Shown here: one piece after another, positions 1-64,000 of the stretch
Position numbering within the stretch: position 1 is the first letter of the stretch
How the letters are laid out: every line of letters begins with the position of its first letter
NCBI RefSeq assembly: GCF_900110605.1
Contig: NZ_FOFI01000003.1
Location: 806,001 to 870,000 of the forward strand
Origin: Epilithonimonas lactis
Lineage (GTDB): Bacteria; Bacteroidota; Bacteroidia; Flavobacteriales; Weeksellaceae
Direction: 5' to 3'
DNA: 64,000 nt
Program-made: the position numbers and the translations under genes
Notes under the pieces: model-generated
Database searches by the model: none
Told to the model about the DNA's origin: nothing
Seen by the model: the letters and a program-made list of their open reading frames with translations, nothing else

Positions 1-584
1 GGTTCTGCATCACCGATGGCGCTGATTACAGAAATCGTCACCAATTCTCTTTGAGCATAAGTCAAAACATCTCTCTCAAAAATATCGGCGAACAGATGTT
101 CCTTTAGAAATATATCTATTGCTGGTGCAAATGCTGAATAACCCGAAAGTTTGTCTGGTTGTTTTGTTTGGGTAAGTTCACCAAGAATTTCCTTTCCTCG
201 TTCATACTTACTTTTGTTATCTTCTATTGTTGAAGCTTCTTTTCCAACGACATCATTAATGCCTTTTGCCTTTCTTTCATCAAGAACTTCCATAAAAGTT
301 TGTAACCCTCTGATGCTTCTTGGAAAACCACAATAAGCATAAGTGTGAACCAAAATTTCTTTTATTTCATTAATGGTTAGACCTGACTCAAGTCCGGAAT
401 TTAAGCTACTTTTTAATTCTGGTAATTTACCTTGCGCTGTAAATGAGGAAATGGTGATGATATTTTTATCTTTTTCGCTTAACTGTTGATTGGAGGTTTT
501 CATTTTTTGTGCGTATATGGTATTTGTAAACAGTGAAGCAGTTATTAATAATGCTATAAAACCAAAATATTTCAATTGTTTCAT
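1..584 (-). CDS. Carboxymuconolactone decarboxylase-like protein, secreted (3' end outside window)
   Basis: The reading frame is open from an ATG at 584 to the window edge, so the C-terminus is missing. The first 25 or so residues form a signal peptide ending in an alanine-rich site (TIYAQ), so the product is exported. The body resembles the CMD/AhpD-like fold: two similar helical halves, the first with the segment HTYAYCGFPR near residue 80, and a second half starting again at about residue 170 (YAQRELVTISVISA). Members are peroxidase- or decarboxylase-like, and the exact substrate cannot be read from sequence. It lies 17 bp downstream of the flavodoxin gene on the same strand, so the two are probably cotranscribed. 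The redox neighbours favour a redox role over aromatic catabolism. Confidence 0.8.
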   Translation of the reverse strand, partial: MKQLKYFGFIALLITASLFTNTIYAQKMKTSNQQLSEKDKNIITISSFTAQGKLPELKSSLNSGLESGLTINEIKEILVHTYAYCGFPRSIRGLQTFMEVLDERKAKGINDVVGKEASTIEDNKSKYERGKEILGELTQTKQPDKLSGYSAFAPAIDIFLKEHLFADIFERDVLTYAQRELVTISVISAIGDAE

Positions 585-601
585 TACTTTACTTTTAAAG
601 A

Positions 602-1246
602 TTAATTCAATGGCTTTATTTTCGACATTCCGATTTTAGTCATCCATTCTTTCACTTTTTTTTCTGCTTCTACTTTCTTTTTTCCTTCCATTACGAATAA
701 AATTCCGTCACGTTCTATTCCTCCTCTGATGGTAAATCCTTCTAATACTTTACTATTTGGAGCTAATTTTTTCACCGTTTCAAAACTGCTTCCTATTCCG
801 TAACCTGCATTGGTATTAAATGGAATAATTGTTTTTCCTTTAAAATCATTCTGGCTTAAAAAACTTTTTATAGGTGGAGGCAATTGCATTCCCCAAGTGG
901 GAAATCCTAAAAAGATAACATCATATTTTTCTATATCCTCAATCTTTGTTTTAAGCGGAGGCAAAAAATTGGCTTCATTTTCTTTGGCAACCTGATCAAC
1001 GATTGACTTATAATTTTCAGGATAAGGATTTTGTAATTCCAGTTCTACTAAAGTTCCACCAACATTTTGATGAATGATTTCTGCAACTGTTTTTGTATTT
1101 TTTGTTCTCGATAGATAAACAATCAATACATTTTTGTCTTTAGATATTTCCTTTTTTTCGGACATCGATTCCTGAGCTTTAGAACAAGATGACAATAGGA
1201 AAAGTACTGCACAAAACCATACACTATAATTTTTCAACTTTTTCAT
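602..1246 (-). CDS. Flavodoxin-family lipoprotein
   Basis: Flavodoxin-like FMN protein. After the N-terminus comes a lipobox (LLSSCSKA), then the flavodoxin fold: an FMN phosphate loop near residue 45 (YLSRTKNTKT), a conserved FLGFPTWG segment near residue 115, and a glycine-rich NTNAGYGIGSS loop near residue 150. The ATG at 1246 is preferred because it starts the lipoprotein signal directly; an upstream in-frame start at 1285 would add 13 residues before it. A periplasm-facing flavodoxin is unusual but common in Bacteroidota clusters of this kind. It sits before the CMD-like gene. A 17-bp sequence at 1295-1311, shared with the AraC-regulator intergenic region, lies 49 bp upstream and may be an operator. 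Confidence 0.85.
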   Translation of the reverse strand: MKKLKNYSVWFCAVLFLLSSCSKAQESMSEKKEISKDKNVLIVYLSRTKNTKTVAEIIHQNVGGTLVELELQNPYPENYKSIVDQVAKENEANFLPPLKTKIEDIEKYDVIFLGFPTWGMQLPPPIKSFLSQNDFKGKTIIPFNTNAGYGIGSSFETVKKLAPNSKVLEGFTIRGGIERDGILFVMEGKKKVEAEKKVKEWMTKIGMSKIKPLN

Positions 1247-1294
1247 ATCTCTTATTTTATTATTACAAAGTTCAGAAAAGAGCATATTAAAATC

Positions 1295-1311
1295 GGTAGA
1301 CAGATTACGGA
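1295..1311. promoter_or_regulatory. Candidate AraC-type operator, copy 1
   Basis: The 17-mer GGTAGACAGATTACGGA here matches 6015-6031 at 16 of 17 positions. It lies just upstream of the flavodoxin/CMD unit, and the other copy lies between the aldo/keto reductase operon and the AraC regulator. A shared site in front of both minus-strand transcription units fits a common regulator, but binding is inferred. Confidence 0.5.
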
Positions 1312-1325
1312 TAATGCAACCAAAA

Positions 1326-2379
1326 TTACTTATCCAAACCTTTATCTTTCAGCCACTTTGACATCAAATCAGCTACTTCTATATTATTCAAATCTGAAAA
1401 TGGAAAATGTGTATTTCCTTTGAGACCAACTTCTGGAAGATGGACAACAGTTACATCCCCACCATATTTATTAACAACATCCCGCCATAATCTCGCCATT
1501 TCCAAACGGGCTCTCCAACCATCTGCACCTAAATTTTCAGACGGTTTTTCTGGGATATTATCTCCGTAATAAATCACAATTGGGATTTTAGTCAACTTCA
1601 TAAAATCTTGCATTGGCACAGTTGAAGCTTCTAAAGCTCCAGCAGAACTTGCAATTGGTTTTGGTGCTTCTCCTTCAGGAAATAAAAATCCGCTTCCCGG
1701 TTCATACGATACTATGCCTTTAACATTCTGATTTTTGATAGCAGTTATCCAACCCATTCCGCCAGAATGTGAGTGAGTAACCAAAATTGCAGGACCTATT
1801 TTACTAAATAAAGCAGAAGCAGCATCTGTTGTCACATTAATATCAATCGTCCCAAGATTAGGAGTCATAGAACGGAAATATTGATTAAGTGTAGCCGAAT
1901 CACGTGCAAACTGTACATTGTCGTAATATTTCGGCCACAATCCTACACGAAAAACATTGAACCACTGCTGCTCATCGGGAACTGGGTCAATTTTTGAAGA
2001 AACTGTACTCCTTCCTGCATTTCCGCGTCTTGGCTGGTCGATGATGTAAACAGGGAAATTTCTTCGCAAGAAAATATTTTGATATCCTTCTCTTCCATCA
2101 GGTGTTGTTTCCCAGGTTTTAGAAAACTGCCCGATGCCGTGCCACATTACCAAAGGATATTTACGGGGTTTTACAGGAATTTGGTAGAAAAGATAGGCGT
2201 GGTCGCCACGATAGGTTTGTCCTTCAAGTAGGTTTGGAAGGATTAAATGTTCCGGGATTGGTAATTACTGTTCCACCCACGGCAAAACTTCCCTGTTCAG
2301 CAATCATTAAAGGTTGCCTTTGAGTTTTTTGAGCTTGAATATTTATCGTGCTGAGAAATAATAAAATTCTATCTTTCAT
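1326..2379 (-). pseudogene. Alpha/beta hydrolase, frameshifted
   Basis: Alpha/beta-hydrolase-fold protein in two frames. An ATG at 2379 starts 51 codons (short signal-like N-terminus, then MIAEQGSFAVGGTVI) that end at a TGA at 2224-2226. The rest of the protein continues in another frame down to 1326 and includes GQTYRGDHAYLFYQIP upstream of its first usable start at 2153. Removing one base near 2227-2232 restores a continuous protein of about 350 residues. The nucleophile region is THSHSGGMG. The 4-bp gap to the NTF2-like gene indicates cotranscription. Either the gene is recently inactivated or the assembly has an indel; the context is not a long homopolymer. Substrate unknown. Confidence 0.75.
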
Positions 2380-2383
2380 ATTT

Positions 2384-2833
2384 TTATTTTTCGGATGTCA
2401 TTAATTTGGTAAAAGACAATGAACCCAATTTCCATTCTTCATTCTCTTTGATGTAAACTTCTGTTACCATAAAAGGATTCGTAACTTCATTTCCGCCGAC
2501 TACCGCCAGTAATGTAATTCTGTTTAAAACAATTGCCGTGTTTCCTATCAATTTTACAGAAACATCGTGGATGTCTGCTTTTTTGTACCAAATACCTCCA
2601 CTTTTAATGATATTTAATTCCTGCTCTTTTCCCCAAGCGCCACCCATATGAACAAACATAGACTGAGCATCAAATAAATCAGCGAGTTCCTCTGATTTTT
2701 TGTCAGCCATCCACTGCCATTTTTGTTTGGATAGATTGATAATTTCTTGTTCTGTAGGATTATTTGAACTTTGTGCAGATAATAGATTCATATTTGCAAG
2801 AATTAAAAAAAGGCTAAGAATTAGATTTTTCAT
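2384..2833 (-). CDS. NTF2/SnoaL-like secreted protein
   Basis: A 149-residue protein with a clear signal peptide (MKNLILSLFLILAN, ending near SAQ). The mature part has the NTF2-like (DUF4440/SnoaL-like) cone-fold pattern: an N-terminal helix (EIINLSKQKWQWMADKK), FVHMGGAWGKEQEL, and the closing strands VTEVYIKENEEWKL. These small proteins bind or isomerise small molecules, but no catalytic residues are certain here. It belongs to the minus-strand operon with the aldo/keto reductases, 51 bp after the third reductase and 4 bp before the frameshifted hydrolase. Confidence 0.8.
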   Translation of the reverse strand: MKNLILSLFLILANMNLLSAQSSNNPTEQEIINLSKQKWQWMADKKSEELADLFDAQSMFVHMGGAWGKEQELNIIKSGGIWYKKADIHDVSVKLIGNTAIVLNRITLLAVVGGNEVTNPFMVTEVYIKENEEWKLGSLSFTKLMTSEK

Positions 2834-2884
2834 AGTGATGGTATTTAATAATAAAATTTTGTTTAGAGATAATATATCGGGATT

Positions 2885-5044
<2,160 letters not shown>

Positions 5045-5071
5045 TTTATTCGTTTTTATTGATTAATAGAA

Positions 5072-5932
<861 letters not shown>

Positions 5933-6014
5933 TTAAATTATTATTGCTTCAAAAAGAAGTAAAATTGTTTATCAACTTGTTATTGCAAATTTCCAACCTA
6001 TTAATATGTATAAT

Positions 6015-6031
6015 GGTAGATAGATTACGGA
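6015..6031. promoter_or_regulatory. Candidate AraC-type operator, copy 2
   Basis: The 17-mer GGTAGATAGATTACGGA differs at one position from 1295-1311. It is centred in the 195-bp divergent region between the first aldo/keto reductase and the regulator gene, about 90 bp from each start, where an autoregulated divergent promoter would be controlled. Confidence 0.5.
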
Positions 6032-6118
6032 ACTTATTACCAATATTACTGTTTCGGGACAGAAGATAAAAAAGAGGTCGTTTTTATATTTAGATTTGCA
6101 TTACAAAATGATACCGTT

Positions 6119-7014
6119 ATGAATCAGTCCATCTATTTTGAGACCGTCGATGATTATAATAAATTCAATAATCACGAGACACTTCATCCTTTGGTAAGTG
6201 TGATAGACTTTTCAAAAGCGCATAAAAGAACAGGGTCTAAAATGTATTTTAATTTGTACTGCATTTTTTTAAAAGATGTAAAATGTGGTGATTTAAAATA
6301 TGGCAGAGCAACATATGATTACCAAGAAGGAACATTGGTATTTGTTTCTCCGGGACAGGTTGTTGATGTAGAAAATAAAGTCGATATCTACCAACCATTA
6401 GGTCACGGATTGGTTTTCCATCCAGACTTGATTAAAGGAACTCCTCTCGCTAAAAGTATTTCAGATTACGGTTTTTTTGACTATCAAACCAATGAAGCAC
6501 TTCATCTTTCAAAAAAAGAACAGCAAATGGTTTGGAAATGTTCGCTAATATTCTATTTGAACTTAATCGACCTGTGGATAAACACAGCAAGAAAGTTATT
6601 ACCTCCAACATCGAACTTTTTCTCAGTCATTGTGAACGTTTCTACGACCGCCAGTTTATTACGCGGGAAAACGTCAATAAAGGAACATTAGAAAAATTTG
6701 AAGAACTACTCAATGGTTATTTTTCTTCTGAAAAGCCTAATTCGATTGGACTTCCATCTGTTGCTTACTGTGCTGATGAATTACATTTTTCAGCCAATTA
6801 TTTTGGAGATTTGATAAAAAAAGAAACGGGAAAAACAGCACAAGAGTTTATCCAAAATAAGATTATTGATGTCGCAAAAGAAAGAATTTTTCACGTTGAT
6901 AAATCCATCAGCCAAATTGCTTATGAGTTAGGATTCAAGTATCCACAACATTTCATTAGGCTCTTCAAGCAAAGAACCGGTGTCACTCCGAATGAATACA
7001 GAAGTTTGAATTAG
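6119..7014 (+). pseudogene. AraC-family transcriptional regulator, frameshifted
   Basis: The N-terminal half (from ATG 6119) is an AraC ligand-binding cupin-like region (YQEGTLVFVSPGQVV). Near 6533-6536 the reading frame breaks: the first frame runs on to a stop at 6691, while the true continuation (MFANILFELNRPVDKHSKK and onward) is in another frame to 7014. Adding one G to the TGGAAATG at 6533-6540 restores a protein of about 298 residues. The C-terminal DNA-binding domain is intact, with two helix-turn-helix motifs ending in the classic PQHFIRLFKQRTGVTPNEYR. It presumably controlled the divergent reductase operon. Inactivation, a sequencing error or programmed slippage cannot be separated from this sequence alone. 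Confidence 0.8.
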
Positions 7015-7044
7015 GAAAATGGATGATTAAAATAACAGGTCAAT

Positions 7045-7090
7045 AATATACTCTAATGTAAAATTATAAGTTTTTACATTAGAGTATATT
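7045..7090. repeat. Perfect 19-bp inverted repeat
   Basis: AATATACTCTAATGTAAAA at 7045-7063 is repeated as its exact reverse complement at 7072-7090, with an 8-base loop. It lies between the regulator stop (7014) and the transposase stop (7118). There is no strong T-run on either side, so it is a weak terminator candidate; an IS-related end is also possible. Confidence 0.7.
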
Positions 7091-7117
7091 GCCACCTTAA
7101 CTAATCAATAGTGCTAC

Positions 7118-7837
7118 CTAATTCAAATAAGACAAACTCTTAGATTCCTTATTTTCATTAAGAGAAATTCCCCAAAAATAGATTTTCAATATAGCGTCTG
7201 TATATTTATCTCTTTGAGCTTTATTGATACTCTTCCTTCCCAATCGTTTTATATGAGTGCGTAAATCAAGAAATTTACGCTCAATATGATTGGTTTCTCT
7301 TCGTTTTGTACTGTGGAGATGCTTTGGAATTAATTTAGGATAGATATTCAAGCGATCACTGTATATCTTTTTTGGATTTGCATAAAGTAAAGTATTTATA
7401 ATACATTGTATTGTCTTGGTCGTTCTTCTCCCAAGCTTATAGTCAATAACTTTCTTTGTTTCCCTGCAATAAGCTGCAACTACCCACCGTTCATTGGTTT
7501 TACTTTGAGTGTATGTTTTTAACTCATCAATTTCGATTGTAATATTCTTAGGAATTGGTGGCTTAACAACTTTAGAAGCAATCTTTAAAATCTTTCTAAG
7601 TACAGTTGTTTTGCTGACATCAAGTAATCTGCTGATACCTCTAATACCAACTCCTTCTTTTATCAGTTGTTGAATATTATGATTAGTATTTTTATGATAT
7701 GCACGATAAGAATAGTTCCCAATGAACTTCTTTTTACATTTTTTGCACTGATAGCGCTGCTTATTTTGTGATGTTATTCCTGCCTTGATACAGTAGCTGT
7801 AATTACAGTGAATACATTGATTTCGCCGTTTATTCAT
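7118..7837 (-). mobile_element. IS1-family-like transposase
   Basis: A 239-residue transposase in a single frame. An N-terminal zinc finger (CIHC at residues 8-11, CKKC at about 32-35) is followed by a helix-turn-helix (GIRGISRLLDVSKTTVLRKI) and a DDE catalytic core: Asp in IEIDELKTY, Asp in IYSDRLNIY, and Glu in NHIERKFLDLR. This architecture matches the IS1 family. The protein looks full length, so the element may be active. The outer inverted repeats were not resolved. A related sequence occurs twice beyond the right end (7859-7877 and 8014-8032), and a perfect palindrome lies at 7045-7090 beyond the left end. It sits between a frameshifted regulator and tRNA-Asp. Confidence 0.85.
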
Positions 7838-7858
7838 AATGATTTAAAGTAAATTAGT

Positions 7859-7877
7859 AACTCCACATCTGAACCAT
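7859..7877. repeat. Direct repeat copy 1 beside the transposase
   Basis: AACTCCACATCTGAACCAT lies 21 bp upstream of the transposase start and recurs with one change at 8014-8032. Flanking bases also match (AATTA before, an A two bases after). Read on the minus strand it begins GGTTCAGATGTGG, similar in form to the GGT-starting ends of IS1 elements. Confidence 0.7.
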
Positions 7878-7935
7878 CAGCTTTTGGACTAATGCATTCC
7901 GGAGTCGCTATTTTGCTTTTTTAGTCGGCAAAAAT

Positions 7936-7967
7936 AAAAAACGATGCATTATAATACATCGTTTTTT
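7936..7967 (-). terminator. Terminator downstream of tRNA-Asp
   Basis: AAAAAACGATG at 7936-7946 pairs with CATCGTTTTTT at 7957-7967. Read on the minus strand, the stem is followed by TTTTTTATTTTTG. It lies 90 bp after the tRNA-Asp 3' end. Confidence 0.75.
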
Positions 7968-8013
7968 CTATTATATCTTTGTACAGTATTGATAATCAAT
8001 GAAGTTAATTAAA

Positions 8014-8032
8014 AACTCCACATCTGTACCAT
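8014..8032. repeat. Direct repeat copy 2, between tRNA-Asp and its terminator
   Basis: AACTCCACATCTGTACCAT matches 7859-7877 at 18 of 19 positions in the same orientation, 155 bp away. It is between the tRNA-Asp 3' end and the hairpin at 7936-7967. It could be a solo IS end or a duplicated target. Confidence 0.7.
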
Positions 8033-8056
8033 TACCCTATTTTGATTTAATAGCTG

Positions 8057-8130
8057 CGATCCGGACGGGACTCGAACCCGCGACCTCCGCCGTGACAGGG
8101 CGGCATTCTAACCAGCTGAACTACCGGATC
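8057..8130 (-). tRNA. tRNA-Asp (GTC)
   Basis: A complete cloverleaf can be folded on the minus strand. The acceptor stem is GATCCGG (8130-8124) with CCGGATC (8064-8058), discriminator G at 8057. The anticodon loop CTGTCAC gives GTC, and the T loop is TTCGAGT. The 3' CCA is not encoded. An IS and a repeat lie just downstream, so the 3' side of this tRNA marks the border of the accessory region at 1-8000. Confidence 0.95.
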
Positions 8131-8215
8131 TCTTGCCCAACAAACTAAGAAGAACTATCGTCGTTTATTGTGGTTGCAAAAATACAACAATAATCCACAA
8201 CTGCAAATTTTATAT

Positions 8216-8247
8216 AAAAAAAAACGCCTTTCCAGAGGAAAAGCGTT
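8216..8247 (-). terminator. trxA terminator
   Basis: On the minus strand, AACGCTTTTCC pairs with GGAAAGGCGTT around a 3-base loop, followed by a long T run. It lies 23 bp after the thioredoxin stop. Confidence 0.85.
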
Positions 8248-8269
8248 CATTTTCAATTATATTAATTTC

Positions 8270-8587
8270 TTATAGGTAAGCATTCAGCTTCTCAGCGATC
8301 ACTTCTTTTGGTGCCACACCTACGATCTTATCTACAACTTCGCCGTTTTTGAAGATCAAAACTGTAGGAATATTTCTGATCCCGTAATCTACAGAGATCT
8401 GCTGATTGTTATCAACATCTACTTTTCCTACTAGAGCTCTACCTTCAAAGTCGTTTGCTACTTCTTCGATGATCGGGCCAAGCATTCTACAAGGTCCACA
8501 CCAAGCTGCCCAAAAGTCAACTAAAACTGGTTTATCTGAATTTAATACTGTTTCCTGAAAGGACTGATCTGTGATTTCTACTGCCAT
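8270..8587 (-). CDS. trxA: Thioredoxin
   Basis: Cytoplasmic thioredoxin of 105 residues, the standard length. The active site WCGPC is at residues 29-33, with the cis-proline segment NIPTVLIF near residue 75 and Asp in VLVDFWA. It reduces protein disulfides, recycled by thioredoxin reductase, which is not in this window. It is monocistronic: a strong terminator lies downstream and the cysteine desulfurase gene ends 66 bp upstream. Confidence 0.97.
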   Translation of the reverse strand: MAVEITDQSFQETVLNSDKPVLVDFWAAWCGPCRMLGPIIEEVANDFEGRALVGKVDVDNNQQISVDYGIRNIPTVLIFKNGEVVDKIVGVAPKEVIAEKLNAYL

Positions 8588-8653
8588 GATTTCTTTTTCT
8601 TTGTTAATTTGTAATACAAAATTACAAAATTTATATTCTATTTTTTCTGTTGA

Positions 8654-9826
8654 TTATCTATGTAAACTATCAGCTTTTTCTATAACGAACTGACTGCCTA
8701 TTTCCTCCAAAGCTGCAACCAACGCATCAATATCCGATTTTTTGGTATAATGACTGAAGGAAACCCTTAATGGTGTTTTATTATCCAGATCATCTTCTGA
8801 CAACACGGACATCAATACCATTGATGGTTTGGAAGCTCCGGAACTGCAAGCGCTTCCTTGTGAGATAGCAATGCCTTTCATATCCAATTGCAAGCCTATC
8901 AAGGGATTTTTGTACGGGAGCAAAACGTTTAGAACCGTGTAAAGGCTTTCATCGCCTGCACTTCGGCCATTGAATTTGATTCCGGATATTTTCTCTGTTA
9001 ATTGTTGGATTGCGTAATGTTTGATGTCAAGGATATGGTTTTTATATTCCGACATTTTTTCCTGAGAGATTTCCCAAGCTTTGCCCAAACCTGCAATTCC
9101 AGTCACGTTTTCTGTACCAGCTCTCAAGCTTCTTTCCTGTGGTCCGCCAGTGATAATTCCCTTCAACCCAGAAGATTTTCTTACGAATGCAAATCCAGCG
9201 CCTTTTGGACCGTGGAATTTGTGCGCGCTACAAGAAGCGAAATCAACTGGGATTTTAGAAAAATCCAAATCAAGATGTGCCATTGTCTGAACGGTGTCTG
9301 AATGGAAAAGTGTATTGTTTTCTTTGCAAAGATGCGCTACTTTTTCGATATCAAGAAGATTCCCGATCTCGTTGTTGGCGTGCATCAATGTGACCAAAGT
9401 TTTCTTGTCTGATGACTTTAAAGCTTCTTCTAATTTGTTTAAATCAAAATCACCGTTGGAATCTGGTCTTAGATAAACCAATTCCACGCCTTTCAATTTT
9501 TTCATTTCGAGGCAAGTTTCGGCTACACATTTGTGTTCCAAAGCAGAAGTGATGATTCGTTCCACGCCAAGATAGTTGACCGCGGATTTGATGATCATAT
9601 TGTTGGATTCTGTTCCACAAGAGGTGAAAACAATCTCTCCAGGTGTTACTTTCAAAGAATCTGCGATCTTTCGCCTTACTTCTTCCAAAACGGTTTTGGC
9701 CTCCTGTCCCAGACTGTGCGTGGACGACGGATTGCCATAATTGAATCTTAAAACATTCACCATACAGTCTATCACCTCATCGTCGAGAGGCGTAGTTGCA
9801 GCATTATCCAGATAAATTCTTTCCAT
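8654..9826 (-). CDS. Cysteine desulfurase (NifS/IscS-like)
   Basis: PLP enzyme that moves sulfur from cysteine onto an active-site cysteine for Fe-S cluster or thio-cofactor synthesis. 390 residues, starting with the typical IYLDNAATTPLDDEV. The PLP lysine is Lys203 (CSAHKFHGPKG) and the catalytic cysteine is Cys327 in the loop SQGSACSSG. There are no other isc genes nearby, so this is a stand-alone copy, common in Bacteroidota that rely on SUF for clusters. A role in tRNA thiolation or general sulfur supply is possible. It is not obviously linked to the HAD phosphatase gene that ends 51 bp upstream. Confidence 0.93.
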   Translation of the reverse strand: MERIYLDNAATTPLDDEVIDCMVNVLRFNYGNPSSTHSLGQEAKTVLEEVRRKIADSLKVTPGEIVFTSCGTESNNMIIKSAVNYLGVERIITSALEHKCVAETCLEMKKLKGVELVYLRPDSNGDFDLNKLEEALKSSDKKTLVTLMHANNEIGNLLDIEKVAHLCKENNTLFHSDTVQTMAHLDLDFSKIPVDFASCSAHKFHGPKGAGFAFVRKSSGLKGIITGGPQERSLRAGTENVTGIAGLGKAWEISQEKMSEYKNHILDIKHYAIQQLTEKISGIKFNGRSAGDESLYTVLNVLLPYKNPLIGLQLDMKGIAISQGSACSSGASKPSMVLMSVLSEDDLDNKTPLRVSFSHYTKKSDIDALVAALEEIGSQFVIEKADSLHR

Positions 9827-9877
9827 TTTAAATTTAGATTTTGAAGCCGAAAAAGTTCGAAAAATTAAGGTACTAAA

Positions 9878-10465
9878 TTAGTGAAAAAATCGGTAATGCG
9901 ATTCATTGGCGAACTTAAACATTGGTTTGTCCCCAGAAGTGTCTCCGAAAGCTATGATCTTATCGAATTTCTTATCACCAAGTTCGGCTTCTATTCTGCA
10001 GACCTTCTCATCTTTATTACAATTTTTGCCGATGAACTTCCCTGTAAAAATATCATCTTTGAACTCCGCTTTTGTAGCCAGCAAAGTCATATCAAACTTC
10101 TCCGCAAATGGTTTTACCCAAATATCCAAAGACGCTGAAACGATGTAAGATTCCGTATTTTCTCTGTTGATATTATTAATGAAATCCAAAGCATTTTCTC
10201 TGAACAAACTTGGATAATTCTCCTCGAAGAACAGTTTTGCTTTTTTCTCGATTTGATATTTGGATTCACCTTTCAAGATGGATGAGATGAAACTCTTTTT
10301 CACCGCTTCTGCGCTGGCTAATTTTAATTTTAATAAGACAAAAAGCGGCACGTGTTTCAGAAATTGAAACGAATATTTGGCAGGATTATAAAACTTCAAA
10401 AACAAAAACATCGTGTCTTTGTGAGTGAGCGTTCCGTCGAAATCGAATAAATATAATTTTTTCAT
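9878..10465 (-). CDS. HAD-IB phosphatase, likely of the polyprenyl-phosphoryl-pentose pathway
   Basis: HAD-superfamily phosphatase of 195 residues. Motif I is FDFDGTLT with nucleophile Asp8 and acid Asp10, motif II is the Ser in VSASLDIW, the Lys is in NCNKDEK and motif IV is GDTSGDK. It resembles the SerB-like IB subclass. The ATG at 10465 directly precedes the HAD core; an earlier in-frame start at 10504 lies inside a repeat. It is the last gene of the UbiA-DprE1-DprE2-like cluster. The pathway needs removal of a 5-phosphate from polyprenyl-phosphoryl-5-phosphoribose, and this enzyme is the best local candidate. That assignment is inferred from position and family. Confidence 0.85.
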   Translation of the reverse strand: MKKLYLFDFDGTLTHKDTMFLFLKFYNPAKYSFQFLKHVPLFVLLKLKLASAEAVKKSFISSILKGESKYQIEKKAKLFFEENYPSLFRENALDFINNINRENTESYIVSASLDIWVKPFAEKFDMTLLATKAEFKDDIFTGKFIGKNCNKDEKVCRIEAELGDKKFDKIIAFGDTSGDKPMFKFANESHYRFFH

Positions 10466-10475
10466 AAGTAAAAAT

Positions 10476-10524
10476 GGAAGATGGAAGATGGATGTAAACT
10501 TCAATCATCCAACTTCCATCTTCC
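10476..10524. repeat. Heptad repeat, palindromic, before HAD gene
   Basis: Successive 7-base units GGAAGAT, GGAAGAT, GGATGTA, AACTTCA, ATCATCC, AACTTCC, ATCTTCC. The two halves form a 19-bp stem (10476-10494 with 10506-10524) with one mismatch. It ends 10 bp before the HAD start codon. Confidence 0.8.
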
Positions 10525-10529
10525 CTCTT

Positions 10530-11255
10530 TTAAAGTTTTAACTTCTTAAAAATAAACTCAGGAATATTTCTAATGATCAGCATGATGATTGCCCAAATTG
10601 GTAAAACGTAGGCGACGTTCTTTTTATTTTTGAAAGCTTTGTAAATTCCTTCGGCTGCTTTTTTTGGAGAAGCTGTCAAAGCTGGATTCAATGGTAAACC
10701 TTCTGTCATTTTGGTATCCATAAAACCAGGTTTCACGGTCAACACGTGAACTTTTTTATCAAACAAATAATTTCTTAGTCCGCTCAGATAAGCTGTTAAT
10801 GCCGCTTTTGCACTACCGTAAATGAAATTGCTTTGTCTTCCTCTTTCGCCTGCGACAGATGACAAAACAATCATTGTTCCAGCTCTTTTGGATTCCATTT
10901 TTTTGGCGAATAAGTTGAGGACAGGAACTAATTTCGCATAATTGACATCAATAATTCTTTCAGTATTTTCATCATCGTAAAGTCCTTCTTCTGTTCCCAG
11001 ACCAAGATAGCCAGTCGCGCAAAACAGAACATCAGAATTGATAGTTTCCAAAGTTTTATAATCGATGTCATTCATCAGATCCAAAGGAATGATCTCGGAA
11101 TGCTGAAAAAACTTCACCTGAATATGTCCAGCAAATTTCTCCGTCGTTTCCGGATTGGAACTTAGGAGATAAATGGTCTGAAATTTTTCGCCTTTCGCCA
11201 AACATTCTTCTACAAATGCCTGTGCAACTTCGGAATTGGAACCTAATATGATCAT
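10530..11255 (-). CDS. DprE2-like short-chain dehydrogenase
   Basis: Short-chain dehydrogenase of 241 residues. The nucleotide-binding motif LGSNSEVAQAF is at residues 4-14. The catalytic residues are Ser132 or Ser133 (VLSSVAG), Tyr146 and Lys150 (YGSAK). A C-terminal hydrophobic stretch (IWAIIMLIIRNIPEFIF) suggests membrane association, as in DprE2. In the DprE1/DprE2 pair the SDR reduces the 2-keto intermediate to complete epimerisation of decaprenyl-phosphoryl-ribose to arabinose. The adjacent FAD enzyme, 75 bp upstream in the same direction, supports that role. The intergenic space holds a heptad repeat. Confidence 0.88.
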   Translation of the reverse strand: MIILGSNSEVAQAFVEECLAKGEKFQTIYLLSSNPETTEKFAGHIQVKFFQHSEIIPLDLMNDIDYKTLETINSDVLFCATGYLGLGTEEGLYDDENTERIIDVNYAKLVPVLNLFAKKMESKRAGTMIVLSSVAGERGRQSNFIYGSAKAALTAYLSGLRNYLFDKKVHVLTVKPGFMDTKMTEGLPLNPALTASPKKAAEGIYKAFKNKKNVAYVLPIWAIIMLIIRNIPEFIFKKLKL

Positions 11256-11263
11256 AGTAATTA

Positions 11264-11330
11264 GTTGTCGGTTGTAAGTTGTCAGTTGCTGGTAGAGAAT
11301 AGATTTCTATCAACCATCAACAAAAAACTA
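11264..11330. repeat. Heptad repeat before dprE2-like gene
   Basis: 7-base units GTTGTCG, GTTGTAA, GTTGTCA and GTTGCTG at 11264-11291, with an opposite-strand set resembling ACYATCA in 11308-11330. It ends 8 bp from the start codon at 11255. Confidence 0.75.
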
Positions 11331-12647
11331 TCACCCATTATTAATAATTCTCTTATGCTGAAGTGAAACAAACTTCGAGGAATCAACGTTTTGAAGATAA
11401 TTCGTGAGCGATGAACGGCTCATACTGTCTTTGGTCAAATATATTCTTCCGCCGAAATTCTCGACAATTGTATCGAGTTGGTCAACCAGCTTTCGAAGTC
11501 CTTTGTTCACTTTAAAGTCCAAAGCCAAAGTGTAACCTTCGACTGGAAAAGAATTGTAGGCTTGTGGATTGTTTTTTCCGAACAATTTCAAAACTGCTAA
11601 GAAAGAACCGTTTCCACTTTTTGCAATGGTATCAAGGATTTGTCGCATTCCTTCTTTCCCGTTTTCTTTCGGAATGACCATTTGATATTGGATAAATCCA
11701 CTTTTTCCGTAGATCTTGTTCCAATCATTAATGACATCCAATGGATAGAAAAACGTTTCGTAATCAATGAAATTATTGAGTTGCTTCTTCGTCTGTTTGT
11801 TGTAATAAAGGAAATTGAAAATCTTTATACTCAAAGAATTAAGAACGAATCCTGGAAAATAAAATGGAATCGTTGGCTTTGGTTTCTCTTTCAGCTTCAA
11901 AGTTTTCTTTTGAAGGTTGACAGGTAATTCGGCTTTCAAAGCGTGTTCGCCTCTCATCAAAATTGAACGACCAAGATTTTTTCCTTTCTGAAAACAGTCG
12001 ATCCAAGCGACGTTGTAGGTCCAATCTTCACTTTCATCAAACAATCGGAAAACCTCATCCAGATTTTCAGCTTTGATGCTTTCTTGCTTGATGTAAACAG
12101 ATTCTATATTTTTCAGTTTGAATTTGGCTGAGAGAATAATTCCCGTCAATCCCATTCCACCGATTGTAGCCCAGAACTTGTCCGCGTTTTCTTCGCGCGA
12201 GCAAGTGATGACTTCGGCATTTTCGTTCACCAATTTAAATTCGATCACGTATTCCGAAAAGCAACCTTCTGCGTGGTGGTTCTTCCCGTGAACATCAGAC
12301 GCGATGGCGCCTCCAACGGAAATATATTTGGTTCCCGGCGTCACGTAAAGAAAGTAACCTTGAGGAACAGAAACTTCTAAAACTTCTGACAACAAAACGC
12401 CGGATTCACATTCGATAACGCCGTTGAGTCTATCAAAAGATATAAATTTGTTGAGTCTTTTGGTTGAGAAAATATGTTCGCCAAGGGAAGCATCGCCGTA
12501 GCAACGTCCGTTTCCCCTTGCAATCACTTCGTTGTGATCTTTTACAAATTGTTTGATCTTCGAAACAGAATCTTCCGACTTCATCTCCTTCTCTACCACT
12601 GGGAAATTTCCCCAATTGGTTACTTTCTGAATAAAATTCGGTTTCAT
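11331..12647 (-). CDS. DprE1-like FAD-dependent oxidase (polyprenyl-phosphoryl-ribose 2'-oxidase)
   Basis: FAD-linked oxidase of 438 residues. The FAD-binding N-terminal domain has ARGNGRCYGDAS (residues 43-54) and the near-diagnostic VGGAIASDVHGKNHHAEG (residues 111-128), matching the DprE1 type rather than alditol or gulonolactone oxidases. The substrate domain keeps the TKDS lysine (about residue 406), equivalent to the catalytic Lys of mycobacterial DprE1. At the position of the benzothiazinone-reactive Cys387 the motif reads TLALDF, with Ala375. It oxidises the 2' hydroxyl of polyprenyl-phosphoryl-ribose, and DprE2 then reduces the ketone. It is flanked by the UbiA enzyme upstream and DprE2 downstream. 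Confidence 0.9.
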   Translation of the reverse strand: MKPNFIQKVTNWGNFPVVEKEMKSEDSVSKIKQFVKDHNEVIARGNGRCYGDASLGEHIFSTKRLNKFISFDRLNGVIECESGVLLSEVLEVSVPQGYFLYVTPGTKYISVGGAIASDVHGKNHHAEGCFSEYVIEFKLVNENAEVITCSREENADKFWATIGGMGLTGIILSAKFKLKNIESVYIKQESIKAENLDEVFRLFDESEDWTYNVAWIDCFQKGKNLGRSILMRGEHALKAELPVNLQKKTLKLKEKPKPTIPFYFPGFVLNSLSIKIFNFLYYNKQTKKQLNNFIDYETFFYPLDVINDWNKIYGKSGFIQYQMVIPKENGKEGMRQILDTIAKSGNGSFLAVLKLFGKNNPQAYNSFPVEGYTLALDFKVNKGLRKLVDQLDTIVENFGGRIYLTKDSMSRSSLTNYLQNVDSSKFVSLQHKRIINNG

Positions 12648-12725
12648 CTTTTATTGGTTTTAAAGGTCAAACTTGATCTCCATACTCTCTTCGTCATTTG
12701 TTTTATGTTTTTAATCTTGTGGTGA

Positions 12726-13616
12726 TCACCCTTTTTTAAAATAGATCTGCAATAGGAAAGCAATGACCCAAAGTACAATCGTCAACTGAATATATCGGTC
12801 TTTGTAAACTATTTTGGTGGGCGACTCGGTCTTGTTGTAAACCAAGGTCTGCTGCAAATATCTGAGAAATGCGAACACTACAAATAATACAGTGTAGAAA
12901 ACCCTCGGGTGAAATCTGTCCTGAACTTCTGGCGACAACGTAAACATCAAATAACAGATAATTGCCAAAGTACAACTGATGGACAATGCAATGTCTGCAA
13001 ACTGAACATTATAACCGTCTAGCGCTTTTCTGGTTTTGCCAGACACTTGTGCATTGATCAATTCGCCTCTTCTTTTCCCAATCGCTAAAACCAAGGCCAA
13101 AACGAAAGTTAATAGAATCGCCCAATTGGTGACGGCAATTCCGGTGACATATCCGCCGGCTAAAACCCTTAGAACAAATCCTGTTGCAATGATACAGATA
13201 TCTACAATCGCCACCTGTTTCAGTTTGAAAGTGTAGAAAAGATTCATCACAAAATAGAAGGCGATAATCACACCGAACTTCCAAAAATTGGTCTGGAAAA
13301 TGTAATTTCCTAAGAAAATAGAAGCAACGGACAATATTACCAATAGCGCAAACAAAACCTCTGCACTTCTCTTGGAAACCGCACCGCTGGCCAAAGGTCT
13401 GTCTTTTTTTTCCGGATGCCTTTTATCTGACTCTATATCAAAATAATCATTGATAATATAGATTGAACTTGCCGTAAATGAGAAAACTAAAAAGGCAAAA
13501 ATACTTTCGTAGAATAGGTGGGAATTGGTAATCTTCCCGGAAAAAAACAATGGTGCAAAAACAAATAAATTCTTAACCCATTGTTCTACTCGTATTAATT
13601 TTAAATAGTTTTTCAT
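12726..13616 (-). CDS. UbiA-family polyprenyl-phosphate phosphoribosyltransferase
   Basis: Integral membrane prenyltransferase of 296 residues with about eight transmembrane helices. The first active-site motif is NDYFDIESDKRHPEKKDRPL from residue 56, the N-D-x2-D-x3-D-x2-HP form with a following K-x-R-P that marks 5-phosphoribosyl-1-diphosphate:polyprenyl-phosphate transferases (Rv3806c type) and separates them from quinone or heme UbiA enzymes. The N-terminal RVEQWVKNLFVFAPLFF also fits that branch. It would start the pathway by joining PRPP to polyprenyl phosphate. It is first in a cluster with DprE1, DprE2 and a phosphatase, all on one strand. Confidence 0.9.
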   Translation of the reverse strand: MKNYLKLIRVEQWVKNLFVFAPLFFSGKITNSHLFYESIFAFLVFSFTASSIYIINDYFDIESDKRHPEKKDRPLASGAVSKRSAEVLFALLVILSVASIFLGNYIFQTNFWKFGVIIAFYFVMNLFYTFKLKQVAIVDICIIATGFVLRVLAGGYVTGIAVTNWAILLTFVLALVLAIGKRRGELINAQVSGKTRKALDGYNVQFADIALSISCTLAIICYLMFTLSPEVQDRFHPRVFYTVLFVVFAFLRYLQQTLVYNKTESPTKIVYKDRYIQLTIVLWVIAFLLQIYFKKG

Positions 13617-13650
13617 TAAATGTTCAATAATCTTACAAAAGTAGCATTAA

Positions 13651-13676
13651 AATAAAAAAACCGCAAATTGCGGTTT
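13651..13676 (-). terminator. Terminator after the OmpA/lipoprotein pair
   Basis: AAACCGCAA pairs with TTGCGGTTT at 13658-13676, with a T-rich tail on the minus strand. It separates the ompA-like unit from the UbiA cluster. Confidence 0.85.
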
Positions 13677-13703
13677 AGTATTTATTTATAAAATGAATGA
13701 TTA

Positions 13704-14399
13704 TTAATTTGACCCAGTTTTCGCTGCATCATTGATCATTTTTTCATTCGCAGTGATTGCAAATTCTACACGTCTGTTCTGTGCTCTGCCAGCGTCTGTA
13801 TCATTGGAAGCAATTGGGCTAGATTTCCCTAAACCTTCTGTGAACAATCTAGAAGACGAAATACCCTGAGCTGTAAAATAATTTTTAACAGCTGCAGCTC
13901 TTTGTGCAGAAATCCTCAAGTTTACCGCATCTGTACCTACACTGTCTGTATGTCCGTAGATGTTGATGTTCGTATCAGGATTATTTCTGAGAACCGTTAC
14001 CAATTTATCCAAGTTGGTTTTAGCTAAAGAAGTCAGGTTTGAAGAGTTGAAGTCAAAATTCACGGTATTTTCGTGAAGCGTTACTTTGATTCCTTCTCCT
14101 ACTCTTTCCACCTCAGCGCCAGGCAACACATCCTTAATCTCTTTTGCTTGCTTATCCATTTTGTTACCGATGACACCACCAGCAACACCACCTACAACAC
14201 CCCCAAGAACCGCACCTAATGGCGCATTTCCACCTTTTCCAAGATTGTTTCCTAGGATTCCTCCTAGTACTGCACCCGCAGCTGTACCGATTGCGGCACC
14301 TTTTTGTGTGTTATTGGCATTTTGTACAGCTTCACAACTTGTGATCAATAGAGATCCAGAGATCATAAAGGCTGCAATATTTAATTTAGTAAATTTCAT
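13704..14399 (-). CDS. OmpA-family lipoprotein with glycine zipper
   Basis: A 231-residue outer-membrane-type lipoprotein. The signal peptide ends at a lipobox (LLITSCEA). Residues 35-85 are glycine-zipper repeats (GTAAGAVLGGILGNN and similar), and a C-terminal OmpA peptidoglycan-binding domain follows (VNFDFNSSNLTSLAK, YGHTDSVGTDAVNLRIS, GRAQNRRVEFAI). It anchors the outer membrane to peptidoglycan. It is cotranscribed with the lipocalin-like lipoprotein 20 bp upstream and followed by a terminator. Confidence 0.93.
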   Translation of the reverse strand: MKFTKLNIAAFMISGSLLITSCEAVQNANNTQKGAAIGTAAGAVLGGILGNNLGKGGNAPLGAVLGGVVGGVAGGVIGNKMDKQAKEIKDVLPGAEVERVGEGIKVTLHENTVNFDFNSSNLTSLAKTNLDKLVTVLRNNPDTNINIYGHTDSVGTDAVNLRISAQRAAAVKNYFTAQGISSSRLFTEGLGKSSPIASNDTDAGRAQNRRVEFAITANEKMINDAAKTGSN

Positions 14400-14419
14400 T
14401 TGATTTTTGATTTTTAATA

Positions 14420-14914
14420 TTATTTAGTTCTTACAAAGTTGTAACGGATGTCCATTGGTGTACCATCTGCGTTCACAGACTGAACCAACGTGAAGGTATT
14501 GGCAGTTGGATTTTCCAAAATCAATTTGTATCCAGAACCTACTTTTTTTGCTTTTTCGCCCTCTCCGACTTTTTTGATAGAAACTACATTGTTCTTATCT
14601 ACACTGAAAGTAATTGCTTGAGTTTTTTCTGGACAAGCAGAAGTCCCATGCAAATTGTAAGTTCCAGTATAATTATTTGGGATAAGTGTCCAAGAACTAC
14701 CAACAAAACAGCTGATGCTAACGCCTTCGTCAAAAGGTTTAACGCTGAATTCTCTATTATAATCGATGTTAGAAATATCCCATTGTCCTTTCAGTTTCAT
14801 CACTTCGGCTCTCAATGTTTGCGCTTGACCAGCGGAAACTCCGGTTTTGTTTGAAGAACAAGAAGCTGCAATCAAAGAAGCGCCTACAAGTCCTAAAAAA
14901 AGTGTTTTTTTCAT
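14420..14914 (-). CDS. Lipocalin-like lipoprotein
   Basis: A 164-residue lipoprotein with a lipobox (LIAASCSS). The segment LKGQWDISNIDYN, two cysteines (about residues 70 and 94) and the alternating strands to the end resemble lipocalin-like domains of Bacteroidota. Cargo is unknown. It precedes the OmpA lipoprotein by 20 bp, so the two form an envelope unit. Confidence 0.75.
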   Translation of the reverse strand: MKKTLFLGLVGASLIAASCSSNKTGVSAGQAQTLRAEVMKLKGQWDISNIDYNREFSVKPFDEGVSISCFVGSSWTLIPNNYTGTYNLHGTSACPEKTQAITFSVDKNNVVSIKKVGEGEKAKKVGSGYKLILENPTANTFTLVQSVNADGTPMDIRYNFVRTK

Positions 14915-14961
14915 AGTTTTAAAATTATTACCAAATGTATCATAAAAAAGTATGCCAAAGA

Positions 14962-15001
14962 ATAAAAAACAAAAGATCCGAGAAAACTCTCAGATCTTTT
15001 T
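14962..15001 (-). terminator. Terminator after subtilase
   Basis: AAAAGATC...GATCTTTT hairpin at 14971-15000 with one wobble pair, followed on the minus strand by a T-rich tract. Confidence 0.8.
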
Positions 15002-15025
15002 GTCTTTCATAAAAAGTCTAATTCA

Positions 15026-16714
15026 TTATAGCTTAGACTTTTCTATCGCTTTATTTGCTTTTTGTTTTTTTGCAGATTTCTTTACAGAATTCGAAGATGA
15101 GTTGGCTCTGTAAAAATTACTGTAGGCATACTCTGCCGCCTTCGCAACATCGATAACACCCGCAGATCTTGATAATTTATCAAATCCATTGGTAGCGTTC
15201 GCGTTCGAAGTCTTCACCAAAGATTCGATGATCTGCTCTGGCTTCAAGTTTGGCATGTAAGCCAACAAAACCGCTGCAGCTCCTGCAACTACCGGCGAAG
15301 CCATGGAAGTTCCTTGCAGATATTCGTATTTACCATCTGGAACAGTAGAATAGATCTTATCTCCCGGCGCAAAAACGTCTACCATTTTCGCATCATAGTT
15401 GGAGAAGCTCGCTTTCAACATATCCGCATCGTTGGTATTGGCACCAACCACAATCATATTGTTGATGAATGGTTTCTCATCTGTTGCTGCTTTAAAATTG
15501 GTTGGGAAATATTGGTGTTCCGCAATATCCTCATTTTCATTTCCTGCAGCTTTCACAAGAAGCACACCTTTACTTTCTGCATATTTGAAAGCATCCCAAA
15601 CCACATTTTTCCCTGGAGAAACTGGTTTTCCGAAACTCATGTTCAGGATCTTCGCACCATTGTCAACTGCATATCTTACGGCGTTGGCAACATCTTTATC
15701 TCTTTCGTCTCCGTCTGGAACCGCTCTCACTGTCATGATCTTCGCAACTCTGGAAGCTACACCATATTGGTTTTCGGAACCGTTTACCAATCCAGCGATG
15801 ATCCCTGCAACGTGTGTTCCGTGTTTTGCGTCTGGACCTTCGTAATGGTTGTTACCATAGCTTTTTTCAGAATAATCATCATAATTGTCACCAACGATGG
15901 ATGCTCTAGGGTCAAAGTCCAGGTTAAAGCCTTTCTCAGCTTGCGGCGTGAAATAATCCAAAGCTTCTTTCATTTGAGCTTTCAAATAAGTTTCAACCTC
16001 AGCTGCTGGTTTTCCTGCCACTTGCGGATCATTGGAAACCTGAGCAAGAACCTGCATTGCCATCGCATCTTGCTGAGTTGCTGGTTTGATGCCTGCCAAA
16101 GTCTCTTTGGTCAGATTTTTACCATTCAACAATTTGATCATATCTGGAATAGCGTTGTTGATCATCGTGTACAGTTGAAGGCTTTGTTTTGCCTCTTCGC
16201 TTTTTTTGGTGAAGATGTCCTTGGACTTCATGTACATTGCAAATTCCTCAGGCATTTTGGTTTGATTCGCTTTGTTTTTGGTAGAATCATCGCCTTCGAA
16301 AAGTGGTTTATATTTTTTTACCACTCTGGTAACTTCCATGTTGTCAACATCTACATCGCCGTTTTTTCCACCTAGGAAATTCCAGCCGTAAACATCATCG
16401 ATGTAACCATTTCCATCGTCATCTTTCCCGTTGTTTGGAACTTCATTTGGATTCTTCCACATATTTTTCACCAATCCTGGATGATCCACCTCTACACCAC
16501 TGTCCAAAACGCCTACAATAACTGATTTTGGTTTAAGGCCTTTTGATTCCAAGAATTTATAAGCATTCTCCGTATTCACACCATAAACTTTTGTTGTCGC
16601 GTAATCTTTGTGATACCAAGTTTTCAGGTCTTTATCATTTTCCGGAGCTACTGCTTGTGCCGCCATCATTGCAAATCCACCGTAGAATGCAGCTGCTATC
16701 AATATTCTTTTCAT
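15026..16714 (-). CDS. Subtilisin-like serine protease (S8)
   Basis: Exported protease of 562 residues with a signal peptide (first 20 or so residues). The catalytic triad is Asp71 (VGVLDSGVEVDHPG), His298 (KHGTHVAGIIAG) and Ser470 (GTSMASPVVAG), with the oxyanion Asn in AAGNEN. About 190 residues between Asp71 and the His motif, mostly helical and lysine-rich, are inserted relative to compact subtilisins. The C-terminus is basic and Ser/Lys-rich, without a recognisable T9SS sorting domain, so it is probably periplasmic or secreted by Sec only. It lies between WbqC-like (13 bp upstream) and a terminator. Confidence 0.93.
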   Translation of the reverse strand: MKRILIAAAFYGGFAMMAAQAVAPENDKDLKTWYHKDYATTKVYGVNTENAYKFLESKGLKPKSVIVGVLDSGVEVDHPGLVKNMWKNPNEVPNNGKDDDGNGYIDDVYGWNFLGGKNGDVDVDNMEVTRVVKKYKPLFEGDDSTKNKANQTKMPEEFAMYMKSKDIFTKKSEEAKQSLQLYTMINNAIPDMIKLLNGKNLTKETLAGIKPATQQDAMAMQVLAQVSNDPQVAGKPAAEVETYLKAQMKEALDYFTPQAEKGFNLDFDPRASIVGDNYDDYSEKSYGNNHYEGPDAKHGTHVAGIIAGLVNGSENQYGVASRVAKIMTVRAVPDGDERDKDVANAVRYAVDNGAKILNMSFGKPVSPGKNVVWDAFKYAESKGVLLVKAAGNENEDIAEHQYFPTNFKAATDEKPFINNMIVVGANTNDADMLKASFSNYDAKMVDVFAPGDKIYSTVPDGKYEYLQGTSMASPVVAGAAAVLLAYMPNLKPEQIIESLVKTSNANATNGFDKLSRSAGVIDVAKAAEYAYSNFYRANSSSNSVKKSAKKQKANKAIEKSKL

Positions 16715-16727
16715 ATTTCTAATATTA

Positions 16728-17345
16728 TTAATTGATTTTGATATTTTTAATATATGTCAGACTTTCTGGTCCAATGTTACAGATCAGGTCCAAAATTGAG
16801 AGATCTTTCAGAAAACCATGCTTATCGGAAAAGCTTTGATAATATTCTGAAAACGCTACTTCCGACTCGGATTTGGCGGAGAACTTTTCTCTGTAATTCT
16901 CCTGCTCGGGTGCTTTGAAATATTCTTCCGTCAGCGTGAATTCCTTTTCTGTTTTGAGGATATTAAGAATGATCTTCAGAGCTTTGAGGTTGAAGTCTAT
17001 CAATGAATCCACCTTGCCTTCGAAAATGGTTTTCAGTTTATCCTCGTAATATTCGAAGTAAGGTGTGCTTTGGTAGGCTGTTTTGATGGATTTCCAGTGG
17101 AGTTTCTGCCAATCTTCTACAAACGAGATCTCGATGTCTTTGAGTTCTCTTTTTCCAGTGTGCTTGATCGGGATGATGAGTGGCAATTTTCCGTTGGCGC
17201 CATAGATCACCGCACGGTTCCTGTAAGTTTGTTTTGGAAAATTCTCGAACTGCTCGAAAGTGATTTCATTTTCAGGATCAAGGAAAACCGAGAACCACGA
17301 AATGGGTGGCAAATAAAATATGGGTAAAAGAATCTTGTTGTTCAT
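16728..17345 (-). CDS. WbqC-like family protein
   Basis: A 205-residue cytoplasmic protein of the WbqC-like family, seen in LLPIFYLPPISWFSVFL, NFPKQTYRNRAVIYGANGK and ISFVEDWQKLHWKSIKTAYQ. Members occur in polysaccharide loci and beside lepB in Flavobacteria; their biochemical role is not established. A hairpin terminator lies directly before the start codon, so the gene and the downstream subtilase probably have their own promoter rather than continuing the lepB transcript. Confidence 0.85.
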   Translation of the reverse strand: MNNKILLPIFYLPPISWFSVFLDPENEITFEQFENFPKQTYRNRAVIYGANGKLPLIIPIKHTGKRELKDIEISFVEDWQKLHWKSIKTAYQSTPYFEYYEDKLKTIFEGKVDSLIDFNLKALKIILNILKTEKEFTLTEEYFKAPEQENYREKFSAKSESEVAFSEYYQSFSDKHGFLKDLSILDLICNIGPESLTYIKNIKIN

Positions 17346-17357
17346 ATTTGTTAAAAC

Positions 17358-17395
17358 TAAAAAACTTTGTCAAAGGTTTGAAACTTTGACAAAGT
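17358..17395 (-). terminator. Terminator after lepB, just before wbqC-like
   Basis: Perfect 12-bp stem ACTTTGTCAAAG at 17364-17375 with CTTTGACAAAGT at 17384-17395, followed on the minus strand by TTTTTT. It would end the parA-to-lepB transcript, although it lies 190 bp after the lepB stop. Confidence 0.75.
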
Positions 17396-17470
17396 GATGA
17401 TTTTTATTGCTTGATAGAAGTTGAAAAACGTTGTCCAAGCGTGGTCATTTTATTTGGAAGACAAATCCCA

Positions 17471-17576
17471 TAGCCCCGATAGAAGCGGCATCCTTTTTTG
17501 CTTTCTCTACAAATATTCCTTTGAAGACCAAACGTTGTGAAGCAAAAAAGATATAGCGGATAGCGGAATCAGCTCC
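17471..17576 (-). repeat. Structured dispersed repeat, copy A
   Basis: Read on the minus strand it begins GGAGCTGATTCCGCTATCCG and ends CGGGGCTA. The core TTTTTTGCTT (17494-17503) pairs with AAGCAAAAAA (17540-17549). The copy at 62874-62992 shares the order TCCGnnnTCCG, CTTTTTTGC, an A-run, then CGGGGC. The lepB frame continues after its stop through this element, but that is probably chance. Confidence 0.65.
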
Positions 17577-17585
17577 TAATTTATA

Positions 17586-19253
17586 TTAATCTTCTTCTTT
17601 TTTCTTTTTGAATAAGTTGGCAAAGAAATCCCATCCGAAAAACAGGACCAAAATAAGCACGGCTACCCACCAATATGAGGTTTTGTTAGCTTCGCCTGTG
17701 TTGGTTGCTTTGAACATTCTGTCCCAACGGATCTTCTTTCCTGGCGCTTGATACGTCGAGTTGGCATCGGCAAAGAGACCTTCTACACTCATCCATGTAA
17801 ACATTGGGCGACCTACGATATTCTCCTCTGGCACGACTCCGAAGAATCTTGCATCCAAAGAGGCATCGCGGTTGTCCCCGATCATCATGTAATAGTTTTG
17901 TTTGATGGTATATTGGTTGGTTTCCTGACCATTGACGTATATCTTTCCACCTTTGTTCTCCAATTTGTTGTGCTCATATTCTGAGATGATCCATTTGTAC
18001 ATTGGCAGTGTTTCCTGATCCAACTTCACCACATCTCCTTTTTTCGGAATTCTGAGCGGGCCGTACCAATCTTGGTTCCATGGTTTGTTGACAGGATAGA
18101 TACTATTAGAAGAATCAATTCGTGACGCTGGTATAGGCTCTCCATTTTTATCACGAAGATAATTGCCCTCACTTCCAGTTGCGTATTTATAATATGCTAC
18201 GGAAGCTTTACCTTTTTGCATTATATCTTCTTCAATACTTTCTACACTTGGAATTTTTTTAATTTCATCTCTCATCTCATCCGTGAGGCCTTGAAATTCA
18301 TAGAGAAATCCATTGTCTTGACTTTCTCGAACTGGTAAAAATCCAAATGCTTTATATAATTGTGGGATATCTAACTGTGTATTAGATCTTACAATAAATC
18401 TATGTTGCTGATATTCGTCACCAAGAATTTTCTCAGGCGCATTGTTCACAAATAATCTTCCAGCGCGGAACTCGATGACATCGCCAGGAATCCCGACACA
18501 TCTTTTGACATACGGATCTTTTCTATCGATCGCCGTGTGAACGGAATCTTGAGGATAATTGAAAACCACGATATCGTATCTTTCCACTTCATCGTAACCT
18601 GGAATTCTTAGGTATGGTAATTTAACAGCGTCAACGTAAGATTTTGGATCGTCCTTTGGATTACCTTTTTGACCCGTATCGAAGATAGTTCCCTGCAAGA
18701 ATGGTAGAGCCACTGGTCTCATTGGCATTCTGTAGCCGTAAGCCCATTTGTTCACGAAAAGGAAATCTCCAACAAGAAGCGTTCTTTCCATAGATCCTGT
18801 AGGAATCCCGAAAGGCTGTGTGATAAAAGCATGAATGATCGTTGCAAAAACCACCGCGAAGGTGACAGATCCCACGAAAGTCTCTTTTTTCTTACCTTCT
18901 TCTTCCTCTTCTTCGGTTTCGACCTGTGGATCTTTGCCATAGTTGACCGTTGCCATGAAAATGAATGGCAAGATCACAGTCAGCAAACCATCCAGCGCGC
19001 TTCTCTTCCCAAACTTCTTCATCAAGAAAATATGGAAAGCCGACATCATGATAGGACCAACAATTGGCAAATAAGATAAGATCGCCCACCACTTTGGATG
19101 CTCTGTCTCCGTTAGAATAATATAATAATTATAGAAAGGTACAAAGGAAAACAATGGATTGTAACCCATCTTCTTGAATAACTTCCATGTTGTAAGTCCC
19201 ATCAAAACACTGATGATGAGGACATAAATGGTATAAGTAATGATGTAATTCAT
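17586..19253 (-). CDS. lepB: Signal peptidase I, long Bacteroidota form
   Basis: Inner-membrane signal peptidase of 555 residues, far longer than the usual 250-330. Residues 1-100 form an extra multi-helix domain of the DUF5684 type (FKKMGYNPLFSFVPFYNYY), followed by an acidic linker near 112-119. The catalytic part has Ser154 (PTGSMERTL) and Lys250 (YVKRCVGIPGD), with GDNRDASLDARFFG near the end and a C-terminal helix plus a KKKK tail. An insert of about 130 residues separates the catalytic boxes. It follows dapB in the conserved parA-parB-DUF5683-dapB-lepB order. A heptad repeat sits right before the start codon. Confidence 0.95.
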   Translation of the reverse strand: MNYIITYTIYVLIISVLMGLTTWKLFKKMGYNPLFSFVPFYNYYIILTETEHPKWWAILSYLPIVGPIMMSAFHIFLMKKFGKRSALDGLLTVILPFIFMATVNYGKDPQVETEEEEEEGKKKETFVGSVTFAVVFATIIHAFITQPFGIPTGSMERTLLVGDFLFVNKWAYGYRMPMRPVALPFLQGTIFDTGQKGNPKDDPKSYVDAVKLPYLRIPGYDEVERYDIVVFNYPQDSVHTAIDRKDPYVKRCVGIPGDVIEFRAGRLFVNNAPEKILGDEYQQHRFIVRSNTQLDIPQLYKAFGFLPVRESQDNGFLYEFQGLTDEMRDEIKKIPSVESIEEDIMQKGKASVAYYKYATGSEGNYLRDKNGEPIPASRIDSSNSIYPVNKPWNQDWYGPLRIPKKGDVVKLDQETLPMYKWIISEYEHNKLENKGGKIYVNGQETNQYTIKQNYYMMIGDNRDASLDARFFGVVPEENIVGRPMFTWMSVEGLFADANSTYQAPGKKIRWDRMFKATNTGEANKTSYWWVAVLILVLFFGWDFFANLFKKKKEED

Positions 19254-19257
19254 ATCT

Positions 19258-19299
19258 TGGCTTTTGGCAATTGGCTATTCGCTTCTTGCTATTTTGTAT
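19258..19299. repeat. Heptad repeat before lepB
   Basis: 7-base units TTGGCTT, TTGGCAA, TTGGCTA, TTCGCTT, CTTGCTA, TTTTGTA in sequence, starting 4 bp upstream of the lepB start codon at 19253. Confidence 0.8.
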
Positions 19300-19343
19300 A
19301 ATTAGTTTTTGATGTGGTGATTTTGTTACAGAAATATTGAGAT

Positions 19344-19386
19344 GAAATTAATTTTTGCCCCAACCCTAAAGGGAGAATTAATTTTC
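19344..19386. repeat. Imperfect palindrome between dapB and lepB
   Basis: GAAATTAATTTTT and its inverted partner GAATTAATTTTC enclose a GC-richer segment (CCCCAACCCTAAAGGG). It may be a weak terminator or a short dispersed palindrome. Confidence 0.4.
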
Positions 19387-19393
19387 AAGAACA

Positions 19394-20092
19394 TTACAAT
19401 CCTAATACATCTTTCATTGCAAAAACGCCTTTTTTATCAACAATCCATTCGGCGGCGATCACAGCACCCAATGCGAATCCATTTCTGTTGAAAGCGGTGT
19501 GTTTGATCTCTATCTCATCTACTTCTGACCTGTAGAAAACGCTGTGAGTTCCTGGAACTTCATCTTCGCGGATGGCAAAAATCCCCAAATCTTTTTCTTT
19601 GGTCTCGTCCAATTTCCAAGCTTCGAAGTTTGAATTGTGAATAATTCCTTCCGCTAAAGATATTGCTGTTCCGCTTGGTGCATCTAATTTGTGAATGTGG
19701 TGGATCTCTTCCAATTGACAATTATATTCAGAGAACTTGTTCATCATCTTTGCCAGATTCTCGTTGAGAGCGAAGAAAAGATTCACGCCAAGACTGAAGT
19801 TGGAGCCGTATAAAAAAGCCGTCCCATTTTCCATGGCGATTCTTTCGACCTCTGGTTTTTTATCGAGCCAGCCAGTTGTTCCGCAGATGACAGGAATTTT
19901 ATTTTCGAGGCAAGTTTTGATATTTTGAAAAGCGACCTCAGGATTGGAAAACTCAATCACAACATCGGGATCATTCAGGTTTTCTATCGTTGGTGTTTCG
20001 CGTAATCTTGCTACGACTTCGTGACCACGACTTTGGGCGATCTCATCAATGATCTTTCCCATTTTCCCGTAACCTACCAATGCTATTTTCAT
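19394..20092 (-). CDS. dapB: 4-hydroxy-tetrahydrodipicolinate reductase
   Basis: Second step of the diaminopimelate/lysine branch: NAD(P)H reduction of hydroxytetrahydrodipicolinate, feeding peptidoglycan and lysine. 232 residues, short for the family (about 240-270). The nucleotide-binding loop is VGYGKMGKII (residues 4-13), VICGTTGW lies near residue 70, and the signature EIHHIHKLDAPSGTA (about residues 128-142) holds the catalytic His and Lys. Cytoplasmic. It sits between the DUF5683 gene and lepB on the minus strand, 51 bp from the former. Confidence 0.96.
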   Translation of the reverse strand: MKIALVGYGKMGKIIDEIAQSRGHEVVARLRETPTIENLNDPDVVIEFSNPEVAFQNIKTCLENKIPVICGTTGWLDKKPEVERIAMENGTAFLYGSNFSLGVNLFFALNENLAKMMNKFSEYNCQLEEIHHIHKLDAPSGTAISLAEGIIHNSNFEAWKLDETKEKDLGIFAIREDEVPGTHSVFYRSEVDEIEIKHTAFNRNGFALGAVIAAEWIVDKKGVFAMKDVLGL

Positions 20093-20143
20093 TTTCTATT
20101 TGTAATTTATTTGAACGATGTGCTCAAAATGTTTGTTTTAATG

Positions 20144-20773
20144 TTAAAATCTAAAATTCAGGCTAAATCCTGCTTTCGCATAGGAGTTGGTGAATTGATC
20201 ATTAATAATTGTTGGCGTAATGGCCAAATCCGGATCGTGGCGACCTTCGTAAAGATGCGCATCCACCACTGCATCCACGATATTTAGAATGTAGATCAAA
20301 GCCGAAATCCCGATGGCATAATCACGTTGTCTTTTTGATCGATCTTGGGCATTTCCTAGCACTATTTTATCAACTCCATTGATGTTGGAAAACTCGTGAG
20401 GAAGTCCATTGAGTTCAGAAACAAAGGCATTTCTGTAGCGTTTATACTGTTTGTCATTCCAAAGAGCAATTCCAATACCTGTTCCCACTGCGCCCCAAAC
20501 AATTGGAATCTTCCAATATTTTTTGTTGTAGAACTGACCAAGTCCCGGAAGGACCGCAGAATAAAGACCGGCTTTTGCAGGACTCAATTTGGTAATTTTG
20601 GGAGGCGCATTCTTTTGGTCGATGTCCTCGATCACCTGAGCTTCTGACAAAGGTTTCGCTGCCGGAATACTATCTTTTGGATGATTCTCTACGCGGATCG
20701 TATCATTCGGATTCACCTGTGAAAAAGCAAAAGAGAAAGAACACAACAAGAAAATTATAATAAATCTCTGCAT
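20144..20773 (-). CDS. DUF5683 domain protein
   Basis: A 209-residue envelope protein with a signal peptide (MQRFIIIFLLCSFSFAFSQ). The DUF5683 region starts near residue 60 (KAGLYSAVLPGLGQFYNKKYWK), with hydrophobic helices at about 85-105 and 150-165. Function is unknown. Its start codon abuts the parB stop directly (20774/20773), so translation is probably coupled. The same position next to parB is conserved in many Flavobacteriia. Confidence 0.85.
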   Translation of the reverse strand: MQRFIIIFLLCSFSFAFSQVNPNDTIRVENHPKDSIPAAKPLSEAQVIEDIDQKNAPPKITKLSPAKAGLYSAVLPGLGQFYNKKYWKIPIVWGAVGTGIGIALWNDKQYKRYRNAFVSELNGLPHEFSNINGVDKIVLGNAQDRSKRQRDYAIGISALIYILNIVDAVVDAHLYEGRHDPDLAITPTIINDQFTNSYAKAGFSLNFRF

Positions 20774-21664
20774 TTATCTAATGTGTGCAAGAATGCTTTC
20801 CAGCTCTTCTTCATTTTTAAAATCTAGGACGATCTTTCCTTTTTTTCCATTAGCCGAAGTTTTGATCTCGACGTTCACATTAAGAATATCGGACAAACTT
20901 TTCTGAGCTTTCTTGAAATGGTTGGGAATGATGGATTGCTTGGCCACTTTTTCTGTATCCTGCGCATTTTTCATCAGACTAGCCAATTGCTCAGCCTGTC
21001 TTACGTTCAGTTGTTCTTTGATGATCCTGTCAAACAAAATCTGGCGTTTCTCTTCAGAATCCAATCCCATGATCGCACGACCATGACCAGCGGAAATCTG
21101 ACCACTGCGAACACCTTTCTGAATATCCGGAGACAATTTCAAAAGACGAACACTATTGGTAATCGTACTTCTCTCCTTACCAACACGTTGGCTAAGATTT
21201 TCCTGGGTCATCCCAACCTCATCTAACAATCTTTGATAGGTCAAGGCCACTTCGATAGGATCCAGGTCTTCTCTCTGGATATTTTCCACCAAAGCCATTT
21301 CCAGCAATTCCTGATCATTGACCAGACGAATGTAGGCAGGAATTGTTTCCAGACCTGCGATCTTCGATGCGCGGTAACGTCTTTCCCCAGAAATGATCTC
21401 GAACTTCGGACCGTCTTTTCTAAGCGTAATCGGCTGAATGATACCTAAACTTTTAATCGATTCGGCAAGATCATTCAATGCTTTTTCGTCGAAGTAAGTT
21501 CTTGGCTGATTTGGGTTTGGATAGATATCTTCGATGGAGATCTCTACGATATTCCCAACCAAGGATTTTGCACCTTCGTCCGACGCGGAGTTGATATTGG
21601 TCTTGCTTTCGGCATTCAAAATTGCGCCCAGGCCACGACCCATTGCTCTTGTTTTGTCTTTCAT
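20774..21664 (-). CDS. parB: Chromosome partitioning protein ParB
   Basis: ParB/Spo0J CTPase and DNA-binding protein, 296 residues from the ATG at 21664 (MKDKTRAMGRGLGAIL is the typical N-terminus). The CTP-binding box is GERRYRASKIAG, the helix-turn-helix is MTQENLSQRVGKERSTITNSVRLLKL, and a C-terminal dimerisation region follows. It works with ParA 80 bp upstream to segregate the origin region. I found no palindromic parS of the usual form in the window. The leader contains a heptad repeat. Confidence 0.97.
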   Translation of the reverse strand: MKDKTRAMGRGLGAILNAESKTNINSASDEGAKSLVGNIVEISIEDIYPNPNQPRTYFDEKALNDLAESIKSLGIIQPITLRKDGPKFEIISGERRYRASKIAGLETIPAYIRLVNDQELLEMALVENIQREDLDPIEVALTYQRLLDEVGMTQENLSQRVGKERSTITNSVRLLKLSPDIQKGVRSGQISAGHGRAIMGLDSEEKRQILFDRIIKEQLNVRQAEQLASLMKNAQDTEKVAKQSIIPNHFKKAQKSLSDILNVNVEIKTSANGKKGKIVLDFKNEEELESILAHIR

Positions 21665-21672
21665 ATTTATAG

Positions 21673-21735
21673 GATGGAAGATGGAAGTTTGAGGATGGAA
21701 GTTAAAAAACATCCCACCTCGAGCTTCTGACTTCC
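21673..21735. repeat. Heptad repeat before parB
   Basis: Units GATGGAA, GATGGAA, GTTTGAG, GATGGAA, then an opposite-strand set AACATCC, AGCTTCT, GACTTCC. It starts 8 bp upstream of the parB start and fills the parA-parB gap. Confidence 0.75.
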
Positions 21736-21744
21736 GGCTTTTTT

Positions 21745-22518
21745 TTAATTTTTAACTAATTTCTCGTTTCTCAGCAAAACTTCTTCTGCCAATTGGATGT
21801 ATTGTATCGCACCTTTGCTTTCCGCATCGTAACTCAGGATGCTTTCACCGAAACTTGGTGCTTCACTCAATCTTACATTTCTGCTGATGATCGTTTCGAA
21901 GACCATTTCCGGGAAATGGGAGTTCACCTCTTCCACCACTTGGTTTGATAATCTCAGTCGGCTGTCATACATGGTCAAAAGCAAACCTTCGATATCCAGA
22001 TCTGGGTTGTGGATCTTCTGAACATTCTTGATGGTGTTCAATAACTTACCCAAACCTTCCAAAGCGAAATATTCACATTGGATCGGGATGATCACAGAAT
22101 CTGCAGCCGTTAATGCATTAATGGTGATGAGACCTAAACTCGGTGCACAGTCGATGATGATGTAATCGTAATCAGCTCTGATCGACTTCAAAGCTTCGCG
22201 CATCATATATTCTCGGTTTTCACGGTCCACCAATTCTATCTCTGCTGCCACCAGATCGATGTGAGAAGGAATAATGTCCACGTTTGGTGAAGTGGTAGGC
22301 AAAATACATTTTCTAGCTTCTGCACTATGCTCCAACAAATGATAGGTAGAAAAATTGATCTCTTCAACACCCAAACCAGAACTTGCATTAGCTTGCGGAT
22401 CGGCGTCTATCAAGAGAACTCTCTTTTCCAAAACGCCCAGAGCTGAAGCTAGATTGACGGCAGTCGTTGTTTTTCCAACGCCACCTTTCTGATTTGCAAC
22501 ACCTATAATTTTTGCCAT
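21745..22518 (-). CDS. parA: Chromosome partitioning ATPase ParA
   Basis: ParA/Soj ATPase of 257 residues from the ATG at 22518 (MAKIIGVANQKGGVGKTTT). The deviant Walker A is KGGVGKTTT, A' is LLIDADPQANAS and Walker B is IIIDCAPSLG. It binds DNA non-specifically and moves ParB-bound origins. Cytoplasmic. Upstream in-frame starts at 22539 and 22524 are less likely because they lack the normal N-terminus. A hairpin with two DnaA-box-like sequences lies 108 bp upstream. Confidence 0.97.
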   Translation of the reverse strand: MAKIIGVANQKGGVGKTTTAVNLASALGVLEKRVLLIDADPQANASSGLGVEEINFSTYHLLEHSAEARKCILPTTSPNVDIIPSHIDLVAAEIELVDRENREYMMREALKSIRADYDYIIIDCAPSLGLITINALTAADSVIIPIQCEYFALEGLGKLLNTIKNVQKIHNPDLDIEGLLLTMYDSRLRLSNQVVEEVNSHFPEMVFETIISRNVRLSEAPSFGESILSYDAESKGAIQYIQLAEEVLLRNEKLVKN

Positions 22519-22618
22519 AAACATTAATTTAATCTTCAAAAATACGATTTTTTACTACTTGGAAAGTTTTGAAAAAGTCGCAAAGCCGTTAAAGTATTGT
22601 TAATTAAACGATTGGCTT

Positions 22619-22660
22619 CAAAAAAAATTATCCACATTTCGCGATGAAATGTGGATAATT
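22619..22660 (-). terminator. tonB terminator containing inverted DnaA-box sequences
   Basis: Perfect 15-bp stem AATTATCCACATTTC (22626-22640) with GAAATGTGGATAATT (22646-22660), followed on the minus strand by eight T. Each arm contains TTATCCACA, the DnaA-box consensus. It follows tonB and precedes parA. Confidence 0.8.
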
Positions 22661-22705
22661 ATAAAAATCCTGATGTTCAGTATTTACATAGTCTTGATTG
22701 TCAGA

Positions 22706-23533
22706 CTATTCAATTTTCATGGAAATAGGCATTCTGAAAGACGATCTTACAGTTTTGCCTTTTAATTGTGCAGGCGTCCATTTAGTTTTGATGGCTTTCA
22801 CCGTTCTCTCTGCTTCGGAATTGAATTCTGAGCTGGCGCCTGTAACTTTTAGATTGGAAATGCTTCCGTCTTTTTCTACGACGAATGTGATGACTCCGGA
22901 AACCATTCCTGTTCTGTCCACAGATTCTGTATCGAAATTCTGCGCCACTTTTTCACGGAATGCGTTGATCCCACCTTTGAAATCTGCTGCCACATCCACC
23001 TTCGCTCCATCAATTACAATATTTGGATCTTCAATTTTCGCTGGTGGTGCAATTGGAGGTGCAACAGTTGGTGGACCTACTTTGATCGCAGGTGGCGCAA
23101 CAGTTAGTTTTGTTTCTTCTCCTGCAGAAGTTTCGGAGCTTAATGCCGCACCTTTTTTATCATCATCTGTTGGAAGTGGTTTATTTTTTTTAACCTCTCT
23201 TACCGGCGTATAGCTTGTAGATTCTACTGTTTTTACCTTTACCGGAACCGTACTTGCTGGGATCGGTTTAGAGACATCAATAGGTTCCTCGATAGCTGTA
23301 ATTTCATAAGGTCCAAAATCTTCTGTTGGAGCCACAGTTTTATCCTGAAAAGCAGAAACAACAAGCGGAATTACTGACAGTGAAGCGAAGAATGCAACAC
23401 CTACAAACAATGCTTTTGTAAGCTGGCTAGAATATTCATTTCTAAGTGCGTAAGCGCCGTATGCTTTATTTCTGTTTGAGAAAACAATTTCGTCTAGGTT
23501 GTCTTTCACGAAGAAAGTAGATAGATCTTTCAT
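22706..23533 (-). CDS. Energy transducer TonB-like protein
   Basis: A 275-residue TonB-family protein. The N-terminus has a cytoplasmic segment (VFSNRNKAYGAYALRN) typical of Bacteroidota TonB, a membrane helix near residues 42-60, a Pro-rich periplasmic linker with repeated APP/IAPP, and a C-terminal TonB domain from about 180 (GVITFVVEKDGSISNLKV, WTPAQLKGKTV). It couples the proton motive force to outer-membrane transporters. No exbB/exbD lie adjacent, so it is an orphan copy. Confidence 0.92.
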   Translation of the reverse strand: MKDLSTFFVKDNLDEIVFSNRNKAYGAYALRNEYSSQLTKALFVGVAFFASLSVIPLVVSAFQDKTVAPTEDFGPYEITAIEEPIDVSKPIPASTVPVKVKTVESTSYTPVREVKKNKPLPTDDDKKGAALSSETSAGEETKLTVAPPAIKVGPPTVAPPIAPPAKIEDPNIVIDGAKVDVAADFKGGINAFREKVAQNFDTESVDRTGMVSGVITFVVEKDGSISNLKVTGASSEFNSEAERTVKAIKTKWTPAQLKGKTVRSSFRMPISMKIE

Positions 23534-23703
23534 GATGATAAAATTAAATAATTAGTAATGTTTTGAAATATTACTTAAAAACACATCAAACAACATTCCA
23601 TTTTTTAATCTAATTATCAAATAAATTATGAATAACATAGGTATTTTACAAAATCAATATTCAAAATAATTGGAAATGTGAGAAATTAATGTAATTTAAT
23701 GTT

Positions 23704-25038
23704 ATGAAATTCTTGATCATCTTTAGTTTGATATTCAATATTTGGACAAAGGCCCAGGACGGTTTTGTTTTGGATAATGCCGACAAGACCGTCATCAAAT
23801 TCCAACTGATCAACAACCTCATCTTCCTTCCCATGACGGTAAATGGTGTAGAATTGAATTTCCTGTTGGACTCTGGCGTTGCAGAAACATTGCTTTTCAG
23901 CTTGGACAACAAGGAGGTGGATTTCAAAAACATCGAGAAAATCACCTTCAAAGGTTTGGGAGAAACAGTGGATATCGAAGCTTTGAAGTCCATTAAAAAT
24001 AATGTGAAAATTGGTAAGAATTTCACAGATAATTCTCACACAATATTCCTCGTGTTGGATGAAAGCTTTAATATCTCACAGGATATTGGAATTCCTGTGA
24101 ATGGCATCATTGGCTATTATTTTTTTAAGAATCATCCAGTCGAGATCAATTACATCAAAAAAACATTGACCGTGTACAAAGACAGATCCAAGTTCCCAAA
24201 GAAGATCAAAAGGTATTCGGATTTTCCGATGAGTATAGAATTCAATAAGCCTTACCTGAACGCCGATGTGGAAATGAAGCATGACAAGCAAAGTTCAAAG
24301 CTGCTTTTGGACCTTGGCAACACAGATTCTGTTTGGCTTTTCCCTGCTCTTATCAAAAACTTCATGTACAATAGACCAAATATTGATGATTTTCTGGGAC
24401 GTGGTTTCAGCGGTGATATTTTTGGAAAGAGAAGTAGGATCTCTTCGCTTTCTATCGGAAAATTCAAATTCGAAAAACCAATTGCTTCGATGCCTGATGA
24501 ATTTTCTATTCAGCATTTGAAGTTGGTAAAGGACAGGAAAGGCTCCATCGGCTCCGAGATCTTAAGGCGATTCACGGTCATTTTTGATTATGCAGACAAC
24601 AGGATCTACTTCAAACCCAACAGATATTTGGACGACCCATTCCTGATCGACGGCAGTGGACTGGAAATAAAACAAGATGGATTGCTTTGGGAAAAAGAAC
24701 AAGTGAAAGTGCAAACCTCCAAGACCAATAGAGCCTCAAATGAAATCAGCGTCATTGATAATTCACCAGACAGTTTCCAGTACAAATTCGCACTGAAGCC
24801 AAAATTTATCGTATCCGGTACCAGAAAAGATTCGCCCGCGCAAAAAGCAGGACTTATTAAAAATGATGAACTCATTAGCATCGATAATAAAAATGTGAAA
24901 GAAATGACGCTGAACCACATCCATCGCATCCTCAAAACCAATGTATCCCGAAAAATAGAGCTGGAAATCAAAAGGAACGGCGTCCCAATGACATTCAAAT
25001 TCATCTTGGAGGATCCAATCCCTTACATTGAGGAATGA
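23704..25038 (+). CDS. Secreted aspartyl protease with PDZ domain
   Basis: A 444-residue exported protein: signal peptide (MKFLIIFSLIFNIWTKAQ), two retropepsin-like halves and a C-terminal PDZ domain. The first active-site motif is LNFLLDSGVAETLLF (Asp-Ser-Gly near residue 59). The second half has SKLLLDLGNTDSVWLF, with Asp-Leu-Gly rather than Asp-Ser/Thr-Gly, near residue 202. The PDZ domain covers about 365-440 (KDSPAQKAGLIKNDELISID). Related proteins are annotated as aspartyl protease family in Bacteroidota. Activity with the altered second motif is uncertain. Confidence 0.87.
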   Translation: MKFLIIFSLIFNIWTKAQDGFVLDNADKTVIKFQLINNLIFLPMTVNGVELNFLLDSGVAETLLFSLDNKEVDFKNIEKITFKGLGETVDIEALKSIKNNVKIGKNFTDNSHTIFLVLDESFNISQDIGIPVNGIIGYYFFKNHPVEINYIKKTLTVYKDRSKFPKKIKRYSDFPMSIEFNKPYLNADVEMKHDKQSSKLLLDLGNTDSVWLFPALIKNFMYNRPNIDDFLGRGFSGDIFGKRSRISSLSIGKFKFEKPIASMPDEFSIQHLKLVKDRKGSIGSEILRRFTVIFDYADNRIYFKPNRYLDDPFLIDGSGLEIKQDGLLWEKEQVKVQTSKTNRASNEISVIDNSPDSFQYKFALKPKFIVSGTRKDSPAQKAGLIKNDELISIDNKNVKEMTLNHIHRILKTNVSRKIELEIKRNGVPMTFKFILEDPIPYIEE

Positions 25039-25075
25039 TTTTAGTAATGAATGATAATTGAAAACTGATATTAAG

Positions 25076-25591
25076 ATGAGCGAAACCCTGAACAGCATAA
25101 GAAACAGACCGAGATTCAAACTTTACACCGACCTTTCTCTGGAAGAATATGAAGCAAACCTGAGAGACTATCTCGAAAAGCATCATGACCAGTTTTTTGG
25201 AAATATCAACAAGGAGGTCGCGACCATCTTTGTAAGAACCGAGGAGGAAAGCTATTGGAAACCCAATCTGGCATTGAGGATCGAGAAGGAAGATGAAAAG
25301 ACCGTGATCCGTGGGATTTTTGGACCAAGCTCATCTGTGTGGACATTTTTCATGTTCATCTATTTCTTCCTCACCGTTTCTTGGATGACGTTTTTCACTC
25401 TTTTCTATGTGGAAAGACAGATCAACACCAACAATTATCCGTGGGCATTGCCTTGTTCATTTATAGTTTTGGGACTTATTGCGCTAACTTATACAGCAGT
25501 GAGATTCGGACAATCAAAGGCGAAATATGAGATGTTGGAACTGAGAAGATTTGCAGAGGAATCGACTTTCCACACGGAGAAACAGGATTAA
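25076..25591 (+). CDS. Unknown two-helix membrane protein
   Basis: I do not recognise the family. From the ATG at 25076 it has 171 residues: a charged N-terminal domain of about 75 residues, two membrane helices (WTFFMFIYFFLTVSWMTFF and CSFIVLGLIALTYTAV) and a short charged tail. An alternative TTG start lies 18 bp upstream. It follows the aspartyl protease gene by 37 bp, so the two may be cotranscribed. Its last four bases overlap the end of the convergent glycosyltransferase gene. Confidence 0.7.
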   Translation: MSETLNSIRNRPRFKLYTDLSLEEYEANLRDYLEKHHDQFFGNINKEVATIFVRTEEESYWKPNLALRIEKEDEKTVIRGIFGPSSSVWTFFMFIYFFLTVSWMTFFTLFYVERQINTNNYPWALPCSFIVLGLIALTYTAVRFGQSKAKYEMLELRRFAEESTFHTEKQD

Positions 25592-26421
25592 TTCCTGATC
25601 TTTCTGGCTTCGATGAAATGTTTGAATTTGAGACCAAGGCTCATCAATAGATATTGGAATGGCTTCTGTTTTCGATAATACTTTTTGATGAAAATATCCA
25701 TAGCACCGAAAAATCGCTCCAGATAGACCTTGTCTTTCAATGTACTTTCTCCTTTGTAATGAAGAATCGAATATTTTCCGTAATAGAAATTCGTGAATCC
25801 ATTTCTAAGGATCGTATAACAGAGATCGATATCTTCGCCGTACATGAAATACTGCTCATCAAAACCACCAACTTGCTCATAAACAGATTTTTTCATCAGA
25901 AGATTGGCTCCTGTCATTACCTCCACTTCAGCAATATCAAACTCTCCAATATCATTCCTATAGTAGGTTTTGGAATCGTTGCTCAGTTTTGTGAATAGCT
26001 TTTCAAATGAATTGACCAGTGCGGGAATCGATCTTTTACTTTCTGGCAAAAATTCCCCTTTTGCATCATGCATCCGAAGACCCAAAGCTCCAAATTTTTC
26101 CTGCGCATCGGCAAAATCCAGTATCTCCTGAAAATAATGGCCTTCAATTTCTGTATCTGGATTTAGGATGTAAACATATTCTCCTCTTGCGGAACTTACA
26201 CCAATATTATTAGCTTTCGAGAATCCATAGTTCTCTTCCAATGCTATGAACTTGACATCTGGATAATGACCGATCAGCTCTTTCCACTTTGGATCGGGTG
26301 AATTATTATCCACGACAATAATCTCATAATCAATTCCCTGAATATATTTTTTGATAGAAAGGATGCAATTTTCCAACAGATCCTTTACTTGATAATGAAC
26401 AATGATAAAGCTTAATTTCAT
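25588..26421 (-). CDS. Family 2 glycosyltransferase
   Basis: GT-A-fold glycosyltransferase of 277 residues, cytoplasmic or membrane-associated. The nucleotide-binding start is LSFIIVHYQVKDLLENCI and IIVVDNNSPD, the DxD-equivalent is NPDTE near residue 95, and the acceptor region is GGFDEQYFMYGEDIDLCY (about 195-212), typical of rhamnosyltransferase-like GT2 enzymes. Its start codon overlaps the recR stop (TGATG), indicating translational coupling. Sugar and acceptor are unknown. Confidence 0.92.
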   Translation of the reverse strand: MKLSFIIVHYQVKDLLENCILSIKKYIQGIDYEIIVVDNNSPDPKWKELIGHYPDVKFIALEENYGFSKANNIGVSSARGEYVYILNPDTEIEGHYFQEILDFADAQEKFGALGLRMHDAKGEFLPESKRSIPALVNSFEKLFTKLSNDSKTYYRNDIGEFDIAEVEVMTGANLLMKKSVYEQVGGFDEQYFMYGEDIDLCYTILRNGFTNFYYGKYSILHYKGESTLKDKVYLERFFGAMDIFIKKYYRKQKPFQYLLMSLGLKFKHFIEARKIRN

Positions 26422-27032
26422 CAGCCCGCTTCGTTATAGGTGGTTCTGTTTGTTATCGATCTTCCGAGTGATATCTCGTCTGCATACTCCAACTCATCAC
26501 CAACAGCGATCCCTCTTGCGATGCTGGAAAAAACAACGTCTTGGGATTTGAACTTCTTATAGATATAATATGCCGTCGTATCGCCCTCCATAGTTGCACT
26601 TAGCGCAAAAATCAATTCTTTTACAAAACCGTTATTAAGTTTTTTTTCTATGCTTCCGATCCTTAATTGACTAGGACCAATACCTTCCATAGGAGAGATT
26701 TTGCCACCAAGGACCAAGTACTTCCCTTTGTATTTTCCTGTATTTTCTATGGCCATCACATCGCGCACATCTTCTACGATACAAAGCAAATCATCAGTGC
26801 GCTTGTGGTCGTTGCAAATATCACAGATGTCTGAGTCCGAAAAATTATGACACTCCTTGCAATATTTGATATCCGTGACCAGATTCTGGATAGAATTCCC
26901 CAAAGAAATCCCTTGAGAAGCTGGCTGACGCAAAAGATGCAAGGCAAGGCGAAGCGCTGATTTTTTCCCAATGCCGGGCAAACCAGATATTTCTTCTACG
27001 GCTTTCGATAAAACTTTACTTGGATAATCCAT
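26421..27032 (-). CDS. recR: Recombination mediator RecR
   Basis: RecFOR-pathway protein of 203 residues: helix-hairpin-helix (VEEISGLPGIGKKSALRLA), a C4 zinc finger (CKECHNFSDSDICDIC) and a Toprim domain (LLCIVEDVRDVMAIENTGKY). It loads RecA at gaps together with RecO. It is upstream of, and coupled to, a glycosyltransferase with no functional link. folA lies 40 bp upstream on the same strand. Confidence 0.97.
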   Translation of the reverse strand: MDYPSKVLSKAVEEISGLPGIGKKSALRLALHLLRQPASQGISLGNSIQNLVTDIKYCKECHNFSDSDICDICNDHKRTDDLLCIVEDVRDVMAIENTGKYKGKYLVLGGKISPMEGIGPSQLRIGSIEKKLNNGFVKELIFALSATMEGDTTAYYIYKKFKSQDVVFSSIARGIAVGDELEYADEISLGRSITNRTTYNEAG

Positions 27033-27072
27033 AATTTAAGAAACAGGAATCAGGGGAAAAGATTCAATACAG

Positions 27073-27570
27073 CTACTGATCTTTATTGATCTTCTCGTAG
27101 GTCTGGAAATAAAAATCATGATCATTCTTCTCGTCTTTCTGATGGAATTCCTCATTCACCTTTTGCCAGATCTTGAGATCTATTTTTGGGAAAAACGTGT
27201 CAGCTTCAAAATCTTCTTCTACAAGTGTGATCTCCAACCTATCTGCTAACTCCATCGTCTGCTTGTAGATCTCTCCACCACCAATGATGAAAACCTCCTC
27301 ATCTATCTTTTTTGCAAATTTGATGGCCTCTTTCAACTTGGAAACGATCAGGATATCTTCCGCAAACCAGTTCTCCTTTCTGCTCACCACGAGATTTGTA
27401 CGGTTGGGCAACGCCTTACCAATACTCTCATAAGTTTTCCTTCCCATGATGATGGGATGATTTTCTGTAAGCGATTTGAAATGTTTCAGATCTTTTGGAA
27501 GACGCCAAAGCAATTGATTGTCTTTTCCTAAGGCATTATTTTTTCCTATGGCTGCAATTATCGTAATCAT
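27073..27570 (-). CDS. folA: Dihydrofolate reductase
   Basis: NADPH-dependent dihydrofolate reductase, 165 residues, the standard length. It starts MITIIAAIGKNNALGKDNQLLWRLPKDLKHF, with the catalytic acidic residue in the LPKDLKHF segment and the cofactor loop IIMGRKTYESIGKALPNR. EVFIIGGGEIYKQ closes the fold. It regenerates tetrahydrofolate for thymidylate and purine synthesis and is the trimethoprim target. It probably forms a unit with recR. Confidence 0.97.
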   Translation of the reverse strand: MITIIAAIGKNNALGKDNQLLWRLPKDLKHFKSLTENHPIIMGRKTYESIGKALPNRTNLVVSRKENWFAEDILIVSKLKEAIKFAKKIDEEVFIIGGGEIYKQTMELADRLEITLVEEDFEADTFFPKIDLKIWQKVNEEFHQKDEKNDHDFYFQTYEKINKDQ

Positions 27571-27774
27571 AATATCTACAAATCTACATTTTTATGTTTA
27601 ATTAAGAAAAAATTATGAGATGTTAGTTTCCATATTTTGTATTTTTGGCGAAATATGGAATTATTTTATATTAGAAATTAATATTCTATAAATCCTGATG
27701 GTCAATTTTTGGATTCCAATTGGAAACATTGCCCATCAAAAATTAGTTTTAAATCAAGACAGACAATTTTCTCA

Positions 27775-28794
27775 ATGAAAAAGATTTTTATTGCCTCGGC
27801 CTTTACACTTCTATTTTTAGCAAGCTGTACCAATGACAAAGACATCCTGAATTCTTTAAATGATTACAACCTAAGTAAGCAAAGCCAAGGCTATCACTTT
27901 GGTGACAAGCTTCAAATCCCTCAAGATGTTTTGGATTATTCAGAAGCCATCACGATCAGTTTTGGAGAGAAGGAAACTAGCAGTTTGGCAATCGATCCAA
28001 AATTTTTCACTCTGGGAGAAAATGATGTGACCTTCAATATCAAAACAAAAGACGGTGAAGTGCTGCAACAAGACGCAACCATCAACGTCTTTGCAAAGGC
28101 AAAAGCAAGAACAATTTCTTACCAGGTTTTGAATCAATATCCGCATAACCAAGAGTACTTCACCGAAGGATTTGAACTACACGACAACACGATCTATGAA
28201 AGTGTAGGTCTGGAAGGGAAATCCAAATTGGTAAAATATACTTTGGGAAGCACCACACCTACTCAGGAAGCTGCGCAACCCACCAACATTTTTTCCGAAG
28301 GCATCACCGTGTTTGGAGATAAGATCTATCAGTTGACCTATAAATCAAAAAAAGGTTTCATTTATGATATGAATATGAAACTCATCAAAGAGTTCGAATA
28401 TCCGAACGTGATCGGCGAAGGTTGGGGAATGACCAATGATGGCAAGAATCTGATCGTTTCTGATGGAACCAAGAACATCTATTTTTTAAATCCAGAAAAC
28501 CCGTCTGAAGTCGTAAGGTACATTTCTGTTGCAAGCGACAAAGAAGGTTATGACCTGGTAAATGAATTGGAATACCATGATGGATCCATCTACGCAAATG
28601 TTTGGCAGAAACCTATCATCCTGAAAATAGATCCAGCGAGTGGTGAAGTCACAGGAATCTTGGATCTGACCAATATCACAAAACAGAATACAGCAGGCAA
28701 TGACGACGTTTTGAATGGCATCGCCTTCAAAGGAGAAAACATGCTGATCACCGGGAAAAACTGGAGCAGGATCTACGAGATCTCTGTGAAATAA
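27775..28794 (+). CDS. Glutaminyl-peptide cyclotransferase, lipoprotein
   Basis: 339 residues from the ATG at 27775, which starts a lipoprotein signal (FLASCTND); an in-frame start at 27709 would put 22 polar residues before it. The C-terminal 230 residues match the glutamine cyclotransferase beta-propeller family: QYPHNQEYFTEGFELHDN, ESVGLEGKSKLVKY, GEGWGMTNDGKNLIVSDGT, NELEYHDGSIYANVWQ. The enzyme forms N-terminal pyroglutamate on exported proteins. T9SS cargo often starts with Gln after signal cleavage, so an envelope location fits that use. A terminator follows. Confidence 0.9.
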   Translation: MKKIFIASAFTLLFLASCTNDKDILNSLNDYNLSKQSQGYHFGDKLQIPQDVLDYSEAITISFGEKETSSLAIDPKFFTLGENDVTFNIKTKDGEVLQQDATINVFAKAKARTISYQVLNQYPHNQEYFTEGFELHDNTIYESVGLEGKSKLVKYTLGSTTPTQEAAQPTNIFSEGITVFGDKIYQLTYKSKKGFIYDMNMKLIKEFEYPNVIGEGWGMTNDGKNLIVSDGTKNIYFLNPENPSEVVRYISVASDKEGYDLVNELEYHDGSIYANVWQKPIILKIDPASGEVTGILDLTNITKQNTAGNDDVLNGIAFKGENMLITGKNWSRIYEISVK

Positions 28795-28812
28795 CTTTTT
28801 CGCATCACCGCA

Positions 28813-28856
28813 TAAAAAAGAGAGCTCTAGTCTGACTGGAGCTCTCTTTTGTTTTT
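28813..28856. terminator. Bidirectional terminator between cyclotransferase and trmB
   Basis: AGAGAGCTC and GAGCTCTCT arms at 28819-28848 flanked by A and T runs on both sides. It serves both convergent genes. Confidence 0.85.
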
Positions 28857-28872
28857 AACTGAATCGTTGTTA

Positions 28873-29553
28873 TTATATTTTCAGTCTGAATTTGATGTAA
28901 GTGATCGTCTTTCCTTTGGAAGAGAACAATTCCTCATAATAAGTTCTAATTTCTCTAAGCAATGGTGTGGTGTCCGGCTGATACTCTGGCGCACCATAGA
29001 TGTCGTGGTGAGCAGTCAAGATCTCATGACCAAGACCTTGCAAAAGACCTAGTGTGTAGCCATGCAGATATTCTGAATCCGTTTTCAGGTGAATGACTCC
29101 ATCATCTTTCAGGATATGTTTGTAGCGCGCTAAGAATTCCGGATTGGTAAGTCTGTGTTTTGTTCTTCTGTATTTGATCTGTGGATCGGGGAAGGTGATC
29201 CAGATCTCGGAAACCTCATTTTCTGCAAATAGATTTTCTATCAATTCGATTTGCGTTCTTAGGAATGCTACATTCTTCAAATCCTTTTCGACAGCTTCTT
29301 TGGCACCGAACCAGAATCTGGCACCTTTGATATCTACACCGATGAAGTTTTTCTCTGGAAAAGCCTTTGCCAAGCCTACAGAATACTCTCCTTTTCCGCA
29401 ACCAAGTTCCAAAACGATTGGATTATCATTACCAAAAAACTCTTTCCATTTCCCTTTGTGCTCAAACTCGTTGATGGCTTGGTCTCGGGTTGGCTGGATG
29501 ACGTTTGGTAATATTAGATTTTCTCGGAATCTTGCTGCTTTATTCTTGCCCAT
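28873..29553 (-). CDS. trmB: tRNA (guanine-N7-)-methyltransferase
   Basis: SAM-dependent enzyme that makes m7G46 in tRNA, 226 residues. SAM motif LELGCGKGEYSVGLA (about residues 48-62), acidic VDIKGARFWFGAKEA, and the family signature EIWITFPDPQIKYRRTKHRL near 138-157. Cytoplasmic, probably monocistronic. Confidence 0.96.
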   Translation of the reverse strand: MGKNKAARFRENLILPNVIQPTRDQAINEFEHKGKWKEFFGNDNPIVLELGCGKGEYSVGLAKAFPEKNFIGVDIKGARFWFGAKEAVEKDLKNVAFLRTQIELIENLFAENEVSEIWITFPDPQIKYRRTKHRLTNPEFLARYKHILKDDGVIHLKTDSEYLHGYTLGLLQGLGHEILTAHHDIYGAPEYQPDTTPLLREIRTYYEELFSSKGKTITYIKFRLKI

Positions 29554-29644
29554 TTTTTTGTAAAGGTTGTTTTTGATCTTAAAAACCGAACAATCTATTC
29601 AAACTGAATAGGATCGTTGTTTTATGTTGATAATTTATTAAATA

Positions 29645-30445
29645 TTATTTTGACACTTCCGAAGTGGCCTGCATCAGATTGGAATTCTGTAATCTCCTCA
29701 GGTAAATAGGAAGATACTTCTCGATATAGGTTTTCGTTGCTTCGTAATTGTTTGTTTCCAGATAGTCTGTGATGTTGTCCGAACTGTAGATGAACTGAAG
29801 GAAATTCGGTATCAGCTCTTTCGGGATCTTCATTTTAATAAAGTAATCATCACCAAAATAATCCTGAAGGTTTTTGATATTGACGCTCATTCGCTCGTAC
29901 TTGTAATAGCGTTCTTTCTTCTTCTTCTCGCCAGAGATCAAATCGAAAATACTATCGATACTGAAGCTAAGACCTTGATTGAATCCCAAGATCGGAATCT
30001 CTGGAGAATTGCCATCGCCTTTTGGTTCCGGAAGACCGATCATCTTTCTCAGTTCAAAAGCCTTATCCGAAGATTTCAGCATCGCAACATCTCTTCGAAG
30101 GTTTCCCGTAGGTTTGAAAGAACTTAGAATAACCTCTTGGATCTCGTAGTAGGCAATTTGCAGCTCGATGAAATTTTTCTTCATTCCCAGCATCTGCTTT
30201 GTAACCTCCACATCTTTTCTCTCCGTCGCAATAGAAGTAAATCTGAGGACGTCGCCTTCTTTCACCGCAATTTTGAATTCACCGTTGTAGTTTGCCAAAA
30301 CGCTTTTGTGCGCATTGATATTGGTCACATACACTTGGTTGAGATAAAGGCTGGACTTATCTCTGATAAAGATCTCACCTTCTATATCTTGTCCGTAAAC
30401 AAAAGATAAAAAGAGCAATAAAAAAACAGTAAATATCTTCTTCAT
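29645..30445 (-). CDS. CarboxypepD_reg-like secreted protein
   Basis: A 266-residue exported protein. A signal peptide ends near FVYGQD, then a carboxypeptidase-regulatory-like beta-sandwich (GEIFIRDKSSLYLNQVYVTN ... YNGEFKIAVKEGDVLRFT) over about residues 22-95, then a helical, charged region with no recognised domain. Such proteins are common in Bacteroidota envelopes, and the function here is unknown. No operon partner. Confidence 0.75.
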   Translation of the reverse strand: MKKIFTVFLLLFLSFVYGQDIEGEIFIRDKSSLYLNQVYVTNINAHKSVLANYNGEFKIAVKEGDVLRFTSIATERKDVEVTKQMLGMKKNFIELQIAYYEIQEVILSSFKPTGNLRRDVAMLKSSDKAFELRKMIGLPEPKGDGNSPEIPILGFNQGLSFSIDSIFDLISGEKKKKERYYKYERMSVNIKNLQDYFGDDYFIKMKIPKELIPNFLQFIYSSDNITDYLETNNYEATKTYIEKYLPIYLRRLQNSNLMQATSEVSK

Positions 30446-30592
30446 AATATTCCGGCAAATTTATAGAGAATTACAAAGAGAATCATTACAAACGAGAATC
30501 TTATATGGTTAAAATTTTATTAAACTTTATCAGCTTTTTGTTAAGTAATTTTAATAATGATCTTATTTGGAAACCAATATGAAAATTAATTA

Positions 30593-32917
30593 TCACAATC
30601 TATTTTTGAGAAGTATCCAACCGGTCAGTTGCACTCTTTTTGCATTTCCGGACTCGTTCCATTCCAAGATGTACCAGTATGATGACGTTGGCAAAATCTT
30701 ATCGTTGTAAGTTCCATTCCAGATGAAACGGTTGTTCGTATCTCCTTTGAAGATCAAAATGCCGTTTCTGTCATAAACTTCAAATTTCGGATCTCGCTTG
30801 CTCAATAGTGATGAATAATCAATGACATCATTGACTCCATCATGATTTGGCGTGATCGCGTTTTGAGAATTGACGAGCGTAAATTCTTTTGCAACCACAC
30901 TGCAGCCATCCGCACCTTTGACATAGATGATATGCGTTCCAAGATCGACATTCATATAGATATTTGAGCTTTGATAAACGCCATTGTCCAAGGCATAAAT
31001 GTAAGGCGAAGTTCCGCCAGAGACCAAAATGGTCACAGTTGTTCCGTCAATCAGCACATCGTCTATGACAGGTTCTTCTGCTTCTGAAATTTTGAAGTAT
31101 TGTTGATAAACACAATCGTTGGAAGTCAGTTTCACCCAATAATCACCGACAGGAACATCATTGATCTCATTTGCTGATGCACCTTCTACACCGTTGCTCC
31201 ATTCATAATAATCGAAATCCGTTTCGGCCTTCAAATCTATCGTCGCGCCTTTGCAAATGACCTCATCTTTTATTAATGAGGATCTTTTCGGTTGCTTGAA
31301 CAGGAATTTGATCTCTTTGTAATTAGGACAAAACCCCGATTTTTCCAGCCTGATAAAAACCGATCTATCAGCAGTGATCGTTTGAGAACTTGAAATCGTA
31401 GAATTGCCACCAGCTTTTGCTTGGTCCTCTGTATCAAAGTAGGTTGCAACAACGCCAGTTTCATCCGTAATCGACTGGATATAATCTGACACATTAAAAG
31501 TCTCGCTTCCACTGATTTCACTATCACAAATATCTACATTGGAAACAGAATTGAAGTTTACCTTTGTTCCAAAATAAAATTGAATAGGATAAACCGTTGG
31601 TGTACAACTGTAAGCGCCTACACTCACATACAAGATCTGAGGATTTTGAGTGAAAACAAAATTCACATCCTGATCGATAGGTGCTCCACCAGAAGTCAAT
31701 GAATAAGAAATATTAAAATCTCTCGTGAAGTTTTTGATGATCCGACCATTAAAAGAAGACAACTTCGCAGCATAATTCCCGCTGAAATCATTGTCACATA
31801 CTTGGATGGGAGAAGCGTCGACCTGAGCAACTGGCGCTTTTTCAATGCTGACATTACCTTCTAGTGTACATCCACTTGATAAAACAACTTTCACACTGAA
31901 ATTGCCTTCATCATTCACAACGTCATAATAACTTTGAGAGACAGGAATCCCTAATATTGGCTGACCATTTTTGAACCAAGAATATTGGGCAGAAGCATCT
32001 CCAAGATCGGGAATTGGCTGTATTCTGTAAGGCACATCTTCACAAAGTGGATCTTCATTGTCCAAAGTAAGATCTTTTCCAATATTGATATTACCCGTGA
32101 AACTTCCTGATTTCAGGAAAACAGCGGAATCATAAAGGCCATTGGCATCACCATGATCGGCAATGACCAGTTTGATATGATAAGTCACACCTTTCTGTAT
32201 CGTTGCGCTGGCTTTCAAGACCCTCGTCTGTCCATTAAAGTTGGTAGGACTTATCGTATTATTAAATCCACCAAAATAATCAGTATTACGGGGACAGTTT
32301 GTCGCGCCATTGATAGAAAGCGAAGTAACAGGCGTGTTGGTTCCTGGGACAAGCGCAATATTCTGATAAGGACCTGTTGTGCCCGCTTCTTTGATCAAAA
32401 ATGCGAAAGCATCGGAATAACGGCAATTGCTATCACGATATTCCTCTGACAGGAACATATAATCGAAGCTGATCTTGTCACTTTGTAATGATACAAAATC
32501 AAATTCCAGATAGGTTGCATTTAGAATATTATCAGTTGGCAATCCAGCCTCATTTAGCGTGTATATAAGATCATCATCACCGCCCCAACTTCTGTCAAAA
32601 TTGCTTTGTAGCGTATTATTAGGACCTTCTGCTTCTCTAGCAATACCTGTGGAAAGAATGATTCCTTCGTCTATGTCAAATGTACTTCCATTTTTACTAA
32701 AATATCCATAGCTGGGATTGTTCCCTGAGAAATTCCATCCTGATATTGCAACATTGGAAACCGTAATGCAACTTGCGTTTTGAGCACCAATGAATCTATT
32801 CACCAATTGCTGAGCATCCAGACTTGTATCTACGCTGATATTTTGCGCTTTGGTCTGATCGATGAAAAGAAGGGCTAAAAGAAAAAACAGGAATTGGGAA
32901 AATCTGGAGAATTTCAT
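30593..32917 (-). CDS. Large T9SS type B surface protein with choice-of-anchor L domain
   Basis: 774 residues from the ATG at 32917 (signal peptide ends near TKAQN). The N-terminal domain (about 25-265) matches the choice-of-anchor L type: FDIDEGIILSTGIAREAEGPN, FDYMFLSEEYRDSNC, HIKLVIADHGDANGLYDSAVF. Immunoglobulin-like segments with many cysteines and Asp/Asn follow. The last 85 residues are the gliding-motility-associated C-terminal (type B) sorting domain: NAITPNHDGVNDVIDY, FEVYDRNGILIFKG, SYWYILEW. It would be secreted by the type IX system and act at the cell surface, probably in adhesion or gliding. Ligand unknown. Confidence 0.92.
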   Translation of the reverse strand: MKFSRFSQFLFFLLALLFIDQTKAQNISVDTSLDAQQLVNRFIGAQNASCITVSNVAISGWNFSGNNPSYGYFSKNGSTFDIDEGIILSTGIAREAEGPNNTLQSNFDRSWGGDDDLIYTLNEAGLPTDNILNATYLEFDFVSLQSDKISFDYMFLSEEYRDSNCRYSDAFAFLIKEAGTTGPYQNIALVPGTNTPVTSLSINGATNCPRNTDYFGGFNNTISPTNFNGQTRVLKASATIQKGVTYHIKLVIADHGDANGLYDSAVFLKSGSFTGNINIGKDLTLDNEDPLCEDVPYRIQPIPDLGDASAQYSWFKNGQPILGIPVSQSYYDVVNDEGNFSVKVVLSSGCTLEGNVSIEKAPVAQVDASPIQVCDNDFSGNYAAKLSSFNGRIIKNFTRDFNISYSLTSGGAPIDQDVNFVFTQNPQILYVSVGAYSCTPTVYPIQFYFGTKVNFNSVSNVDICDSEISGSETFNVSDYIQSITDETGVVATYFDTEDQAKAGGNSTISSSQTITADRSVFIRLEKSGFCPNYKEIKFLFKQPKRSSLIKDEVICKGATIDLKAETDFDYYEWSNGVEGASANEINDVPVGDYWVKLTSNDCVYQQYFKISEAEEPVIDDVLIDGTTVTILVSGGTSPYIYALDNGVYQSSNIYMNVDLGTHIIYVKGADGCSVVAKEFTLVNSQNAITPNHDGVNDVIDYSSLLSKRDPKFEVYDRNGILIFKGDTNNRFIWNGTYNDKILPTSSYWYILEWNESGNAKRVQLTGWILLKNRL

Positions 32918-32960
32918 TCTATATAATATGGAGTGCAAATTTACTTCTAAATATCATAAC

Positions 32961-32991
32961 AAAAAATCCTGCTATAAAAATATAGCAGGAT
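32961..32991 (-). terminator. tsf terminator
   Basis: ATCCTGCTATA and TATAGCAGGAT form an 11-bp stem at 32966-32991, with TTTTTT following on the minus strand. Confidence 0.88.
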
Positions 32992-33017
32992 CTGATTTTA
33001 TTTGTTTTGAATCTTAA

Positions 33018-33842
33018 TTAAGAAAGTGCAACTCTTACGAATCCAGTTACTTTAAGATCTCCGTTCACAGACTTCACATAGTCAGCAACACTGATTCCAG
33101 CATCTTTGATGAAAGACTGGTGTACCAAAGTGTTGTCTTTGTAGAATCGCTGCATTTTACCTTTCAAGATATTATCGATGATGTTTGCAGGTTTTCCTTC
33201 TTTTGTCAACAATTCTCTTTCGATCTCCAATTCTTTGTCAATAGTCTCCTGAGAAACCTGAGTTTCGTCTAGAGCGATTGGGTTCATTGCAGCAACTTGC
33301 ATAGAAACAGATTTTGCAGCTTCATCAGCACCGTCTACTTTTGCAGAAAGTGAAGTGATAGAAGCGATCTTGTTTCCAGCGTGGATGTAAGCTCCCAAGA
33401 ACGCACCTTGAATACTTTCAAAAGCACCGATCTCGATCTTCTCTCCGATGATCCCAGTTTGCTCGATCAATTTATCAGCAACAGATTGTCCGTGGAAGTC
33501 AGAAGCCAAAAACTCTTCTTTGTTAGAATATGCAACAGCTTGCTCAGCCAATTCGTAAGCCAATTCTACGAAAGCATCATTCTTAGCAACGAAGTCAGTC
33601 TCACAGTTAAGAGAGATGATCGCTCCTAATGTGTTGTCTTGGTTTACTCTTGCGATCACAGCACCTTCAGAAGAATCTCTGTCCGCTCTGTTAGCAGCTA
33701 CTTTTTGACCTTTTTTTCTAAGGATGTCGATTGCTTTTTCGAAATCTCCTTCAGCTTCTGTAAGAGCTTTCTTGCAATCCATCATTCCTGCACCTGTGGT
33801 GTTTCTTAGTTTTGCTACATCTGCAGCTACTGGTGTATACAT
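33018..33842 (-). CDS. tsf: Elongation factor Ts
   Basis: Guanine-nucleotide exchange factor for EF-Tu, 274 residues. The UBA-like N-terminus VAKLRNTTGAGMMDCKKALTEAEGD is intact, and the core domain begins with the SEGAVIARV and ISLNCETDFVAKND segments. The usual partner rpsB is not upstream: the next gene is a divergent unknown at 34082 and the 239-bp gap has no coding capacity, so tsf has its own promoter. Confidence 0.97.
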   Translation of the reverse strand: MYTPVAADVAKLRNTTGAGMMDCKKALTEAEGDFEKAIDILRKKGQKVAANRADRDSSEGAVIARVNQDNTLGAIISLNCETDFVAKNDAFVELAYELAEQAVAYSNKEEFLASDFHGQSVADKLIEQTGIIGEKIEIGAFESIQGAFLGAYIHAGNKIASITSLSAKVDGADEAAKSVSMQVAAMNPIALDETQVSQETIDKELEIERELLTKEGKPANIIDNILKGKMQRFYKDNTLVHQSFIKDAGISVADYVKSVNGDLKVTGFVRVALS

Positions 33843-34081
33843 AATGAAATTATTTTTTTATTATTTGTTTTGATTTTACGCTTTCACGTTTTTCAGCGTG
33901 CAAATATAGTGATTTTTATAAAAAAATAATGCACATTATTATTCTTAATGAAATAGAAGCGCCATATTATTTTTTGATATTAATAGACGAAGCAATTATT
34001 TAATTATCATAAATTTTTTAATCATTTCACAAGATTTAATTTATTTTTACGTTTCAAATTCAATCAGATATTTATTTTACA

Positions 34082-34654
34082 ATGAAGAAGATATTTTTAC
34101 TTTTGTTTTTCACGATCGGGATCTCTGTATTTTCACAAAGCGTTTTCGAGGCCAAGCAGACGACGGACAGGGCTGTTGTTGAAAATTTTATCAAAAACAA
34201 TCCAAACCACCCCGCTGTCCCTCAATTAAAACAAAGAGCACTGAGTCTCAAATATGCTGCATCTTCCTCCTCATCAACCGTTGCAAAACCTACGATCACC
34301 CAAATGAGCGAAAGGAAAATCGAAAAAACGTCTAAAGTAGGAACAACAGCAACAAAGGGAGAACCTTCCGAACAAGCAAAGAACACCGCTGCAGTTCTGA
34401 CAAGCCTTTTCAACAACGATCCAAATAAAAAAGAAGCGATTGTACAGTTTGTGAACAAATCCAAATGTATTCTTTTGATAAAGATCAGTGGTAAAAAATT
34501 CTATAACCTGACGGTTCCTGCCAATGGACAAAACTATATCTTAGTAGACAAAGGCAACTACGCAGTGACAACCTCGATCTGCGATGCAGCGTACAACACA
34601 AACAAATCATTCACAAAAGATATCATCATCACGCTGAATGGTGGCAAAAAATAA
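34082..34654 (+). CDS. Unknown secreted protein, DUF6759-like
   Basis: A 190-residue exported protein with a signal peptide (MKKIFLLLFFTIGISVFSQ). A helical region (AVVENFIKNNPNHPAVPQLKQRA) and a Ser/Lys-rich linker precede a C-terminal beta domain with two cysteines (SKCILLIKISGKKFYNL, TSICDAAYN). It resembles the Chryseobacterium DUF6759 group, but I am unsure. The last 17 bases overlap the next gene, suggesting coupled translation. Confidence 0.65.
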   Translation: MKKIFLLLFFTIGISVFSQSVFEAKQTTDRAVVENFIKNNPNHPAVPQLKQRALSLKYAASSSSSTVAKPTITQMSERKIEKTSKVGTTATKGEPSEQAKNTAAVLTSLFNNDPNKKEAIVQFVNKSKCILLIKISGKKFYNLTVPANGQNYILVDKGNYAVTTSICDAAYNTNKSFTKDIIITLNGGKK

Positions 34655-35444
34655 ATTTCCTCAAATCAATCGAAACACAGCATTATTGAAGTTCTTATCG
34701 ATCATATTAATATTAAGTTCAAGCCTATTTTTTTCCCAGAAGAAAATAGGCTTGGATTCTTTGAATACCAAAGATGTGCAGGAATTGTTCGGCGACGATT
34801 ATGGCAGCATCTATCTATACAAGAACAAAGATCTGAGTTTCACAAAATATGATTCGCTCGGAAATCAACTTGGGAAACTGATGTTGACCTTTCCCTACAA
34901 GATCCAAAGTGTCAATAATCCGCTCAACATTGTGATGTTCTCTGAAAATGCTCAGGAGATCAAATTCTTTGACCAAAATCTGAACGAGATCCAAAAGATC
35001 AACCTGAGTATGAATTTTGGTTTCATCAAAGCCGTTTATGCAGAAGACCTTCAATTTGCGTGGATGATAGACGAAAGCAACAAAACCCTTATCCAATATA
35101 ATTTTCGCAGCACCTCTGTGATCAGCTCTTTTCCTTTTAATATCAATCTTCAGTCGCTGAAGGATTTCGTGGTCTACAACAATCGGATCTATATTCTAAG
35201 AGAAAACACGTTCGACGTTTACAGCACAAAGGCTACACTACTCTATTCGACGCCCATTTCCAATGCCCGAAAGATCAGGAGGATCAACAATGATATTTTG
35301 ATATTCGGAAGCCAAACCGTAAGCAGATTTGACGGCAAAGACCTCACTCAAATCTTCCAAAATGAAAGCGCAAAGATTGTGGATAAAAATAACGCAGGAT
35401 TTTTGGCACTCATAAAAGACAAACTTTATCTTTACACCAAATAA
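34638..35444 (+). CDS. Unknown secreted protein with propeller-like repeats
   Basis: 268 residues; no family recognised with confidence. An N-terminal hydrophobic segment (FLSIILILSSSLFFSQ) is a signal or anchor after about 17 charged residues. The rest has repeated strands of beta-propeller type (YLYKNKDLSFTKYDSLGNQL, SENAQEIKFFDQNLNEIQKI, NTFDVYSTKATLLYS). It overlaps the preceding gene by 17 bp. A heptad repeat lies between it and the deoxynucleoside kinase. Confidence 0.65.
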   Translation: MVAKNKFPQINRNTALLKFLSIILILSSSLFFSQKKIGLDSLNTKDVQELFGDDYGSIYLYKNKDLSFTKYDSLGNQLGKLMLTFPYKIQSVNNPLNIVMFSENAQEIKFFDQNLNEIQKINLSMNFGFIKAVYAEDLQFAWMIDESNKTLIQYNFRSTSVISSFPFNINLQSLKDFVVYNNRIYILRENTFDVYSTKATLLYSTPISNARKIRRINNDILIFGSQTVSRFDGKDLTQIFQNESAKIVDKNNAGFLALIKDKLYLYTK

Positions 35445-35446
35445 AT

Positions 35447-35526
35447 GATAATCGATAAGCGATAAATGATTTTTCACTTTCTTTTTATCAATATTATCAT
35501 TCATCAATTATCACCTATCAATTATA
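35447..35526. repeat. Heptad repeat before deoxynucleoside kinase
   Basis: Units GATAATC, GATAAGC, GATAAAT, GATTTTT on the left, and TTATCAA, TATTATC, ATTCATC, AATTATC, ACCTATC, AATTATA on the right. The two halves are partly complementary. It ends 7 bp before the ATG at 35534. Confidence 0.8.
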
Positions 35527-35533
35527 ATTAGAA

Positions 35534-36148
35534 ATGCATATCGCTGTTACAGGAAATATTGGAGCCGGAAAAACAACCCTTACGACAATGTTATCAAAAC
35601 ATTACAATTGGGAAGCACAATTTGAAGATGTAGACCACAATCCTTATTTGGACGATTTCTATGGCGATATGTCAAAGTGGAGTTTTGCACTTCAGATCTA
35701 CTTTTTGGGAAGCAGATTCCGACAGGTAAAAGAGATCCGTGAGAGTGGGAAAAACGTCATCCAGGACAGAACGATCTATGAAGACGCCCACATTTTTGCA
35801 GAAAATCTAGCTGAGATGAATCTCCTTTCCGAGCGCGATTTTAACAATTATTTATCAGTTTTTTCACTGATGAAAGACTTTGTTTCGGCACCGGATTTGC
35901 TAATCTACCTGAGAGCAGATGTTCCGACTTTGGTGAGACAGATCTCCAAAAGAGGACGTGAATATGAAGCCGGGATCAGCATAGATTACCTATCAAAACT
36001 GAACAACAAATACCAAAGCTGGATAGAGAATTATAAAGAAGGAAAACTTCTTATAATCGATGTTGATGATCTGGATTTTGTAGAAAGACCAGAAGATTTC
36101 GGGTACATATTAGAAAGAATTGATGCAGAGTTGAACGGTTTGTTTTAG
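35534..36148 (+). CDS. Deoxynucleoside kinase
   Basis: Deoxyribonucleoside kinase (dAK/dGK type) of 204 residues: P-loop GNIGAGKTTL at residues 7-16, substrate site FEDVDHNPYLDDFYGD, IQDRTIYEDAHIF with the ERS/DRS-like Asp-Arg, and a LID with SKRGREYEAG. It salvages deoxynucleosides to monophosphates. Cytoplasmic. Nucleoside specificity cannot be read. Confidence 0.93.
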   Translation: MHIAVTGNIGAGKTTLTTMLSKHYNWEAQFEDVDHNPYLDDFYGDMSKWSFALQIYFLGSRFRQVKEIRESGKNVIQDRTIYEDAHIFAENLAEMNLLSERDFNNYLSVFSLMKDFVSAPDLLIYLRADVPTLVRQISKRGREYEAGISIDYLSKLNNKYQSWIENYKEGKLLIIDVDDLDFVERPEDFGYILERIDAELNGLF

Positions 36149-36224
36149 ATTATTTTTGGCGAAATAGTTTAGCAGATCTCAGAAAGTTACAATCGCCAAA
36201 GTTTTAATTTAAAGCATCACTGTT

Positions 36225-36575
36225 ATGATCAAAGTAATCCACAACAACAGCTGTCCGAAGTCCAAAGCCATTTTGGAATATCTGGATGAGAATGATATCA
36301 AATTTCAGATCATTGATATCAAGAAAGATCCGCTCAGCCTTTTTGAGTTGAGAACACTTTTCAAAAAACTGAACAAGAATCCAAGCAGGTTGCTAAGACA
36401 CTCCAAAGAACTTTACAAAAAATATTTCTCGGATTCCGAATCTGTGAATGATGAGCAAGCCTTGGAAGTGATTGCTTTAAATCCCGAATTGATACAATGT
36501 CCTATCCTGATCAAAGGAAAGGTGGCAATGCCGGGAAATCCGTTGGAAAACGTCAAATTCTTCATAGAAAACTAA
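36225..36575 (+). CDS. ArsC/Spx-like thioredoxin-fold protein
   Basis: A 116-residue protein with the ArsC fold. Cys10 (NNSCPKSKAI) sits at the usual active-site cysteine, and CPILIKGKVAMPGNP carries a second cysteine and the cis-Pro-like loop. The Cys-x5-Arg of true arsenate reductases is absent, so arsenate reduction is not established. It could be a redox or regulatory Spx/YffB-like protein. No ars genes nearby. A terminator follows. Confidence 0.82.
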   Translation: MIKVIHNNSCPKSKAILEYLDENDIKFQIIDIKKDPLSLFELRTLFKKLNKNPSRLLRHSKELYKKYFSDSESVNDEQALEVIALNPELIQCPILIKGKVAMPGNPLENVKFFIEN

Positions 36576-36598
36576 ATTACACTGTATATACAAAGAAG

Positions 36599-36643
36599 CG
36601 AACGTGGAATATCAATTATCAAATATTTCACGTTCGTTTTTTT
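36599..36643 (+). terminator. Terminator after ArsC-like gene
   Basis: CGAACGTGGAATAT (36599-36612) pairs with ATATTTCACGTTCG (36623-36636) with one wobble, followed by TTTTTTT. Confidence 0.85.
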
Positions 36644-36733
36644 ATGAATTATTTTTAAAATAATTTGCCTATCCGGAAAATAATCCTTTATTTTGCACTC
36701 TCAAATATTCATTAGTCAAAAGAACATCGAGAT

Positions 36734-36982
36734 ATGTCAAGAATTTGCCAAATAACAGGTAAGCGTGCAATGGTAGGAAACAACGTTTCCCACGCTAATA
36801 ACAAAACGAAAAGACGTTTTGAAATTAATTTACTAGAGAAGAAATTTTTTCTTCCTGAGCAAGATAAATCAGTAACCCTGAAAGTTTCTGCACACGGATT
36901 GAGAATTATCAATAAGATTGGTATCGAGGAGGCGCTTGAAAGAGCAGCTAGAAATGGATTTATTAAAAACACTACTAAGTAA
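36734..36982 (+). CDS. rpmB: Ribosomal protein bL28
   Basis: 82-residue bL28, seen in [28 protein letters not shown]. The zinc-binding cysteines of the C+ form are not conserved. Its stop overlaps the rpmG start by one base (TAATG). It starts a short ribosomal operon with rpmG and the DUF4295 gene. Confidence 0.98.
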
Positions 36983-37164
36983 TGGCTAAAAAAGGTAACA
37001 GAGTTCAGGTAATTCTAGAATGTACTGAGCACAGAGAAAGCGGCGTAGCAGGAATGTCAAGATACATTACTACAAAAAATAAAAAGAACACTACAGAGAG
37101 ATTGGAGCTTAAAAAATTCAATCCGGTTCTTAAGAAATATACTGTTCACAAAGAGATTAAGTAA
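36982..37164 (+). CDS. rpmG: Ribosomal protein bL33
   Basis: 60-residue bL33, with [40 protein letters not shown]. Only one Cys remains, so this is a zinc-independent form. Translationally coupled to rpmB. Confidence 0.98.
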
Positions 37165-37183
37165 TCTATAAAAATATTTTACA

Positions 37184-37339
37184 ATGGCAAAAAAAGTAGT
37201 AGCAACGCTTCAAGGTGGTGCTGGATCAAAAAAAATGACCAAAGTTATCAAAATGGTGAAGTCTTCTAAATCTGAAGCTTACGTTTTTGAAGAAAAAGTA
37301 ATGAACGCTGACGAAGTTGAAGCTTATCTTAAAAAATAA
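37184..37339 (+). CDS. DUF4295 protein (51 residues)
   Basis: A small basic protein of 51 residues starting MAKKVVATLQGGAGSKKMTK. It is found right after rpmB-rpmG across Bacteroidota and matches DUF4295. It may be an extra ribosome-associated protein, but this is inferred from context. It lies 19 bp after rpmG and before a terminator. Confidence 0.9.
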   Translation: MAKKVVATLQGGAGSKKMTKVIKMVKSSKSEAYVFEEKVMNADEVEAYLKK

Positions 37340-37362
37340 TCTCTCAACCGGATACAATATAG

Positions 37363-37393
37363 AAAACTACTCTTTTTAAGGGTAGTTTTTTTG
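37363..37393 (+). terminator. Terminator after rpmB-rpmG-DUF4295
   Basis: AAAACTAC (37363-37370) pairs with GTAGTTTT (37382-37389), followed by more T. Confidence 0.8.
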
Positions 37394-37413
37394 TTATATT
37401 TGTTTCCGGTAAA

Positions 37414-37448
37414 ATCATTTATCGATCATCATTAATCATTTATATATC
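37414..37448. repeat. Heptad repeat before ftsY
   Basis: Units ATCATTT, ATCGATC, ATCATTA, ATCATTT, ATATATC in sequence, ending 2 bp before the ftsY ATG at 37451. Confidence 0.75.
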
Positions 37449-37450
37449 AA

Positions 37451-38404
37451 ATGAGTTGGTTTAAAAAAATATTCAAAAAAGAAGATAAAGAAACACTTGA
37501 CAAGGGATTGGAAAAATCCAGCCAAGGTTTTTTTGATAAAATATCCAGAGCCGTTGTCGGCAAAAACACAGTCGATGATGAAGTCCTTGACAATTTGGAA
37601 GAAGTTCTCATCGCTTCCGACGTTGGCGCAGAAACGACCATCAAAATCATCAAAAGAATCGAGGAACGCGTTGCAAGAGACAAATATGTGAATGTAAGCG
37701 AACTCGACGAAATTCTTAAAGAAGAAATCTCTGGGCTATTATTAGACAATCCACATCTTGACACCGATAATATTGATATAAGCAAAAAGCCATACGTCAT
37801 TATGGTTGTTGGCGTCAATGGTGTTGGGAAGACGACGACAATCGGGAAACTAGCTCATCAATTCAAATCTCAAGGCCTGAAAGTGGTTTTGGGCGCAGCG
37901 GATACTTTCCGTGCAGCAGCGGTAGACCAGTTGGTCATCTGGAGCGAGCGCGTTGGTGTTCCAATCGTGAAACAGGAAATGGGATCCGATCCTGCTTCTG
38001 TGGCATTTGATACCGTACAATCCGCGGTTGCTCAGGATGCGGACGTGGTGATCATTGATACTGCAGGAAGACTTCACAACAAAGTGAACCTGATGAACGA
38101 ACTTTCGAAAATAAAACGTGTGATGCAAAAAGTTTTACCTGATGCTCCACACGAAGTTTTATTGGTCCTGGATGGCTCGACTGGTCAAAATGCATTTGAA
38201 CAAGCAAAACAATTTACTGCCGCAACAGAAGTTACCGCACTGGCTGTTACAAAGTTAGACGGAACAGCGAAAGGTGGTGTTGTGATCGGGATTTCCGATC
38301 AATTCCAAATTCCTGTAAAATATATTGGCGTAGGCGAAAAAATGCAGGATCTTCAAATTTTTAATGGTATGGAATTTGTAAACTCATTCTTTAGAAAGAG
38401 ATAA
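37451..38404 (+). CDS. ftsY: Signal recognition particle receptor FtsY
   Basis: SRP receptor GTPase of 317 residues, short at the N-terminus (no long acidic A domain). The N domain starts MSWFKKIFKKEDKE. The G motifs are GVNGVGKTTTIGKLA (G1), DTFRAAAVDQL, DTAGRLH and TKLDGTAKGG. It docks SRP-ribosome complexes at the inner membrane. The conserved neighbour order rpmB-rpmG-DUF4295-ftsY is typical of Bacteroidota, although a terminator separates them here. Confidence 0.97.
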   Translation: MSWFKKIFKKEDKETLDKGLEKSSQGFFDKISRAVVGKNTVDDEVLDNLEEVLIASDVGAETTIKIIKRIEERVARDKYVNVSELDEILKEEISGLLLDNPHLDTDNIDISKKPYVIMVVGVNGVGKTTTIGKLAHQFKSQGLKVVLGAADTFRAAAVDQLVIWSERVGVPIVKQEMGSDPASVAFDTVQSAVAQDADVVIIDTAGRLHNKVNLMNELSKIKRVMQKVLPDAPHEVLLVLDGSTGQNAFEQAKQFTAATEVTALAVTKLDGTAKGGVVIGISDQFQIPVKYIGVGEKMQDLQIFNGMEFVNSFFRKR

Positions 38405-38439
38405 ACAAATTTCACTATTAACATTAAAAAATTTAAACT

Positions 38440-38691
38440 ATGGGTATTTTAACTTGGATTATTTTCGGTCTTATCGCCGGAGCAATCGCAAAGGCAATCC
38501 ACCCAGGAAATGATCCTGGCGGTTGGGTAGTTACAATCATTATTGGTATTTTAGGAGCTATGCTTGGAGGCTGGTTAGGTTCTATGCTTTTAGGCGTAGA
38601 TGTATCAGGTTTCAACTTTTCCAGTTTCTTGGTAGCAATTGGAGGATCTGTTCTTCTGCTATTTTTATACAGGATGGTCACGAACAAATAA
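38440..38691 (+). CDS. GlsB/YeaQ/YmgE-family membrane protein
   Basis: An 83-residue protein with three glycine-rich membrane helices (LTWIIFGLIAGAIAKAI, VVTIIIGILGAMLGGWLGSMLLG, FLVAIGGSVLLLFLYRMV). It matches the small transglycosylase-associated GlsB family, linked to general stress; no enzymatic activity is shown. A strong terminator follows. Confidence 0.9.
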   Translation: MGILTWIIFGLIAGAIAKAIHPGNDPGGWVVTIIIGILGAMLGGWLGSMLLGVDVSGFNFSSFLVAIGGSVLLLFLYRMVTNK

Positions 38692-38734
38692 CTTACTTTC
38701 TAAGTAATTTACAAGAATAAAGGGTTATATTTAT

Positions 38735-38770
38735 AAATGCGTCATTTTTTATGACGCATTTTTTTATTTT
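38735..38770 (+). terminator. Terminator after GlsB-like gene
   Basis: AAATGCGTCAT and ATGACGCATTT form an 11-bp stem at 38735-38761 with a T-run tail. Confidence 0.88.
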
Positions 38771-38786
38771 ATTCAAAGAAAACTTC

Positions 38787-38794
38787 TATATTTG
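38787..38794 (+). promoter_or_regulatory. Candidate -7 element of the metalloprotease gene
   Basis: TATATTTG matches the Bacteroidota TAnnTTTG element, 20 bp before the ATG at 38815. No TTG is visible at the -33 spacing. Confidence 0.45.
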
Positions 38795-38814
38795 ATTTAA
38801 AATTAAATTAAAGT

Positions 38815-41742
38815 ATGAAGAAAATCTTTACCACTTTTCTTTCATTGGGTATGATCACAGGTGCATTTGCGCAGTGGAATCCGACGTCCATGAAGGGAGA
38901 GAAATTACGACAAACCAGAGCTAGCAATTTCTATTCTTTAGATATTGATCAGATCAGAACACAACTTTCTCAAGCTCAACCAACAGGAAAAAGCAGCAAA
39001 CCTGTCATTATCAACCTTCCAACGCTGGATGGGAAAATTGAAAAATTTGTTGTCTATAGCCTACCAGTTGTTGAAAAAGAACTGGCAGACAAGTATCATT
39101 TGGGATCTTACACCGGATACAAAGTTGATGACAAAAGAGTCTCCGTTAGATTTAGTATCTCTCCGTATGACCTGCAGGCTATGATGTTCCGCAACGGACA
39201 GTATGAGTTTATCGAGCCAGTAAACAAGGAAAGAACGGTGTATGGTGTGCTACCAAAAACAAACAAGGCATCTGGAGACAATGCATTTGAGTGCAAGTCC
39301 ACCGAACCTATCCTTAGTAAAAAACAAATATCCAACTTAAAAAACTCGACTGACTTTACACACGATCAGACCGACTTCAACAAGGCCAGTGATAAAAAAT
39401 ATAGAACTTATCGCTTAGCCATATCCGTTACTGGAGAATACACAACTTACTTCGGTGGTGTGGATCAAGCGCTATCAGCTATCAATGCTACGATGACGAG
39501 AGTGAACGGTATCTTCGAAAGAGATTTTGCAATACACTTGAATGTTCAGAATTTCCCGCAATTGATCTATTCCAATGCATCTACAGACCCGTACTCAGTT
39601 GCTTCTACAGGAGCAGGAGGCGCATGGAGCTTGGAACTTCAACAAACCCTCACTTCTACAATAGGAAATGCGGCTTATGATATCGGCCATCTTTTTGGAA
39701 GATCTGGTGGTGGCGGTAGCGCTGGAGACGTAGGTAATGTTTGCCGAAATCCTGCCAACAACAGTGACGACACTTCCAAGGGAGCGGCCTTCACTTCTCC
39801 AGGATCAGGCGGAACACCCGAAGGTGACAATTTTGACATCGATTACGTAGCTCACGAAATGGGACACCAGTTTGGAGCGCACCATACTTTCTCGCACGGA
39901 CTTCATGCTGGCGTAGATGCACACATGGAACCAGGTTCGGGATCCACAATTATGGGATATGCGGGAATTACTAGTGCCGATGTACAACCACATTCTGACG
40001 CCTATTTTCATGTAAAAAGTATAGAGCAGGCTCAGGCCTATGTCAATACACAGTCTTGCGGCGTACAGACCCCAATTACAAACAATCCGCCGTCCATCAC
40101 TGCAATGGCTGACAAAACCATTCCCAAAGGGACAGCGTTTGTTTTAACAGCAGCGGCAACAGATGCGGAAAATGACGCCATCACTTACACTTGGGAACAG
40201 TATGACACTGCCACAAGCCCTGTAACCACAGTAACTGGTAACAATACGACCGGTGCAAAATTCAGGTCATTAACTGGTTCCGCTCTACCTTATCGCTATT
40301 TCCCTAAGTTGAGCAATGTGCTGAATGGAAATCTATCTAGTGCTACAGATTGGGAAGCTGTGTCTAATGTTGCCCGAACAATGAACTTCCGAGTCTTGGT
40401 GAGAGATAACAATCAGGACATCACACAACAGCAGACCCAAATCGGTGCGCAGAAAATAACTGTAGGAAACGAAGGACCATTCAAGGTGACTTCTACCAAA
40501 GTTTATAACAATGCTCCAGGCGCTTTTACATGGGATGTTGTAGGAACTAATGCAGCTCCTTATAATGTAGCCAATGTAAAAATAGACTACACAACAGATA
40601 ACGGTGCAAATTGGAGTGTGTTATCCGCATCAACACCAAATGATGGGTCCGAAAGTTTTGACTTTGCAGCGTTTGCTACCAATTCTGAGATCCTCATCAG
40701 AGTTTCAGCAATTGATAACGTTTTCTATGCAGTTGGCAAAGTCACTGTTTCCGCAATGGTAAATTGTGATGGAACTGCTCCAGCAGGATTAGCAACGTCT
40801 TCTATCACACAAACAGGTGCAAAAGTTGATTGGGATGCTATTGCAAACGCTACATATTCTTTAAGATATAAAAAAGTGGCCGATGCAACTTGGACAACAG
40901 TTAACAATATCACGACCAACACTTACACGCTAACTCAACTAGAAGAAGATACCAACTACAATGTAGAAGTAGCTTCCGTATGTACTGGAACTACAGGATC
41001 ATATGCTGCACAGACCTTCAAAACATTAGGACTTTCTTATTGTACAGTTTCTTCTTCTGATGCTGGAGATGAATACATCTCTAAGGTTGTAGTAACGCCA
41101 GCTAGCGGTGGAACTGTGATGACAAATACTTCTGGTGCTAGTACTTACACCAACTTCGGTGCAGACAGCACAAAATTGGTTCAACTGGTGAAAGGTGCGA
41201 CTGGAAACACGATCGCAGTTACCAAAGCTTGGACAGGAACTACCTATAGTGAAGCTGTTGCCGTTTGGATCGATTTCAACAGAAATGGGACTTACGAAGC
41301 TTCTGAAAAGGTCATGACAAGTGCACCAAGTACAACTGCTACAGTTACAGCGACATTCACTGTTCCTGAGACAGCTTACATAGGCGACAAAACTGTTGGA
41401 ATGAGAGTGATCTTAAGATACAGCACTGCTCCAACTGGACCTTGTGACGCTTTCACTTACGGTGAAGTTGAAGATTACAGCGTTAAGATCTCAGAATCTC
41501 TTGCGGTGACAGATGTTAAGAAAAACAACATCAGCGTTTATCCAAATCCAGCAGTAGATGTGATCAATATCTCTAATGTTTCTTCCAAGACTAAGTTTGA
41601 AATATATAACGTAGGTGGTCAATTGGTAAACCAAGGAACTACTGACGGAAAAGTAAATGTTTCTAAACTGACCAAAGGTGTTTACATCTTAACAGTAGAA
41701 TCTAACGGTGAGAAATCTCAAACCAAATTCATCAAGAATTAA
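38815..41742 (+). CDS. Secreted zinc metalloprotease (reprolysin-like) with T9SS type A domain
   Basis: 975 residues. Signal peptide (ITGAFAQ), a propeptide-like region up to about residue 195, then a metzincin catalytic domain with zinc motif HEMGHQFGAHH near residue 345, followed by GSTIMGYAG (the Met-turn). Downstream are an Ig-like region, a fibronectin type III domain (about 655-735, WDAIANATYSLRYKK), a GEVED domain ending CDAFTYGEVEDYSVKI, and the type A sorting tail VYPNPAVDVINI ... VYILTVESNGEKSQTKFIKN. It is a T9SS-secreted surface or extracellular protease, probably for nutrient acquisition. A terminator follows. Confidence 0.93.
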   Translation: MKKIFTTFLSLGMITGAFAQWNPTSMKGEKLRQTRASNFYSLDIDQIRTQLSQAQPTGKSSKPVIINLPTLDGKIEKFVVYSLPVVEKELADKYHLGSYTGYKVDDKRVSVRFSISPYDLQAMMFRNGQYEFIEPVNKERTVYGVLPKTNKASGDNAFECKSTEPILSKKQISNLKNSTDFTHDQTDFNKASDKKYRTYRLAISVTGEYTTYFGGVDQALSAINATMTRVNGIFERDFAIHLNVQNFPQLIYSNASTDPYSVASTGAGGAWSLELQQTLTSTIGNAAYDIGHLFGRSGGGGSAGDVGNVCRNPANNSDDTSKGAAFTSPGSGGTPEGDNFDIDYVAHEMGHQFGAHHTFSHGLHAGVDAHMEPGSGSTIMGYAGITSADVQPHSDAYFHVKSIEQAQAYVNTQSCGVQTPITNNPPSITAMADKTIPKGTAFVLTAAATDAENDAITYTWEQYDTATSPVTTVTGNNTTGAKFRSLTGSALPYRYFPKLSNVLNGNLSSATDWEAVSNVARTMNFRVLVRDNNQDITQQQTQIGAQKITVGNEGPFKVTSTKVYNNAPGAFTWDVVGTNAAPYNVANVKIDYTTDNGANWSVLSASTPNDGSESFDFAAFATNSEILIRVSAIDNVFYAVGKVTVSAMVNCDGTAPAGLATSSITQTGAKVDWDAIANATYSLRYKKVADATWTTVNNITTNTYTLTQLEEDTNYNVEVASVCTGTTGSYAAQTFKTLGLSYCTVSSSDAGDEYISKVVVTPASGGTVMTNTSGASTYTNFGADSTKLVQLVKGATGNTIAVTKAWTGTTYSEAVAVWIDFNRNGTYEASEKVMTSAPSTTATVTATFTVPETAYIGDKTVGMRVILRYSTAPTGPCDAFTYGEVEDYSVKISESLAVTDVKKNNISVYPNPAVDVINISNVSSKTKFEIYNVGGQLVNQGTTDGKVNVSKLTKGVYILTVESNGEKSQTKFIKN

Positions 41743-41764
41743 GATCAGATCTCACATAAATAAG

Positions 41765-41796
41765 AAATCCCCGAAAGTTAATTTCGGGGATTTTTG
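41765..41796. terminator. Bidirectional terminator between metalloprotease and coaE
   Basis: AAATCCCCGAAA (41765-41776) pairs with TTTCGGGGATTT, flanked by A- and T-rich tracts. It serves both convergent genes. Confidence 0.9.
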
Positions 41797-41812
41797 TTTT
41801 TTAATATTAAAA

Positions 41813-42436
41813 TCAATTAAGTTCTGCGATAAAAATATCAGTTTCAGACTCCAAATTATTTCTATCAGAATTGTTGTAGATGATGTAATTGGCCAGTTTC
41901 ATTTTATCCTTTTCCGGCATTTGATTTTGCATTATCGTCTCGATTTCTCTGTAAGTCTTATTGTCACGATCCATCGTTCTCTTGATCCGAAGATTATCGT
42001 CGGCGGTCACCAGGAGCGACTTATAACATTGCTCATTCAGTTTCAGTTCAAATAGCAAAGCTGTTTCTTTGAAAACAAATTCTGAGGTCTGGGCAGCCAC
42101 CCATTTTTCAAAATCGATTCTTACTGCTGGATGTATCAAATGATTCAGTTGTTCTAACAAATCGGCATCATTGAAAACTTTCTCAGCAACATATTTTCTG
42201 TTGTAAACGCCATCCAAATAAGACTCACGTCCTAAAAGTGAAATGATCTTTTCTTTCAATTCAGGATCGATGTTGACAATATTCTTTGCCTGATCATCTG
42301 AATAGTAAACCGGGAAACCTTTCTGCTCCAATAATTTTGCAACCGAGGTCTTCCCTGAGCCAATTCCGCCCGTTAACCCAATGATCCTGGGAGGAGGAAC
42401 ATCCTCCTGATTTTGATTTATATCTTGTATTTCCAT
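41813..42436 (-). CDS. coaE: Dephospho-CoA kinase
   Basis: Last step of CoA synthesis, 207 residues: P-loop GLTGGIGSGKTSVAKLL near residue 20, DD in YYSDDQAKN, and the LID region FELKLNEQCYKSLLVTAD followed by RIKRTMDRD. Cytoplasmic. The N-terminal 15 residues are an unstructured acidic extension. The MBL-fold gene lies 7 bp upstream, so they are cotranscribed. Confidence 0.95.
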   Translation of the reverse strand: MEIQDINQNQEDVPPPRIIGLTGGIGSGKTSVAKLLEQKGFPVYYSDDQAKNIVNIDPELKEKIISLLGRESYLDGVYNRKYVAEKVFNDADLLEQLNHLIHPAVRIDFEKWVAAQTSEFVFKETALLFELKLNEQCYKSLLVTADDNLRIKRTMDRDNKTYREIETIMQNQMPEKDKMKLANYIIYNNSDRNNLESETDIFIAELN

Positions 42437-42443
42437 ATTCTAA

Positions 42444-43310
42444 TTAATATCCAAAAACTTCATTAAAGCTAAAGGTCTGATCCAGCTTCACGCCTCTTTC
42501 TGTCATCTTCAAACTTGCCAATTCATTGTGGGCGTCATGTTCGAAAAACAAAAGGTAGTCATTATCTACACATTGTTTCAAGAATTTTCCTTTTTCTTCC
42601 ATTGTCAGCATTGGTCTTGTATCGTAACCCATCACATAAACCTGTGGAATATGACCAGCGGTCGGGATCAGATCAGCTGCGAAAACAATGGTCTTTTCCT
42701 GATATTGCAAAACCGGAAGCATTTGTTTTTCCGTATGCCCATCCACGAAGATCACATCCATTTTAAGGTCTGGAGCAAATCCGTAATTGCCTGTTTTTGG
42801 TAAAGGTAAAAAGTTAAGTTGTCCACTTTCCTGCATCGGCAGAATGTTTTCTTTCAGGAAACTTGCTTTTTCTCTTGGGTTTGGTTCGGTTGCCCATTGC
42901 CAATGGTTTTCATTCGTCCAAAAGTGTGCATTTTTAAACGCCGGTCTGTAACCAGATCGATCATCATTCCACTCCACAGCGCCACCGCAATGGTCAAAAT
43001 GAAGATGTGTCAAAAATACATCCGTAATATCATCTCTTACAAAACCGAATTTCTTCAAATTCTTGTCTAAGGAATCATCGCCCCAAAGGGAATAATGTCC
43101 GAAGAACTTTTCGTCCTGTTTGTCTCCAAGTCCACAATCGATAAGGATCAATTTTTTGCCATCTTCTACAAGAAGAGAACGCGTTCCAAGTTCGATCAGA
43201 TTTTTTTCATCGGCTGGATTTGTTTTTTCCCAAAGTGTTTTTGGGACCACGCCAAACATAGCACCACCGTCTAATTTGAATTTTCCGCACTGGATTGGAT
43301 ATAGTTTCAT
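42444..43310 (-). CDS. MBL-fold metallo-hydrolase
   Basis: Metallo-beta-lactamase-fold hydrolase of 288 residues. The metal motif is LTHLHFDHCGG (HxHxDH), with further ligands in HFWTNENHWQW, FVDGHTEKQ and FEHDAHNE. The overall length and pattern resemble lactonase-type (AiiA-like) members, but substrate is not determined. No signal peptide. It lies between coaE and the PaiB-like gene on the minus strand. Confidence 0.88.
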   Translation of the reverse strand: MKLYPIQCGKFKLDGGAMFGVVPKTLWEKTNPADEKNLIELGTRSLLVEDGKKLILIDCGLGDKQDEKFFGHYSLWGDDSLDKNLKKFGFVRDDITDVFLTHLHFDHCGGAVEWNDDRSGYRPAFKNAHFWTNENHWQWATEPNPREKASFLKENILPMQESGQLNFLPLPKTGNYGFAPDLKMDVIFVDGHTEKQMLPVLQYQEKTIVFAADLIPTAGHIPQVYVMGYDTRPMLTMEEKGKFLKQCVDNDYLLFFEHDAHNELASLKMTERGVKLDQTFSFNEVFGY

Positions 43311-43338
43311 AGTTTTATAATAATTAATAATGAAAAGA

Positions 43339-43950
43339 TCAAGAACGAAGCTGTCTCATTTTTTCACCGATTTTCACAGAATTTTCATTGTTTGATTCTC
43401 CTAAATTAAGAATAATATTTTCAAAATCAAATTCATTTCGGTTTTGACTTAGCTTATTGGCGATAAAAATTTCTGTCGGAATGATATTGATCCCAAAAGC
43501 ACCTTTCATTTCTTTTCTTACCAGGTCTTCGCCCATATTCTCTACAAACATTGGACACTTCTGAACTTTTTCATATTTAAAAGTAAGCTTTTCCAAATGC
43601 CGATATAATTCTTCATCGGTCATTAATTTAACTCTTCCCCGAATTTGAACGGCTTCATAATTCCAAGTCGAAACATTCGTTTTCTCGTACCACGACGAAG
43701 AAATATAAGAATGAGCACCCAGAAAATCACACAGAACCTCATCGCCATCTTTCAAAACTTTAGCTTGAAAATTAGCTTTGGAAATATGCGTTTCCAGATA
43801 AAAGTCACCATCAGTTTCATTCAACAAAAACATCGAATGTGTTGCTGACAATTTTTCTTTATCAGAGATCAAAAGCGCAAAAGCATTTTCACTGATGATT
43901 TTTTTCATCAATTCTTGGTCTTCGGATTTGTAAATTTTTGGGATGAACAT
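43339..43950 (-). CDS. PaiB-like FMN-binding protein
   Basis: A 203-residue protein of the PaiB family (FMN-binding negative transcriptional regulators): MFIPKIYKSEDQELMKKII, SATHSMFLLNETDG, ETHISKANFQAKVLKDG, SYISSSWYEKTNVSTWNYEAVQIRG, KGAFGINIIPTEIF. The fold is a split-barrel flavin domain. The regulator function is known for Bacillus PaiB, but direct DNA binding is uncertain. Downstream of the zinc-ribbon gene by 5 bp. Confidence 0.88.
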   Translation of the reverse strand: MFIPKIYKSEDQELMKKIISENAFALLISDKEKLSATHSMFLLNETDGDFYLETHISKANFQAKVLKDGDEVLCDFLGAHSYISSSWYEKTNVSTWNYEAVQIRGRVKLMTDEELYRHLEKLTFKYEKVQKCPMFVENMGEDLVRKEMKGAFGINIIPTEIFIANKLSQNRNEFDFENIILNLGESNNENSVKIGEKMRQLRS

Positions 43951-43955
43951 TAAAA

Positions 43956-44252
43956 CTAAACTTTATATTTATTTATGAATTCAATCGCATCTCCCATATT
44001 CTCTGGAATTTTCACATAACTATTTAAGTCATCATCATAAATATGTTCATATCTAAACCCATTTTCAAATAAGAAAATAACAACGTCCCATTTTTTAATA
44101 TCATCTTTTCTTGGTGGTCTAAATCTGTGTGGAAGCAATTTTAATTCTGAATTACATTTAACACAAAATTTACTGTTAGATTCCCAAGTTGAAATATCTA
44201 AACTTAAATTTTTTGAAATTCTACAATTAAAACAAACAAGTTTATGTCCCAT
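43956..44252 (-). CDS. Small zinc-ribbon protein of unknown function
   Basis: 98 residues from the ATG at 44252; an in-frame start at 44297 would overlap ruvB and lacks support. Four cysteines in two CxxC pairs (Cys7/10 and Cys30/33) form a zinc ribbon. The C-terminal part (KWDVVIFLFENGFRYEHIY) is unassigned. It sits 10 bp after the ruvB stop and 5 bp before the PaiB-like gene. Confidence 0.7.
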   Translation of the reverse strand: MGHKLVCFNCRISKNLSLDISTWESNSKFCVKCNSELKLLPHRFRPPRKDDIKKWDVVIFLFENGFRYEHIYDDDLNSYVKIPENMGDAIEFINKYKV

Positions 44253-44262
44253 GGTTTGTCTA

Positions 44263-45285
44263 TCAAAACAATTGATCTGGTCTCCTAGGAATAGCAATAT
44301 TCAAATGCTTATAAGCCTTTTCCGTTACTTCCCTTCCTCGTGGCGTTCGGATAATAAAACCTTCCTGTATCAAAAACGGCTCATAAACTTCTTCCAAAGT
44401 TTCCGGATTTTCCCCAATAGATGTTGCCAAAGCAGAAATCCCAACTGGTTTCCCACGGAAATTCTCAATCATCACACGCATGATCTTATTGTCCATGTCA
44501 TCAAGTCCAAACTCATCCACGTTCAGGGAATTAAGTGCGTATTTTGTGATTTCAATTTCTATTTCACCGTTTCCTTTGATTTCGGCAAAGTCACGAACTC
44601 TTCTCAAAAGTGCATTCGCAATCCTGGGTGTTCCTCGACTTCTTCGTGCGATTTCTAGTGCGGCGTCTTCGTATATTTTGATTCCTAAAACTCTTGCGCT
44701 TCTTTCGATGATCATTCCAAGAAGTTCAATGGTGTAATATTCCAGTCGGCTTTGAATCCCGAATCTGGCGAGCATCGGTTTGGTCAACATTCCGGAACGA
44801 GTTGTGGCACCGACCAATGTGAAAGGATTGAGTCCGATTTGCACAGAACGTGCGTTTGGTCCCGTTTCCAACATGATGTCGATCTTGTAATCTTCCATCG
44901 CGGAATATAAATACTCCTCAACAATCGGAGAAAGTCGGTGGATCTCATCGATGAAAAGGACATCATTTTCCTCAAGATTGGTCAATAATCCCGCTAAACT
45001 TCCGGGTTTGTCCAGAACAGGACCTGATGTGATCTTGCAACCAACACCCAATTCATTCGCAATGATGTTTGCCAAAGTCGTTTTTCCCAGACCTGGCGGG
45101 CCGTGCAAAAGGACGTGATCCAAAGCGCCACCACGATTCTTCGCAGCAGCAACGAAAACTTCCAGATTATCCAAGGTTTTTCTTTGTCCTGCAAAATCAT
45201 TGAAACTCTGCGGACGGATTTTTTCCTCCTGAATCAAATCGTCATTGGAATAATTTTCCTTATCGGGATGTAAAAAATCGGGCAT
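44263..45285 (-). CDS. ruvB: Holliday junction helicase motor RuvB
   Basis: AAA+ branch-migration motor, 340 residues from the ATG at 45285; a TTG start 9 bp upstream is less likely. N-terminal [18 protein letters not shown], Walker [17 protein letters not shown], Walker [17 protein letters not shown], sensor [19 protein letters not shown], and a C-terminal winged helix ([15 protein letters not shown]-like). It works with RuvA/RuvC. A heptad repeat ends 7 bp upstream of the start. Confidence 0.97.
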
Positions 45286-45292
45286 TGTGATC

Positions 45293-45320
45293 AATTAATA
45301 ATTAAGAATAAAAAATTAAG
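45293..45320. repeat. Heptad repeat before ruvB
   Basis: Units AATTAAT, AATTAAG, AATAAAA, AATTAAG, starting 7 bp upstream of the ruvB ATG. Confidence 0.7.
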
Positions 45321-45377
45321 TCAAGCTTAATTTTAGATTTAAAGTTGAGAGTCAAAGATAACGAAAAATTAAAGGAC

Positions 45378-46985
45378 TCAATGTTTGAGTTTCTCGGTTT
45401 CGGCGATGATTTTTTTCAATTGGATCTTCTCTTCAACAGAAAGTTTTCTTTGAAAAATACCTTGATGAAGATTTGTCCCTAAATATTGCGGGAAAATGCC
45501 GTAGTAATCGTAAAGCCTTAAATTATAGATATTGACCGTTGGAAAAGTTGCTTCGCCACTAAAACTCTTAGAAACTTTGAAGCTGAAATTTCCAATCCTA
45601 AATTCCTTATTTGTATGAGTTGTTTTCAATTCTTTTGGTCTGTAAAGTTGGGAAAAACTAAAATCCGACATTCTCTTCCCCATATTGAACTGTTGCACAA
45701 AGACAGGAAATGTAAAAACTACCAAAATAAAAATGGAAAGAAAAACCGCCGTGAAGACCGATTTCTCCTCTGAAAAATCCTTAACGAGTAAAAATAAGGC
45801 AATCACATAAACATCAATAAAAAATCGATATTGCGCTGAAAATGAAATGATAAAAATCGATTTTATAATTAAACAGATCAATAATAAATAGTAAAAGCGA
45901 CTCTTTCTTCTCCATGCAAAAAATCCGACAATCGATAACGAAACAATCACACCGATATTCAATATCGATTTGTAACCAATTGTAAACCAATGATAAACAC
46001 TATCCATTAAATCAAATCCCATCACTTGCTGGTAAGAATACTTCATATCATAAGATTTCATCAGACCGATTTGAGACGAATAGTTAAGAATCTCTTGGCT
46101 TGGTTTCCACGGTAAATCAAAATCAACCAGTGCAGCAGGAAAAATAGGAAATCCAAAGAGCCAAAGATTTTTCATCATCAATAAAATCCCAAAAACAAAA
46201 ACTGGAATTATAGTTTTAAAATCAAATTTTCTCTGATCGATCTGATTTAAAATCACAAAAAGTGGCAACCAGAAAACAATCGGCTTGATGCAGACTGCAA
46301 ACAATGATAGATAAAGTAGGATTGAATTTTCTCGAGCATTCATCAATTCATTAATGACAATTAGAGTGATGATTACAATCGGCAGATCTGGACTCGGCTG
46401 CTGAACGAACAATAAAAACATAGGTAGAAAAACCAACAGAAAATATTGTTTTCGCTCGTAAATATAAATCAAAAATAAAACGGCCAAGTACGAATTTATT
46501 TTCAAATATAGATCTGCAAAATGTGAAAATCCGGCCTGATAAATATGCCAAAAGGAAGTCTGACCTAACAACAAATCAAAATTTGAAATTCCTTTTACAA
46601 AACCTAACTCCTTCAAATAAGAGATGGTCGGGAGATAATAGCTGTAATGGTCGTACAAATACGGTGAAAATGAACTGGCAAAAATAATGATGAAGCCGAA
46701 AAAGTAAAACCAAAAATTGGTATTGATCTTTAATCTTGATTTTTCTTTTGTCATGAAAAACAGAACTGTTCCTAATAATCCTATAAAAATAAATAGAATC
46801 TCAACCGAAGAATTCAGCGGAAAAAAGAAGGCAAAAACAGTTTCTAAAAGCGCAATGCTGATCATTCCCAAAAATGAGGTCAGAACGAAACTCCGAGTCT
46901 CAATTTTGAGCAGATTCCTGATGATCATTCCGTTTCCGAAATTGACCATAAGCAACATCAACACTGTGAGGAAAATTAAAATCAT
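45378..46985 (-). CDS. Polytopic membrane protein, LIC_10190-like
   Basis: 535 residues from the ATG at 46985; the longer form starting at 47012 would begin inside a terminator hairpin. About ten to twelve hydrophobic segments run from residue 1 to about 410, then a soluble C-terminal region (TFPTVNIYNLRLYDYYGIFPQYLGTNLHQG). The layout resembles integral-membrane glycosyltransferase or polymerase families with a small soluble tail, and the LIC_10190 group of Flavobacteria. I cannot name a substrate. Confidence 0.6.
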   Translation of the reverse strand: MILIFLTVLMLLMVNFGNGMIIRNLLKIETRSFVLTSFLGMISIALLETVFAFFFPLNSSVEILFIFIGLLGTVLFFMTKEKSRLKINTNFWFYFFGFIIIFASSFSPYLYDHYSYYLPTISYLKELGFVKGISNFDLLLGQTSFWHIYQAGFSHFADLYLKINSYLAVLFLIYIYERKQYFLLVFLPMFLLFVQQPSPDLPIVIITLIVINELMNARENSILLYLSLFAVCIKPIVFWLPLFVILNQIDQRKFDFKTIIPVFVFGILLMMKNLWLFGFPIFPAALVDFDLPWKPSQEILNYSSQIGLMKSYDMKYSYQQVMGFDLMDSVYHWFTIGYKSILNIGVIVSLSIVGFFAWRRKSRFYYLLLICLIIKSIFIISFSAQYRFFIDVYVIALFLLVKDFSEEKSVFTAVFLSIFILVVFTFPVFVQQFNMGKRMSDFSFSQLYRPKELKTTHTNKEFRIGNFSFKVSKSFSGEATFPTVNIYNLRLYDYYGIFPQYLGTNLHQGIFQRKLSVEEKIQLKKIIAETEKLKH

Positions 46986-47017
46986 AAAAAAAGATTGCTT
47001 AAAAATAAGCAATCTTT
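46986..47017 (-). terminator. Terminator after glycine-zipper lipoprotein
   Basis: AAAGATTGCTTA and TAAGCAATCTTT pair at 46990-47017, with a T run on the minus strand that reaches the ATG of the downstream membrane protein. Confidence 0.88.
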
Positions 47018-47043
47018 CTGTTTAAAGTATATATGAAGAAAAT

Positions 47044-47598
47044 TTACTTCTGAACTCGGCCAGTTTTTCTGTCATTGGCTCTACCGATCGTGTAACCCGT
47101 TGCACCACCGGCAACACCACCAATCACGGCACCAAGACCTGGATTTTTCTTAGAAATAATGGCCCCTGCCGCAGCTCCACCAACTGTACCGATCACAGTA
47201 CCTTTCGCAGCACTACTCCATCCTTTTTTCTTAGTTGCGGTTGTTGTTCCCGCAGAACTTGATCCAGAATTGGAAGCTGTTGAACCAGAAGATGAACCAC
47301 CTCCAGAACTACCGGATGATGAGCCTCTGGATGTCGAAGACTTTCTAGAAGCAACCCGTTGGTTTGCTGCTTTTCTCTCCGCTTCTTTCTCTGCTGTTAC
47401 TTTATTAAGACTATCTTTTTGTCTCTCGAAAGTTATTTTTTCCTTTTCTATCGCTAATTTTTGTTTCTCAAGGTCGATCTGCCTCGCTTGATAATCCAAT
47501 TTCTGCTGTTCCAAGGATGCAGTTTGTATCTTTTCGTCTTTGTTGCAAGAGGTCAAGATCAATGTTGCTGCAAATCCTGTTAAAAATAATTTTTTCAT
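47044..47598 (-). CDS. Glycine-zipper lipoprotein
   Basis: 184 residues from the internal ATG at 47598 that begins the lipoprotein signal (LILTSCNK). A coiled-coil region with Glu/Lys/Gln repeats (about residues 28-70) is followed by a Ser/Gly-rich linker and a C-terminal glycine zipper (GTVIGTVGGAAAGAIISKKNPGLGAVIGGVAGGATGYTIG). Such YMGG-like proteins sit in the outer membrane or periplasm. Function unknown. Confidence 0.8.
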   Translation of the reverse strand: MKKLFLTGFAATLILTSCNKDEKIQTASLEQQKLDYQARQIDLEKQKLAIEKEKITFERQKDSLNKVTAEKEAERKAANQRVASRKSSTSRGSSSGSSGGGSSSGSTASNSGSSSAGTTTATKKKGWSSAAKGTVIGTVGGAAAGAIISKKNPGLGAVIGGVAGGATGYTIGRANDRKTGRVQK

Positions 47599-47692
47599 AA
47601 CCATTCATTTTTTCACAAATAGTGAATTGTTGACATAGTCTTTTCAATTATTATTCCAAAAAATAAAATCGTTGTTAAAGTTTGTTAAAGCA

Positions 47693-47722
47693 AAAAAGCT
47701 TTCCCTTGATGAGAAAGCTTTT
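47693..47722 (-). terminator. purA terminator
   Basis: AAAAGCTTTC and GAAAGCTTTT arms at 47695-47722 with a T-rich tail on the minus strand. Confidence 0.85.
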
Positions 47723-47740
47723 AAAATATATTTTACTTTT

Positions 47741-49027
47741 TTAGAAAAGTTCTTTTCTGATGATATTCTGAGAACGCTCTGGCCCAACAGAAACCAAATA
47801 AACGTTGATTCCCAAATGCTCCTCGATGAACTCGATATACTTCTTAGCATTGACAGGAAGTTCGTCGTAAGTTCTCGCATTGGTAATATCTTCGTCCCAA
47901 CCTTCCAATTCTACATACTGAGGTTCGTAATCGTACAATTTGGTAGTCGAAGATGTGAAGTAATCGATGATCTTCCCGTCTTCTGTCTTATATTGTGTAG
48001 CAATTTTCAAAGGCGAGATCCCGGACAAAACATCCAACTTGGTGATCACCAAATTATTGATCCCATTGATCATCGTCGCGTGTTTCAATGAAACCAGATC
48101 CAGCCAGCCTGTTCTTCTTGGTCGTCCAGTGGTTGCACCGAATTCGAATCCAATTTGACGAATTTTCTCACCCAATTCATTATCCAATTCTGTAGGAAAT
48201 GGCCCCTCTCCAACTCTAGTGGTGTAAGCTTTTGCCACACCGATCAGATTTTGAAGACTTGTTGGCGGAACTCCCGCACCAGAACAAACACCACCAGTGG
48301 TAGGCGATGATGAAGTGACGTATGGATAAGTTCCGAAATCAATATCCAACATTGCAGCTTGCGCCCCTTCGAACAAAATGTTTTTTCCGTCGTGGATCGC
48401 TTGGTTCAGTTCTACTTCTGTATCTACAATTCTATCTTTCAATTGCTCTCCTAAAGCTAAAAACTCATTGTAGATCTCATCAAACTCCAAGGTTGGCTTC
48501 TCGAAATATTTTTCGAAAAGGGAATTCTTTATTTTTAGATTTTTTCTGATCTTCTCTGCCAAAACTTCCGGATTCAGAAGGTCGATCATTCTAATACCAA
48601 CTCTCGCAATTTTATCTTCATAGCAAGGTCCGATCCCTTTTTTGGTCGTACCAATATGGGTTCCCTCTTGCTCTTCTTCTCTATAAGTATCCAACAAAAT
48701 GTGATAAGGCATGATCACATGCGCGCGTCTGCTGATGAAAACGTGGTCTGTTTTAAGACCTTTGGCCTCGATCTGTCCTATTTCTTTTAGAAAAGCTTTT
48801 GGGTTTACCACCACGCCATTGGCAATGATACATTTCCCTTTGCACTGAAGAACACCGGAAGGTAGAAGGTGCAACACGAATTTCTCATCGCCCACATAAA
48901 CCGTGTGACCAGCATTGTCGCCGCCTTGGAAACGAACGACATAATCGGATTTCGCCGATAGAACGTCCGTGATCTTTCCTTTTCCTTCGTCCCCGTACTG
49001 AAGACCTACAACTACGTAAGTTGACAT
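47741..49027 (-). CDS. purA: Adenylosuccinate synthase
   Basis: First committed AMP step, 428 residues from the ATG at 49027 (MSTYVVVGLQYGDEGKGKITD). The GTP-binding loop is GDEGKGK, and the GDNAGHTVY His lies near residue 42. Regions NGVVVNPKAFLKEI and GRPRRTGWLDLV are intact. An upstream in-frame start at 49138 would run through a terminator and promoter and is rejected. A TTG-N19-TAACTTTG promoter lies at 49054-49083. Confidence 0.96.
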   Translation of the reverse strand: MSTYVVVGLQYGDEGKGKITDVLSAKSDYVVRFQGGDNAGHTVYVGDEKFVLHLLPSGVLQCKGKCIIANGVVVNPKAFLKEIGQIEAKGLKTDHVFISRRAHVIMPYHILLDTYREEEQEGTHIGTTKKGIGPCYEDKIARVGIRMIDLLNPEVLAEKIRKNLKIKNSLFEKYFEKPTLEFDEIYNEFLALGEQLKDRIVDTEVELNQAIHDGKNILFEGAQAAMLDIDFGTYPYVTSSSPTTGGVCSGAGVPPTSLQNLIGVAKAYTTRVGEGPFPTELDNELGEKIRQIGFEFGATTGRPRRTGWLDLVSLKHATMINGINNLVITKLDVLSGISPLKIATQYKTEDGKIIDYFTSSTTKLYDYEPQYVELEGWDEDITNARTYDELPVNAKKYIEFIEEHLGINVYLVSVGPERSQNIIRKELF

Positions 49028-49053
49028 ATTTTTTACTTTTTTTAGATTATTGA

Positions 49054-49083
49054 CAAAGTTAAATCTTAAATATCGGCTGGCAA
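49054..49083 (-). promoter_or_regulatory. purA promoter
   Basis: On the minus strand TTG (49083-49081), 19-base spacer, then TAACTTTG (49061-49054), the Bacteroidota -33/-7 pattern. The leader to the ATG would be about 20 bases. Confidence 0.7.
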
Positions 49084-49096
49084 AATCGATTGCACA

Positions 49097-49127
49097 AAAA
49101 ACCCTCTTACTAATGAAAATAAGAGGG
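49097..49127 (-). terminator. Terminator upstream of purA promoter
   Basis: CCCTCTTA and TAAGAGGG pair at 49102-49127; on the minus strand TTTTTT follows. No minus-strand gene precedes it, so it either ends a short RNA from the 49130-49550 gap or insulates the purA promoter. Confidence 0.65.
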
Positions 49128-49553
49128 CAAAAACACAAATGATGAAAAAAATTATAAATGCATTTTGAAGTAATTGCTTACTCCACATTTACAATACAAT
49201 TTTCGGTGCAAAAATCGTACTTTTTTTTATAAGTAATCCTAATAAAAAGTAAACTTTATTTTTAATGATTGATATTTTTAATAATTAAAAGTCTTTTAAT
49301 GAAAATATTTAAATTAAAAATTCCAAATTATAATTTTAATTAAACAGAAATCAGAAAACGTTAAACAGCATGTCATTCTTAAAAAAAATAAAGAATATTC
49401 ATCCTATTTTATCGAAAATGAGAAAAATATAAATCAATTATAATTTATTAATTCGTTTTATTTAATTTTAAAGTAATTTTAATTTCATTTTTGAATTAAC
49501 AAGTTTACTTTTGTAATATAATTTTAATCAAAATCAAAAAAAACAAATAAACA
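49128..49553. other. AT-rich divergent intergenic region purA/asnB
   Basis: Very AT-rich, with no open frame of note on either strand. It holds a candidate asnB -7 element at 49506-49513 (TACTTTTG). I see no riboswitch fold. A short transcript on the minus strand ending at 49097 is possible. Confidence 0.6.
49506..49513 (+). promoter_or_regulatory. Candidate asnB -7 element
   Basis: TACTTTTG fits the TAnnTTTG consensus, 40 bp upstream of the asnB ATG. The upstream TTG is poorly spaced (12 bases). Confidence 0.45.
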
Positions 49554-51215
49554 ATGTGTGGAATTGTATGTGTGTTTGACACCAAGCAAAAGAACGAAGC
49601 CATAAGACCTCAGATCTTGGAAATGTCCAAAAAAATAAGACACAGAGGTCCGGATTGGTCTGGAATCTATCAGCACGATAAGGTCATCTTCTCTCACGAG
49701 AGATTGGCAATCGTGGATCCTACATCTGGGAAACAACCTTTATTTACCAAAGATAACAAAGTCGCATTGGCGGTAAACGGAGAAATATACAATCATCAGG
49801 AACTTAGATCAGAATTCCCTGACTATGAGTTCCTGACGCAGTCTGACTGTGAAGTGATCCTAGCATTATACAGAAGGGACGGAAAAAACTTCCTTGAAAA
49901 ACTAAATGGAATTTTTGCCTTCGCTCTGTATGATGAAGAAAATGACGCTTACCTCATCGGTAGAGATCATATGGGAATTGTTCCACTTTACATGGGCTGG
50001 GACAAGCAGGGAAGTTTCTACGTCGCTTCTGAACTGAAATCCCTTGAAGGCGTTTGCAACAAGATCGAAGAATTCCTACCAGGACATTTCCTTTACAGCA
50101 AAGATGGACAGGAACTTCAGCAATGGTACAAAAGAGACTGGACAGAGTTCGACAATGTGAAAGATAATGCAACCGATATCGCAGCGATCAGAAAAGGCTT
50201 GGAGGAAGCTGTTCACAGACAGTTGATGAGTGATGTGCCTTACGGTGTTTTACTTTCAGGTGGTTTGGATTCTTCTATCATCGCAGCGGTGACCGCAAAA
50301 TATGCAAGACAAAGAATCGAAAGTGGCGACACGCAGGAAGCCTGGTATCCAAGACTCCACAGTTTCGCAGTTGGACTAGAAGGCTCTCCGGACCTGGCAG
50401 CTGCACGAAAAGCGGCGGACCACATTGGTTCGGTCCACCACGAGATCAAATACACCGTTCAAGAAGGTCTGGACGCTATAAAAGATGTGATCTATCATTT
50501 GGAAACTTATGATGTAACCACGATCAGAGCTTCTACGCCAATGTACCTTTTGGCAAGAGTCATCAAATCGATGGGAATCAAAATGGTACTTTCGGGCGAA
50601 GGATCGGACGAATTGTTCGGAGGTTACCTCTACTTCCACAAAGCACCATCTGCACAGGCTTTCCATGAAGAAACGGTAAGAAAATTAGGAAAACTTCACC
50701 TTTACGATTGCCTGAGAGCCAACAAATCTCTGATGGCTTGGGGAATTGAAGGTCGCGTTCCTTTCCTAGACAAAGAATTTATGGACATTGCGATGACCAT
50801 CAATCCAAAAGATAAAATGATCACGCCGGAGAGAATGGAAAAATGGGTTCTAAGAAAAGCTTTCGAAGACTTATTGCCGGAGAGCATTGCCTGGAGACAG
50901 AAAGAGCAGTTCAGCGATGGCGTTGGCTACTCTTGGATCGATACTTTGAAACAGGTGGCAGAAGATGAAGTGACGGACGAAATGATGGCGAATGCAAGAC
51001 ACAGATTCCCGATCAATGTGCCGATGAGCAAGGAAGAATACAGATACAGAACCATCTTCGAAAGTCATTTTCCAAGTGACTCTGCCGCAAGTTGTGTTCC
51101 TTCTGTTCCATCCGTCGCTTGTTCTACACCAGTAGCCTTGGAATGGGATGAAGCTTTCAAGAAAATGAATGACCCAAGCGGAAGAGCGGTGAAAGTGCAT
51201 GAGACTGCTTATTAA
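49554..51215 (+). CDS. asnB: Asparagine synthase B, glutamine-hydrolysing
   Basis: Makes asparagine from aspartate with glutamine amide nitrogen. 553 residues. Class II glutaminase domain with nucleophile Cys2 (MCGIVCVF), GPDWSGIY and ERLAIVDPTSGKQPL, then an ATP-pyrophosphatase domain with PP-loop SGGLDSSI near residue 232 and GEGSDELFGGY. Cytoplasmic. A terminator follows; the promoter region faces purA. Confidence 0.97.
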   Translation: MCGIVCVFDTKQKNEAIRPQILEMSKKIRHRGPDWSGIYQHDKVIFSHERLAIVDPTSGKQPLFTKDNKVALAVNGEIYNHQELRSEFPDYEFLTQSDCEVILALYRRDGKNFLEKLNGIFAFALYDEENDAYLIGRDHMGIVPLYMGWDKQGSFYVASELKSLEGVCNKIEEFLPGHFLYSKDGQELQQWYKRDWTEFDNVKDNATDIAAIRKGLEEAVHRQLMSDVPYGVLLSGGLDSSIIAAVTAKYARQRIESGDTQEAWYPRLHSFAVGLEGSPDLAAARKAADHIGSVHHEIKYTVQEGLDAIKDVIYHLETYDVTTIRASTPMYLLARVIKSMGIKMVLSGEGSDELFGGYLYFHKAPSAQAFHEETVRKLGKLHLYDCLRANKSLMAWGIEGRVPFLDKEFMDIAMTINPKDKMITPERMEKWVLRKAFEDLLPESIAWRQKEQFSDGVGYSWIDTLKQVAEDEVTDEMMANARHRFPINVPMSKEEYRYRTIFESHFPSDSAASCVPSVPSVACSTPVALEWDEAFKKMNDPSGRAVKVHETAY

Positions 51216-51250
51216 GAATTTATTAAAACTAACATAAACTAACTACAACG

Positions 51251-51282
51251 AAAAACCACAAGTCTAAACTTGTGGTTTTTTA
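51251..51282. terminator. Terminator after asnB, twin copy 1
   Basis: AAAAACCACAAGT pairs with ACTTGTGGTTTTT. The sequence is nearly identical to 52217-52247. Confidence 0.88.
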
Positions 51283-51312
51283 TTCATATCATATGACAAA
51301 GATCAACAGTCT

Positions 51313-51960
51313 CTAAAAGACTTTAAGACAATTTAAATATAATTTTTCCGGAAGTTTAACCTCTACATCAACAGCAGTTAACGATTTCAACATTTGCTCT
51401 TTTCCTTTTTTACCATTGACATAATACTCTAATTTATTGACTGAGTAGCTCTTGTCTTTTTCTATATTTTCAACAAATTTTTCTAACAATTCAAAATCTA
51501 TTGTATGCAAGAGTGCTAACTGATTTGAGTTTGTTTCTTCCATTTGAAACCTGACTTCAAAATATGGATATTTGGATGTTGAAGAATCATATTTCCCCAA
51601 GATATATTGGTCGTTAGCTGCTTTTCCAATTCTGTAATCACGACCCGAATTTTTGATATCTTCGTGAATCTCTCTTTCGTCACAACTTCTTTCATAATTA
51701 AAGATCAACTTATTGTCAGCCCGCTTCACAACATTGAAGAAATGTCGATGAAAAGTTTTTTGGTCTATTAGTTCCACATTGTTATCTGATTTAAAATCCA
51801 TGGAATAATATACATCTCCAGAGTTGGTTAATTTCTGAATTTTAGAAATAACCTTGTTTTTCCCAACCAATTCAAACGTTGAAAGCTGATCAAACTTATA
51901 AATTTGGCAGTAAACATAATTATTTACAAGAAAAAGAATTAGAAAAGTTAAATATTTCAT
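51313..51960 (-). CDS. Unknown secreted protein between twin terminators
   Basis: 215 residues from the second ATG at 51960. Signal peptide (YLTFLILFLVNNYVYCQ), then a beta-rich body with two cysteines (SCDEREIHED and LYLNCLKVF). I recognise no family. It stands alone, flanked by near-identical 33-bp terminator sequences at 51251 and 52217, and is followed upstream by about 260 bp of AT-rich non-coding DNA. Confidence 0.65.
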   Translation of the reverse strand: MKYLTFLILFLVNNYVYCQIYKFDQLSTFELVGKNKVISKIQKLTNSGDVYYSMDFKSDNNVELIDQKTFHRHFFNVVKRADNKLIFNYERSCDEREIHEDIKNSGRDYRIGKAANDQYILGKYDSSTSKYPYFEVRFQMEETNSNQLALLHTIDFELLEKFVENIEKDKSYSVNKLEYYVNGKKGKEQMLKSLTAVDVEVKLPEKLYLNCLKVF

Positions 51961-52216
51961 CATACAATTTTTGGTTATTTTCTACCCAGATTTCTTAGGC
52001 TGCATTGATTCTCATTTTCTAAAATATGAGAATATTTTGTGACATTTTTACATTGTATAAATATAATGAATTACACGTATTAGACCTTATAATCTAATAA
52101 TTTAAACCTAATTAAAAAAGAAAAACTGAAAAGCCTTTAAAATATACAACCTTAAATAAATCAGATATTTATACAAATTATTAGATAAAGTATTAAGTAT
52201 AAATCCTCTTCTTAAT

Positions 52217-52247
52217 AAAAAACCACAAGTCTAGACTTGTGGTTTTT
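52217..52247. terminator. Terminator, twin copy 2, overlapping a gene end
   Basis: AAAAAACCACAAGTC pairs with GACTTGTGGTTTTTT. The last six codons of the membrane protein ending at 52231 (HKKPQV and stop) are encoded within the stem. Confidence 0.85.
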
Positions 52248-52695
52248 TATGTTTCGATTGTAATTGTTTTTCTCGTTTTTTCCGTCTTTCATAGATGACC
52301 TCGGTGATCTTGCCGCCGATCCAGGAAAAGGGAAAGAAGATCAGAAAGATGGATATCTTGTAGAAGACCGGATGATAGGGATAGATGATGATATCCAGCA
52401 TCGCAATGAACAACATAATGAAGCCTATCAGGATCGCGTACGCCACCTTGGCATATTTCACAATCACTGCGGTCACCACGCCGCCAAAGGTAACACCCAA
52501 TCCGCCAAAGAACAGCAGGGCGATAAAAAAGGAATCCTTGTGCTGCACCGATCTGAGCAAGGTTTCCCAATGGTCAAACGGCGCGAATTGTTTGTAGGTC
52601 ACCCACGTGGAGTCTATCTTTATCCCTAATGTGATAATGAGAGCAGCGACCGTCAATCCGGCCAAAACACCTATGGTATTCCTACAGAAATTCAT
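52231..52695 (-). CDS. Unknown small membrane protein
   Basis: 154 residues with four hydrophobic segments (TIGVLAGLTVAALIITLGI, FIALLFFGGLGVTFGGVVTAVIV, YAILIGFIMLFIAMLDIIIY, FYKISIFLIFFPFSWIGG) and a basic C-terminal tail. No family recognised. It starts 2 bp after the ridA stop on the same strand, so it is cotranscribed with ridA. The end overlaps a terminator. Confidence 0.7.
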   Translation of the reverse strand: MNFCRNTIGVLAGLTVAALIITLGIKIDSTWVTYKQFAPFDHWETLLRSVQHKDSFFIALLFFGGLGVTFGGVVTAVIVKYAKVAYAILIGFIMLFIAMLDIIIYPYHPVFYKISIFLIFFPFSWIGGKITEVIYERRKKREKQLQSKHKKPQV

Positions 52696-52697
52696 GT

Positions 52698-53078
52698 TTA
52701 ATCTTTGAAGGCGATCATAGAGATCTCCACGTCAACATTTTTTGGAAGACAAGAGACCTGAACGGTTTCTCTCGCAGGGTAGATCTCGTTTTCGAAATAA
52801 GAAGCATAGATTTCATTCACCTCAGCGAAGTCGTCCATACTTTTCAGGAAGATAGAAGCTTTTACAGCATTGCTGAAATCCATATCGGCCGCTTTCAGGA
52901 TTGCTTTCAGATTTTTCATCACTTGGTGGGTTTCTTTCTGGATGCCCTCTATCAGTTTACCGTTTTCCGGGTCCACTGGGATCTGTCCTGAGATGTACAA
53001 AGTGCCGTTCACCAAAGTGGCTTGCGAATATGGTCCAATTGCAGCCGGAGCTTCCGACGTATGAATGATCTTCTTCAT
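52698..53078 (-). CDS. ridA: RidA family reactive intermediate deaminase
   Basis: 126 residues from the ATG at 53078 (MKKIIHTSEAPAAIGPYSQA); a longer form from 53108 lacks the family N-terminus. It hydrolyses reactive enamine/imine intermediates such as 2-aminoacrylate. The catalytic Arg lies in YPARETVQVSCLPKNVDVEISMIA. Located between lptD and the small membrane protein on the minus strand. Confidence 0.95.
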   Translation of the reverse strand: MKKIIHTSEAPAAIGPYSQATLVNGTLYISGQIPVDPENGKLIEGIQKETHQVMKNLKAILKAADMDFSNAVKASIFLKSMDDFAEVNEIYASYFENEIYPARETVQVSCLPKNVDVEISMIAFKD

Positions 53079-53122
53079 TTTATTATTAATTTTTACAAAA
53101 CTATACAAATTTTCATTAAATC

Positions 53123-55744
53123 CTAAAAAGTACTGTTGGGTTGCGTGAAACTTCTTTCCTTGTACTTCACGGCATCTTTCAGGATATTGGCTTTGATCCC
53201 GATGAAGAAATCATAGACCTTATATTGTCCAAATGGCACCCAGTTGAACGTGATCGTAAAACTACGCTGATCTCTTGCAAATCCAAGACGTGTGTAGCCC
53301 AGTTCTTTCTTCTCGACATCATAATTGGTGCTACCATTGATGTTCCAGTATGGCGTCAGCTTGATGCTACCGTCCAATCCTACGGTCGAAGATTTGACAG
53401 GAATACGGGAAAGACCTTTGACATAAGAATAGTTGGCATTCACGTTGAGCGTCCAGGTTGGCGTATAGTGGGAATAATTGTCATCATCAAAGAAATAATT
53501 CTCATTCCGGATCTCGCCTTTCTTTTTATATTTTTTTGATAGCTCTTCTTTCTTCCCAAAGATGGCCTCGCTCATTGGATAAGATAATTGGACATTGAAA
53601 CCCTGCAAACTAAAACGGCCAAAATCCTCAGTCCTAACACCGATATCGCTGCCATCGGTATAAGCGATCCTATAGGGTTCTAATGTAAGGCTGGAATTGA
53701 CATTCAATTTATTATTAAAGAAAGAAGATTGACCATTGACGGTGAAAACCGACCATTTGTTTCGCTCAGCCGCGAAATTGTAGCCTCCTGTCACATTTAG
53801 ATTTTCAAAGATCTTTACTTTTTTGACACCTGTAGAATCGCTCTTCGATCTGATCTTCATCTCCAGGTTGTTATTGATGTTAAAGCCTACACTTTGGGTA
53901 AGACCAGCGGTTGGCGCACCATAGATTCCATTATCGAAGATGGAATATGGCGTCATCTCGCCTCTGGCATTGGAGTAATTTCTAAAATAGCCCCAACTTC
54001 TTGCCCCAAAATCTGGTGAGTAGGTGAAACTCATACTTGGTGTCACCATGTGGCGGATGGCAACGATCTTCGAGGTTTTGCTAAAGTTCTTTTGTCCGTA
54101 CAAGACGGTTTGCAAACTTGCACTTGTAGAGAAAGTGGTATATCCTGCGATGCCTTTTTTAAAATTATCATCCACCACATTGGTCAATGGATTATAAGAT
54201 CTTTCCAATGTTTTTGTCGTAAGTACGTTGTCTGCATTGGCAGCCAAAGTAAAAGTGAAGTATTTCGCAAGCGTCGTATTGGTGGACATGGAAATATTAT
54301 TCTTGACCCCGGTTTTCAGCTCGTCCCACATTTCTTTTTTGAAAAGTTTATCTTCTGTCGTGCTCACATAATTGCTTAATGCCAATCCTGTATTTACATT
54401 GATGTTCTCCAACAAACCTGTCCTCACCCCAGTTTTTGGTTTGAAAAGATAGAACTGATTGATCGCCACCGTCATATCCGGCAAACGAAGATCCGTAAGT
54501 CCAGTTGCAAAGTTCTGAGAATACGCCATACTCGCACTAATGGTTACCGGAAGTTCCAGAAAACGCTTGGTGACATTCACCCTCGAGGTTTGTTGGGTGT
54601 TCAGGACATTCTGATTAAAGATATAATTATTGTTGACCGTGTTGTTATAGAACTTGCTGCTCACAATATCCACACTGGCATTGAAGGTAAAGTAAGGATT
54701 GGCCTTGGAATCCTGAGAATGACGCCATGCGATCCTGAACGTTTTGGTTCTGGAGTAGTCATCCAGACCTTTGATACCACGAACCGTGTAGCCATAGTCT
54801 GCGGCAAAGTTCCCAGAGTATCTGTATTTTTTTAGATAATTAAGTTCTGGCTTTATGTTCCAGCTTCCTTTGGTATAGAGGTCGGCTAGGATCTTCAAAT
54901 CGAAATGGTCGCCAATTGGCTGATAGTAGCCCAAGCCATTCAAGAAAAATCCAACATCCTGACGCTCTCCAAAACTCGGGATCAAAATACCAGCCGATCT
55001 TTTATCCGAAAACGGAAGAATCGCGAACGGAAGTACCAATGGCGTTGGCACCTGTTCTATGTACATCTGGATCGGCCCTGTGATAATCTGGGCATTATCC
55101 TTGGTTTTAAGAAGTTTGATCATTCTGGCAGACATGTGATAATCTGCAAGGGAATCTTTTTTCTTGAGGAAATATTCATCCGTAGTGTACATCGCCCTAC
55201 TCATGACAAACACAGAGTCATCATATTTCTTGGTCTTCTGTGCTACGATGACACCTTCACTCTCCTCGGTCCTGGCATTGAAAGCAATGGCCTGTTTGGT
55301 CTTTATATTATAGATGACCTCGCTGTATTCGAATTGCTTGCCGGCTTGCGTGGCCACAGCAGGTTTTATGATTTTTCCCTTCTCATCCTGCTCTCCTCTT
55401 GCATAGATCTTCCCGGTTTCCCATTCGAACCGGATGTAATCTGCATCGATCTGCATATCCTGATAGATGATCTGTGCTTTTTTGCTAAGGGTGGTCTGCT
55501 TGTTGGAAATGGAAGAACTGTTCCTATATTCTGCCTTCATCTTCACCACATCCTCCAGTTGTTCTTTGGGGATGATGGTGTCTTTCTTTAGATTTAAGGA
55601 ATCTTTGCCTATATTTAAAGAATCTTGAACACCGCTATTTTGACCAATATTTTGAGGCACAGTTTGTGCTAAAATATTGTTAAAAATTAGGATATTTAAA
55701 ATTAGTAATATACTTTTGAAAATACTTCGAGCCAATGCAGTCAT
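53123..55744 (-). CDS. lptD: LPS assembly protein LptD, Bacteroidota type
   Basis: 873-residue outer-membrane beta-barrel with a signal or hydrophobic N-terminus (ILLILNILIFNNILAQ). An OstA-like N-terminal region (AQIIYQDMQIDADYIRFEWETGKIYARG) is followed by barrel strands over about 250-873 (GILIPSFGERQDVGFFLNGLGYYQPIGDHFDL). It inserts LPS into the outer leaflet with LptE. It faces an amidase gene divergently, 42 bp apart. Confidence 0.9.
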   Translation of the reverse strand: MTALARSIFKSILLILNILIFNNILAQTVPQNIGQNSGVQDSLNIGKDSLNLKKDTIIPKEQLEDVVKMKAEYRNSSSISNKQTTLSKKAQIIYQDMQIDADYIRFEWETGKIYARGEQDEKGKIIKPAVATQAGKQFEYSEVIYNIKTKQAIAFNARTEESEGVIVAQKTKKYDDSVFVMSRAMYTTDEYFLKKKDSLADYHMSARMIKLLKTKDNAQIITGPIQMYIEQVPTPLVLPFAILPFSDKRSAGILIPSFGERQDVGFFLNGLGYYQPIGDHFDLKILADLYTKGSWNIKPELNYLKKYRYSGNFAADYGYTVRGIKGLDDYSRTKTFRIAWRHSQDSKANPYFTFNASVDIVSSKFYNNTVNNNYIFNQNVLNTQQTSRVNVTKRFLELPVTISASMAYSQNFATGLTDLRLPDMTVAINQFYLFKPKTGVRTGLLENINVNTGLALSNYVSTTEDKLFKKEMWDELKTGVKNNISMSTNTTLAKYFTFTLAANADNVLTTKTLERSYNPLTNVVDDNFKKGIAGYTTFSTSASLQTVLYGQKNFSKTSKIVAIRHMVTPSMSFTYSPDFGARSWGYFRNYSNARGEMTPYSIFDNGIYGAPTAGLTQSVGFNINNNLEMKIRSKSDSTGVKKVKIFENLNVTGGYNFAAERNKWSVFTVNGQSSFFNNKLNVNSSLTLEPYRIAYTDGSDIGVRTEDFGRFSLQGFNVQLSYPMSEAIFGKKEELSKKYKKKGEIRNENYFFDDDNYSHYTPTWTLNVNANYSYVKGLSRIPVKSSTVGLDGSIKLTPYWNINGSTNYDVEKKELGYTRLGFARDQRSFTITFNWVPFGQYKVYDFFIGIKANILKDAVKYKERSFTQPNSTF

Positions 55745-55786
55745 TCTGAAATTGGGTTCAAAATTAATTAAATTTTAAAGATTAAA

Positions 55787-57070
55787 ATGATTAGGTCAAC
55801 ACTTTATAATAAATTTTTTTTTCTGTTAACATTTTTTATTGGTTTTAGCAGCCTCCATTCACAGAAAAAATTCACATTGGTGCTGGATGCAGGCCACGGT
55901 GGAAGTGATATTGGAGCCAACAGGAACTACTCGGACATCGGATCTGTACAGGAAAAAAATGTGACCTTGGGAATCGTCCTAAAATTGGGACGAATGCTAG
56001 AAAAAAACAAGGATTACAAGGTCATCTACACCAGAAAAATAGACGAATATCCGTCTTTGACCTACAGAACAGACCTTGCCAACAGAAGCAAAGCCGACCT
56101 TTTCATCTCAGTTCACGTGAACTCTTCTCCAAGTAAAAGTGCAACCGCACAGGGAACCGAGACTTTCGTACAGGGACCCAATCAAAACAGAGCAAACTTA
56201 GACGTTGCAAAGGCAGAAAACGACGTGATCTTTTTGGATGAAAGAGACAAAGAAAATTTTGCCTCCTACAATCCAAGCTCTCCCGAATCTCTTATCGCAC
56301 TGAAGATCCAGCAAAGCAAATATCTGGAAGCCAGCCTTATCATTGGCGGAATGGTAGAGGACAACTTTGTAAAGAAGGACAAGAGACTCTCCAGAGGTGT
56401 AAAACAAGAAAACCTGCACGTTTTGAGGATGAATGCCATGCCTTCTATTTTGATAGAGACAGGCTTTGTCAACAATTACGACGACGCACATTACATCTCG
56501 ACGGAAGATGGGCAACAGGCGATCGCAGAAAGTATCTACAACGCCATCGTGAACTATAAAAAATTGGTAGACAGAAATGTGAAGGAACCTGAACCAGAGA
56601 AACCAGTTGAGCAGCCATTGAAAAATGATTTCAGGATCCTACTGATGAGCACGCCTAATAAATATAATGATCAAGACCCAGCTTTAAAGGGCTTAAAGTA
56701 TATTCTTCCTATCAAAGAAAATGGAGCTTATAAATATTATTATGGCACTACCAACTATGCGTCCGTAAGAGATACCAATTTGAAAACCGCGAAGGATGCA
56801 GGCTTCAGAAACTCCATGGCTATCAGCTTTGTGCCGAATCAGGCTTTAGGAACTGGATATTACACCTTGGAGATCTACACCGGAAAAGACAAATTGGATT
56901 CTAAATCTATGATCTTGAAGATGATCCCAGATATTATTAGAAATAAAGAAAATGGTGTTTTCTATTACACCTTCGGGAAATACAAAACATTGGAAGATGC
57001 CATCAAGGCTCAGAAAGAACTTGACGGCAAAGGAATCAAGAACACGATCATCGAGAAAAGATTGAAATAG
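55787..57070 (+). CDS. N-acetylmuramoyl-L-alanine amidase
   Basis: 427-residue exported amidase (Amidase_3). Signal peptide ends near SSLHSQ. Zinc ligands: His in LDAGHGGSDIG, Glu in SVQEKN, His in ISVHVNSS. Catalytic Glu in ILIETGFVNN. A linker with PEPEKPVEQP follows, then a C-terminal region (about 290-427) with SPOR-like sequence (GKYKTLEDAIKAQKELDGKGIKNTIIEKR). It cleaves peptidoglycan during division or remodelling. Upstream is divergent lptD; downstream is tRNA-Glu. Confidence 0.93.
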   Translation: MIRSTLYNKFFFLLTFFIGFSSLHSQKKFTLVLDAGHGGSDIGANRNYSDIGSVQEKNVTLGIVLKLGRMLEKNKDYKVIYTRKIDEYPSLTYRTDLANRSKADLFISVHVNSSPSKSATAQGTETFVQGPNQNRANLDVAKAENDVIFLDERDKENFASYNPSSPESLIALKIQQSKYLEASLIIGGMVEDNFVKKDKRLSRGVKQENLHVLRMNAMPSILIETGFVNNYDDAHYISTEDGQQAIAESIYNAIVNYKKLVDRNVKEPEPEKPVEQPLKNDFRILLMSTPNKYNDQDPALKGLKYILPIKENGAYKYYYGTTNYASVRDTNLKTAKDAGFRNSMAISFVPNQALGTGYYTLEIYTGKDKLDSKSMILKMIPDIIRNKENGVFYYTFGKYKTLEDAIKAQKELDGKGIKNTIIEKRLK

Positions 57071-57129
57071 ACAGAATCATTTGTCAGAACTGTAGAAAGT
57101 CAGTATTTTTGCAGTCCACAATACCAAAC

Positions 57130-57201
57130 GGCCTATTCGTCTAGTGGTTAGGACTCAAGATTTTCTTTCTTGCAACAGCGGTTCGATTCCCCTATAGGCT
57201 A
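57130..57201 (+). tRNA. tRNA-Glu (TTC)
   Basis: Cloverleaf: acceptor GGCCTAT/ATAGGCT with a G-U first pair, D arm CGTCTAGTGGTTAGGAC, anticodon stem CAAGA/TCTTG with loop TTTTCTT (anticodon TTC), T loop TTCGATT. The T stem AGCGG/CCCCT has a C-C mismatch at its third pair. CCA not encoded. A terminator follows. Confidence 0.9.
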
Positions 57202-57202
57202 C

Positions 57203-57247
57203 AAAACCGGAATAGCAAATACAATTTTTGCTTTCCGGTTTTTTTAT
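57203..57247 (+). terminator. tRNA-Glu terminator
   Basis: AAAACCGGAA (57203-57212) pairs with TTCCGGTTTT, with an inner AGCAAA/TTTGCT and a T-run tail. Confidence 0.85.
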
Positions 57248-57273
57248 TAATTGTCGTTAAAATATTGTGAGAC

Positions 57274-57972
57274 TTAGCAGATCAAGAGCAGTCGGTATTC
57301 GCCATCGTTCTCTTTCGGTGCTCTGTGGATGCAGGGCAAAACCTTTTGCTCAGGATTGTCGACAGCCAATTTCCAGAGATGACCTTGTCCCAAATTAACC
57401 GGAACAGCATCAGGCTTCGGCTCATAATGGAGGTCAAAATAATTTTCTTCCAAAAACGCTTCAAAGCCTTGCTCGGAACCTTGATATAAATGTCCCAGTT
57501 TTTCCCGGATCTCTGGAATCAAGATCTTTTGAGTTGCCTGGTTATTAGGTAAAATATCACTGGCTGCACCAGCATAAGTACACAAAAAGGTACTCGTCCC
57601 AACAGGTGAACGATCGACGTGGAAAGAATAAACATCGGTCGAAATGAAATCAAACTCATCATCGCGTTCATAATTCTTCAGCAAATTGAGTGATGGCTGC
57701 GCGCCAAAATCGGACAGCAATTGTAGATCTTTGAGAATAATATCTCTCGCTGCATTGCCATTCCCGGATAACTTCAAAGCCAAAAGATCTTTCGCCGTGA
57801 CCTCTGTGATATTTTCTTCCAACCGAAGTTTGGAGACTATTTCTTTAAAATCCCCGACCAAATCCCTTTGCCAGCAAACCGCGTTGATCGCATCTTCAAA
57901 ATTCGTGTTTACAAGCTCAGCAAAAGAAGAGACCTTTGCCATCTGTTGACGGTCCGGAATTCTATCGTTCAT
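57274..57972 (-). CDS. DUF1826 family protein
   Basis: A 232-residue cytoplasmic protein matching DUF1826 (FHVDRSPVGTSTFLCTYAGAASDILPN, GHLWKLAVDNPEQKVLPCIHRAP). Function is not established; family members are sometimes linked to zinc metabolism. It is divergent from a Crp-family regulator 113 bp upstream. Confidence 0.82.
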   Translation of the reverse strand: MNDRIPDRQQMAKVSSFAELVNTNFEDAINAVCWQRDLVGDFKEIVSKLRLEENITEVTAKDLLALKLSGNGNAARDIILKDLQLLSDFGAQPSLNLLKNYERDDEFDFISTDVYSFHVDRSPVGTSTFLCTYAGAASDILPNNQATQKILIPEIREKLGHLYQGSEQGFEAFLEENYFDLHYEPKPDAVPVNLGQGHLWKLAVDNPEQKVLPCIHRAPKENDGEYRLLLIC

Positions 57973-58085
57973 ATTAAAAGTATATCTATAATGACTACAA
58001 AACTAACATATAACTTTAAAATCATCACTGCGGCGATTTATAAATGATAACTTTACAGTAATTTAAAAATTGTTTACGAAAGCTT

Positions 58086-58664
58086 ATGTTTGATGTTCTA
58101 ATATCCCACATTCAGGAAAAAGTCGATATCACAACGGCGGAAATTGAATTGTTGAAATCATTCTTCAATCAGAAAAAACTCAATAAAAAGGAATATCTAT
58201 TGCAAGAAGGACAGATCTGTAGAGATCTTACATTCGTCAGCAAAGGCATTCTAAAATCTTATATTCTGGATGACAAGGGAAATGAGCGCATCAATCTTTT
58301 CGCATTTGAAGGTTGGTGGATCTCAGACTTCAATAGTTTCCTTAATGAAGAAAAAGCGTACCTTAATATAGATGCGATCGAGGAATCTGAGTTATTAACC
58401 ATAAGTCGTGAAAACTATGAAGCACTGACTTTAAAGATTCCTATTATGGATCGGTATTTCAGAATACTTTACCAAAATAGCCTGGTCACAAAAGACCAAA
58501 GATTGGTGATTTCCAATAATTTCACAGCAGAAGAAAAATATCTTCAATTATTGGAGAGCAATCCCAAGATCACCCAAAAACTTTCGCACAGCTTGATTGC
58601 ATCTTACCTTGGCTTAAGTCCTGAAACCATTAGCCGAATACGAAAGAAAATTGCTTTGAAATAA
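58086..58664 (+). CDS. Crp/Fnr-family regulator
   Basis: 192 residues: cNMP-binding-like beta roll (KEYLLQEGQICRDLTFVSKG, FAFEGWWISDFNSFLNEEK) and a C-terminal helix-turn-helix (HSLIASYLGLSPETISRIRKKI). The effector is unknown; the phosphate-binding cassette is not conserved enough for cAMP. It precedes the SDR gene by 93 bp and probably controls it. Confidence 0.93.
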   Translation: MFDVLISHIQEKVDITTAEIELLKSFFNQKKLNKKEYLLQEGQICRDLTFVSKGILKSYILDDKGNERINLFAFEGWWISDFNSFLNEEKAYLNIDAIEESELLTISRENYEALTLKIPIMDRYFRILYQNSLVTKDQRLVISNNFTAEEKYLQLLESNPKITQKLSHSLIASYLGLSPETISRIRKKIALK

Positions 58665-58757
58665 TTCTCCATTTGATTCACATCAAGACCAACTCATGAT
58701 CTACATCAAGTTTTTTTGGTGCCGATGAGCCTAACTTTGTAGTCAAATAATTTAATT

Positions 58758-59825
58758 ATGGAAAATATTGCATTGGTTGTCGGCGCTACCGGTATCACGG
58801 GAAGCAATCTCGCGCAGGAACTGATCTCAAATGGTTGGACGACTTACGGATTGGCAAGAAATCCGAATACCAACATTTCGGGTTTGATTTCTGTAAAAGC
58901 GGATCTTTTAGATGTAGAAAACCTTGAAGCAGCCTTGGAACAAATCTCCCCTACTCATATATTCTTCACGACGTGGATGAGAAATGACACCGAGGAAGAA
59001 AACATCAAAGTGAATAGTGCGCTGGTAAGAAATCTACTAAATGTTCTATCTCCTAAAAAAAGCATTCAGCATGTCGCGCTGGTGACTGGATTGAAACATT
59101 ACCTAGGACCTTTTGAAGCTTATGCAAAATCAGGAGCTTTGCCAGAAACACCTTTGCGTGAAGAGCAACCACGTTTGGAATATCCTAACTTCTATTACGC
59201 ACAGGAAGACGCGGTCTATGAAGCTGCGGAGCGGGATGGTTTCAGTTGGAGCATTCACAGGCCTCATACTGTTATTGGATACGCAGTTGGTAATCTGATG
59301 AATATGGGAACTACTCTGGCAATCTATGCAAGCATTTGCAAAGAAACTGGTAGAAAATTCATTTTCCCCGGCTCATTTGCACAATGGAATGGTTTGTCTG
59401 ATGTGACCGACGCCAGAATCTTAGCCAAACAATTACTTTGGGCATCGACCACAGAAGCTGCAAAGGATCAAGCTTTCAATATTACAAACGGCGATGTGTT
59501 CCGATGGAAATGGCTTTGGGAAAAAATTGCAAATCACTTCCAAATCGATTTTGAAGGTTTTGAAAATGAGATGCGACCACTTGAAAAAGAACTTCAAAAT
59601 GATGAGGAACTTTGGAAGAATATTGCCGAAAAGTATAATCTTAAAGAAAATAAGCTATCTCGAATTGCTTCCGCTTGGCATACAGACCTGGACCTTGGAA
59701 GACCAATCGAGGTCATGACAGATATGGCCAAAAGTAGAAAGCTGGGCTTCACCAATTTCCAAAGTACATTGGATTCCTTCACTGATCTTTTTGAGAAATT
59801 AAAAGAAGAAAAAATAATCCCTTAA
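58758..59825 (+). CDS. PRISE-type short-chain reductase
   Basis: 355 residues with the Rossmann motif VGATGITGSNLAQELI and Thr/Tyr-type PRISE signatures (TTWMRNDTEEEN, NFYYAQEDAVYEAA, WSIHRPHTVIGYAVGN). These enzymes reduce activated enones with NADPH. Cytoplasmic. Downstream of a Crp-family regulator; a terminator follows. Confidence 0.9.
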   Translation: MENIALVVGATGITGSNLAQELISNGWTTYGLARNPNTNISGLISVKADLLDVENLEAALEQISPTHIFFTTWMRNDTEEENIKVNSALVRNLLNVLSPKKSIQHVALVTGLKHYLGPFEAYAKSGALPETPLREEQPRLEYPNFYYAQEDAVYEAAERDGFSWSIHRPHTVIGYAVGNLMNMGTTLAIYASICKETGRKFIFPGSFAQWNGLSDVTDARILAKQLLWASTTEAAKDQAFNITNGDVFRWKWLWEKIANHFQIDFEGFENEMRPLEKELQNDEELWKNIAEKYNLKENKLSRIASAWHTDLDLGRPIEVMTDMAKSRKLGFTNFQSTLDSFTDLFEKLKEEKIIP

Positions 59826-59839
59826 AAATTTGATCAAAT

Positions 59840-59877
59840 AAAAAACCGAGTTCTATTGAATTGAGCTCGGTTTTTAT
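59840..59877 (+). terminator. Terminator after PRISE reductase
   Basis: AAAACCGAG and CTCGGTTTT arms at about 59841-59873 with a T tail. Confidence 0.8.
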
Positions 59878-59945
59878 GTAAATAAGAAATCCTTTCCCCA
59901 CGCAAGGAAAAGGATCAATCAATTTCTCATCATTTTGTTTGATAA

Positions 59946-60758
59946 TTATGGTTTAATAAAAAGTCCTGCAATTGCAGCGGCATCGCTACCACTAAGAACT
60001 TCATCATAAGCAGCCGAGCCAGCTTCAGCACCAAATGCCGTCGCTGTATTAAAACCAGCTTGTACAGTGACACCTTCCCCAGCATACACAGGATTGGTTG
60101 CGCTAGGCATGTTACCACCGTTTGCCAATTCTATCCAGCCTTTCTGAGCTCTCATTCTTCTTACCTGAGAAGCGTGTCTTGCTTCCACAGAATGAATCTG
60201 AAGTGCAGCTGTCAAAACATCTTTGTTGGACATCACGTTTCCAGCTTGTCCTTTGTAGGCTCTTACGCCGGTATCTTCAAAAGCCTGAGCCAAGATCATA
60301 AATGTTTGATAATCATCCATTGGCGCAAAACTTCCGCCTGCTGTAAAATCAAAATTTGGTTTCGCTCCAGGCGTTTCGCCCAAAGAGGTCAAGGCGGTTT
60401 TTAGGAATGCAACGTGTGCTGTCTCATGTTTCGAGATGGTCTGGAAAACCACTCTATCTGCAGCAGGGATCAACCCAGCTTTTGCCAGACCTTGTGCGTA
60501 GTAGTCGTCTTCTAAATATTCTAATGTCAAAGCCAATTGCAAAGCATCCGTCAAAGGACTTTTGAACATGGTGGCAGATGTACTTGTAGTTTCTGCTTTT
60601 GCAGTTGTTGACATCAAACCTGCTAATCCAAGTGGAACAGAGGCAACAGCCGCTTTTTTACCAAAATCAGCAATGCTGGATAAAGTTTGTAATCTTGTAG
60701 CTTCTCCTGTGAAGAATTTGTCGTTGGAGAGCTTATCTAATATTCTAAGAATGTTCAT
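59946..60758 (-). CDS. Ferritin-like domain protein A
   Basis: 270 residues. A signal-like segment (AVASVPLGLAGLMSTTAKAE) is followed by a four-helix ferritin-like domain with carboxylate/His ligands: LTLEYLEDDYYAQG, TISKHETAHVAFL, LAQAFEDTGVRAY, HSVEARHASQVR. It is likely an exported di-iron protein (desiccation-related or ferritin_2 group). Cotranscribed with the paralogue 29 bp upstream. Activity unknown. Confidence 0.85.
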   Translation of the reverse strand: MNILRILDKLSNDKFFTGEATRLQTLSSIADFGKKAAVASVPLGLAGLMSTTAKAETTSTSATMFKSPLTDALQLALTLEYLEDDYYAQGLAKAGLIPAADRVVFQTISKHETAHVAFLKTALTSLGETPGAKPNFDFTAGGSFAPMDDYQTFMILAQAFEDTGVRAYKGQAGNVMSNKDVLTAALQIHSVEARHASQVRRMRAQKGWIELANGGNMPSATNPVYAGEGVTVQAGFNTATAFGAEAGSAAYDEVLSGSDAAAIAGLFIKP

Positions 60759-60787
60759 AATAGTAAATTTTTGAAATTAATAATGAA

Positions 60788-61498
60788 TTAAATACCTCTC
60801 TCTTTCCAGGTAAATGGTGTTTTGAAGAAGCTGCCTGCTGCTGCCACGATGTCTTTCGGTTCTTTTGCCGCATCCAATCCCATGGCATTGATCACATCAT
60901 CGCCTGAGAAATCCGCAGATTTTGGATTGATAAGGTCTCTGATGGCTGAGGCATGTCTTGCTTCTACGGAAACAATTTTTCCGGCAAGTACTAGATAGTC
61001 AGGGTTGGTGATATATTTACCTGCGCCGTTGTAAGCTGCTACACCAGTATCTTCCAAGGCTTTTGCTGTTGCAAGCACAGAAGCTCTATTTTTGAAGTCG
61101 ACACCGTTATATTGAAATTCCAAAGTTGGCAATAGGCTATTAGGAGCGGCGCCGCCAATGGCTGCTTTGAAGAAATCCCTGTGGATCACTTCATGATGGT
61201 AAAGATCTGTGAAGACCTGTCTTTCAGCATCTGAGATCCCTGTATAGAAACTGTTGACTACTTTGCTGTAGAAATCTGCTTCCAATTGTTCCAAAGCGTA
61301 GGCGTAATTCAAAACACCTACATCGCCTGTTCCAAGGTCAAATACATTGTTGCCTGGATCGATGATCAGATCATCGTCATTACAACCTACGAGTGCAAGG
61401 CCTGCGATCGCTAGACCAACACCGCTTAGTTTCAAAAAGTTTCTTCTGTTGGTATCCAAGGTGGCTGCACCATTGGAGACGCTAATTGTTTTTTTCAT
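60788..61498 (-). CDS. Ferritin-like domain protein B, Tat-type lipoprotein
   Basis: 236 residues. N-terminus NRRNFLKLSGVGLAIAGLAL with a lipobox LVGC: a twin-arginine-like lipoprotein signal. The ferritin-like domain has YALEQLEADFYSKV, YHHEVIHRDFFKA, KALEDTGVAAY and VSVEARHASAI. Paralogue of the downstream gene, divergent outside the ligand motifs. A terminator separates it from the fasciclin gene. Confidence 0.87.
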   Translation of the reverse strand: MKKTISVSNGAATLDTNRRNFLKLSGVGLAIAGLALVGCNDDDLIIDPGNNVFDLGTGDVGVLNYAYALEQLEADFYSKVVNSFYTGISDAERQVFTDLYHHEVIHRDFFKAAIGGAAPNSLLPTLEFQYNGVDFKNRASVLATAKALEDTGVAAYNGAGKYITNPDYLVLAGKIVSVEARHASAIRDLINPKSADFSGDDVINAMGLDAAKEPKDIVAAAGSFFKTPFTWKERGI

Positions 61499-61528
61499 AA
61501 TATTATTTTTAAAGTTTGGTTTTAAAAA

Positions 61529-61561
61529 ATTGAAAAACCAGCATAAGAGCTATGCTGGTTT
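61529..61561 (-). terminator. Fasciclin gene terminator
   Basis: AAACCAGCATA (61535-61545) pairs with TATGCTGGTTT (61551-61561), with T-rich sequence after it on the minus strand. Confidence 0.85.
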
Positions 61562-61571
61562 CAGATAATTA

Positions 61572-62144
61572 TTACGGCATCAGAACAGTATCGATCACGT
61601 GGATCACGCCATTGGACTGATTCACATCAGCGATGGTCACTTTCGCGCTTGTTCCTTTTGCATCTTTTACGTACAAGTCATTTCCTTTGGTCCAGAATGT
61701 CAATTCTTCACCTTCTACAGTTTTCATCGGTGCTTTTCCGTTGCCTGCTTTCACTGCTGCCCAGATCTGTTTTGCATTGTATTTCCCTGCTAAAACGTGA
61801 TAGGTCAATATTTTGGTCAAAGTTTCTTTATTCTCTGGTTTCACAAGGCTTTCTACAGTTCCCGCAGGAAGTTTTGCAAAAGCTGCGTCTGTTGGTGCCA
61901 AAACAGTGAATGGCCCTTTTCCCTGTAAAGTTTCCACCAATCCTGCTGCTTTCACTGCGGCAACAAGTGTTGTGTGGTCTTTGGAGTTCATTGCGTTTTC
62001 AACAATATTTTTTGAAGGATACATAGCGGCACCGCCCACCATTACTGTTTTTTCTTTCATTGCCTGTGCAGCTACATTTCCACTGAATGCAAAAAATGAT
62101 AATGCGATCATTCCGAAGGCTGCGATTTTAGTTCTTGAGTTCAT
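61572..62144 (-). CDS. Secreted fasciclin (FAS1) domain protein
   Basis: 190 residues: signal peptide (ending NVAAQ) and one FAS1 domain with H1 ([19 protein letters not shown]) and H2 ([21 protein letters not shown]) motifs. Such proteins mediate surface adhesion or matrix interactions. It lies near an ECF sigma/anti-sigma pair and MsrB. Confidence 0.93.
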
Positions 62145-62255
62145 TTTGTTTATTTTATATTAATATTTTGTGAGTGTTAATTGCAGTTACGAGGTTGGTT
62201 TGTCTTTGGATTGAAAAAATTAAAAATAAATCACAAACAACTGTAAATCAATCGA

Positions 62256-62771
62256 TTATTTTTTAACAATCGGAACAAAGTCCAAACAGACCGAGTTCAT
62301 ACAGAATCGTTTTCCCGTTGGTGCAGGTCCATCATCGAAGATATGTCCCAAGTGAGAATCACATCTTCCGCAGAGCACTTCTGTTCTTACCATATTATGA
62401 GAATCATCTTTTTTGTAGATGACACTATTTTTGCGAATCGGTTCGTAGAATGATGGCCAGCCGCAAGTTGTCGCGAACTTGGAAGTCGAAAGGAACAAGG
62501 CATTTCCACAAACGGCGCAGTAATAAGTACCTTTTTCATCAAACTCATAGAACTTTCCGGTGAAGGCTGTTTCGGTTGCGGCCTCTCTTGCGACCTGATA
62601 CAGTTCTGGTTTCAGGATCTTCTTCCATTCTGCATTGGAAACTTTCAGTTTTGCAGTTTCAGTCTTTGAGTAGTATGGATTTTTGGTCTTGAAGTTGGCT
62701 GACTGTGCCGCGATGTTCCCGTGCATCAAAGCGACGGAACTGACGAGGAATATTTTTTTAAGCTTTTTCAT
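62256..62771 (-). CDS. msrB: Peptide-methionine (R)-S-oxide reductase, exported
   Basis: 171 residues with a signal peptide (FLVSSVALMHGNIAAQ). Zinc cysteines CAVCG and CGRCDSHLGH, catalytic Cys in KRFCMNSVCLDF, and the CGWPSFYEPI segment. It repairs methionine sulfoxide in envelope proteins. The exported form is less common than the cytoplasmic form. Confidence 0.94.
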   Translation of the reverse strand: MKKLKKIFLVSSVALMHGNIAAQSANFKTKNPYYSKTETAKLKVSNAEWKKILKPELYQVAREAATETAFTGKFYEFDEKGTYYCAVCGNALFLSTSKFATTCGWPSFYEPIRKNSVIYKKDDSHNMVRTEVLCGRCDSHLGHIFDDGPAPTGKRFCMNSVCLDFVPIVKK

Positions 62772-62873
62772 TGTCGTACTATTTTATAGTTACTTACGAC
62801 AGATGTAGAAATTTGGTTTTAGTTTGAATGGACGAGTGTATCAATAAGAAGGGAAAAGCCTCTACTTTGCGAA

Positions 62874-62992
62874 GCGCGCCCCGGCTTGAGTGGAGCTCTT
62901 TTTGTCATTGCGATGGTACAAAATTTCTTTGAACGACCTTCCGTGGTTCGCAATGGCAAAAAAGCGGGAACGGAAGACGGATAAAGGCGCCC
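62874..62992 (-). repeat. Structured dispersed repeat, copy B
   Basis: Minus strand begins GGGCGCCTTTATCCGTCTTC and ends CCGGGGCGCGC. The core TTTTTGTCATTGCG pairs with CGCAATGGCAAAAA (one wobble). It shares its layout with 17471-17576. It fills most of the 304-bp gap between msrB and the sigma factor; the rest shows no gene. Confidence 0.65.
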
Positions 62993-63070
62993 AAATCATC
63001 ACATTAAATAAAATAAAATGCTGAAAATTCAACAAATTCAAAAAATAAATCATTATTGGTATAATTTTTC

Positions 63071-63078
63071 TATATTTG
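63071..63078 (+). promoter_or_regulatory. Candidate -7 element at the sigma-factor start
   Basis: TATATTTG matches TAnnTTTG and overlaps the annotated TTG start at 63076. If used, transcription would begin after that codon and translation must start downstream. Confidence 0.45.
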
Positions 63079-63645
63079 ATCAGTAAATCACTAATTATTA
63101 AAACAACCTATTCCGAGGAAGAACTTTTGGAACTGCTCAGAAAGAAGAGCGAATCAGGTTTCAAATACTTATACAACCACTATTCCGGTGCGCTGTATGG
63201 TGTTATTTTTCGGATAGTGCAATCCAAAGAGTATACTGAGGAAATAATCCAAGATGTCTTTGTCAAGATATGGAACTCCATCCATCAATATGACGTTGTC
63301 AAAGGCCGATTCTACACCTGGATGATCAACATTGCGCGGAATACCGCCATTGATTATCTGAAATCCAAATCTTTCCAGAACGAACTTAAAAACCAATCCC
63401 TTCCAGATTTCGTATATAACAGTACGGAACTCTCAACGACGAATAAGTCGTCGGATTTCATTGGTTTTACAGATGTTTTGTGTAATTTGGAATCCGATAA
63501 GCGGGAAATGATAGATCTGGCCTATTATCAGGGTTATACCCAAAGTGAAATATCTGAAAAACTTAAAATCCCGTTGGGTACCATTAAGACCAAGATGCGA
63601 ACTGCACTTGTGAAACTGAAAGATCTCTTAAAAGATTATAAATAA
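63076..63645 (+). CDS. ECF-family RNA polymerase sigma factor
   Basis: 189 residues with the TTG start. Region 2: FKYLYNHYSGALYGVIFRIVQ and EEIIQDVFVKIWNSIHQYD. Region 4: YYQGYTQSEISEKLKIPLGTIKTKMRTAL. No ATG precedes the conserved part, so the start is uncertain; translation may begin near residue 8-10 (TTYSEEELL). The anti-sigma factor follows by 1 bp. Confidence 0.9.
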   Translation: MISKSLIIKTTYSEEELLELLRKKSESGFKYLYNHYSGALYGVIFRIVQSKEYTEEIIQDVFVKIWNSIHQYDVVKGRFYTWMINIARNTAIDYLKSKSFQNELKNQSLPDFVYNSTELSTTNKSSDFIGFTDVLCNLESDKREMIDLAYYQGYTQSEISEKLKIPLGTIKTKMRTALVKLKDLLKDYK

Positions 63646-63646
63646 A

Positions 63647-64000
63647 GTGAACATAGAAGAATACATATCATCCGGAATCTTAGAATCTTATATTCTAGGT
63701 CTTGCTTCTCCCGAGGAGGCAGGCATTTTGGAGTGTGTCATGAAGAACAGTGCTGAGGTGAGATCAGCATATGAGGAAGCACAAAAAACTTTGGAAGATC
63801 TGGCCACAGCACAAGCTGTAACACCGCCTGAAGATCTGGAAACCAAAATTTGGGCCAAACTGAAACAGGAAGAAACTGTTGAAGAAGTAAAGCCCGTTGT
63901 TCTAGAAAAACCAGATCCTAAACTAGGAGAAATTACTCAGGAGATTTATCCGAACAAAGCAGTCAATTGGCAGAAATATGCGATTGCGGCTTCTGTTCTT
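63647..64000 (+). CDS. Anti-sigma factor, partial (runs off window)
   Basis: Open from GTG 63647 to the window end, 118 codons. The N-terminal SGILESYILGLASPEEAGILE resembles the RskA-type anti-sigma N-terminus; an acidic Pro-rich region then leads towards a presumed membrane helix (YAIAASVL at the edge). It should hold the ECF sigma factor at the membrane. Regulon genes are inferred only by proximity. Confidence 0.85.
   Translation, partial: MNIEEYISSGILESYILGLASPEEAGILECVMKNSAEVRSAYEEAQKTLEDLATAQAVTPPEDLETKIWAKLKQEETVEEVKPVVLEKPDPKLGEITQEIYPNKAVNWQKYAIAASVL

Follow-up and report, generated by a model that had tools for sequence, protein, structure and literature searches.

A cluster of four adjacent genes in Epilithonimonas lactis is read here from its sequence as a donor module for polyprenyl-phosphoryl-D-arabinose starting from PRPP, a reading to which we give a probability of nearly four in five. 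The cluster lies in the window, i.e. the whole stretch of 64,000 nucleotides that was analysed (positions 806,001 to 870,000 of contig NZ_FOFI01000003.1), and its genes are ordered UbiA-DprE1-DprE2-HAD on the minus strand with intergenic gaps of 78, 75 and 25 bp. The initial annotation had placed four neighbouring minus-strand genes here, and their positions were confirmed with all four open reading frames intact. They encode a UbiA-fold polyprenyl-phosphate 5-phosphoribosyltransferase of the Rv3806c/PPPRS type (296 aa, 12726..13616; assigned by PDB, NCBIfam, motif and tree), a DprE1-like FAD oxidase (438 aa, 11331..12647; PDB, NCBIfam and motifs), a DprE2-like short-chain reductase (241 aa, 10530..11255; PDB and NCBIfam) and a HAD-IB phosphatase (195 aa, 9878..10465; TIGR01490, catalytic residues and AlphaFold), which are the predicted steps 1, 3, 4 and 2 respectively. 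The listed HAD frame of 208 aa opens at TTG, while the ATG at 10465 gives 195 aa and agrees with the relatives.

D-arabinofuranose (D-Araf) is known above all from mycobacterial walls, and in mycobacteria Rv3806c, a phosphatase and DprE1/DprE2 make decaprenyl-phosphoryl-arabinose for arabinan. In the route proposed here the UbiA enzyme would join PRPP and polyprenyl phosphate into polyprenyl-P-ribose-5-P, the HAD enzyme would remove the 5-phosphate to leave polyprenyl-P-ribose, DprE1 would oxidise C2 of this product and DprE2 would reduce the resulting 2-keto sugar to polyprenyl-P-D-arabinofuranose. The lipid-sugar would then be flipped by some carrier to the periplasm, where a GT-C enzyme (the AftB-like C6 protein described below is the likeliest one) may transfer D-Araf onto a surface polysaccharide. 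What was computed are the enzyme families, how they are conserved and the homology of this GT-C with one encoded directly behind the donor genes in two related genera; all the reactions, the flipping of the lipid and the identity of the acceptor are inferred. That the set is complete from PRPP with the HAD enzyme as phosphatase, as had been proposed, appears to be the best reading of the homology with Rv3806c, DprE1 and DprE2, and the suggested comparison returned these three as the best solved relatives of the UbiA, DprE1 and DprE2 proteins.

The UbiA protein has its best PDB match in 8j8j, which is Rv3806c (E 5.4e-39). The decaprenyl-phosphate phosphoribosyltransferase models of NCBIfam score 170–225 bits on it, with NF008978 at 212.4 bits above its cut-off of 207 and NF008977 at 225 bits not reaching 234, against 43.5 bits for the UbiA model and 33.8 bits for heme O synthase. 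The motif NDx2Dx3Dx2HP is found in this protein and in 64 of the 65 UbiA proteins from loci fetched with DprE1; in Citrobacter ORF15 the N and D residues of the NDxxDxxxD motif were tested, according to PMC11127046. In the UbiA tree the window protein falls inside the DprE1-linked group and the three other UbiA-family proteins of the genome sit on very long branches; since the MenA-like protein among the genome's own has a branch length of 10 and no fixed placement, the tree is to be read as distance and not as order. A grouping with quinone or heme enzymes, which the initial annotation named as the result that would overturn its view, was thus not seen, and that identity was set aside on the model scores together with the tree.

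The HAD protein scores 117.6 bits against TIGR01490 (cut-off 98.3), its residues DxDGT, S112, K154, D175 and D179 are invariant in 19 of 19 aligned sequences, and its AlphaFold model (pLDDT 96) resembles SerB-like folds. On this sequence and model evidence the best reading is a SerB-like phosphatase, predicted to remove the 5-phosphate of polyprenyl-P-ribose-5-P. It is very unlikely that the protein is only a neighbour with another job and that a different phosphatase carries out step 2. HAD-IB enzymes are indeed a large and diverse group, a profile built on the stand-alone HADs matches just one of ten fused proteins (L072, E 5.6e-5), and some loci carry another type, as in L052 where a divergent PAP2 (PF02681) adjoins UbiA. 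Against this, a stand-alone HAD of the same family stands beside UbiA in 45 of the 65 UbiA-bearing loci, these 45 extending over Weeksellaceae, Chitinophagaceae, Sulfurimonas, Thiomicrorhabdus and Methylococcaceae, with DxD[GA]T in all 45 proteins; and ten of the other 20 loci (10/65 overall) have a UbiA protein long enough for a fused HAD, whose N-terminal part was a Pfam HAD in both of the two scanned. The idea of a HAD enzyme in place of the PAP2-type phosphatase, put forward from the window alone, stands as the best sequence reading but is not new, because a HAD-UbiA fusion of Citrobacter is described in PMC11127046 as making polyprenyl-P-ribose in the laboratory.

An end product other than D-Araf, such as ribose or another pentofuranose, or the action of DprE1 and DprE2 on another lipid-linked sugar, is unlikely. 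Such a view would draw on the scores under the equivalog cut-offs, which are 392.6 bits for DprE1 against NF053785 (cut-off 500) and 141.6 bits for DprE2 against NF053786 (cut-off 250), with NF005489 also giving DprE2 236.5 bits where 267 is needed; on the absence of DprE2 beside DprE1 in 4 of 20 family regions (L093, L095, L102 and L112); and on Citrobacter, where, according to PMC11127046, the choice of sugar lies with the epimerase and a GT-C may be promiscuous. The homology points the other way: DprE1 aligns with mycobacterial DprE1 (PDB 4aut) almost end to end, over residues 7–412 with E 4.6e-80, and retains HGKNHH and the C-terminal KD, GKNHH and KD being present in 76 of 76 DprE1 proteins of the fetched loci. 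DprE2 matches solved DprE2 (21gq_C) at E 1.2e-24, far above the runner-up solved reductase at 1.1e-8, and YG[STA]xK is found in 69 of 71 DprE2 proteins of these loci. Candidate systems with Araf glycans are also reported to contain DprE1/E2 homologues in PMC11127046.

Among the closest relatives of DprE1, all 24 of the 24 Weeksellaceae loci, counting that of the window, carry the four gene groups together, and in the Chryseobacterium loci L006, L010 and L016 adjacent cluster genes overlap or are separated by no more than 7 bp; from both facts the cluster is not a chance arrangement. DprE1, the key gene, is present in 170 of 197 Weeksellaceae genomes and thus in most of the family, with a role that is probably the decoration of surface polysaccharide. 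Gene calls by longest-ORF choice and transmembrane (TM) counts by hydropathy windows are crude; the family regions were rechecked with tblastn. In this wider draw of 20 Weeksellaceae regions around DprE1 the four-gene set is complete in 14 and incomplete beside DprE1 in five, where L093, L102 and L112 hold UbiA and DprE1 only, L095 holds DprE1 only and L101 has no UbiA; in the sixth, L100, the contig stops within the region. The regions without DprE2 and HAD weaken the wider reading that D-Araf is a family-wide part of Weeksellaceae surface polysaccharides, made by an inherited donor module and attached by interchangeable, strain-specific AftB-like GT-Cs, and this reading is kept as tentative, a little short of an even chance.

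The search for the transferase led outside the window. There is no arabinosyltransferase within the cluster, as had been noted, and the acceptor was for this reason called an open question; it is less open now, as the genome has, outside the window, a polysaccharide locus with a candidate GT-C. In the regions from G028 and G083, which represent the two genera where a GT-C directly follows the donor cluster, a polysaccharide locus surrounds the cluster, and the gene after it encodes a 502-aa protein of about 10 TM segments. A homologous AftB-like GT-C is encoded in the own genome's polysaccharide locus at G000:C6:242778-244352. Profile A3, which was built from 21 GT-Cs whose fetched regions contain none of the donor genes, matches the cluster-adjacent protein beside DprE1 in G028, G083, G099, G104, G113 and G128 (E 1e-7 to 1e-8), these being the six genomes where the DprE1 and A3 lists both give coordinates. 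Against the pair L108/L111, A3 gives an hhalign E of 2e-12 over 397 columns; BLASTP gives E 5e-5. AftB is the mycobacterial terminal arabinosyltransferase, a GT89 enzyme. The candidate family resembles it in that DD, E, R and R, invariant in the 21 aligned A3 sequences, follow the order of AftB D62 (DD motif), E172, R221 and R372, a comparison of order and not a structural alignment; these are the catalytic residues of AftB in PMC12041299. It differs from AftB in that the own-genome GT-C has no direct significant match to it. The AftB family model NF041481 matched nothing in the own genome, and the C6 candidate was reached through its homology with the GT-C next to the cluster; no solved structure matched the A3 profile. 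Taken together, the C6 GT-C and a polysaccharide acceptor are considered evenly balanced between right and wrong on these sequence comparisons.

The donor may also be made for another acceptor, such as a glycoprotein, lipid A-core or a glycan built by another GT-C of the organism, which is a serious possibility even if somewhat doubtful. In 11 of 20 family regions the donor genes, with window-like neighbours, lie away from glycan genes, as is expected of a shared donor; 79 of 170 DprE1-positive family genomes have no A3 match at E 1e-5; and 12 of 20 regions fetched around A3-type GT-Cs are not glycan loci, the gene lying by apparent rpsG and fusA. The own genome also has five other PMT_2-like matches (one of them, L087, is an open frame of 56 aa with a stop), besides a LIC_10190-family membrane protein in the window (45378-47012). 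On the other side, L108 and L111 are the only GT-Cs directly behind the cluster in the family regions examined, and both are A3 matches within polysaccharide loci, whereas the three other own GT-Cs compared with this pair match it weakly or not at all. The LIC_10190 family occurs in 148 of 170 DprE1-positive family genomes and also in 10 of 27 DprE1-negative ones (p 9e-8); its window member has no profile link to A3 or L108/L111, and was rejected as the arabinosyltransferase on both grounds. A3 is found in 91 of 170 DprE1-positive and 0 of 27 DprE1-negative family genomes, but this co-occurrence was not accepted as proof, because the unrelated LIC_10190 control gives almost the same p and both are confounded by descent. 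Outside the family A3 occurs in 7 of 52 DprE1-positive against 6 of 237 negative genomes (p 0.003), and in the phylum sample 6 of the 18 genomes with A3 have no DprE1 at E 1e-60.

Of 52 loci outside Weeksellaceae, 24 have a large multi-TM protein at most 2.5 kb from the cluster, and multi-TM genes make up 28 of 273 genes near it but 8 of 346 far from it (p 4e-5). This count includes some non-transferases, since the large membrane protein near one Weeksellaceae cluster (L002) can be read from its sequence as a cation/proton antiporter. In Pseudomonas indica (L059) a GT-C encoded close to DprE1 matches solved AftB (E 3.7e-12). The neighbouring GT-C of Chitinophagaceae (c17, alignment A1) was set aside as the enzyme acting here after a search of the own genome, made with no positive control, gave no match; its model shows a suggestive resemblance to GT-C enzymes such as ArnT, AftA, AftD and AftB, with a best E of 2.5e-3. 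A search for GtrA-type flippases found none linked to the donor cluster. The GtrA-type group, whose name comes from a single member (L062), is present in 16 other loci but in 0 of 24 Weeksellaceae loci, and the one GtrA of the own genome is unlinked to the cluster.

The principle of such a module is already known: PMC11127046 covers both a HAD-UbiA fusion of this activity and D-Araf systems of Gram-negative bacteria built on DprE1/E2. The same paper describes the three-component pentofuranose systems of Citrobacter youngae O1/O2 (GT136), which consist of a PPPRS UbiA with a HAD phosphoribose phosphatase, an epimerase and a periplasmic GT-C acting on surface polysaccharide. The present cluster shares with them the PPPRS UbiA and HAD-family phosphatase, and DprE1/E2 where the sugar there is Araf; it departs from them in that the HAD has a gene of its own and belongs to a divergent HAD group, the candidate GT-C is not linked to the donor genes and no flippase was found in the search above. 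D-Araf pilin glycosylation in Pseudomonas (TfpW) and noeCHOP of Azorhizobium also use a D-Araf donor in Gram-negative bacteria, and noeC, noeH and noeO are likened to mycobacterial genes in PMC11841053 and PMC2443382; their acceptors are pilin and Nod factor, unlike here where a surface polysaccharide is likelier. What is added is the presence of DprE1 across the family, the cluster within polysaccharide loci of two genera and the homologous GT-C of the own genome. No on-topic paper for DprE1 in Bacteroidota/Bacteroidetes was found in the open-access literature by title and abstract start, which is a weak basis for calling D-Araf unreported in Weeksellaceae.

If the reading is true, D-arabinose would be a routine surface sugar of a large family including Chryseobacterium, Epilithonimonas and relatives, and GT-C arabinosyltransferases would have a new setting. 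The D-arabinan-degrading enzymes which are reported from gut Bacteroidetes in PMC10115798 would also gain a source and a target in nature. The cluster may further serve as a non-mycobacterial system for testing DprE1/DprE2 chemistry and the role of the HAD phosphatase.

With the mycobacterial pathway for decaprenyl-phosphoryl-arabinose (Rv3806c, Rv3807c, DprE1 and DprE2) the cluster shares homologues of the PRPP transferase, the FAD oxidase and the reductase, whose reactions are predicted to follow in the same order. It differs in step 2, which would be carried out by a HAD enzyme where mycobacteria have the PAP2-type Rv3807c, and in having no adjoining Emb/AftA cluster. A further difference lies in DprE1, where the window protein has Ala375 in place of a Cys of 4aut, which is presumably the benzothiazinone target of the mycobacterial enzyme, and this Ala is found in 24 of 24 Weeksellaceae loci.

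The four genes lie on the minus strand and are transcribed in the order UbiA-type phosphoribosyltransferase (12726-13616), DprE1 (11331-12647), DprE2 (10530-11255) and HAD protein (9878-10465, beginning at a conserved ATG). The upstream flank encodes one protein like OmpA and another like lipocalins; the downstream flank encodes a NifS/IscS-type cysteine desulfurase and a thioredoxin, the latter judged from its sequence. UbiA residues 4-286 match the solved Rv3806c (E 5.4e-39), DprE1 residues 7-412 match the solved DprE1 (E 4.6e-80) and DprE2 matches the solved DprE2 over its full length (E 1.2e-24). In NCBIfam, one model exceeds its cut-off for UbiA and names it a decaprenyl-phosphate phosphoribosyltransferase; the DprE1 model ranks best for the window DprE1, yet below the equivalog cut-off, and the DprE2 model ranks second for DprE2, also below it. 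Its closest relatives place the window in an Epilithonimonas genome, the nearest named DprE1 relative being from E. xixisoli (95 percent). The Cys of the solved mycobacterial DprE1, which we take to be the benzothiazinone target, is replaced by Ala in all 24 Weeksellaceae sequences and by Ala (49) or Thr (3) in 52 others. Judged from these sequence matches, the cluster is a genuine and complete-looking predicted donor module for polyprenyl-phosphoryl-D-arabinofuranose. About 2 kb downstream of it, positions 7118-7837 encode a seemingly intact 239-aa transposase of an insertion sequence, IS1-like by reading.

The module is a widespread new occurrence of a kind of system already known. A genome scan for DprE1 gave at least 587 encoding stretches, the best 80 of which were kept and joined with our own copy; among these 81 loci, 76 held a grouped DprE1, 69 DprE2, 65 UbiA and 45 the stand-alone HAD, and all four groups were found in 24 of the 24 Weeksellaceae loci, own copy counted. 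DprE1 was detected in 170 of the 197 family genomes and 24 of 33 genera (E 1e-30), and in 59 of 296 genomes and 32 of 140 genera of the phylum sample (E 1e-60). None of these 59 positives belonged to f2, the other family of the same order, and the 20 DprE1-negatives listed were all from f2. Gene content was checked by tblastn in 20 Weeksellaceae regions fetched around DprE1: 14 held all four genes, three (L093, L102, L112) UbiA and DprE1 only, L095 DprE1 only, L101 lacked UbiA and in L100 the contig ended before HAD. Neighbours like those of the window were seen in 11 of the 20 (L096-L100, L103, L104, L106, L107, L109, L110). These counts argue for inheritance of the module at one place across much of the family, without its being complete there in every genus. 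Both L093 and L112 have, as the next gene downstream, one for a similar 319-321-aa protein. In Epilithonimonas xixisoli (L002:11277-11783) and in a Kiritimatiellales MAG (L027), DprE1 and DprE2 are separated by homologous small ORFs (group c35), which by their sequence may be of the GxxExxY type.

The window HAD had no PDB match by sequence search; its confident predicted structure (pLDDT 96) is similar to those of SerB phosphatases and of a Bordetella protein not yet characterised, and its catalytic motifs are invariant in 19 of 19 aligned relatives. The stand-alone HAD was present in 45 of the 65 UbiA-bearing loci. In ten further loci the UbiA protein is extended at its N-terminus and measures 468-509 aa; seven of these ten proteins have the DxD[GA]T pattern, and Pfam found HAD and UbiA in both of the extended proteins scanned (L068, L072). 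The remaining ten have neither form, and in one of them (L052) the UbiA neighbour is a divergent PAP2 protein. A profile of stand-alone HADs reached only one of the ten fused proteins (L072, E 5.6e-5), which puts the HAD of the fusions in a different HAD group. According to PMC11127046, a HAD-UbiA fusion type makes polyprenyl-phosphoryl-ribose from PRPP in the laboratory, the HAD taking off the 5-phosphate, and step 2 by a HAD thus has a precedent. The initial annotation had placed the HAD at this step instead of a PAP2-type phosphatase; with that precedent the assignment is reasonable, but the idea is not new.

A candidate arabinosyltransferase was found through two loci of different genera, L108 (G028) and L111 (G083), where the donor cluster lies inside a surface-polysaccharide locus. 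The gene directly after HAD encodes 502 aa with some 10 TM segments, and behind it Pfam finds in L111 GT4, hexapeptide transferase, GT4, GT2, EpsG-type polymerase, GT2 and an initiating transferase of the WecA kind; the same order was assigned to L108 from like sequences in like order. The PMT_2 model hits six places in our genome, one of them a 525-aa GT-C on contig C6 within a polysaccharide locus of this type (Wzc-like and Wza-like genes, WecA-like transferase, GT2, GT-C, EpsG). It is homologous to the 502-aa protein (BLASTP 26 percent over 105 aa, E 5e-5). The A3 profile was built from 21 C6-type GT-Cs, the fetched regions of all of which were without donor genes, and whole-genome A3 searches match the cluster-adjacent 502-aa protein (E 1e-7 to 1e-8), both coordinates being seen for G028, G083, G099, G104, G113 and G128. 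By hhalign, A3 aligns with it over 397 columns (E 2e-12), against 5e-5 or worse for the other four GT-Cs of our genome. This link, independent of the co-occurrence statistics, is the strongest pointer to the putative transferase. A putative D-arabinofuranose glycan of Weeksellaceae is worth pursuing, with a specific candidate transferase and locus now named. A word search in two reviews of marine bacterial surface sugars returned no 'Araf', and arabinose a single time in each, in other contexts. In our polysaccharide locus, L091:13241-14323 encodes a GH43-like protein (Pfam E 1.2e-9) and L091:7699-8769 an arginase-fold protein adjoining the GT-C, which is also its neighbour in 10 of 10 small loci (L113-L122).

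A3 was found in 91 of the 197 family genomes, all among the 170 with DprE1 and in 0 of the 27 DprE1-negatives (p 1.3e-8); counted by genus, in 12 of 24 positive versus 0 of 9 negative (p 0.012). A control, the window's own LIC_10190-family membrane protein, gave a similar association (148/170 versus 10/27, p 9e-8), so the A3-DprE1 association alone may reflect shared descent. Outside the family, with at most four candidates scored per genome, DprE1 occurred in 7 of 13 A3-positive genomes versus 52 of 289 overall (p 0.003), and six A3-positive genomes were DprE1-negative (G200, G250, G288, G358, G374, G444). The control protein (45378-47012, 544 aa, multi-TM, NF047510 337 bits) was present in 158 of the 197 family genomes; by its appearance it could be a polymerase or a glycosyltransferase of the membrane. 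An A3-type match in G039 (G039:C1:1455833-1457392) has five in-frame stops, which suggests that one transferase was lost there while DprE1 was kept. A general polysaccharide acceptor is weakened by the A3 surroundings, since in 12 of 20 fetched regions the GT-C adjoins apparent rpsG and fusA; our polysaccharide locus recurs in three (L136, L137, L141). This second group of A3-type GT-Cs, near rpsG/fusA-like genes (158, 705 aa), comprises L123, L125-L128, L132-L134, L138-L140 and L142, and the corresponding spot in our genome (L092:9116-10513) holds a different GT-C-like protein.

The A3 proteins have an invariant DD close to the N-terminus, then E145, R186 and R319; the residues that AftB uses, in this order, are D62, itself part of a DD motif, E172, R221 and R372 (PMC12041299). 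For a Pseudomonas indica GT-C near DprE1 there is a direct match to AftB (E 3.7e-12), and this GT-C is in turn matched by the L108/L111 proteins (hhalign E 8e-5, probability 62). The C6 GT-C of our genome gave no direct match to AftB; 'AftB-like' is therefore a working description and not a membership.

With regard to the flippase, which could be assigned to no gene, a GtrA-type group, named from one member tested, occurs in 16 non-Weeksellaceae loci and in 0 of 24 Weeksellaceae loci; our genome has one GtrA, unlinked to the cluster. Of 52 non-Weeksellaceae loci, 24 have a large multi-TM protein no more than 2.5 kb from the cluster, such genes making up 28 of 273 near versus 8 of 346 far. The 42 candidates compared were mutually unlike at E 0.01, except for ten c17 proteins (GT-Cs of Chitinophagaceae loci) and four pairs, a diversity to be expected of enzymes that each serve a separate acceptor.
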